From: Candidatus Pacearchaeota archaeon
Lineage (GTDB): Archaea; Nanoarchaeota; Nanoarchaeia; Pacearchaeales; GW2011-AR1
NCBI GenBank assembly: GCA_002690445.1
Contig: NZER01000230.1
Coordinates: forward strand, 1 to 24,920
Direction: 5' to 3'
Length of the DNA: 24,920 nt
Position numbers and translations under genes: made by a program. The notes beneath the pieces were generated by a model. It had not been told where the DNA came from and ran no database searches. It saw nothing but the letters and a program-made list of their open reading frames with translations. Below, in pieces: positions 1 to 24,920 of this stretch. The first letter of the stretch is position 1. Each line of letters opens with the position of its first letter.

Positions 1-1
1 C

Positions 2-466
2 GGTGATTCGTTATTGCCAAAAGTGCAGGGGAACCGAGACCCCTTAGTCTTCCACAAGGCGGCTTTTGCACTGGTTGGGAAAACTGTTTCTTTTCCTGTC
101 GTGCATCCCTTTAGTGATAGTTCTGATGATTACGCGAAGAAAATGGTGGACTCTGGGAATTGGGAACAGATTATTCCAGAAGAAAAATATTATCGGCTCC
201 AGTTAAAAGACTGCGATATCCTAACATGGGCCTTTTCCGAGGACGGACTAGGTGGGTGCGATGGCAAAGCCGGAATGGATGGAGGGAATACCACTACCGG
301 CTTCCTAATTAAAGCCGACGGTGACTTTCCAACTCTTGCTTATGCGTGTTGCCGCTATGTCCCAAGCGGAGTTTTCCCCCTTTCGGAAGTTCTCACTAAC
401 CGGGAAAAATACGGGAACGGCCTCAAGGCGAAGCTAATTTATATTCATCGGTGGGTTGGCTCATGA
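2..466 (+). CDS. Hypothetical protein, 5' end cut by window edge
   Basis: The reading frame is open from the first bases of the window to a TGA at 464-466, so the true start probably lies outside; a TTG at 14 is the first possible start inside. The visible part is about 155 residues, soluble in character, with no membrane segment. It has a Gly/Asp-rich middle (GGCDGKAGMDGG, encoded near 252-290) and two adjacent Cys before an Arg-Tyr-Val stretch near the C-terminus. I do not recognise the family. It overlaps the next gene by 4 bases (ATGA), so the two are translationally coupled. Its position just before the lysis cassette suggests the end of the late tail or structural region, but this is inference from order only. 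Confidence 0.6.
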   Translation, partial: GDSLLPKVQGNRDPLVFHKAAFALVGKTVSFPVVHPFSDSSDDYAKKMVDSGNWEQIIPEEKYYRLQLKDCDILTWAFSEDGLGGCDGKAGMDGGNTTTGFLIKADGDFPTLAYACCRYVPSGVFPLSEVLTNREKYGNGLKAKLIYIHRWVGS

Positions 467-1383
467 GAAATTATGGGTCGGTTCGCGTAACCGGACTGAA
501 GACAGATGGTGACGATGTAGCAGAGCACATCAAGTTTTGGGCAAAGAAGGAGCCCTGGGTTTATTCGAGGTTTATCTTCAATAAGTACACCTATTATTTT
601 CTCCAATCCATAATCCTTATCCTCGTCGCTGGTAGCTTCTTTTTCTTTCCTCCTTTGCGATTACTCCTGGCTTTCGTTTTAGCCTACCCACTAGGCCACT
701 TGATGTTTTGCATGGGGCACACCATCGTCCACGCCCGGTACATTGAAAGTCCGCTCGAAGATTGGCAACCCGGAATAGTGGTTGCATGGCTTCACCATTA
801 TGACCAACCAGGCGCAATTCAGAAATATTGGTGGGTCCACCGATTGAATTTCTTACTTCAAACTCAGTCAAGCCTCATTGCCTTGGTAGGAGTTTGGATC
901 TTACCGTATCTTCTGTTCGGTAATTCAATCATCCCACTTTATATTATGTACCTGTTCTGGTTCAGCATGGTCGAGCCGGTTCATGAGTTTGCTCATACGC
1001 CCGACGAAATCCTTGTTCCACGGACACAGGAAAACAAAGCGGAACGGAAGGCGGCTCGTAAGGCGCATTTCTCCCTTCCGATGTATTACTGGTTGAGCTT
1101 CGCTTGTGCCCTTCGTTTAGTCGATGAAGAGGGCCATGATGAGCACCACAACCACGGTGCCACAAATAAAGACTTGAAGCGGATTCGCCACTTCTCTGAC
1201 TTAGAAGTTCCGTTTGCTGACTGGCTTTTTGACCGGGTGTGGCTCGTCGCTCTAAAAATCAAGGATTGGGGCTGGTTCAAGACAACACCGATTCGTAAGG
1301 CGTTGTATTTACAGGGCTTCTTTCTGGTTCCCTTCGCCTTCCTTCTGTGCTCATTATTATATTGCGGGGGGTGGGTGTTGTGA
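463..1383 (+). CDS. Polytopic membrane protein with fatty-acid hydroxylase/desaturase-like histidine motifs
   Basis: A 306-residue integral membrane protein. The ATG at 463 is chosen because it makes a 4-base ATGA overlap with the upstream stop; a GTG at 451 is possible but less likely. Hydrophobic segments lie at about 41-62, 64-84, 135-155, 157-171 and 286-302. Four histidine clusters are visible: H86-x3-H90, H111-H112, H174-x3-H178 and H225-x2-H228-H229 (with H231). Membrane di-iron fatty-acid hydroxylases and desaturases use HxxxH and HxxHH clusters facing the cytosol, and the order here resembles the four-cluster plan of the hydroxylase branch. The likely activity is therefore oxidation of a lipid acyl chain, but substrate and activity are inferred. 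It sits directly before the lysis genes, so a role in remodelling host membrane lipid is possible. Alternative: a His-rich membrane protein without catalysis. Confidence 0.7.
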   Translation: MRNYGSVRVTGLKTDGDDVAEHIKFWAKKEPWVYSRFIFNKYTYYFLQSIILILVAGSFFFFPPLRLLLAFVLAYPLGHLMFCMGHTIVHARYIESPLEDWQPGIVVAWLHHYDQPGAIQKYWWVHRLNFLLQTQSSLIALVGVWILPYLLFGNSIIPLYIMYLFWFSMVEPVHEFAHTPDEILVPRTQENKAERKAARKAHFSLPMYYWLSFACALRLVDEEGHDEHHNHGATNKDLKRIRHFSDLEVPFADWLFDRVWLVALKIKDWGWFKTTPIRKALYLQGFFLVPFAFLLCSLLYCGGWVL

Positions 1384-1384
1384 G

Positions 1385-1678
1385 ATGGAATTATTGCCAC
1401 TTCTGGAATTTGGGTCGAACGGTCTTATATTTGCGATTATTCTTGCGGCATTTAAGGCGATTGAGATTCGGAAGGCTAAGAGCAACGGCGGCACGATATA
1501 TACGAGAATCACTGTACTAGAAAACAGGGTTCGCGATCTTGGAGATGAAGTGAACGAAATCCAGACCGAATTGCACCAGTTCCACACCCAATTTTGTGAA
1601 TTCCGAGAAGAAGTGCGGTTGATGTGGGCAAAGCAAAAAGTGCGAGAAGATACCTTAAGGGAGATTCAAGATGGGTAA
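1385..1678 (+). CDS. Membrane-anchored coiled-coil protein of the lysis region
   Basis: A 97-residue protein that starts one base after the stop of the upstream gene. Residues 13-27 form one short hydrophobic segment close to the N-terminus. The rest is highly charged, with heptad-like spacing (LENRVRDLGDEVNEIQTELH, about residues 44-63), so a membrane anchor followed by a coiled coil is likely. This layout is shared by XhlA-like lysis accessory proteins and some spanin-type proteins, but I see no diagnostic motif. It overlaps the next holin-like gene by 8 bases. A role in lysis is inferred from its neighbours. Confidence 0.65.
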   Translation: MELLPLLEFGSNGLIFAIILAAFKAIEIRKAKSNGGTIYTRITVLENRVRDLGDEVNEIQTELHQFHTQFCEFREEVRLMWAKQKVREDTLREIQDG

Positions 1679-1922
1679 AGAATCAGAACAGACGGGCGAC
1701 AAGCCAACCTGGAAATCAACGGAATTCTGGATCTCTCTTGTCGGCGTTATTGGTGGGATTGTGATGGCGGTGCTCCCTGATTCCCCCTCTGCGAATATAG
1801 TCGGCGGCATCCTCGCCGCTATCTGTGGCTCCAGCTATACGCTTGGGAGGTCAGTGGTAAAGGGGAATGCAGAAAAAGCCAAGGCGAGCGTGGCCTTATT
1901 GGATGCAGCTAGAAAAAAGTAA
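1671..1922 (+). CDS. Putative holin (two-TM small protein)
   Basis: An 83-residue protein with a charged, polar N-terminus (about residues 1-18), a first membrane segment near 19-37 (FWISLVGVIGGIVMAVL), a short turn with DSPS, a second segment near 42-60, and a basic tail ending in RKK. This is the shape of small class-II-type holins, which make membrane lesions and release the endolysin. An SD-like AGGGAGA precedes the ATG. It lies between a coiled-coil membrane protein and an M15 endolysin, which supports the call. The last codons AGA AAA AAG TAA contain the slippery heptamer A-AAA-AAG, so a longer frameshifted form may also be made (separate entry). The holin call rests on topology and context, not a family-specific motif. 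Confidence 0.65.
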   Translation: MGKESEQTGDKPTWKSTEFWISLVGVIGGIVMAVLPDSPSANIVGGILAAICGSSYTLGRSVVKGNAEKAKASVALLDAARKK

Positions 1923-1967
1923 TCATCCCCAATGGGCTTTCTCTTGGTTTACGTCTTCGGGATGATT
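1913..1967 (+). promoter_or_regulatory. Candidate -1 programmed ribosomal frameshift site (A-AAA-AAG plus stem)
   Basis: Positions 1913-1919 read A-AAA-AAG in the holin-like frame, the heptamer used by E. coli dnaX. The zero-frame stop TAA follows at once (1920-1922). The -1 frame has its own upstream stop TAG at 1910-1912, so a -1 shift that continues downstream can only happen within the few bases that hold this heptamer. A perfect 9-bp stem (1921-1929 with 1959-1967, loop 29 nt) starts one base after the heptamer. That spacing is short, though the lower pairs could open on the ribosome. Seen directly: heptamer, frames and stem. Inferred: actual frameshifting. Confidence 0.5.
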
Positions 1968-2107
1968 TTGACATTAGCAATGGTCTCGATGCTCTTGAGG
2001 CTGTGGGGCGGGTCGACCATTCGATAGAGGATTTAAGTCTTTTCGCAGAAGCAGGGTTGGGGTTGAATAGCTGGAATATTGCCGGGGGTTTAGAGTGGAG
2101 GTGGTGA
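1919..2107 (+). CDS. -1 frame extension of the holin-like gene (62 codons, no own start)
   Basis: This frame stays open from just after the TAG at 1910-1912 to TGA at 2105-2107 and exactly fills the gap before the endolysin ATG at 2111. It has no ATG; the only internal start is a GTG with poor SD spacing. It does not look random: it alternates polar and hydrophobic residues (for example LSLFAEAGLGLNSW, then AGGLEWRW at the end), a pattern like beta strands with a terminal aromatic. Joined by a -1 shift at A-AAA-AAG, the product would be 145 residues: two membrane segments plus this tail. Alternatives are a sequencing error in the six-A run, a decayed gene, or chance. I do not recognise the tail family. 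Confidence 0.4.
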   Translation, partial: VIIPNGLSLGLRLRDDFDISNGLDALEAVGRVDHSIEDLSLFAEAGLGLNSWNIAGGLEWRW

Positions 2108-2110
2108 CAG

Positions 2111-2566
2111 ATGACGGCAAAATGGGTCGGACATTTCTGGAAGCAGGAAGAGTTCGCGTGTCATTGTGGGTGCGGCCGGAATGAAATTCACCCTTTTCTT
2201 GTACAACTCGCTGATGATGTTCGCCGCCACCTCGGTGTGCCCATGTCATGTAATTCAGGAGTTAGATGCGAAGACCACAACCGGCGGGTCGGGGGTAGAG
2301 TTGCGAGCCCCACAAGCTTTGGAAGTCTGCACTTACCAGTTGGGGCGGTCCACCAGGGCCACGCCGGGGACTTTACCTTCGCGGAAAAGCCATTACGGAA
2401 CCGAGTCAACATCCTTCGTCTTTACATACTGTTTGAGAGCTACGGGAGGCGTTACGAAGGTCTAGGCCTCGGCCTTTATAATTCCTTCGTTCACGTGGAC
2501 GTCCGAGGCCAGCTCGGGCTCAAACCGGCCCGGTGGGAGCAGGGGTTCACATGGCCTCGCCTGTAG
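2111..2566 (+). CDS. M15-family peptidase endolysin (D-Ala-D-Ala carboxypeptidase-like)
   Basis: A 151-residue soluble protein with a strong SD (GGAGGTGG) 4-11 bases before its ATG. Features of the peptidase M15A fold are visible: the CNSGVRCEDHNRRVGG segment (residues 47-62), then S72-L-H74 and G83-x-A85-x-D87, equivalent to the SxHxxGxAxD zinc motif but with about six extra residues between H74 and G83, and F127-V-H128-V-D130 near the C-terminus as the last zinc ligand. Zinc would be held by H74, D87 and H128. Enzymes of this family cut peptide cross-links or termini in peptidoglycan. There is no signal peptide, so export would depend on the holin. Four Cys in the first 52 residues (17, 19, 21, 47) are unusual for the family. 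The start of the next small membrane gene overlaps its end. Confidence 0.85.
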   Translation: MTAKWVGHFWKQEEFACHCGCGRNEIHPFLVQLADDVRRHLGVPMSCNSGVRCEDHNRRVGGRVASPTSFGSLHLPVGAVHQGHAGDFTFAEKPLRNRVNILRLYILFESYGRRYEGLGLGLYNSFVHVDVRGQLGLKPARWEQGFTWPRL

Positions 2567-2703
2567 ACCCGCTGGAGGCCTTTCTGCTTATCGTTGGCAT
2601 CTTTGCGATTTCCTTGATTGGTGGGATCGTCCAACAGAAGAAGCACGAAAAAGAATTATCAAAACGGCTCGGAAAAGTCTTCGACGACAAGAAGCAGGAT
2701 TGA
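2551..2703 (+). CDS. Small single-TM protein of the lysis cassette
   Basis: A 50-residue protein whose ATG lies inside the end of the endolysin gene (16-base overlap), preceded by GGGAGCAGGGG. It has an acidic start (ASPVDPLEA), one membrane segment at about residues 9-26, then a basic and charged tail (QQKKHEKELSKRLGKVFDDK). The topology fits a small holin or antiholin, or an inner-membrane spanin with an unusually short periplasmic part. No family is recognised. Its placement directly after the endolysin is where spanin genes often lie. Confidence 0.55.
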   Translation: MASPVDPLEAFLLIVGIFAISLIGGIVQQKKHEKELSKRLGKVFDDKKQD

Positions 2704-2795
2704 AGCGGTTGCGGATAGAGCCTAACGAATGGGCGATATCCGCCCTCCTGCTCATTTCTATTTGTCAGGTGGTGCAGACTTGCCAGGGAGGGTGA
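2700..2795 (+). CDS. Possible 31-residue membrane peptide (TTG start)
   Basis: A short frame beginning at a TTG that overlaps the previous stop (TTGA) with a weak SD-like AGCAGGA upstream. It encodes a basic, charged start (KRLRIEPNE), a hydrophobic stretch (WAISALLLISICQVV) and an end with a second Cys. Its size and two Cys recall outer-membrane spanin lipoproteins, but the residue before each Cys does not fit a good lipobox. It ends two bases before the terminator stem, which suits the last gene of the operon. Low confidence. Confidence 0.25.
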   Translation: MKRLRIEPNEWAISALLLISICQVVQTCQGG

Positions 2796-2796
2796 C

Positions 2797-2827
2797 GGGA
2801 GCCGGTTGCGCGACCGGCCCCCTTTTG
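2797..2827 (+). terminator. Rho-independent terminator closing the lysis operon
   Basis: GCCGGT (2801-2806) pairs with ACCGGC (2813-2818) around a TGCGCG loop. It is extended by GGG (2797-2799) with CCC across one mismatch and followed by TTTT (2823-2826). It separates the rightward lysis genes from the convergent leftward operon. There is no T-run on the minus side, so it should act on plus-strand transcripts only. Confidence 0.7.
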
Positions 2828-2839
2828 ATTCGGGACGCC

Positions 2840-3463
2840 CTAAAGAGAGTGCCAATATTCAAGAGCATAGTTATAGGCGACCAAAGGGTCGCCGCCCCAA
2901 GTCAAGCTTAGTTGGTGAACCCTCTCCATCATCCTGACCGGGTCGTCCTTATCGGCATAGGCGTGGCTATCCGTCTGAACGGCCAAGTTAAGACTTTCCT
3001 GGTACGTTCGACGGCCTTCTGCCAACCGGGCGGCTACGGCCGGGTCGGGCCGGGGCCGGGAGCGGGAGTCGTATGTAAAGATTTTCCCGTTCGGCATAGC
3101 CTGATTCCAGGTATCGAAAAGGCCGTGGGTCTTCAAGTCATCCCTAAGATTCTCGACCTGGGAGGCGGTCCAGCCACCATGATCAAGATGGTGGTAAAGA
3201 AGCCGAGCTAGTCCAGTGAGCCGGTGAACGTGTGCTTGAGAACCGGTAAAGGCGTCGAGGAGATATTCAACGGCCTCGATGTCATCATAGCGATAAGGCA
3301 CCTCGCATTGACCACAAAAGGTGGGCTCACTGAGGCGGGGGATAGTTTCATCGTCGCACCGGGCGCATTCCCGCATCTCCGGCGGCGGCTCTGGGTCGTT
3401 GTGCTCGTTTTCTAGGCGAGTTTCGAAACTCCGCAAACTTGCCTTGTTTTTATTGTTCATCAT
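2840..3463 (-). CDS. Hypothetical protein with N-terminal C4 zinc knuckle
   Basis: A 207-residue protein, last gene of the leftward operon. Residues 33-53 hold C33-x2-C36 and C50-x2-C53, a likely zinc ribbon. The rest is helical and acidic to neutral, with a His-rich stretch around residues 77-95 (AHVHRLTGLARLLYHHLDH). Two adjacent ATG codons are possible starts (3463 and 3460); AAAGGA lies about 11 bases upstream. The gene overlaps the upstream RHH-like gene by 14 bases, so they are probably co-translated. I do not recognise the family; a nucleic-acid or protein-binding role is only suggested by the zinc knuckle. Confidence 0.7.
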   Translation of the reverse strand: MMNNKNKASLRSFETRLENEHNDPEPPPEMRECARCDDETIPRLSEPTFCGQCEVPYRYDDIEAVEYLLDAFTGSQAHVHRLTGLARLLYHHLDHGGWTASQVENLRDDLKTHGLFDTWNQAMPNGKIFTYDSRSRPRPDPAVAARLAEGRRTYQESLNLAVQTDSHAYADKDDPVRMMERVHQLSLTWGGDPLVAYNYALEYWHSL

Positions 3464-3704
3464 TTCTGGGGTTATCCTTTTCTTTCATCCAAGTTTCGAA
3501 GTCTGAACTCGGTGTCACATTGCCACCCTGTTCTAGGAATTTGGCTATTTTTTCTTTCGCCGCAGATTTCTCCAGTAAGTCGTCCAGAGCGCATCTTACG
3601 AATTCTGATACTTTAACCCCCTCGAATAGGGCGGCGGCTTTTAATTTTCTTTTCGTTCCTGGCTCAAGTCGAACAAGGAGACTTTCTGTTTTATGCTTCG
3701 TCAT
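3450..3704 (-). CDS. Ribbon-helix-helix-like DNA-binding protein
   Basis: An 84-residue protein. Residues 6-50 fit the ribbon-helix-helix pattern: a short strand (SLLVRLEPGT), a basic helix (KRKLKAAALFEG), a V-S/E-F turn and a second helix (SEFVRCALDDLLEK). RHH dimers, such as CopG and MetJ, bind operators with the strand. The remaining 34 residues form a charged tail that could bind a partner protein. The start codon overlaps the stop of the upstream winged-helix-like gene (TAATG). No toxin gene is evident next to it, so a transcription regulator is more likely than an antitoxin. Target unknown; palindromes in this window (see 5939-5948) are candidates. Confidence 0.65.
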   Translation of the reverse strand: MTKHKTESLLVRLEPGTKRKLKAAALFEGVKVSEFVRCALDDLLEKSAAKEKIAKFLEQGGNVTPSSDFETWMKEKDNPRNDEQ

Positions 3705-4327
3705 TACGACGGCCTTTCTGAATAAAATTCCTCTATTGTCCCATCTTCGCGGATTACTATTGCGGATGGGGGTGGTGCCCCATAAAAATCCGCCATTGCA
3801 GCGAGTTGGGCTTTAAAAATATCCAAGGTTAAACAGACCGCGATATCTTGGTCGCCCTCTGCGAATGTCACGATGACGCGCTCCTCCGCGTTCACCCAGA
3901 TCCCAAAATGGGAAAAGTCCTGGTCGGTGTCATACTGAACCCACCCTTTGCCAAGGCTCCCGTCATAGTGATACCTGCTCCTGCTCATGTGGAACGAGCG
4001 CATCAAGATAGCCCCCGTATCGGTCACTTCAACCATGAGCCGCCATCGGTTAGAGCTTGGGTTCCAGTGAACAAGGTGATTTCTTTCTAGGTCCGAGAGC
4101 GCTTCCGAATAGGCCTCAGAATGATCCCCTCGGGGGTCGCAAACGTCTAATCCGGTCGCCCAAACGAGGTCGTCGGGGCACTTTGGCCCTTCCCTGAGCT
4201 GAGTTAATATTTTGAAAACGTATTCATCCCGCAAAGCGATGAATGTTTCCTGACAAAATTCCGAGTCAAATTCGCGATAGCAAAATGGGACTAGGGGGGT
4301 TGGTAATAAGTTTTGAATCTTTTTCAT
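3704..4327 (-). CDS. Hypothetical protein with winged-helix-like N-terminal half
   Basis: A 207-residue protein beginning MKKIQNLLP. Residues 34-110 read like a winged helix-turn-helix: a helix (DEYVFKILTQLREGP), a second helix after CPDDLV, a recognition-like helix (SEALSDLERNHLVHW) and a wing (NRWRLMVEVTDTG). This is followed by a beta-rich C-terminal part of unknown kind. The ATG sits 5 bases from the repeated leader TAACTCAACCAAAGGA (4333-4348). The gene is followed without a gap by the RHH-like gene. It may be a regulator of phage or host genes, but no family was recognised and the fold call is by eye. Confidence 0.6.
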   Translation of the reverse strand: MKKIQNLLPTPLVPFCYREFDSEFCQETFIALRDEYVFKILTQLREGPKCPDDLVWATGLDVCDPRGDHSEAYSEALSDLERNHLVHWNPSSNRWRLMVEVTDTGAILMRSFHMSRSRYHYDGSLGKGWVQYDTDQDFSHFGIWVNAEERVIVTFAEGDQDIAVCLTLDIFKAQLAAMADFYGAPPPSAIVIREDGTIEEFYSERPS

Positions 4328-4332
4328 TGTCT

Positions 4333-4348
4333 TCCTTTGGTTGAGTTA
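4333..4348 (-). promoter_or_regulatory. Repeated translation leader, copy 1 (TAACTCAACCAAAGGA)
   Basis: On the minus strand this reads TAACTCAACCAAAGGA and ends in the SD (AAAGGA), 5 bases before the ATG at 4327. It is identical to copies before three other genes; the ten bases upstream of the SD are conserved beyond what an SD needs. Confidence 0.75.
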
Positions 4349-4355
4349 AATAGTT

Positions 4356-4577
4356 CTACCACCAAGGCGGCACCCTCATAGGGCTGTACGCTTCGGGGTC
4401 GAGCGGGATGGGGTCTAAACCTTTCGAGGTTCTGTGGATTTCGTTCCACCGGTCAAAGCAATTCCGGCACAGCATTTCCCGTTCTCCGTCCACCCTTATC
4501 GAGGGAACCTTGTCAGGGTTGGCCGATATTATGACGCCGCAATTGATACAGGGTCCATCGACAGTTATAAAAGCCAA
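4356..4577 (-). CDS. Small C4 zinc-ribbon protein (phage conserved hypothetical)
   Basis: A 73-residue protein. The TTG start is chosen because AAAGGAG lies 6 bases upstream within the repeated leader; no ATG fits. C10-x2-C13 and C37-x2-C40 make a treble-clef or ribbon zinc site around a segment reading NPDKVPSIRVDGERE, followed by a C-terminal segment DPIPLDPEAYSP. From memory, this layout (CxxC, NP-x-(R/K)VPS, GE..C..C, then P-x-DPEAY-x-P) resembles a small protein common in actinobacterial phages, whose role is unknown. It lies in a run of small early-type genes, each with its own leader copy. Confidence 0.7.
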   Translation of the reverse strand: MAFITVDGPCINCGVIISANPDKVPSIRVDGEREMLCRNCFDRWNEIHRTSKGLDPIPLDPEAYSPMRVPPWW

Positions 4578-4584
4578 GGGCTTC

Positions 4585-4600
4585 TCCTTTGGTTGAGTTA
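4585..4600 (-). promoter_or_regulatory. Repeated translation leader, copy 2
   Basis: TAACTCAACCAAAGGA on the minus strand, followed by GAAGCCC and then the TTG start at 4577. It supports this non-ATG start. Confidence 0.75.
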
Positions 4601-4627
4601 AGTCGGTATCTAGAACTTCATATTCTA

Positions 4628-4921
4628 TTAAAATCTATGTGCCCAATAGCCCCGTGAATATAACTTCACCAAACCGTTTTTAAGTTCACGCCGACTGTCG
4701 ACTATTGACCCCATATAATTCATCGCCTCTTCCACCTCACCCGCTATCTCGGGAGCGACTTTAGCCACTGCTCGGCCTTTCCAATGGTCATCCGGGTGTT
4801 CAATATGCTGGTCGTAAAGACTCTTCATTCGTTCCTGATGGGCGGTTCTGTCTTCCCGTTTAGCACTACTTTGTAACAGGTTGTTTACAACTGTTATTTT
4901 GATGTCATCTAAATCGTCCAT
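4628..4921 (-). CDS. Hypothetical small acidic/helical protein
   Basis: A 97-residue soluble protein starting MDDLDDIKITVVNN. It is predicted mostly helical, with a charged middle (AKREDRTAHQERMKSLYDQ) and an aromatic basic end (LYSRGYWAHRF). There is no membrane segment or Cys motif, and I do not recognise it. The ATG is 5 bases after the SD in leader copy 3, and a terminator hairpin lies just upstream of that leader. Confidence 0.65.
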   Translation of the reverse strand: MDDLDDIKITVVNNLLQSSAKREDRTAHQERMKSLYDQHIEHPDDHWKGRAVAKVAPEIAGEVEEAMNYMGSIVDSRRELKNGLVKLYSRGYWAHRF

Positions 4922-4926
4922 GTTTT

Positions 4927-4942
4927 TCCTTTGGTTGAGTTA
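4927..4942 (-). promoter_or_regulatory. Repeated translation leader, copy 3
   Basis: TAACTCAACCAAAGGA on the minus strand, inside the duplicated linker, 5 bases before the ATG at 4921. Confidence 0.75.
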
Positions 4943-4947
4943 CACCC

Positions 4948-4970
4948 AAAAAGCCCGGCGGGGCCGGGCT
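4948..4970 (-). terminator. Hairpin terminator between two small early genes
   Basis: On the minus strand AGCCCGGC-CCC-GCCGGGCT is followed by TTTT. The 8-bp GC stem has a 3-base loop. It lies after the stop of the 4993-5268 gene and just before leader copy 3, leaving no obvious room for a new promoter. Read-through, antitermination or a role in mRNA stability must therefore be considered. Confidence 0.7.
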
Positions 4971-4992
4971 TAATGTGGGGCGGTCGATTACC

Positions 4993-5268
4993 CTAAAGGC
5001 TGTCAGCCGCTTTGTAAATTACCTGAGCATTCTCATAGTTCTCCAAAAATCGATCCCTCGCCTTTTGGTCAAGGCAATCTTCAATCACGTAGCGGAAAAA
5101 TTCGGCATGGATTTTTTCTTTAGGTTGCAGCCAAAAAGCGTCTTCGTCGCCGTGGGTTCCGGTAGATACTTGTTCTACAAATAATTCAAAATAGATGAGC
5201 CAGTCGGGGTTGACTGCCTGTTGGCAGATTCTCTTTAGGGATTGCTTATTGGCTTCGATGGTAATCAT
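4993..5268 (-). CDS. Hypothetical small protein
   Basis: A 91-residue soluble protein starting MITIEANKQSL. The frame could start 10 codons earlier at 5298, but those codons lie in the SD and leader copy 4, so the ATG at 5268 is chosen. The middle is aromatic (PDWLIYFELFVEQ), and the remainder is predicted helical with many acidic residues and the segment CLDQKARDRFLENYE. No motif or family recognised. It is flanked by the two duplicated linkers, so it behaves as a separate cassette. Confidence 0.65.
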   Translation of the reverse strand: MITIEANKQSLKRICQQAVNPDWLIYFELFVEQVSTGTHGDEDAFWLQPKEKIHAEFFRYVIEDCLDQKARDRFLENYENAQVIYKAADSL

Positions 5269-5275
5269 TGGTTTT

Positions 5276-5291
5276 TCCTTTGGTTGAGTTA
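5276..5291 (-). promoter_or_regulatory. Repeated translation leader, copy 4
   Basis: TAACTCAACCAAAGGA on the minus strand, followed by AAAACCA and the ATG at 5268. Confidence 0.75.
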
Positions 5292-5296
5292 CACCC

Positions 5297-5320
5297 AAAA
5301 AGCCCGGCGGGGGCCGGGCT
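5297..5320 (-). terminator. Hairpin terminator downstream of the Cys-rich gene
   Basis: Minus strand AGCCCGGC-CCCC-GCCGGGCT then TTTT, an 8-bp stem. It follows the stop of the 5341-5904 gene and leads directly into leader copy 4. Confidence 0.7.
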
Positions 5321-5340
5321 AATGAGCAGGGCGGGTGCGG

Positions 5341-5904
5341 TTATAATTCGCAGGTGCATCCAATACGATTGCAATCCCCGCAAGGTCGGCAAATGCAGTT
5401 TTCGCATTCGCAATTATCGCAAAGGTGGCAAGTGCATCCGGAGGCGGGGTTGTCGCAAAGGTCGCAAAGTTCGTTACCAAAGTTAAGTCGTTCCCAGATG
5501 CGAGTCTCGTCGGCATAGCCAAAGGCATTGTTGCTAAAATAAAGCATAGTTCGTCGGCCGCCGATTTTCTTTTCCTCCGCTTCAAATTCGATGTCGATCT
5601 TTACGATGGTCAATGCTTCGCCATGTAGAGAAATCTTTTTCCCAAGATATTCGTCTTTGGCTTCGGCATAGGCCTTGTCATATTGGGCGGCGGCTTCCGC
5701 GAGGTATCTTTCTTTCGAGTTCCGGTATTCCAAAGCGGCTTTTCCGGGGCTGTCGTTAAGCGGGTTCTTCGCGGCATTTCTTGCGGATACCATCGCGGCA
5801 TACTTCTCGGTTTCTGATTCCCAATTAGCGGCGTCAGTAGGATAAGCGGCCTGTTGCTTACGGTGGAGGCGTTGTTCAATCAGGGTTTTTTCTGGCTTGT
5901 TCAT
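5341..5904 (-). CDS. Helical protein with a 13-cysteine metal-binding-like tail
   Basis: A 187-residue protein; the ATG at 5904 follows leader copy 5. The frame extends to 5949, but the extra codons cover the leader and part of the promoter and are rejected. Residues 1-95 are charged and helical (Ala, Glu, Lys, Tyr rich). Residues 96-140 look like a small beta domain. Residues 147-187 hold 13 Cys in 41 positions in CxxC, CxC and CxxxxCxC spacing (for example CDNCECENCICRPCGDC). Such density suggests several zinc sites or a metallothionein-like cluster. I do not recognise the family. It is the first gene after the 5.94-kb promoter and may be among the earliest leftward products. Confidence 0.7.
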   Translation of the reverse strand: MNKPEKTLIEQRLHRKQQAAYPTDAANWESETEKYAAMVSARNAAKNPLNDSPGKAALEYRNSKERYLAEAAAQYDKAYAEAKDEYLGKKISLHGEALTIVKIDIEFEAEEKKIGGRRTMLYFSNNAFGYADETRIWERLNFGNELCDLCDNPASGCTCHLCDNCECENCICRPCGDCNRIGCTCEL

Positions 5905-5913
5905 AGCGGTTTT

Positions 5914-5929
5914 TCCTTTGGTTGAGTTC
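5914..5929 (-). promoter_or_regulatory. Repeated translation leader, copy 5 (first base changed)
   Basis: GAACTCAACCAAAGGA on the minus strand, then AAAACCGCT and the ATG at 5904. It differs from the consensus only in the first base. Confidence 0.7.
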
Positions 5930-5936
5930 ATACTTA

Positions 5937-5965
5937 ATTGTATATACAAAAGAGCTCAATAGCAA
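5937..5965 (-). promoter_or_regulatory. Sigma70-like promoter overlapping palindrome TGTATATACA
   Basis: On the minus strand TTGCTA (5960-5965) and TACAAT (5937-5942) are spaced by exactly 17 bases. The palindrome TGTATATACA (5939-5948, extendable to TTGTATATACAA) covers the -10 region, a usual place for a repressor site. The 19 bases GAGCTCTTTTGTATATACA recur on the plus strand at 13423-13441. It would drive leftward transcription of the small-gene block from 5904. A weak GGGG/CCCC hairpin (5965-5982) upstream may end transcription from the 6032-6796 gene. Confidence 0.55.
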
Positions 5966-6031
5966 GGGGAACCGCTACCCCTAAAGGTAATAAAGGGGGG
6001 CAGAAACAGGGGTTTAGGACCGAGATGTACG

Positions 6032-6796
6032 TTACTTGTTACGCTCTAACTCTTGAGCAATAATCCCGCACCCAAGCCCACAGCTGATGGGTGGCTCCTT
6101 CAAAAAGTTTCCGGCACTTGGGTCTAGCTGGTCAAGGTATAGCGGGGAGCCGTCCGAGTTTTTAAACAAGCTATATTCCAACTCCCGTTCAATCTCTGAC
6201 ATCGTTTTAAAGTGTTCAGGGAAATGCACGCGGATCTTGTTCCAATACCCGCGCCCACCACGGACGCACCCCACGCAATTATTATGATTCATTTCAAGCG
6301 GGGGGAGATACATCGCAGGGATCTCAAGACCTTCCTTCCACAGAAGCCCGAGGCAATCTTCCTTGGAAACATCTTTGCGGATCAGAATCCAGTCTGTGGC
6401 AAGCTCGAAGTTGTATTCGTTGAAGCGTTTAGCGCGTTCTTTCTCTTCCACCGTATAGCCAAAGATGTGGATATCATCCGGTCGTTGGAATTCATAACGG
6501 CACTTCTTTTTCAACTCGACAGTGCACATCGCTCCCCTGTGTGATTTAATGTATTTTGTTTTTCGATAGACATCGAAGTGGTCAACAAAGCCCTTCTTGT
6601 TTTTCAGGATAAGAATCTTTCGCCCTACCCACTTTTCGACATCTAACAGAAATTTCTTATTCGATGGGTGCTCACCCCCTGTGTCGCAATATGCGATGAC
6701 GCACCGGTCTCCATATTCTTGAACCGCTAACTTTGCCGCCACCGCAGATGCCGCCCCACAGGAAAACCAGACTACCACCCTCGGTTTGTCGCTCAT
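6032..6796 (-). CDS. PAPS reductase/ATP pyrophosphatase-family protein
   Basis: A 254-residue soluble protein. The N-terminal PP-loop S12-C-G-A-A-S17 with the following YCDTGGEHPSN (residues 36-46) is the nucleotide-binding signature of the PAPS-reductase/ATP-PPase (CysH-like) family. C91, C174-x2-C177 and C239-x3-C243 add Cys pairs that could bind metal or an Fe-S cluster, common in phage members. Relatives act in sulfate reduction, tRNA or DNA thiolation and other adenylation reactions. The phage substrate is unknown, and DNA or RNA modification is one possibility. SD GAGAGGTGG precedes the ATG. The gene is 14 bases downstream of the VRR-NUC gene. The family call is firm, the reaction is not. 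Confidence 0.8.
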   Translation of the reverse strand: MSDKPRVVVWFSCGAASAVAAKLAVQEYGDRCVIAYCDTGGEHPSNKKFLLDVEKWVGRKILILKNKKGFVDHFDVYRKTKYIKSHRGAMCTVELKKKCRYEFQRPDDIHIFGYTVEEKERAKRFNEYNFELATDWILIRKDVSKEDCLGLLWKEGLEIPAMYLPPLEMNHNNCVGCVRGGRGYWNKIRVHFPEHFKTMSEIERELEYSLFKNSDGSPLYLDQLDPSAGNFLKEPPISCGLGCGIIAQELERNK

Positions 6797-6810
6797 TATG
6801 CCACCTCTCT

Positions 6811-7269
6811 TTATTTATCTAGACCAAGCCAACCAGCGACCAGCTCAATGGCTTCGTCGGCACCGTGGGCGAATGATGAAAACCATCCCCAAGTATTGAA
6901 GTTGGCCAACCACCTTTTCTGTTCCTTTGGGTGGCTGTAGTATTTTCGGCGTTTAAGCTCGACGGCTATGCCCGGAGCGCCACAGGGCGGCCGAGGCCAA
7001 AAGATAAGAAAATCCGGGAACCCTTTCTGGCTCCCCCCTTCGCTGAAAAGAGCTTTGCCAGTATGACCGGATCGCTTCCCTTCGTTCGGCACGTGGGTGA
7101 ACCCTATCCCTTTGGAATTCATCCACGCGACGAAATCACGGGCTTCTTCCCACTCGTAAGGGACGTCGAGCCTCTTTCCCTGTTTCTTCGGGATCTGCTT
7201 TCTATAGAAGCGAAGGATAGACCGTTTGGTGCTTTCTTTGCGTTCCTCCTCTGGAGATTTATCGCTCAT
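6811..7269 (-). CDS. VRR-NUC domain nuclease
   Basis: A 152-residue protein. The core of a PD-(D/E)xK nuclease of the VRR-NUC type is visible: N62-E63, G83-F-P-D86, then V103-E104-L-K106 and Q117 in HPKEQKRW, followed by helices. E63, D86, E104 and K106 would form the metal site. VRR-NUC enzymes cut branched or flap DNA, including Holliday junctions in phage versions. The ATG overlaps the stop of the upstream 50-residue membrane gene (TGATG). It fits with the RecT and Cas4-like genes upstream as part of a recombination or replication-repair set. Confidence 0.85.
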   Translation of the reverse strand: MSDKSPEEERKESTKRSILRFYRKQIPKKQGKRLDVPYEWEEARDFVAWMNSKGIGFTHVPNEGKRSGHTGKALFSEGGSQKGFPDFLIFWPRPPCGAPGIAVELKRRKYYSHPKEQKRWLANFNTWGWFSSFAHGADEAIELVAGWLGLDK

Positions 7270-7421
7270 CAGAAGCGGCTCACTTTATTGATGGCCCTTT
7301 GTAGTCGGCGGTCGGCCCAACGCACCCCAAGAACCCTGACCCCTACGAACACCAAAACCGAGACAATCAAAGCCAAGAGCACCAAACCCCCGACCCCTAA
7401 AACGTCATAGAAAAATTCCAT
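7269..7421 (-). CDS. Small single-TM protein
   Basis: A 50-residue protein not part of any larger frame: an N-terminal MEFFYDVLG, one long hydrophobic segment (about residues 8-32, rich in Val, Leu and Gly) and a basic amphipathic end (RWADRRLQRAINKVSRF). SD GAGAGG lies 8 bases before the ATG at 7421. Its stop overlaps the start of the VRR-NUC gene (TGATG), which supports real translation. Function unknown; small inner-membrane proteins in early phage operons can act in superinfection exclusion or host takeover, but nothing specific is seen. Confidence 0.55.
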   Translation of the reverse strand: MEFFYDVLGVGGLVLLALIVSVLVFVGVRVLGVRWADRRLQRAINKVSRF

Positions 7422-7446
7422 ATCCGACCCTCTCTTTTATTAATAA

Positions 7447-7468
7447 GGGGGGGGCCGTCGCCCCCCCC
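7447..7468 (-). terminator. Terminator downstream of recT
   Basis: Eight G (7447-7454) and eight C (7461-7468) around a 6-base loop form a pure GC stem. On the minus strand it is followed by TTATTAATAAAAG, so it should end leftward transcripts from the recT side. It lies 45 bases after the recT stop and 25 bases before the next small gene's ATG. Confidence 0.65.
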
Positions 7469-7513
7469 GATGTCCCGGCCTGATGGGTTGGCCATCAATT
7501 CAAGACATCAATC

Positions 7514-8416
7514 TCAGCTAAATCCAAAAGCAGGGGCTTCGGTCTTCCCGTTGGCGGGTTCTTTCTTTGTCGCTGCTTTCTTCTTGCGGGTTTTCTTCTT
7601 TGCTTTGGCGGCCTGTGGGCTTTCTGGGGGTGGAGCAATCAATTCGGGCTCTGGTAGCGATTGCATCCTTGTCGCGGCTCCAGGGGCCTCCTGTGGCTCC
7701 TCCTTTGGGGGATTGCTGCTCTCGTTGTCCCAGGATACGACGGTGACCAACTCGTCATTCACGAGCGGGAATAATTTCACAAGGGCTCGAACCCCTGTCT
7801 TGAGCCAAAATTGTTCCGGATGTTTGTCCCAAAGAGAGGTGTCGCGGGATTGTGCCCGAGCCGCAAGGATCCGAGCCTCACTTAAGTATTCGAAATCAAT
7901 AAGCTGATGACGGTCAGCCGGTGGAACGCCATCCTTTAGCCGATAAGCACAGGCAAGAACCCCTAACCATTCTCCCCTATCCCCCTTTAGGTCGATCTCA
8001 TGCCTTACGCTTGGAGGGTGGTGGGAAACGATGCAGTGGTCGTTCTGGTGGACGATTGAAGCATGAACGACGTCGGCGGCCCCCGATCGAATAAGAGCGC
8101 GTCTCATTCCGACATAGCCCGGTGTCAATTTGCAAATCGTAACCCCTTGTCGCTTGTCGCGATATGGGATTAGGTAGGCTTCGTTATATGTAGAGCCCAA
8201 ATTGAGCCCCATTTGTGCGGCTTGCATGATGGCCGTGAATACAGATACCGGTGTGCATTCGAGTAAAATTTTAGGGTTTTCGGCGGCGGCCATGATTGCG
8301 GCCTGTCGAAAACGGTCGGGGTTGATATTGGCGGGGAGTGCCTTCCTAAGCTTGTCGAAATTCTTATCGACCAGTCCTACCAGGGCCGACCGGCCCTCTG
8401 CTTGATTGCTGTTCAT
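7514..8416 (-). CDS. recT: RecT-family single-strand annealing protein
   Basis: A 300-residue protein. Residues 20-215 match the RecT plan: RFRQAAIMAAAENPKIL, then TPVSVFTAIMQAAQMGLNLG (about 56-75), the EAYLIPYRDKR and LTPGYVGMRRA segments, and WDKHPEQFWLKTGVRAL near 195-212. RecT proteins coat and anneal single-stranded DNA and work with a partner 5'-3' exonuclease. The C-terminal 70 residues are Pro/Glu rich, then Lys/Ala rich (AKKKTRKKKAATKK), like a histone-H1 tail, probably DNA binding. AAAGGA lies before the ATG. The Cas4-like nuclease encoded upstream is the likely exonuclease partner. Confidence 0.92.
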   Translation of the reverse strand: MNSNQAEGRSALVGLVDKNFDKLRKALPANINPDRFRQAAIMAAAENPKILLECTPVSVFTAIMQAAQMGLNLGSTYNEAYLIPYRDKRQGVTICKLTPGYVGMRRALIRSGAADVVHASIVHQNDHCIVSHHPPSVRHEIDLKGDRGEWLGVLACAYRLKDGVPPADRHQLIDFEYLSEARILAARAQSRDTSLWDKHPEQFWLKTGVRALVKLFPLVNDELVTVVSWDNESSNPPKEEPQEAPGAATRMQSLPEPELIAPPPESPQAAKAKKKTRKKKAATKKEPANGKTEAPAFGFS

Positions 8417-8419
8417 CTT

Positions 8420-8584
8420 TTAGTCCTTTGTAATTTGGTTGATGGATACTCTTTTAATCACCCGCCCCTCGCGGGGGCAATGGTAACTAACCTTAATGGT
8501 TTTCCTGTCCTTACTCAAAGCCACGACTTTAGCACCGTGGATTAAATGGTCGATGGTTACGCGGTCCCCCGTTCTAATTGCCAT
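8420..8584 (-). CDS. Small SH3/KOW-like beta protein
   Basis: A 54-residue basic protein. The ATG at 8584 is chosen over an upstream start at 8611 because GGAG sits 8-11 bases before it. The sequence (AIRTGDRVTIDHLIHGAKVV, then a charged turn and KVSYHC) has the alternating pattern of a small SH3-like or KOW barrel. Overlap of 11 bases with the upstream gene suggests coupling. Possible nucleic-acid binding; no family recognised. It is directly before recT in the same operon. Confidence 0.6.
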   Translation of the reverse strand: MAIRTGDRVTIDHLIHGAKVVALSKDRKTIKVSYHCPREGRVIKRVSINQITKD

Positions 8585-8987
8585 GCGCTTGGATCTCCTC
8601 GCTGATTGCATCCTTTACCCCTTGGGGAAGAATGTCGTCGGAAAAGTCGGCGGGGTTGTAATTGTAGCAATTTATCGAGTTCATGAAATGAGCCAAGACC
8701 TTCGCGTCCTCCTCGTCGATGCGAAGCTTTTCTGAAACATAGGTGTAGTGGCAAAAGGCCCCGATAGGGTGGATGACGGTTATGCCCCCGTTGCCACTTT
8801 GCATCCATGTTAAAGAAAACTTATGAGGCCCGTCGAAGTCCAGCAGGTCGGGTGCGAGGCACCATGTTAGTTGATACTTTTTGTCTGGGCTTGGGGAGTA
8901 ATAGGCCGAGGCGACTGTGCTATTAACAGCGGCCCCAATGCTGAATAAATTGTCAATTCCGATTGTTCTGGTGATGTCATTAATCAT
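8574..8987 (-). CDS. Hypothetical protein in the recombination operon
   Basis: A 137-residue soluble protein starting MINDITRTIGIDN. It is aromatic-rich in its first half (SAYYSPSPDKKYQLTWCLAP) and has a GNGGITVIHPIGAFCHYTYV stretch near residues 65-84 and a helical acidic C-terminal part (EEDAKVLAHFMNSINCYNY). No catalytic motif is recognised. It begins 3 bases after the stop of the Cas4-like nuclease gene, so it is part of the nuclease-recT operon. Confidence 0.65.
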   Translation of the reverse strand: MINDITRTIGIDNLFSIGAAVNSTVASAYYSPSPDKKYQLTWCLAPDLLDFDGPHKFSLTWMQSGNGGITVIHPIGAFCHYTYVSEKLRIDEEDAKVLAHFMNSINCYNYNPADFSDDILPQGVKDAISEEIQAHGN

Positions 8988-8990
8988 TGC

Positions 8991-10133
8991 TTATACCTTC
9001 GTCACTTGGTGAGATGTTCCTTCGTGTACCGCCGCCGCCTCATAAAGGGCCTTTTCAAATTCGCCCCAATACTCGTTCTTCTTCATGCCTGGAGGCGTCT
9101 TATCCATCACCGCCTTCTTCACTTTGGAAAGCGAGAGGCTTAGGATTGAAGCGATTTCCCCTTGGCTTAATACCTTGGTTAGTTGGGGCCAAGCGGCCCG
9201 AGCGTCAACGGCTCTTCGCGTTACTTCCTTTAGGTAAAATTCTCCGACCGCCTTATCTTTCCCATAGGCCCCCGCCGTCTCAAGCGATGAGCTAAAGAGC
9301 TTCTTGAATGAGCTGCAAGCGTACTCGATGGTCTTATATGCAGAGTGAAGCTGTGCCAGTTCTTCGGGGTCTACAATTTCAGGGTCTCCCTCGACGATAC
9401 TTTTTACCGCGATGAAGCTTTCTTTGAACATGCGTGGATACTCCGAGCAGTCCAATCGAGCGGAACAGAATTTACATGCGTCCGGGGATGGGCTTTTCGT
9501 TTTCCCCTGCATTTCAGCCGCCGCAAGAATCGTTTTCTTGAATTGGCCGAGATAAACTTTGTCTATTTTTTGAGTGTGGTCTTTCCATTTACCAAATCGC
9601 GGGTGCGCTTCGCCAACGGTCACTTGTCCCGATTCCGGCCACCCGTAGGTTGCCACGGCCAAAGCCGCGTATCCGGCGGTCTGTGCGAAGTAACTTGTGC
9701 CGGGTGCCCGGCCAAACTTCCAATCCCAGACCATTAGATCCTGACTGGTCCGAGCTACGACGTCGGCGTGGCCAGTAAGCCAAACCTCATGCTCTTCCCC
9801 GTCAATTTCTACGACTCCGAGCTTTGCTTGCATAGCCACTTCGGTTTCAACATTATCTCCCATGAACGGGGCAAGGTTTTCATCCCAAAGTTTTTTCGCC
9901 ATCCAGAAGCAGATCTGCAAATCCTCGATTTCGCTCAATGGAAACTTGAGTTGAACTTCGGGGAAGTCCGGGATCTGTCCTTTCGAGTCGATGTAATATT
10001 GGATACCAAGGTGCGCGGCGGACCCCTGTTGGCTATACGGGGTTTCCGGGTTCCACGGATTATCTGTCATCCCGTAAGAGGAACACGCGAGCACTCCCTT
10101 AAGCGAAGAGCATCTGTAATAAATTCTTTTCAT
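8991..10133 (-). CDS. Cas4/RecB-like PD-(D/E)xK exonuclease with Fe-S site (DUF2800-like)
   Basis: A 380-residue protein. Nuclease motifs are H41 (GSAAHLG), D124 (GHADVV), D137-x-K139 (VWDWKFG) and Q151-x3-Y155. Cys8 or Cys17 near the N-terminus plus C220-x2-C223-x5-C229 match the split Fe-S cluster of Cas4 and AddB nucleases. This layout is typical of the phage DUF2800 family, thought to give the 5'-3' resection partner for a single-strand annealing protein; recT lies two genes downstream. A helical region follows (residues 240-380). The ATG at 10133 is preceded by leader copy 6. Family confidence is high; polarity of cutting is inferred. Confidence 0.88.
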   Translation of the reverse strand: MKRIYYRCSSLKGVLACSSYGMTDNPWNPETPYSQQGSAAHLGIQYYIDSKGQIPDFPEVQLKFPLSEIEDLQICFWMAKKLWDENLAPFMGDNVETEVAMQAKLGVVEIDGEEHEVWLTGHADVVARTSQDLMVWDWKFGRAPGTSYFAQTAGYAALAVATYGWPESGQVTVGEAHPRFGKWKDHTQKIDKVYLGQFKKTILAAAEMQGKTKSPSPDACKFCSARLDCSEYPRMFKESFIAVKSIVEGDPEIVDPEELAQLHSAYKTIEYACSSFKKLFSSSLETAGAYGKDKAVGEFYLKEVTRRAVDARAAWPQLTKVLSQGEIASILSLSLSKVKKAVMDKTPPGMKKNEYWGEFEKALYEAAAVHEGTSHQVTKV

Positions 10134-10139
10134 TGATTT

Positions 10140-10156
10140 TCCTTTTGGTTGAGTTA
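10140..10156 (-). promoter_or_regulatory. Repeated translation leader, copy 6 (one extra A)
   Basis: Minus strand TAACTCAACCAAAAGGA, one A longer than copies 1-4, 6 bases before the ATG of the Cas4-like nuclease. It shows the element is not restricted to the 4.3-5.9 kb block. Confidence 0.7.
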
Positions 10157-10221
10157 ATACAATTTATTTACCAAGCCTTTAAGCCCGGAGCAATTTATTG
10201 GCACCCCCTGACATTATTTAC

Positions 10222-10785
10222 TTAGAACGGAACGTCCGGAATTGTTTTTCTCAGGGATAGAATTGACCGCCTTACTGGTCCAGAACAACCCACGGTGGGG
10301 CAATTCCCAATCTCGCACTTGAGCTTGTTTGCTTCTTGAAGAGCTTCAAGCGTTGAATCAAACGGGGCGGATAGAGCGTCCTTCGAATCCCAAAATGAAC
10401 TTAGGTCGTCTTCGTCGTGCTCGCGTGAACATTTGCTGCACCACCACGTTGCAAATTGGTCGGCGGCCGGGGCTCTTATTCTTAAGCGGCGTAGGGCTTT
10501 CTTCAACCCGCATTGGCACCGCCGGTCTTCGCACCCTCCCCCTTTATGCCCGGTGATGTCGGGGGCGCTTTCCCGCAGCAAGTCAATCGCTTCTTCGGGT
10601 GGGGCGGTGCGTTCCCGATGTGCCCGTGCAAGGTATTTGCAAAGCTCTTCGTATCCACATCGGCAATAAGAGTGGTCTTCGCACCCAATTGCGTGTCCTG
10701 CAAATTGCAACGCCTTGCGGAACAAAGCATGGGGTTCGTCTTCTTTACTTTTTCGACCCTTTGTGGTCTGACTTGGGTTATCCAT
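10222..10785 (-). CDS. Cys-rich protein with duplicated CED-x2-4-C-x-CG motifs
   Basis: A 187-residue protein. The ATG at 10785 is preceded by GAGGTGGCA; a GTG two codons earlier is possible. Two similar modules are visible: G34-C35-E-D-x4-C41-x-C43-G at 30-46 and G84-C85-E-D-x3-C90-x-C92-G at 79-93, each led by a GH and followed by a helix rich in Leu and basic residues. A third site, C116-x2-C119 with C157, C162 and C167, may close another zinc knuckle. This looks like an internal duplication of a metal-binding unit. Function unknown; its place between helicase and nuclease suggests DNA work. Confidence 0.65.
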   Translation of the reverse strand: MDNPSQTTKGRKSKEDEPHALFRKALQFAGHAIGCEDHSYCRCGYEELCKYLARAHRERTAPPEEAIDLLRESAPDITGHKGGGCEDRRCQCGLKKALRRLRIRAPAADQFATWWCSKCSREHDEDDLSSFWDSKDALSAPFDSTLEALQEANKLKCEIGNCPTVGCSGPVRRSILSLRKTIPDVPF

Positions 10786-10822
10786 TGCCACCTCTGATGG
10801 GGTTTGCGTGATGTTGTTTCAT
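10778..10822 (-). CDS. Possible 14-residue leader peptide
   Basis: A tiny frame (MKQHHANPIRGGNG) begins 3 bases after a degenerate leader copy (CAACTCAACCAAAAGCAG) and ends inside the start of the next gene, overlapping its ATG by 8 bases. It could couple translation of the Cys-rich gene or be chance. The SD part of the leader is damaged here. Confidence 0.2.
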   Translation of the reverse strand: MKQHHANPIRGGNG

Positions 10823-10824
10823 CT

Positions 10825-10840
10825 GCTTTTGGTTGAGTTG
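10825..10840 (-). promoter_or_regulatory. Repeated leader, degenerate copy 7
   Basis: Minus strand CAACTCAACCAAAAGC keeps the upstream block but loses the GGA of the SD. It lies about 40 bases before the ATG at 10785, which has its own SD. Conservation of the upstream block without an SD suggests a role other than ribosome binding. Confidence 0.5.
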
Positions 10841-10884
10841 CTGGAACGGTGGCGGGGTTGCAATGCGACCCCGTCGCCTCCCCT

Positions 10885-12642
10885 TTACATAATGTCCTTC
10901 GACCCCTCTAACCAATCCGTTTGATATCTTAGTTTTACTTCGAAACAAAAGTTCCCGTTGTATTTCGTAGCCCTCCGTTCGACTCCGTCGATGGCTTCGA
11001 GGCGTCGATAGAAGTTACGGTTCCCCATTCCTCGCCGCCCTGTATTCTTAGCGAACGTCTGGAACGCATTGTGGAGGTCTGGCTGTTTTTCGATACCGCT
11101 TTTGAATTGTCCGTTCTCATCTTTAGCGAGACAAGAATTAGCGAAGTCATTAACCGAGTCGGAGTTTTGAGCCCAATCCTTCATCGCGGCATTGTGGCTC
11201 GAAAGCTCCGGATACTTACCCCTCGCCATTAGTTCGGCACAGGCCCAAACTAGACGTTGAACAATCTCGTGTCTGACCTCCATGATAGAATCGACGATCT
11301 GGTCGGCCTCCCTATAGCCCGGAGTGCTGTGGCTCCATCGCTTCCCAAACTTAATCAAAATGAAACGCCGATAAAAACCGGGCGATTGGTCAGCGGCGGG
11401 TGGGAGGCTGTTGCAGGATAGGATATGCCCGGCCTCCGGCCTGAATGAAAAGCTATCCCCCCCTTTATACTCGCCGCGTATCAAGTCGCCGGTTACGGCA
11501 CTTTTAAAGGTGTCGCTTTTGAATACAGACCCCTCGTCTAGCTCCGTTACTAGATTTATTTTCTTCCCCATCAAATCCACGGTCCCGAAGCGACCCCACG
11601 TGTCTGGGCTGGTGACCGTCACGTCTCCCGCATTGAAAAGGCGGCGGGCTATTTCCATGAAGAGGCTTTTCCCGTTCTCCCCGGCCCCTTCGAAAACAAC
11701 CACTTTCTGATAACGAGTCGCTAGTCCACAAAGCGATGCTCCGAGAAATTCTTCTATTGTTTGAACCTTGGCCGCCGCGTCTTCATCGCCATCGAATAAG
11801 GAAACCATATAGTTGTGCCACGCGGCGGGGGCATTTTTTTCGCTTCGTAGGTTTACAACCTCGGTCAGCTTTGGCCGGGGCGTTGGTTTATTATACGTGT
11901 GGCGCTTAAACTCTTCAAAGCCCGGTGCCATGTAGCGAACCATCCCGTCTTTGCATGGCATGTGAATCAATGTCTGCTTCACCGAATAGGACGGGTCGCG
12001 CTTCGGCTGGAGGTTGGTTAAAAGAACAACCCCCGGAACCTCCTCCACGAAAGGGCTGGTCTCGTGGATAATCGAATGGTCGTTGGTAGCCATAAAGTCG
12101 AGCGCTAGAATGTTACGCTTGTTCATGGTTATGGTTTTCCCGGTGGAGGTAGTGTCGCCATCCCCCGCATCGAGTCCGTGGAGCAGCCTGAAAAGGTAAT
12201 AACGCTCCGGTGCCTCTGCTCGCTTCCAGATCCCCAAGTTGCTCTGGTAAAGCCACAGACCCCCTTCGGTGATAATTGGGGCGGCCCCGTTTTGTCTCTC
12301 CCACCCGGCCTTGACTATTTGCCATAAATCAATTTCGTCATTGTACTTTACCACCCGCAGCGGGATTCCGTTGTCGTCGACCTCCTGAATGTACTCTTCG
12401 AAAAATGCGATTAGCTGGCGCTTTCGAGCGGTGTCTCTGCTCCATGCTCCGAGCGATGGGATGGGGTGGGACGGCCCGGTTTCCTTGTCCTTCTGCCCCC
12501 ATTGCGGTGGGCAATTAAAGCCGGGGTCTTCAAGTAAATCGTGTTCAATCCAGTCGTCCTCCTTTAGATGATTAAGCCCCCGAACGTTGCTTTGTGCTTT
12601 GCCCCTCGTAACCTTCACCCTTCGCCCCGACTCCTGCTTCAT
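10885..12642 (-). CDS. D5-like SF3 replicative helicase
   Basis: A 585-residue protein; the ATG at 12642 follows GGGAGG by 9 bases, while a TTG at 12693 lacks an SD. Residues 140-300 resemble the D5 N-terminal domain. The SF3 AAA+ core shows Walker A G319-AGENGK-S326, Walker B NLVTELDE (363-370), sensor-1 N411 in HILSCNSLPP and arginine fingers R425-R426. Such helicases form hexamers that unwind DNA at phage and plasmid origins. No archaeo-eukaryotic primase or Toprim motif is visible in the first 140 residues, so it seems to be a helicase without a fused primase. The C-terminal part has a winged-helix look (GNRNFYRRLEAIDGVERR). The neighbouring repeat-rich region is a natural loading site. 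Confidence 0.9.
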   Translation of the reverse strand: MKQESGRRVKVTRGKAQSNVRGLNHLKEDDWIEHDLLEDPGFNCPPQWGQKDKETGPSHPIPSLGAWSRDTARKRQLIAFFEEYIQEVDDNGIPLRVVKYNDEIDLWQIVKAGWERQNGAAPIITEGGLWLYQSNLGIWKRAEAPERYYLFRLLHGLDAGDGDTTSTGKTITMNKRNILALDFMATNDHSIIHETSPFVEEVPGVVLLTNLQPKRDPSYSVKQTLIHMPCKDGMVRYMAPGFEEFKRHTYNKPTPRPKLTEVVNLRSEKNAPAAWHNYMVSLFDGDEDAAAKVQTIEEFLGASLCGLATRYQKVVVFEGAGENGKSLFMEIARRLFNAGDVTVTSPDTWGRFGTVDLMGKKINLVTELDEGSVFKSDTFKSAVTGDLIRGEYKGGDSFSFRPEAGHILSCNSLPPAADQSPGFYRRFILIKFGKRWSHSTPGYREADQIVDSIMEVRHEIVQRLVWACAELMARGKYPELSSHNAAMKDWAQNSDSVNDFANSCLAKDENGQFKSGIEKQPDLHNAFQTFAKNTGRRGMGNRNFYRRLEAIDGVERRATKYNGNFCFEVKLRYQTDWLEGSKDIM

Positions 12643-12669
12643 TGCTTTTAGCCTCCCGCTAAATAAAGA

Positions 12670-12738
12670 GCCGCCCCGACTTTGTGGATACAAGGAAACC
12701 GACGCAGATGTGCGTGGGGGTTTTGTAATCGGGGCGGC
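12670..12738 (-). promoter_or_regulatory. Structured 5' leader of the helicase gene
   Basis: GCCGCCCCGA (12670-12679) and TCGGGGCGGC (12729-12738) form a perfect 10-bp inverted repeat. Inside it ACGCA (12702-12706) and TGCGT (12711-12715) make a second small stem. In the minus-strand transcript the structure ends about 15 bases before the SD GGGAGG and is followed by CTCTTTATTTAG. It could be an attenuator, a translation control structure or part of the origin. No known riboswitch is recognised. Confidence 0.4.
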
Positions 12739-12921
12739 CCTAAACTAATTTCGAATGGTTTTTTCGTATCCCGTATCCACGAAGTCACACTAGAGGAACC
12801 AGAGAGGGAAATCCAGAAATTCGCGGCTTATTTTAGGGGTGGTTGTACGCGGAGAAGCATGGGGAAAAAGAACCCCAAAACGGGGTCAATTAAACCCATG
12901 TGACAAGTGACAGTTGTGACA

Positions 12922-13020
12922 GTTACAATAACCCCCCCCCCATTATCGTAAGAATTCAAAAGCCCCCCCCCCTTTCGACACGACAGGTAATGGGTTTTTG
13001 AATTACAATAACCCCCCCCC
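12922..13020. repeat. Three poly-C tracts with direct and interleaved inverted repeats
   Basis: Runs of 10, 10 and 9 C lie at 12932-12941, 12963-12972 and 13012-13020. TTACAATAACCCCCCCCC occurs twice (from 12923 and 13003). AATTCAAAA (12953-12961) pairs with TTTTGAATT (12996-13004), and CCCATTA (12939-12945) with TAATGGG (12988-12994); the pairs interleave. The minus strand carries G runs that could form quadruplex-type structures. Gene-free. Lengths of long C runs may be affected by sequencing. Confidence 0.6.
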
Positions 13021-13042
13021 TATTACCTAAAAACCGGCCCAA

Positions 13043-13068
13043 CCGTCCCATCCGTCCCATCCGTCCCA
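13043..13068 (+). repeat. Three tandem CCGTCCCAT units
   Basis: CCGTCCCAT, CCGTCCCAT and CCGTCCCAA follow AAACCGGCCCAA. The block resembles the CCGGCCCAA triplet inside the 13859-14203 gene (14104-14132). It lies between the poly-C region and the 10-bp array. Confidence 0.6.
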
Positions 13069-13120
13069 AACACATGGCCCTTATTGGGGCAGATTGGTCC
13101 CATTAAAGGCCATGAGTCTA

Positions 13121-13420
13121 GATAGCCGGGGATAATCCGCGGAATGTCTGGATAGTCCAGGACAGTCCAAAATAGTCCGAGCGGTGTCTGGGTAGTCCAA
13201 GATAGTCTAAGACAGTCCAAGATAGTCTAAGACAGTCCAAGATGGTCTAAGACAGTCCAAGATAGTCTAAGACAGTCCGAGATAGTCCAGGATAGTCCGA
13301 GCGGTGTCTGGATAATCCAGGATAGTCCAAAATAGTCCAAGATAGTCCAAGATAGTCCGGGCGGTGTCTGGATATCTGGGGATAACCTGGGAAATGTGGG
13401 GATAACCTAGGGAATGTCTG
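13121..13420. repeat. 10-bp phased tandem repeat array (iteron-like, 30 units)
   Basis: Thirty successive 10-base units sit in one unbroken register. The core consensus is GATAGTCCAA, with C/T and A/G variants (GACAGTCCAA, GATAGTCTAA). A second unit type, GCGGTGTCTG or GGAATGTCTG, recurs at 13141, 13181, 13301, 13361 and 13411, so the array is hierarchical. Similar 25-base edges, GGGGATAA-n5-GGAATGTCTGGA, mark both ends (13128-13152 and 13398-13422). TTATCCCCA, one change from the DnaA box TTATCCACA, appears on the minus strand at 13377-13385 and 13397-13405. No long frame crosses it. Best guess: replication-origin iterons for a phage initiator; a centromere-like or repressor array is possible. 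Confidence 0.85.
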
Positions 13421-13422
13421 GA

Positions 13423-13441
13423 GAGCTCTTTTGTATATACA
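13423..13441 (+). promoter_or_regulatory. Operator-like site, second copy of GAGCTCTTTTGTATATACA
   Basis: Nineteen bases identical to the minus-strand promoter region at 5939-5957, including palindrome TGTATATACA. It starts three bases after the last array unit. Here the -10 would be TACAGG, a poor match, so the shared part is more likely a protein-binding site than a strong promoter. Confidence 0.5.
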
Positions 13442-13442
13442 G

Positions 13443-13536
13443 GGGCCTTACACCAAAGGGGGGTCAGAATATGTCTAGGCTGGACGTTTTTCTTGTAGCG
13501 GAAGCGCGAAAAGTACGTTTCCTTCCGCTACTTTTT
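13443..13536 (+). ncRNA. Possible short terminated transcript or attenuated leader
   Basis: Between the operator-like site and a strong terminator lie about 50 bases with no convincing gene. A transcript starting here would be under 100 nt. A 30-codon frame (13471-13563, GGGGGG before its ATG) runs through the terminator and could be a leader peptide. Existence of the RNA is inferred only from the arrangement. Confidence 0.25.
13495..13536 (+). terminator. Strong rho-independent terminator or attenuator in the divergent region
   Basis: GTAGCGGAAG (13495-13504) pairs perfectly with CTTCCGCTAC (13522-13531), a 10-bp stem followed by TTTTT (13532-13536). No plus-strand gene of normal size lies upstream, so it ends either a short RNA or rightward leakage from the array. 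Confidence 0.75.
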
Positions 13537-13580
13537 AGCTACACCGGCCGCCCTATGTTTTGACAATCTGGTAGCGTTCA

Positions 13581-13614
13581 TAGCTAAAGGGTAGCTAATA
13601 TTTCCCTTTAGCTA
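13581..13614. promoter_or_regulatory. 11-bp inverted repeat TAGCTAAAGGG / CCCTTTAGCTA
   Basis: A perfect 11-bp inverted repeat with a 12-base spacer. The related octamer TTAGCTAC or its complement occurs at 13535, 13591, 13608 and 13765. A TTGACA (13560-13565) lies just upstream with a poor -10 overlapping the repeat. It looks like an operator cluster controlling rightward genes. Confidence 0.45.
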
Positions 13615-13858
13615 CAAAGCAAAGCCACTGAAATTGTTAAGGTTTTTCCTGTTTAGGGGAGTAAGTAGCTTAATTCTCTAACTCATAAGAAAAGAAAGAT
13701 AAGTTATCAAAAAGAGTAATGATTTCAGGAAGTGGGTTACGTTTATTTAGCAGTGGGTGAGATTTTAGCTACAAACTCCCCACACCTGAAATACCTGGAG
13801 CCGCTTGCATCGTTCTTATAAATAGGTCTTAGGAATTCAACCTTAAGGAGAAGACGAA
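13615..13858 (+). other. AT-rich gene-free stretch before the rightward genes
   Basis: From about 13621 to 13760 the sequence is clearly AT-rich compared with its surroundings, which suits a duplex-unwinding element next to the repeat array or a promoter region. TATAAAT at 13818-13824 could be a -10, but no good -35 is 17 bases upstream. AAGGAG lies 9 bases before the ATG at 13859. Nothing else recognised. Confidence 0.4.
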
Positions 13859-14203
13859 ATGACTAAGCAATTACCCGCCGGATGGTCCACCGATGACGTA
13901 TTAGCCCTTCCCGAAGTTCAAGAAGCCATCGAAAAGGCGAAGCATCAAGCGCACGAAGTCTGTGGGCTATGGCTCGACAGTGGGAAGGGATATATGAGCG
14001 GAATGCAAGGGAAAATGAAGTATTGGGTGTTTAAAAACAAAACCAAAGAGCAAGGCTCCAACCAACCCGATTATCACCTATGTGTATCCAAGCTACCTAA
14101 GAAACCGGCCCAACCGGCCCAACCGGCCCAAAGTCGTTACTCTAGCCCGATGCAGGTAGCAGACTCCCAAGCCCGAGCCCCTTATAACGATGTGCCTTAT
14201 TAG
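13859..14203 (+). CDS. Hypothetical protein with SSB-like linker and acidic-aromatic tail
   Basis: A 114-residue protein with AAGGAG 9 bases before its ATG, first gene of the rightward operon. Residues 1-35 are helical (EVQEAIEKAKHQAHEV). Residues 50-78 look beta-like (KMKYWVFKNK, then PDYHLCVSK). A PAQPAQPAQ linker (83-91) follows, then a flexible tail ending YNDVPY. An ordered domain, Pro/Gln linker and terminal D-x-P-aromatic recall the C-terminal tip of single-strand DNA-binding proteins (DDIPF), which recruits partners. The front part is too short for a normal OB fold, so this is a suggestion. It is the gene nearest the putative origin. Confidence 0.6.
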   Translation: MTKQLPAGWSTDDVLALPEVQEAIEKAKHQAHEVCGLWLDSGKGYMSGMQGKMKYWVFKNKTKEQGSNQPDYHLCVSKLPKKPAQPAQPAQSRYSSPMQVADSQARAPYNDVPY

Positions 14204-14274
14204 CGATTTCCTGTTCTAGGTTTTCTCTATCTTTCCGCCGGTTTTGGGGTAAGATTAACCGGGGTCAGCTCTCG

Positions 14275-14291
14275 GCCCCTCAATGGGGCTT
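14275..14291 (+). terminator. Weak hairpin before the methyltransferase gene
   Basis: GCCCC (14275-14279) and GGGGC (14285-14289) around TCAAT, followed by TTTATA. The ATG of the next gene is 6 bases on and its SD region (GGGG) is inside the stem. It may therefore control translation of the methyltransferase rather than, or as well as, ending transcription. Confidence 0.35.
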
Positions 14292-14295
14292 TATA

Positions 14296-15579
14296 ATGCA
14301 AATTCAATCTGTGCCGATCAACGACCTGGTTTTCGACCCGGCGAACGTGCGTACCCACGACAATAAAAACATCGACGCGATTATGGGGAGCTTGGCCAGG
14401 TTTGGCCAGCAAAAACCCATCGTCGTCAACGCCGAGGGCGTCGTTATAGCGGGCAATGGTACGCTCGCGGCGGCGAAAGCGTTGGGATGGACCCAAATAA
14501 ACACGGTGAAAACCGAGCTTGTGGGATCCGACATAACCGCCTATGCCATTGCAGACAACCGCACCGCCGACCTCGCTGATTGGGATGACGGTGCTTTGGT
14601 TCAAGTATTGGCCGCGCTTGAAATAGAGGACGAGGCTTTATTGGCCGCCGCCGGATTTAGTCCCGCAGAGCTAGAAGCTTTGGTGAACGAAACATCCGGG
14701 ATGGAAGAGGAAGGCGAGCCAACGATACCACTGGCCGACCAGTTCGTAGTTCCCCCTTTCACCGTTCTTGATTCAAGACAGGGATATTGGTTGGACCGGA
14801 AGAGGCATTGGCGAAGCCTGATTAAAGATAATTGTGAGACACGGGAATCGGCCTTGGGTTGGTCTACTTTATTGAATGTGATCAACGAAGGCGGGAGCTT
14901 ACTTGACCCGGTGTTGGCTGAACTGATTGTGCGATGGTTCGGGATGGAGGGTGGTCATTGTGTTGACCCTTTCGCGGGGGATACTGTTTTCGGCTATGTT
15001 GCCTCGGCCCTTGGTCATAAGTTTACAGGGATTGAGATTAGGGCCGACCAAGCGGCCCTCAACAACGAGCGCACCCCGGACCTTGCAGTTTACCACAATG
15101 ACGATGGACAGAATGTGGGCCAGTATCTCGAACAGCAAAGCACCGATCTGGTGTTTAGTTGCCCGCCTTATTTCGACCTGGAGGTTTATAGTGATGACCC
15201 CAAGGACGCCTCCAACCAGGGGAGCTACGGTGAATTTCTCGACATCCTGGACAATGCTTTCGGGGCGGCGGTGGCGACGCTAAAGCACAATCGCTTCGCG
15301 GTTATCGTGATTGGGGATGTGCGCGACGAAAAGGGGGCTTATCGATTGCTCCCTGATATGACCAAGACGATTATGACCGGTCATGGGATGGTGCTGTTGA
15401 ACGAGCTTATATTTGTCGAGCCCGTTGGAACGCTATCCCAACGGGCTCGGCGCTATATGCGAAACCGGAAGGTGGGGAAGTGCCACCAGAATGTTCAAGT
15501 CTTTTACAACGGCAACCCCCAAGAGGTTGGCAAGCACTTTCCGGAGGTTCCGATTAATGTTGGCGAAGATATGGAATAG
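14296..15579 (+). CDS. ParB-domain DNA methyltransferase
   Basis: A 427-residue fusion. Residues 1-95 are a ParB/sulfiredoxin-like domain (PINDLVFDPANVRTH, then V50-I-A-G-N-G-T-L-A-A-A-K-A-L-G64, where ParB normally has Arg at the Thr position). Residues 150-420 form an amino-methyltransferase: SAM motif D224-P-F-A-G228 and catalytic C289-P-P-Y292 (the S/D/N-PPY motif of N4-cytosine or N6-adenine enzymes, here with Cys first). The linker V157-L-D-S-R-Q-G-Y-W is shared, from memory, with actinophage ParB-methylases. It would methylate phage DNA, probably against host restriction; no restriction enzyme is adjacent. The start is 6 bases after a small hairpin. The speD-like gene overlaps its end. 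Confidence 0.88.
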   Translation: MQIQSVPINDLVFDPANVRTHDNKNIDAIMGSLARFGQQKPIVVNAEGVVIAGNGTLAAAKALGWTQINTVKTELVGSDITAYAIADNRTADLADWDDGALVQVLAALEIEDEALLAAAGFSPAELEALVNETSGMEEEGEPTIPLADQFVVPPFTVLDSRQGYWLDRKRHWRSLIKDNCETRESALGWSTLLNVINEGGSLLDPVLAELIVRWFGMEGGHCVDPFAGDTVFGYVASALGHKFTGIEIRADQAALNNERTPDLAVYHNDDGQNVGQYLEQQSTDLVFSCPPYFDLEVYSDDPKDASNQGSYGEFLDILDNAFGAAVATLKHNRFAVIVIGDVRDEKGAYRLLPDMTKTIMTGHGMVLLNELIFVEPVGTLSQRARRYMRNRKVGKCHQNVQVFYNGNPQEVGKHFPEVPINVGEDME

Positions 15580-15883
15580 AACTTATTGGGTTGAACTTGA
15601 CGGTAATTGGCCGGGGGATGGTTTAATAAAGCTCCTCCAACGCTCACTGGAACAAAGCGGCTTCGAGATACTAGGCCACCAATCTTACCAGTTCAAGCCG
15701 CAAGGGAAAACATGCCTGTGGCTCTTGGCCGAGTCGCACTTGGCCCTCCATACGTGGCCGGAGCATGGGGTGGCCTACTTGGAATTGTCTAGCTGCAACG
15801 AGGAAAAATCCCTTAGCTTCAACGACTCGATTTTCTGCAATCTGGTTGTGCGGAAAAGCCACAAAGTGGTGACCGAGGAGTAA
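15557..15883 (+). CDS. speD: S-adenosylmethionine decarboxylase-like protein (SpeD family)
   Basis: A 108-residue protein; the ATG at 15557 has GGAGG 9 bases upstream and overlaps the methyltransferase gene by 23 bases. The segment L57-A-E-S-H-L-A-L-H-T-W-P-E69 is the AdoMet decarboxylase signature. Self-cleavage between E59 and S60 would give the pyruvoyl group; H65 and C80 follow at +5 and +15, the same spacing as S63, H68 and C83 of the Thermotoga enzyme. F46-K-P-Q-G50 also fits. The product would make decarboxylated SAM for spermidine synthesis, although phage SpeD homologues can have other decarboxylase activities. The C-terminus is shorter than usual. It lies between a SAM-using methyltransferase and the packaging genes. 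Confidence 0.88.
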   Translation: MLAKIWNRTYWVELDGNWPGDGLIKLLQRSLEQSGFEILGHQSYQFKPQGKTCLWLLAESHLALHTWPEHGVAYLELSSCNEEKSLSFNDSIFCNLVVRKSHKVVTEE

Positions 15884-15905
15884 CCAAGAAGGCGGCGATG
15901 GGAAC

Positions 15906-16355
15906 ATGACGAAAAAGCGGAGGGGGCGAAGGGTCAAGCTAACCGAGCAGGTTATGGACGCTTTTATCCAGGCCATCAAGCTCGGCTGTCCCAACAAAGA
16001 CGCGTGTGGCTGTGCTGGAATTTCCGAAACAACTTTCTATAGATGGATGGAATGGGCCGACTCGAAACGCAAAGATGCCAAGGTATATCAGGAATTTCGG
16101 GAGCGTATAAAAGAAGCCGAAGGTCAAGCGACCCAACGGTGGCTCGCAATAATCGAAAAAGCGGCTCAAGCGGGGCAGTGGCAAGCGGCGGCGTGGAAGC
16201 TAGAACGAAGACGAGCGATGTTTATTCCTAAAGTGAAAGCGGAGGTTGAGGCGAAAATAGATGGTAGGGTTGAGGTCAAAGATGCCCGAGAAAGAGTCTT
16301 GGATAAATTGGCTGTGCACGCAGAGCGAATCCAAAAGACAGAGAATAATCAGTAG
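15906..16355 (+). CDS. terS: Terminase small subunit
   Basis: A 149-residue basic protein. Residues 12-52 form a helix-turn-helix typical of phage small terminases (VMDAFIQAIKLGCPNKDACG, then ISETTFYRWMEW), followed by a charged helical region (YQEFRERIKEAEGQ) and an oligomerisation-type part with WLAIIEKAAQAGQWQAAAWK. It recognises phage DNA and loads the large subunit. The large-subunit gene starts inside its 3' end. It follows the speD-like gene by 22 bases. Confidence 0.88.
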   Translation: MTKKRRGRRVKLTEQVMDAFIQAIKLGCPNKDACGCAGISETTFYRWMEWADSKRKDAKVYQEFRERIKEAEGQATQRWLAIIEKAAQAGQWQAAAWKLERRRAMFIPKVKAEVEAKIDGRVEVKDARERVLDKLAVHAERIQKTENNQ

Positions 16356-17604
16356 TCTAGACCCGGCAGAGCTTGAGGCACTGGATACCGAGTGGTGCTT
16401 TAAAGCCAGACCGGAGCAGGTGTCCCCACCGGGGGAGTGGAACTGTTGGTTAATCCAGACGGGTCGGGGATGGGGTAAAACCAGAACGGGTGCGGAAAGT
16501 GTCATTGACGCGGTGCGTTCGGGGGTTGCGAGCCGGGTCCACCTTGTGGCGAGGGCGGCGTCCGATGTTCGCGATGTGATGGTCGAGGGCGAAAGCGGAA
16601 TCTTGTCTGTATCGCCGCCGGGATTCCGTCCAGAATACGAACCATCGAAGCGACGGCTGACTTGGCCCAATGGTGCGGTCGCAACCACATTCTCAAGTGA
16701 GCAACCCGACCAGCTTCGTGGGCCTCAGTGTGACTTCGCCTGGTGCGACGAACTCGCTTCTTGGCGTTATACTGAGGCGTGGGATATGCTTCTTTTCGGA
16801 CTTAGGCTTGGAATTCATCCTCGCGTGATTGTAACAACAACTCCGAGGCCGAGAAGGTTCCTCCGGGATCTTGCCAAGCTTGAGTCCACCATTACTACCA
16901 CCGGCTCGACTATGGAAAACAGGGACAACCTTTCCCCCGTTTTCATAAAAACCATTTTTGACAGATACGGTGACACGCACTTAGGCCGTCAGGAACTTGA
17001 GGGCGAATTGCTTGACGAAATACCTGGTGCCCTATTCACGCGGAAGCTTATCGAGCAGAGCCGGGTCAAAGAGCACCCGCCACTCGAGAGAATTGTGGTT
17101 GCGGTGGACCCCGCTACGACGGGGAAAGAAACGAGCGACGAAAGTGGGATCGTGGTCGTAGGGAGGGCGGGTAAGGATTTCTTCGTGTTGGCTGACCTGT
17201 CCTTAAGGGCTTCCCCGGATGCAGTCTGTCGCCGGGCGATTTTTGCCTACCAGGAATTCCAAGCCGACCGAATTGTATTCGAGGCCAACCAAGGTGGCGA
17301 CACTTGGCGCACGATAATCAATGGGATCAACCCCCAAGCCGCCACCAAGAACGTCCACGCTAGTCGAGGGAAATTTGCCAGAGCCGAACCAGTGGCGGCC
17401 CGATACGAGCAAGGCCGCGTTCGGCACGTTGGTGTATTTAGTGACCTAGAAGACCAGATGTGTAACTATTTGCCGGGGGACAGCAAAGACTCACCCGATA
17501 GGATGGATGCACTTGTTTGGGCGGTCTCCGAACTCGACTCCAGGTCGCATCGGGACATTTCTATAGACCCCGGCGAGAACTTTCTGCCACAGGTGTTCTT
17601 TTAA
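16282..17604 (+). CDS. terL: Terminase large subunit
   Basis: A 440-residue protein; the ATG at 16282 (GAGGT 5 bases upstream) is preferred to the ATG at 16261, which lacks an SD. ATPase: Walker A-like G61-R-G-W-G-K-T67 and Walker B F152-A-W-C-D-E157. Nuclease (RNase H fold): D276 in VVAVDPATTG, E334 in IVFEANQGGD and D409 in SPDRMDALVW. It cuts concatemers and pumps DNA into the prohead through the portal. Its frame overlaps terS by 74 bases and its stop overlaps the start of the MuF-like gene (TAATG). Length and motif order are normal for the family. Confidence 0.95.
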   Translation: MPEKESWINWLCTQSESKRQRIISSLDPAELEALDTEWCFKARPEQVSPPGEWNCWLIQTGRGWGKTRTGAESVIDAVRSGVASRVHLVARAASDVRDVMVEGESGILSVSPPGFRPEYEPSKRRLTWPNGAVATTFSSEQPDQLRGPQCDFAWCDELASWRYTEAWDMLLFGLRLGIHPRVIVTTTPRPRRFLRDLAKLESTITTTGSTMENRDNLSPVFIKTIFDRYGDTHLGRQELEGELLDEIPGALFTRKLIEQSRVKEHPPLERIVVAVDPATTGKETSDESGIVVVGRAGKDFFVLADLSLRASPDAVCRRAIFAYQEFQADRIVFEANQGGDTWRTIINGINPQAATKNVHASRGKFARAEPVAARYEQGRVRHVGVFSDLEDQMCNYLPGDSKDSPDRMDALVWAVSELDSRSHRDISIDPGENFLPQVFF

Positions 17605-18455
17605 TGGCCAAACGGAAACAGCGGGTAAGCCGAAGAGAGCGGAGGCTCTTGGGCAAAGAAGACGCAAGGACCAAAGCCGCCGCCAAAGACATCGAGAAGT
17701 GGCTGGCCTCTTATGGGGACGCCCTAATTCGGGAAGCTATTTCTGATTTAAGGGGCAAGGGTAAAAGAAAGAGCGTCACCAAAGCAGAGCTGACGGACAG
17801 GCAGAAGAAGCTCCTAGCAATCCTGAGGCGTCATGGCTTCCGGCAGATGCAAGAAGCAGGTCTCGAAAACAGCAAAGGGTTCAGGATACCCAAAAGAACG
17901 GCCGAAGCTTATATCCGCGAAAAAGAAATACTCGTGCAACGGTTGGATAAGAAAATCGAAAGGGAGTTTAAGCGAGCGCTCGCGGGGGCGATGTCTCGCT
18001 GGATGGGGGAAAAGCCAACACCGAGCATGGGGGAAATAGGGCGGCGAATAAGAACGAACTTTTTCATCAAGCCGGAAGGGGAGAGGGACGAGGGGCTGGA
18101 AGCCATCCCGGAGGAAGACGGGGGAATAGGATTGGTGCGAACTGTCCACGGCCGGGCTGAGCTAATAGCCCGAACCGAGATAGGTAACGCCAGAGCACAG
18201 GGGCGGATCGAAGGAATGAAAGCCGCCGGGGTTAAGTGGAAGAAGTGGGTTGCCGTGACGGGGGATAAGAAGTCGGGCGACCGAAAGCATTGGGAGATGA
18301 ACGGGGTTGTCATCCCAATCGATGAGAAGTTTGAACTGCCAAGAATTAAAGGCAAGAAGAGGGATAGAATGATGTCCCCTAAAATTGGCCCAATCCACCA
18401 GATCGCGAATTGTCGGTGCAGGGTAGTGGCAACAAGACAAGGTCCAAAGAAATAG
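17604..18455 (+). CDS. MuF-like minor head protein (SPP1 gp7 type)
   Basis: A 283-residue very basic protein starting at the ATG that overlaps the terL stop. The first 150 residues are a charged helical region. The MuF signature lies in residues 182-275: AELIARTEIGNARAQGRIEG (185-204), W212 to T219, G225-D-R-K-H-W230, and I264-H265 with C270-R-C272 at the end. These proteins are a few copies per head, bind the portal and may be ejected with DNA. The gene lies before the portal gene here, whereas the usual order is portal then MuF. Confidence 0.85.
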   Translation: MAKRKQRVSRRERRLLGKEDARTKAAAKDIEKWLASYGDALIREAISDLRGKGKRKSVTKAELTDRQKKLLAILRRHGFRQMQEAGLENSKGFRIPKRTAEAYIREKEILVQRLDKKIEREFKRALAGAMSRWMGEKPTPSMGEIGRRIRTNFFIKPEGERDEGLEAIPEEDGGIGLVRTVHGRAELIARTEIGNARAQGRIEGMKAAGVKWKKWVAVTGDKKSGDRKHWEMNGVVIPIDEKFELPRIKGKKRDRMMSPKIGPIHQIANCRCRVVATRQGPKK

Positions 18456-18467
18456 AAAGGCGAGGCT

Positions 18468-20066
18468 ATGCCAGAGGAAAATGAATTAGGGAAATACGAG
18501 CTATTAGATGTCCTAGGAACACCGGGGCTGAAACAGTACGGGGGCCGACTCGACGAGGAATGGCTTAAGCAACTCAAGGGTGACAAGGGGGTCAAAGCAT
18601 TCCAAGAAATGCGGGATAATGACCCCATAATTGGGGCTATTCTTTACGCGGTCAAGACACTGGTTAGGCAGACCGGGTGGCGTATTGAACCCGCCGAGGA
18701 CACTCCGGAGCACCAAGCGGTCGCAGACTTTGTGGAGGAATGCCGCGAAGACATGGAGCACACTTGGGACGACTTACTTGCCGAGATTCTTTCGATGCTC
18801 CCGTTCGGGTGGGCTTATTTCGAGTGCGTTTATAAGTATCGCCGGGGGCCTGAGGCCGAGGGTGACGCCGAGCGCTCAAAGTTCAATGACGGTAAGATAG
18901 GGTGGCGGAAGATCGCTATCCGAGCACAAGAAACCCTCTCCAAGTGGGAGTTCGACGAGGCGGGCACCACTATCGGGATGTGGCAACAGGCTCCGCCGGA
19001 CTATAGAATGCGGTTTATCCCCATTGAAAAGTCGCTCTTGTTCAGAACGGAAACGCACAAAGAAAATCCGGAGGGGCGGAGCATCCTTCGAAATGCCTAT
19101 CGGTCGTGGTTCTACCTTAAGCGGATTCAGGAGATTGAGGCGGTTGGCATTGAGCGCGACTTGGCCGGGTTGCCGGTGGCACACGTTCCGCTTGAAATGT
19201 TGAGCCCTAGTGCGAGCGCGGCACAGAAAGCCACCGTTGCCAACATTTTCGAAATGGTCCGTAAAGTGAAAAGGAACGAGTTCGAAGGCGTGGTCTTCCC
19301 GGCGGAAACTGACATCGATGGGAACCCGAGTGGGTTCAAATTCTCTCTCCTGTCTAGCGGTGGCCGCCGCCCACTAGATGTCAATGAAATCGTGAAGCGT
19401 TACGAAAGCAGAATAGCGATGAGCGTCCTGGGAGAGTTTGTCATGTTGGGCATGGATAATGTGGGAAGTTTCGCACTCAGCTCAAATAAAACTCACCTCT
19501 TTGCACAAGCCCTTGGCTCTTACCTTGAACAGATTTCGGAAGTTTTTAACCGGGTCGCAATCCCGAAGCTCTTAAAATACAACGGCATTTCCCCCGAGCT
19601 TTATCCTAAGCTCGTATTCGAGGACATCGAGACCCCGGACCTTGGAGAACTCGCCGGGGCTATCGGGGCACTATCTTCCGCCGGGGTGCTTACTCCGGAT
19701 GACGAGCTTGAACGGTGGGTCCGCGACTTTGGGAATATGCCAATGCCCGACACCACCTCAGAAAGAGAAGAGCCCGACCTACCTGGTGGTGACTTAGAAG
19801 AGGAGGCTGGTTTAGAGAAAAGCTATGCCAACACCCTCGAACTCCCGGATGTTGTTCGATCGCGTATCCCAAGCGTCGAAGGAAGAACTATATGGCTCCG
19901 GTCGTTCAATGAGACAGAAAAAGAAACAAAGGATGAAAGCCGAGCGGTGTCGGAGGCGTGGGCCGCCCTGGAAAGGGCGGGATACCAGAAGAACAAGGAA
20001 GGCAACTATGTGAAGGTGGTTCGGAACGATGAAGCCGCAGCGGAAGGGGAATACAATGTCGGGTGA
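18468..20066 (+). CDS. Portal protein (Mu gp29/DUF935-like) with C-terminal ChaB-like domain
   Basis: A 532-residue protein. Portal features: DNDPIIGAILYAVKTLVRQT (about 50-69), WAYFECVYKYR near 115-125, an IPIEKSLLFR stretch, ERDLAGLPVAHVP and YESRIAMSVLGEFVMLG. These resemble DUF935 portals that form the 12-subunit DNA gate of the head. From about residue 457 the sequence changes to LPDVVRSRIPSVEGRTIWLR, then F480-N, A493-W498 and GYQKNKEGNYVKV, which is the ChaB-type pattern (LP..V...LP....I....FN....AW......Y....G.W). A ChaB-like tail on a portal is not usual; it more often sits on XkdF-type proteins. The next gene overlaps by 11 bases. Confidence 0.88.
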   Translation: MPEENELGKYELLDVLGTPGLKQYGGRLDEEWLKQLKGDKGVKAFQEMRDNDPIIGAILYAVKTLVRQTGWRIEPAEDTPEHQAVADFVEECREDMEHTWDDLLAEILSMLPFGWAYFECVYKYRRGPEAEGDAERSKFNDGKIGWRKIAIRAQETLSKWEFDEAGTTIGMWQQAPPDYRMRFIPIEKSLLFRTETHKENPEGRSILRNAYRSWFYLKRIQEIEAVGIERDLAGLPVAHVPLEMLSPSASAAQKATVANIFEMVRKVKRNEFEGVVFPAETDIDGNPSGFKFSLLSSGGRRPLDVNEIVKRYESRIAMSVLGEFVMLGMDNVGSFALSSNKTHLFAQALGSYLEQISEVFNRVAIPKLLKYNGISPELYPKLVFEDIETPDLGELAGAIGALSSAGVLTPDDELERWVRDFGNMPMPDTTSEREEPDLPGGDLEEEAGLEKSYANTLELPDVVRSRIPSVEGRTIWLRSFNETEKETKDESRAVSEAWAALERAGYQKNKEGNYVKVVRNDEAAAEGEYNVG

Positions 20067-21105
20067 TAAGAACAACGAGACAAGCCGCGACTATTTGGAG
20101 CAAGCCCTGCATCTAGCGAAACAGCAACTCCCAGGATGGGCGTGGGCGATGATCCACCAAGCCGCTCGCGGATATGCGGGCGGGAAAGGGGGCATCGCTA
20201 AAGAGGCTCCGCCTGATATACAAATGAGTTCAAAATCAGAAATCAAAGCAAAAACCCTAGAGGGGTTCGATGTTGTTTTTGTTGTCGCCGAGACTAATGA
20301 CCTAGAGGCGGCGAGGGGAAAGTTGCTAGTAGGGGCCGACGGCGTGACATTCAACGAGGTCTATTTAAAGGCCTTGGGGATGTCGAGGGATGACGTTGGG
20401 GTCTGCACCTTGGGAGAACTTCCCTCGGACATTGGTAACACCACGCTCGTGGCGTTGGGGAAGGGAGCTAAAGCGGGTTTAGGTGAGCGGGCGGCGGTGT
20501 CAATGCCCCACCCCACCGCCATTAGGAAGCTCGGAGATAGTGGGGAGGTAGGTAGGAAAGCCAAGGCCGTGAAGAATGCCTTGACTAAACCTGCTTTGCG
20601 GGGTGATACTTCGAGCAAGCACGCCGAGTCCAAAAGCGCGTTGACGGTCGAGATCGCAAAGACCGATGAAGACAAAAGAATCGTTTATGGCGTGGTGCTC
20701 GACCCCTACAAAGTCGATGCTCACGGCGACCTGATTTCCCCCGCCGAGGTTGAGAAAACGGCTCACGGGTGGATGTCGAAAAGTCGCGTTGTCGGGTTGC
20801 AACACTCCGAAATGGCTGACGCCGTTCCGGTGGAGTCTTGGCTGGTCCCTTATCCTTCTGAGAAAGATTATAAGGCGGCTATGACGGGGAAACCCCATAA
20901 AGCGAATCGCACTGTCTTCGGTACGGACACCATCCATTCCGGCACCTGGGTTCTGGGAACCCGACTAGGAAAGAAGGAGTGGGCATTGGTGAAAAGCGGC
21001 GAATTGAACGCCTATTCAATTGGTGGTTTTGGCAAGCGGAGCCCCCTCGGAAATAACAAGGGGCCGGAAGTCGAGTTCCTGGAGGTTGGGAATGGCGAAA
21101 AGTAA
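20056..21105 (+). CDS. Fusion of uracil-DNA-glycosylase-like domain and XkdF-type prohead protease
   Basis: A 349-residue protein; the ATG at 20056 follows AGGGGA. Residues 70-178 look like a family-4 uracil-DNA glycosylase fold: F71-DVVFVVAET (motif A position), E84-AARGKLLVGADG (GxPFVG-like), G108-MSRDDVGVCT, and S149-M-P-H-P153 with GDSGEVGRKAKA (HPS-motif region). The catalytic GEAPG is replaced by VAETND and the Fe-S Cys are missing, so it may bind rather than repair DNA. Residues 196-328 match XkdF serine proteases: I209-V-Y-G-V-V-L-DPYKVDAHGD225, V246-G-L-Q-H250 and E316-L-N-A-Y-S-I-G. The protease would mature the prohead. The scaffold gene overlaps its end. Confidence 0.8.
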   Translation: MSGDKNNETSRDYLEQALHLAKQQLPGWAWAMIHQAARGYAGGKGGIAKEAPPDIQMSSKSEIKAKTLEGFDVVFVVAETNDLEAARGKLLVGADGVTFNEVYLKALGMSRDDVGVCTLGELPSDIGNTTLVALGKGAKAGLGERAAVSMPHPTAIRKLGDSGEVGRKAKAVKNALTKPALRGDTSSKHAESKSALTVEIAKTDEDKRIVYGVVLDPYKVDAHGDLISPAEVEKTAHGWMSKSRVVGLQHSEMADAVPVESWLVPYPSEKDYKAAMTGKPHKANRTVFGTDTIHSGTWVLGTRLGKKEWALVKSGELNAYSIGGFGKRSPLGNNKGPEVEFLEVGNGEK

Positions 21106-21970
21106 GACCACTGAATTGAGGGAATTAGAGACCGTTGAGGTTAGCTTGGTAGATAAAGGAGCGAACAAAAGGACGTTCGCTATTAAAAAATCGGAGCGGA
21201 AAGAAATGAAAGTAATCGATGCAATCCTGAGCACCCCCTACGAAAACGAGGCGGTGCTCCTGGAAGCGTGTAAGAAGGCCGAACTTAGCGAACAAGCTAT
21301 GGAAGGCGTCAAAAGCGCGATTCAAATCCTTAGTGCCTTCCAAGAAGAAGTCCCTGGGAATCTAATGAAGGAACTCTTGGAGCTTGGCGGCTTGGGTAAG
21401 CAAGAAGAAGGCGAAGAAGAAGAAGAGGCGACCCCCGCCGAAGAACCCACCGAAGAAGAAGCTGAAAAGCAAGAAGAAGAAGAGGACGAGGAGGGGCTAG
21501 AAAAGCGGCTCTCCAAACTCCCCAAGAATGTTCGGGGCATGGTTGAGCAGCTTTGGAAGTCGAACAAGACGGCGCTAATGAAGGCCGAAAAACTAGAGGC
21601 CAAAGTCAAGAAGCAGGAAGATGAAAAGCGATTAGGCGAGTGCATGGTAGTCGCCAAGACATTCAGTTCGCTCCCTGTAAAGACCGAGAAATTGGGTGCT
21701 TTTATTAAGTCCCTAGACGGAACAAAGGAGGCCGATTTTGTAATGGGCCTTCTTAAGTCAACGAACGAGCTAATCGCCAAAGACAGTGGCATCACCGAGG
21801 AAATCGGAAAATCCACTGTCGGAGGAGGATTGGACGCGATTGCAAAAGCCGAGCGAATGGCCGACGCGATGGTTGAAAAAGACGGCGTAACCAAGGAGAG
21901 AGCCTTGGCCACCGTCTGGAAATCAAACCCAAGACTCTACGCTGACTATCAGCAAGAGAAAGGACGATAA
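21092..21970 (+). CDS. Scaffold-type protein with VSLVDKGANKR motif and Glu-rich centre
   Basis: A 292-residue protein; the ATG at 21092 has GGAGG 6 bases upstream and overlaps the protease gene by 14 bases. The N-terminus carries V17-SLVDKGANKR27, a motif found at the end of many XkdF or prohead protease proteins, so this gene may have split from such a protease or be its substrate. Residues 104-138 are almost all Glu with few Pro and Ala. Residues 139-190 are a coiled-coil-like region and the C-terminus is helical. This acidic helical make-up and position before the capsid gene suit a scaffolding protein removed by the upstream protease. Confidence 0.7.
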   Translation: MAKSKTTELRELETVEVSLVDKGANKRTFAIKKSERKEMKVIDAILSTPYENEAVLLEACKKAELSEQAMEGVKSAIQILSAFQEEVPGNLMKELLELGGLGKQEEGEEEEEATPAEEPTEEEAEKQEEEEDEEGLEKRLSKLPKNVRGMVEQLWKSNKTALMKAEKLEAKVKKQEDEKRLGECMVVAKTFSSLPVKTEKLGAFIKSLDGTKEADFVMGLLKSTNELIAKDSGITEEIGKSTVGGGLDAIAKAERMADAMVEKDGVTKERALATVWKSNPRLYADYQQEKGR

Positions 21971-21973
21971 GTT

Positions 21974-22372
21974 ATGGCTTATGAGTCAAACGGGCAGTCG
22001 GTGACCATTACGCTTGAGGCGAATGCAGACCTGTCCTCGAAACAATATTATTTTGTAGAACTTGATACTGATGGAAAGGTTGGAGCGTGTAACGCAGCAA
22101 CCGACCGACCTATCGGAGTATTGCAAAACGCACCGGACGCGAGCGGTAAAGCCGCGACCGTTCTCGTAATCGGAATTTCTAAAATCAATTGTGACGCTGC
22201 ACTTGATGAAAACAACTTGATTGGGCCTAGTGCTGATGGTCAAGCTGACAAGAAAATTCCTGGAACCGATACGAGCGAATTCATCTGTGGGACCATGCTG
22301 ACGGCCACTGCCGGAGCGGGTGAAATCGGGACCGCCGCCATTAACTGTGCTTCACCGGCTCGTGCGGCTTAA
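21974..22372 (+). CDS. Capsid decoration/cement protein (DUF2190-like)
   Basis: A 132-residue protein with AAAGGA upstream of the ATG. It is beta-rich, with the family order of an N-terminal SVTITLEANADLSSKQYYFV, then D..GKVGACNAATDRPIGVLQ (about 34-53), VLVIGISKINCDAAL and a C-terminal AGAGEIGTAAI. DUF2190 proteins sit on or stabilise the capsid surface. It is 12 bases before the major capsid gene, the usual place. Confidence 0.8.
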   Translation: MAYESNGQSVTITLEANADLSSKQYYFVELDTDGKVGACNAATDRPIGVLQNAPDASGKAATVLVIGISKINCDAALDENNLIGPSADGQADKKIPGTDTSEFICGTMLTATAGAGEIGTAAINCASPARAA

Positions 22373-22384
22373 GGAGATTAAGAA

Positions 22385-23344
22385 ATGCCAATTGCATCAA
22401 CGGCCGTTCATATTGACGCGGCGCTTACCAACATTTCCGTGGCTTACCAACAAGATCGAGGCAGTTTTAAAGCTGAAGATATCTTCCCGGTAGTCCCTGT
22501 TCAAAAACAGTCTGACAAATATTTCATCTTCGATAAAGCCGCGTGGCACCGATCCGAAGCTGGTTTACTGGCTCCCGGTTCGGAAACTCGCGGGGCGAAT
22601 TTCACACTAAGTAATTCTTCTTACTATTGCGAAGTATTGGGCGTCCACATGGATGTTTCTGACCAGCTTCGAGGGAATGCTGACGAAGCATTGAACCTCG
22701 ACACGTCGGCGACGGAATATGTGACGGACAGTATCCTCCTAAAGCGAGAAGTTGACTGTTTTTCAATGGTCTTCGAAACTAGTTCCTGGACTGGTTCAAG
22801 CACCGGGTCTGACATTACCGTTGGCACACAATGGAGCACCATTAGCTCAACGCCGATCAGTGATGTCCAAACTCAGTCCGATGCCATTCTTAAGAACACC
22901 GGGCGGGTGCCTAATTGTCTGGTTCTTGGCCAGGATGTTTATACTGCCTTGAACAAGAACACCGATATCCTAGACCGCATCAAGCACACCCAACGAGGGA
23001 TCTTGACCACCGACCTCTTGGCCCCACTATTCGGCGTCGAAAAAGTCATCGTGGCGAATGCAGTTAAGAATACAGGCCCCGAAGGTGGAACCACCTCAAT
23101 GTCTTTTTGTGCATCTGATACCGCCTGGCTCGGTTACGTCGCCAACTCTCCCGGCCTAATGCAACCAAGCGCGGGCTATCTGTTCGCGTGGACAGGCTTG
23201 GACGGGGTTAGTGCTGGAGGCGTTCAGATCCAAAAGATGCGTCTAGATACTCGGTTCAGCGACAGAATCGTAGGGGTTACCTCTTATGACTTCGTTCGTA
23301 CTGGTGCCGATTTTGGCGCACTGTTTACTGACCTTCTGGCTTAA
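22385..23344 (+). CDS. Major capsid protein
   Basis: A 319-residue protein with a strong SD (AAGGAG) before the ATG. Characteristic parts are HIDAALTNISVAYQQD, FKAEDIFPVVPVQKQSDKYF (about 28-47), FDKAAWHR, and later TGRVPNCLVLGQDVYTALNK, then FGVEKVIVANAV, DTAWLGYVA and KMRLDTRFSDRIVGVTSYDF near the C-terminus. These fit the HK97-fold capsid proteins of the group that starts with a (V/I)FP-x-VPV segment. Position after decoration and scaffold genes and the strong SD agree. No N-terminal delta domain is visible, consistent with a separate scaffold gene. Confidence 0.88.
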   Translation: MPIASTAVHIDAALTNISVAYQQDRGSFKAEDIFPVVPVQKQSDKYFIFDKAAWHRSEAGLLAPGSETRGANFTLSNSSYYCEVLGVHMDVSDQLRGNADEALNLDTSATEYVTDSILLKREVDCFSMVFETSSWTGSSTGSDITVGTQWSTISSTPISDVQTQSDAILKNTGRVPNCLVLGQDVYTALNKNTDILDRIKHTQRGILTTDLLAPLFGVEKVIVANAVKNTGPEGGTTSMSFCASDTAWLGYVANSPGLMQPSAGYLFAWTGLDGVSAGGVQIQKMRLDTRFSDRIVGVTSYDFVRTGADFGALFTDLLA

Positions 23345-23356
23345 TAGGGTGATGCC

Positions 23357-23608
23357 ATGCCGGGAACAGCGGGAGCAATCTATGTAGCGAGGCGGCACTT
23401 GAAAGTGGCTTTGCCTGGGAGGAAGATCGGGGACGTATCGCCGGGGGACGTTCTCGACCAACCAGAAAAGTGCGCACAATTCCGCTCGCTGTTAAAGCGT
23501 GGTCATATTGAGCGAGTCGAAATCCCAAGGTACAGGTGCCACCTGTGCGAGCGGGATTTCAAGAACGGACCAGGTCTTAAGCGGCACAATACGAGGAAGC
23601 ACAAATGA
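23357..23608 (+). CDS. Small head-region protein with a classical C2H2 zinc finger
   Basis: An 83-residue basic protein between the major capsid and connector genes. Residues 1-55 hold a conserved-looking segment (YVARRHLKVALPGRKIG, then V28-SPGDVL and a helix ending KRGHIERVE). Residues 59-83 are a textbook finger: Y59-R-C61-x2-C64-x12-H77-x4-H82 with F68 and L74 at the expected places. C2H2 fingers are common in eukaryotes and rare in phages. A role in binding packaged DNA or a host protein is possible. The ATG overlaps nothing upstream; the next gene overlaps by 4 bases (ATGA). Small proteins at this position in other phages often carry other peptide-binding folds. Confidence 0.75.
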   Translation: MPGTAGAIYVARRHLKVALPGRKIGDVSPGDVLDQPEKCAQFRSLLKRGHIERVEIPRYRCHLCERDFKNGPGLKRHNTRKHK

Positions 23609-24036
23609 CGTGGACTTTCTCCGACAGTATTGCATCCGACAAAGACAAGGTTCGGCTCAAGATTGGTGACACTGATACCGACGACCAGTTGCTATCAGAT
23701 GAAACAATTAGCGCCCTCCTAGTCATTCGGGCCGATGTGGTCCTATGCGCGATTGATGCGTGTAGGGCCATCCTCGCCAAATTAGCGAGGGACATCGACC
23801 GTTCGGCGGCCGGTATGTCAGGCTCCCGGTCACAAAAGACCCAACACTATAAAGATATCTTGTCCAGCCTAATCAAAGAATCGGGCGGCGAAACCAGAAT
23901 CAAAGTTGGAGGCATATCGAAGAGCGACAACGATACGCTAAACGACGATTCCGATTTTGAGAAGCCGACGTTCACCATAGGAATGAACGACCGAGTGAGC
24001 AGGAGCGGCGGGACCAACGGGGATTGGGACACCTAG
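23605..24036 (+). CDS. Head-tail connector/adaptor protein
   Basis: A 143-residue protein whose ATG overlaps the previous stop (ATGA). Residues 1-95 fit connector proteins of the HK97 gp6 type: D..KVRLKIGDTDTDDQLLSDE, then helical IRADVVLCAIDACRAILAKL and an end with KTQHYKDILSSLIKE. The last 45 residues are polar and disordered-looking. It would join the portal ring to the tail-completion proteins. Its stop overlaps the GTG of the next gene (TAGTG). Confidence 0.75.
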   Translation: MTWTFSDSIASDKDKVRLKIGDTDTDDQLLSDETISALLVIRADVVLCAIDACRAILAKLARDIDRSAAGMSGSRSQKTQHYKDILSSLIKESGGETRIKVGGISKSDNDTLNDDSDFEKPTFTIGMNDRVSRSGGTNGDWDT

Positions 24037-24614
24037 TGGCTGATTTTGATGCCATAGAAGATGACCCAAATCTCGGAGCAATCTTGGACGATATTGCCAC
24101 GCGAATGCCGAGCGAGGCGATGCTCAAGGGGATGGAGGAGAGCGCTCATTACCTGACCGAGTCGGTAGTTGAAGCGATCTATTCTTTGGCCAAGAACCCG
24201 AAAGGCGGCCTTGCTGACAGTTATGAACCGGAGCTATTAGACACCGGGAAAGAAGTTGTCTTCGGCGTCTTTAGTGACCTGGTATATGCCGAGATCCAAG
24301 ACGAAGGGAATTTTATCTTCCCTAAGAAAAAGTGGCTAGCCTACCCACACGAAGACGCGAAAAGCTTCGTCGGGATCCGGTGGCCTAAAGACTTCACGAA
24401 GGGGGAGTTGAGTTTCGCCCTGAGTAGTCACGACCCCAACGGGACGGCTTATTTGTTCGGGGATAATTTCAAACACCCCACATTCATACTTAAGAAAAGC
24501 GTCGAAATCCCCGGCCTCCGATACCTTGATAAGGCCTTGGAGAATTTCGATGGGGATGTTGATAAGGCATTCGATAAGAACGTCGGGCTAGTGTTTTCCC
24601 AAGGGGGCTTTTAA
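24036..24614 (+). CDS. Head-tail joining / tail completion protein
   Basis: A 192-residue protein. The GTG at 24036 is chosen since it overlaps the preceding TAG; the SD is weak, so translation may depend on coupling. The middle holds L..YEPELLDTGKEVVFGVFSDLVYAEIQDEG (part), with the Y-A-x-I-Q-x-E-G segment typical of HK97 gp10-type proteins, and a beta-rich remainder (AKSFVGIRWPKDF, ELSFALSSHDP). The C-terminal tail is helical and acidic. Family assignment is from position and this motif. Confidence 0.68.
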   Translation: MADFDAIEDDPNLGAILDDIATRMPSEAMLKGMEESAHYLTESVVEAIYSLAKNPKGGLADSYEPELLDTGKEVVFGVFSDLVYAEIQDEGNFIFPKKKWLAYPHEDAKSFVGIRWPKDFTKGELSFALSSHDPNGTAYLFGDNFKHPTFILKKSVEIPGLRYLDKALENFDGDVDKAFDKNVGLVFSQGGF

Positions 24615-24920
24615 TGGCAACCCCGAACAGGAGGCTGGTCCTCCAAAATATCAAAACAGTCCTCGAAACGATAACGACTGGCAACGGTTACAAGACCACC
24701 ATCGACACAGTGGAGGCACTGGGTAAATCGTGGGCAACCGTTAAGCCGGGGCAGAAGCCTTGGCTAGGAATTGTGCCGCAGCGGGAAAGCCTGAAATTTG
24801 AATATAGCAATATTCGAGTGGTCCTGTCCGTTCTAATAATTGGCCATGTGTCCGGGACCACCCAAGACGACAGAGCGGGCAAGCTGAACGATCTACTTGA
24901 TGACATAATCGCGGCACTGA
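24614..24920 (+). CDS. Tail terminator-like protein, 3' end cut by window edge
   Basis: The first 102 codons of a frame that starts at the ATG overlapping the preceding TAA and runs off the window. Visible parts are a helix (RRLVLQNIKTVLETI), VEALGKSWATVKPGQKPW, IVPQRE, a strand-like IRVVLSVLIIGHVSG and a helix with DDRAGKLNDLLDDIIAAL. This arrangement (N-terminal helix, strand pair, then D...KLNDLLDDI) fits lambda gpU/HK97-type tail terminator or minor tail proteins that act after the connector genes. Confidence 0.65.
   Translation, partial: MATPNRRLVLQNIKTVLETITTGNGYKTTIDTVEALGKSWATVKPGQKPWLGIVPQRESLKFEYSNIRVVLSVLIIGHVSGTTQDDRAGKLNDLLDDIIAAL

Follow-up and report, generated by a model that had tools for sequence, protein, structure and literature searches.

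In the SaPI Rep/primase-helicase systems and in satellite phage P4, which encodes the alpha protein, an SF3/D5-type helicase is found beside an origin with non-coding short repeats and AT-rich DNA. Iterons of RepA_N satellites are treated in PMC7145576. Short repeats also serve in partition. A review (PMC5016525) describes binding of one ParR dimer to each parC iteron, repeats of 10 bp, and a left-handed helix of the pSM19035 protein omega that wraps around parS sites with 9, 7 and 10 iterons.

Our analysis concerns a phage stretch of 24,920 bases, termed the window, that contains 30 in-register units of 10 bp. The 300-bp array is confined, within the phage, to a non-coding junction (12694-13858) that separates a leftward and a rightward gene block (Table 1). 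Genes for the SF3-type helicase, an exonuclease-type protein, RecT and others form the leftward block, whereas the rightward block encodes a 114-aa protein, a ParB-like/methyltransferase protein, terminases and head proteins. A preliminary description had stated that the helicase gene is transcribed away from the array, which agrees with its position on the minus strand. We tentatively regard the array as an accessory, multi-site protein-binding array that is lineage-specific and lies in a divergent control/replication junction; we consider this reading quite possible, though short of an even chance.

Across 13131-13420, identity is 0.593 at a lag of 10 and 0.663 at a lag of 20, whereas the maximum for lags 1-44 in 1000 mononucleotide shuffles is 0.364. 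Among 290-bp windows that start outside 12800-13500, the best lag-10 value is 0.32. All successive spacings of repeated 10-mers (100 of 100) are multiples of 10, as is every spacing of the 21 repeated 20-mers, and TRF assigns periods of 10, 20, 40 and 60 to the array. The earlier claim of one strict 10-bp register over 300 bases is therefore upheld. The purity of units that it implied is not, because GATAGTCCAA is exact in only 2 of the 31 units in 13121-13430 and is matched at six or more of ten positions in 22 of them. Units with TGTCTG do interrupt the array at multiples of ten, as had been described, with GCGGTGTCTG at 13181, 13301 and 13361 and GGAATGTCTG at 13141 and 13411, and the two 25-base edges are indeed similar. 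Partial self-complementarity, of the kind often seen in sites for dimers, centers on unit positions 4 and 9, where 0.48 and 0.40 of arm pairs, respectively, are complementary.

Table 1. Features of the window, with counterparts in the relatives L002 and L018.
Feature	Position	Strand	Remarks
84-aa candidate ribbon-helix-helix (RHH) protein	3450..3704	-	weak family matches, below Pfam cut-offs
SF3-type helicase, DUF5906 / D5-like, 602 aa from TTG	10885..12693	-	transcribed away from junction
Stem-loop leader before helicase	12660..12790	-	L002 counterpart 5865-6010: like predicted shape, different letters
Element A, terminator-like hairpin	12858..12903	-	43/46 identical to L002 5109-5154, inverted there
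Promoter-like site ending TACAAT	12900..12929	+	C10 run next, 12932-12941
Second promoter-like site ending TACAAT	12980..13009	+	C9 run next, 13012-13020; TTACAATAACCCCCCCCCT exact in L002
Element B, long hairpin CATGGCC..GGCCATG with flank	13041..13115		62/75 identical to L002 5582-5656, inverted
10-bp tandem array	13121..13420		30 in-register units: GATAGTCCAA-like core and TGTCTG interrupter units
Left edge element GGGGATAA..GGAATGTCTGGA	13128..13152		21/25 identical to right edge
Two TTATCCCCA sites, 13377 and 13397	13377..13405	-	one mismatch to DnaA box; both in in-register units
Right edge element	13398..13422		21/25 identical to left edge
Element D, CATATTCTG-N-CCCCCC	13428..13477	-	kept in L002
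Element E, dyads 13495-13531 and 13591-13615	13495..13729		counterparts in L002 and L018
AT-rich stretch, 34-39% GC	13601..13800		GC content
114-aa protein, first gene of right block	13859..14203	+	56-57% identical in L002, L018

A scan of a viral contig collection with the helicase produced one close relative, L002, whose helicase is 78% identical. When the query was an alignment of five helicase sequences, four distant relatives (L004-L007, 24-30%) were added. A short-period array comparable to that of the window is missing from the stretches fetched for these, of which those of L005 and L007 are short; over 150 bp and lags 6-25, their best lag identity is 0.40-0.43. Additional near relatives are represented by proteins (P0001, P0002, P0003, and P0011, which is listed on 5 contigs). 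Scans with the large terminase and with the 114-aa protein each returned L018 and L002. Because the L018 contig starts inside the first dyad, to the right of the array's place, the array comparison is with L002 only (n = 1).

L002 retains the divergent gene order and the junction. No 10-bp array was detected there by TRF, and blastn against L002 4901-6150 (word size 7, E up to 10) aligned no piece within 13121-13420. The preliminary description had named relatives that keep the helicase but lack an array at the divergent junction as evidence against its proposal, and this is largely the situation in L002, the sole evaluable close relative (1/1). L002 instead carries five copies of the 9-bp ACACTACAA, and L018 carries three copies of the 9-bp ACGCTACAA, in both cases near the 114-aa gene. 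Like the window array, these are short-period repeats in the same junction, but they differ in unit, in period and in their position near the right-hand gene. A single motif like them occurs in the window at 13768. The L002 record, at 25,736 bases, seems to be incomplete, as it lacks counterparts of several of the window's head genes. The array gave no blastn match in INPHARED phages or PLSDB plasmids, and our literature search found no directly comparable case.

Several other elements of the junction have counterparts in L002. The 46-base element A precedes the helicase operon in the window and, inverted, the 114-aa/terminase operon in L002. Element B was considered as a widely dispersed element, a view that was rejected when its 19-base core was found in the viral contig collection only in the L002 record. 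Promoter and terminator counts in the junctions of both phages are within shuffle expectation; the two promoter-like sites of the window compare with a shuffle mean of 1.6 and are weak alone. AT-rich promoter-like stretches lead straight into runs of 6 to 10 C on both strands (12923-13021 and 13458-13463), with counterparts in L002 at 5563-5571 and 5743-5749, and transcription may start within these C runs. The stable stem-loop predicted in the helicase leader has no Rfam match at gathering score, and the 114-aa protein has no Pfam or PHROG match. The N-terminal part of the ParB-like protein (14296-15579 in the window, 3448-4653 in L002 and 728-1501 in L018) is 74% identical over 138 aa between the window and L002. 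Beyond this part, the proteins of the three phages diverge: methyltransferase families match along those of the window and L002, and that of L018 has no methyltransferase match there.

The divergent gene blocks, the adjoining SF3-type (DUF5906) helicase and the cumulative GC skew, which is lowest at ~13079, make the junction a plausible origin or regulatory region. To this extent the earlier proposal of an origin of unusual design is retained, whereas the 10-bp array as that origin is not, given its absence from L002. GC skew had been suggested as a check, and its minimum does fall at the junction. However, divergent transcription alone predicts such a minimum. DnaA-box-like sites had been noted at the right end of the array, and TTATCCCCA is present there twice; with the DnaA box taken to be TTATCCACA, the window contains nine matches with no more than one mismatch, four of them within 12683-13405. 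A DnaA-dependent origin was rejected, since none of the three one-mismatch boxes in the 13.8-kb locus of L002 lies in its junction.

On the basis of the comparison with L002, the origin candidate shifts to the conserved right-hand part of the junction (~13490-13800), which, if there is an origin here, is more likely than the array to contain it. Dyads and clustered RCTACAA/TTGTAGY motifs in this part are common to all three phages. It holds three of the five such sites of the window (at 13493 and 13611 in association with element E, and at 13768), 12 of 15 in L002 and 7 of 10 in L018. A block at 13516-13729, which overlaps the AT-rich DNA, is 64% identical to L002 by blastn and 58% by MAFFT without gaps. 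The AT-rich stretch that had been placed directly after the array exists, but it is ~180 bp from the array end, and 13401-13600 has a GC content of 46-47%. If the binding site of the initiator is conserved with the initiator, that site would be the right-hand block. The array is probably an optional add-on and not the core origin.

Searches for the unit itself produced candidate arrays elsewhere. Degenerate three-unit patterns detected L003 (IMGVR_UViG_3300020112_000447) and a short run of TAGGATAATC units in L017, and a two-unit pattern detected L003, L008, L009 and L010. The L003 array (6699-6858) has the same consensus unit as that of the window. Like the window array, it is phased at 10 bp and is interrupted by other sequence before the units resume, but it spans only 160 bp, contains one +1 phase step and lies between two gene 3' ends instead of at a promoter. 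It begins ~45 bp past a gene with weak Arc-like matches, and on its other side is the 3' end of an SSB gene. The two arrays have 9 distinct 16-mers in common, compared with 0 in each of 500 column-permuted controls; of 10-mers, however, the arrays share 32, and one control came close with 31. Because L003 was found by searching for the unit, this match is not independent. The phages are otherwise different: with a limit of E up to 0.05, the helicase of the window has no match among L003 ORFs, and of the 34 window ORFs 2 have any L003 match, both weak. The L003 array has no match in plasmids. A phage record from human faeces contains a related SSB region, and the stretch of it that was read has no such array.

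L008 has a degenerate 10-bp-phased array at 3780-4120 that is rich in CCGAACC-type units and has no match in phages. An ORF resembling a serine recombinase by eye is located ~1.3 kb away. In a genome contig collection, three consecutive units were found in six stretches (L011-L016), all from one Rhodobacteraceae MAG and all with one repeated flank. This repeated element, by eye an insertion-sequence end, has three GATAGTCC-type repeats of 10 bp close to its boundary. Arrays of GATAGTCC-type units in the window, L003 and perhaps L008 might constitute a recurring, undescribed class of phage DNA site that is coated by one widespread oligomerising protein, phage- or host-encoded, to give a long nucleoprotein filament for replication, segregation or control. 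We consider this reading improbable.

Other explanations of the array were also weighed. If its units were true initiator iterons, the C-terminal DNA-binding domain of the SF3 helicase would bind them and melt AT-rich DNA to the right. The adjoining helicase gene, the AT-rich DNA, the TTATCCCCA sites and the skew minimum fit this arrangement, although divergent transcription would give the same minimum. The helicase has sequence similarity to 7ola, the primase-helicase of SaPI5 (E 3.3e-15). The overall quality of its fold model is poor (mean pLDDT 46.8), and its fold matches serve only to show consistency with helicases of the D5/SaPI5 type; nothing useful came from searching the PDB with its final 96 aa by themselves. 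The C-terminal domain is modeled with moderate confidence (10-residue block pLDDT of 69-83 over residues 511-590), and the order of its helices and strands could correspond to a winged helix in which GMGNRNFYRRL may be the recognition helix. However, this segment is identical in the helicases of L002, P0002 and P0003, and the junction of L002 has no such units. The helicase gene is adjacent, as in an SF3-helicase iteron origin, but conservation of the repeats with the initiator is not observed (L002, n = 1), and we judge initiator iterons unlikely, though a serious alternative. A packaging start site wrapped by a small terminase ring faces the same objection. The small terminase gene is ~2.5 kb to the right (15906-16355), but L002, where the junction lacks the array, has terminases that are 83% (small) and 85% (large) identical to those of the window. 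A pac site was therefore rejected, and the chance that it is correct seems minimal.

The array might instead have no function. Replication or recombination would have duplicated a short non-coding stretch in increments of 10, 20 and 60 bp, and the copies would then have diverged by point mutation. Its longer periods (20, 40 and 60) remain visible, it is missing from the L002 junction, and the tandem repeats of L002 and L018 show that such repeats in this junction vary in number and letters. Its mutations also resemble those of its surroundings. When the 6 of 30 units with TGTC or ATGTG are left out, the remaining 24 differ from GATAGTCCAA by 40 transitions and 4 transversions, with no gaps; in the neighboring block, L002 and L018 are separated by 31 substitutions (25 transitions and 6 transversions) with a single gap position, and the window and L002 by 90 substitutions, again with a single gap position. 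The idea that selection maintains a purine/pyrimidine pattern was accordingly rejected, the 40:4 ratio being near the 25:6 of the local background in sister phages. Helical phase as proof of function was also rejected, as this background itself has 1 gap position per 31 substitutions. Because the neighboring block is nearly gap-free, duplication and mutation of the local type would preserve the register, and strict phase is no proof of function. As to the earlier suggestion of a site wrapped once per helical turn, a 10.0-bp phase drifts by ~497 degrees along 290 bp at the 10.5 bp per turn of relaxed DNA, on which the units would not keep to a single face. Against neutral expansion, the array sits among conserved control-type elements, and the same consensus unit is present in L003, a different phage, a coincidence that by arithmetic would need ~4^10/20, or ~52,000, ten-bp arrays in the collection. 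We regard neutral expansion as somewhat unlikely but as a serious alternative. Finally, the array could act as RNA, with a plus-strand leader that folds into a long imperfect hairpin. Promoter-like sites do lie to the left of the array, and plus-strand folding is favored over minus-strand folding both here (z = -3.96 versus -1.72) and in L003 (z = -3.23 versus +0.38). However, equal or greater stability was reached by 27 of 100 controls re-dealt within columns and 18 of 100 with permuted column order, and by 30-32 and 61-83 of 100 controls for the L003 array. These column-preserving controls identify the fold as a consequence of repeating a unit that is partly self-complementary, and structured RNA was rejected. 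No Rfam family was found at gathering score in the window, L002 or L003, and we hold an RNA role to be very improbable.

The accessory binding array that we tentatively favor would function as follows. An oligomerising DNA-binding protein, either host-encoded or encoded by the phage and not shared with L002, would bind the partly palindromic units side by side. The resulting extended nucleoprotein complex could then modulate the divergent promoters, help to open neighboring AT-rich DNA, or both. The origin proper, if it is here, would more likely reside in the conserved right-hand part, with its dyads, AT-rich DNA and RCTACAA motifs, and the SF3 helicase would serve as initiator. A binding array is consistent with the partial self-complementarity of the units, with an array that is real and restricted to a junction that L002 keeps without it, with the recurrence of the unit in L003 just past a weakly Arc-like gene, and with RCTACAA/TTGTAGY sites that, in each of the three phages, cluster in the junction's right-hand part. 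On the other side, the L003 array is not at a promoter and was found by its unit, the register can arise without selection, one close relative was compared and the binder is only a candidate. That candidate, the 84-aa protein, is a speculative choice suggested by its weak family matches. Its sole notable match in L002's record (E of about 3e-5, 32% over 47 residues) is within a 922-aa ORF and covers the tail of the 84-aa protein, outside the RHH-like part. Its single-sequence model is all-helical and of low confidence (mean pLDDT 53.9) and gives no support for an RHH fold, which counts against the candidate.

If the array does bind an oligomer, its ~30 contiguous 10-bp sites would be a long natural template on which to watch the growth of a phage protein filament, and the presence of the array in one phage and its absence from a sister offer a ready comparison. 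A neutral array would instead be a useful caution that helical phasing does not necessarily follow from a strict 10-bp register, even one of 300 bp. In either case, the likely origin moves to the conserved block at ~13490-13800.

As in SaPI Rep/primase-helicase and P4 alpha systems, an SF3/D5-type helicase is located here beside non-coding short repeats and AT-rich DNA. Unlike the repeats of those replicons, the array is a putative binding site, is made of ~30 contiguous 10-bp units and is absent from a relative with a 78%-identical helicase. The array was also compared with RHH partition sites. No motor ATPase or filament gene was recognized beside the array among the nearest genes (helicase, 114-aa protein and ParB-like/methyltransferase protein), and no adjacent operon of binder and motor or filament was found among them. 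The number of units, ~30, and the distance of ~9.4 kb to a weakly supported candidate RHH gene likewise differ from such sites. What the array does have in common with RHH centromere and operator arrays, such as parC/ParR and pSM19035 parS/omega, is its organization as contiguous short direct repeats.
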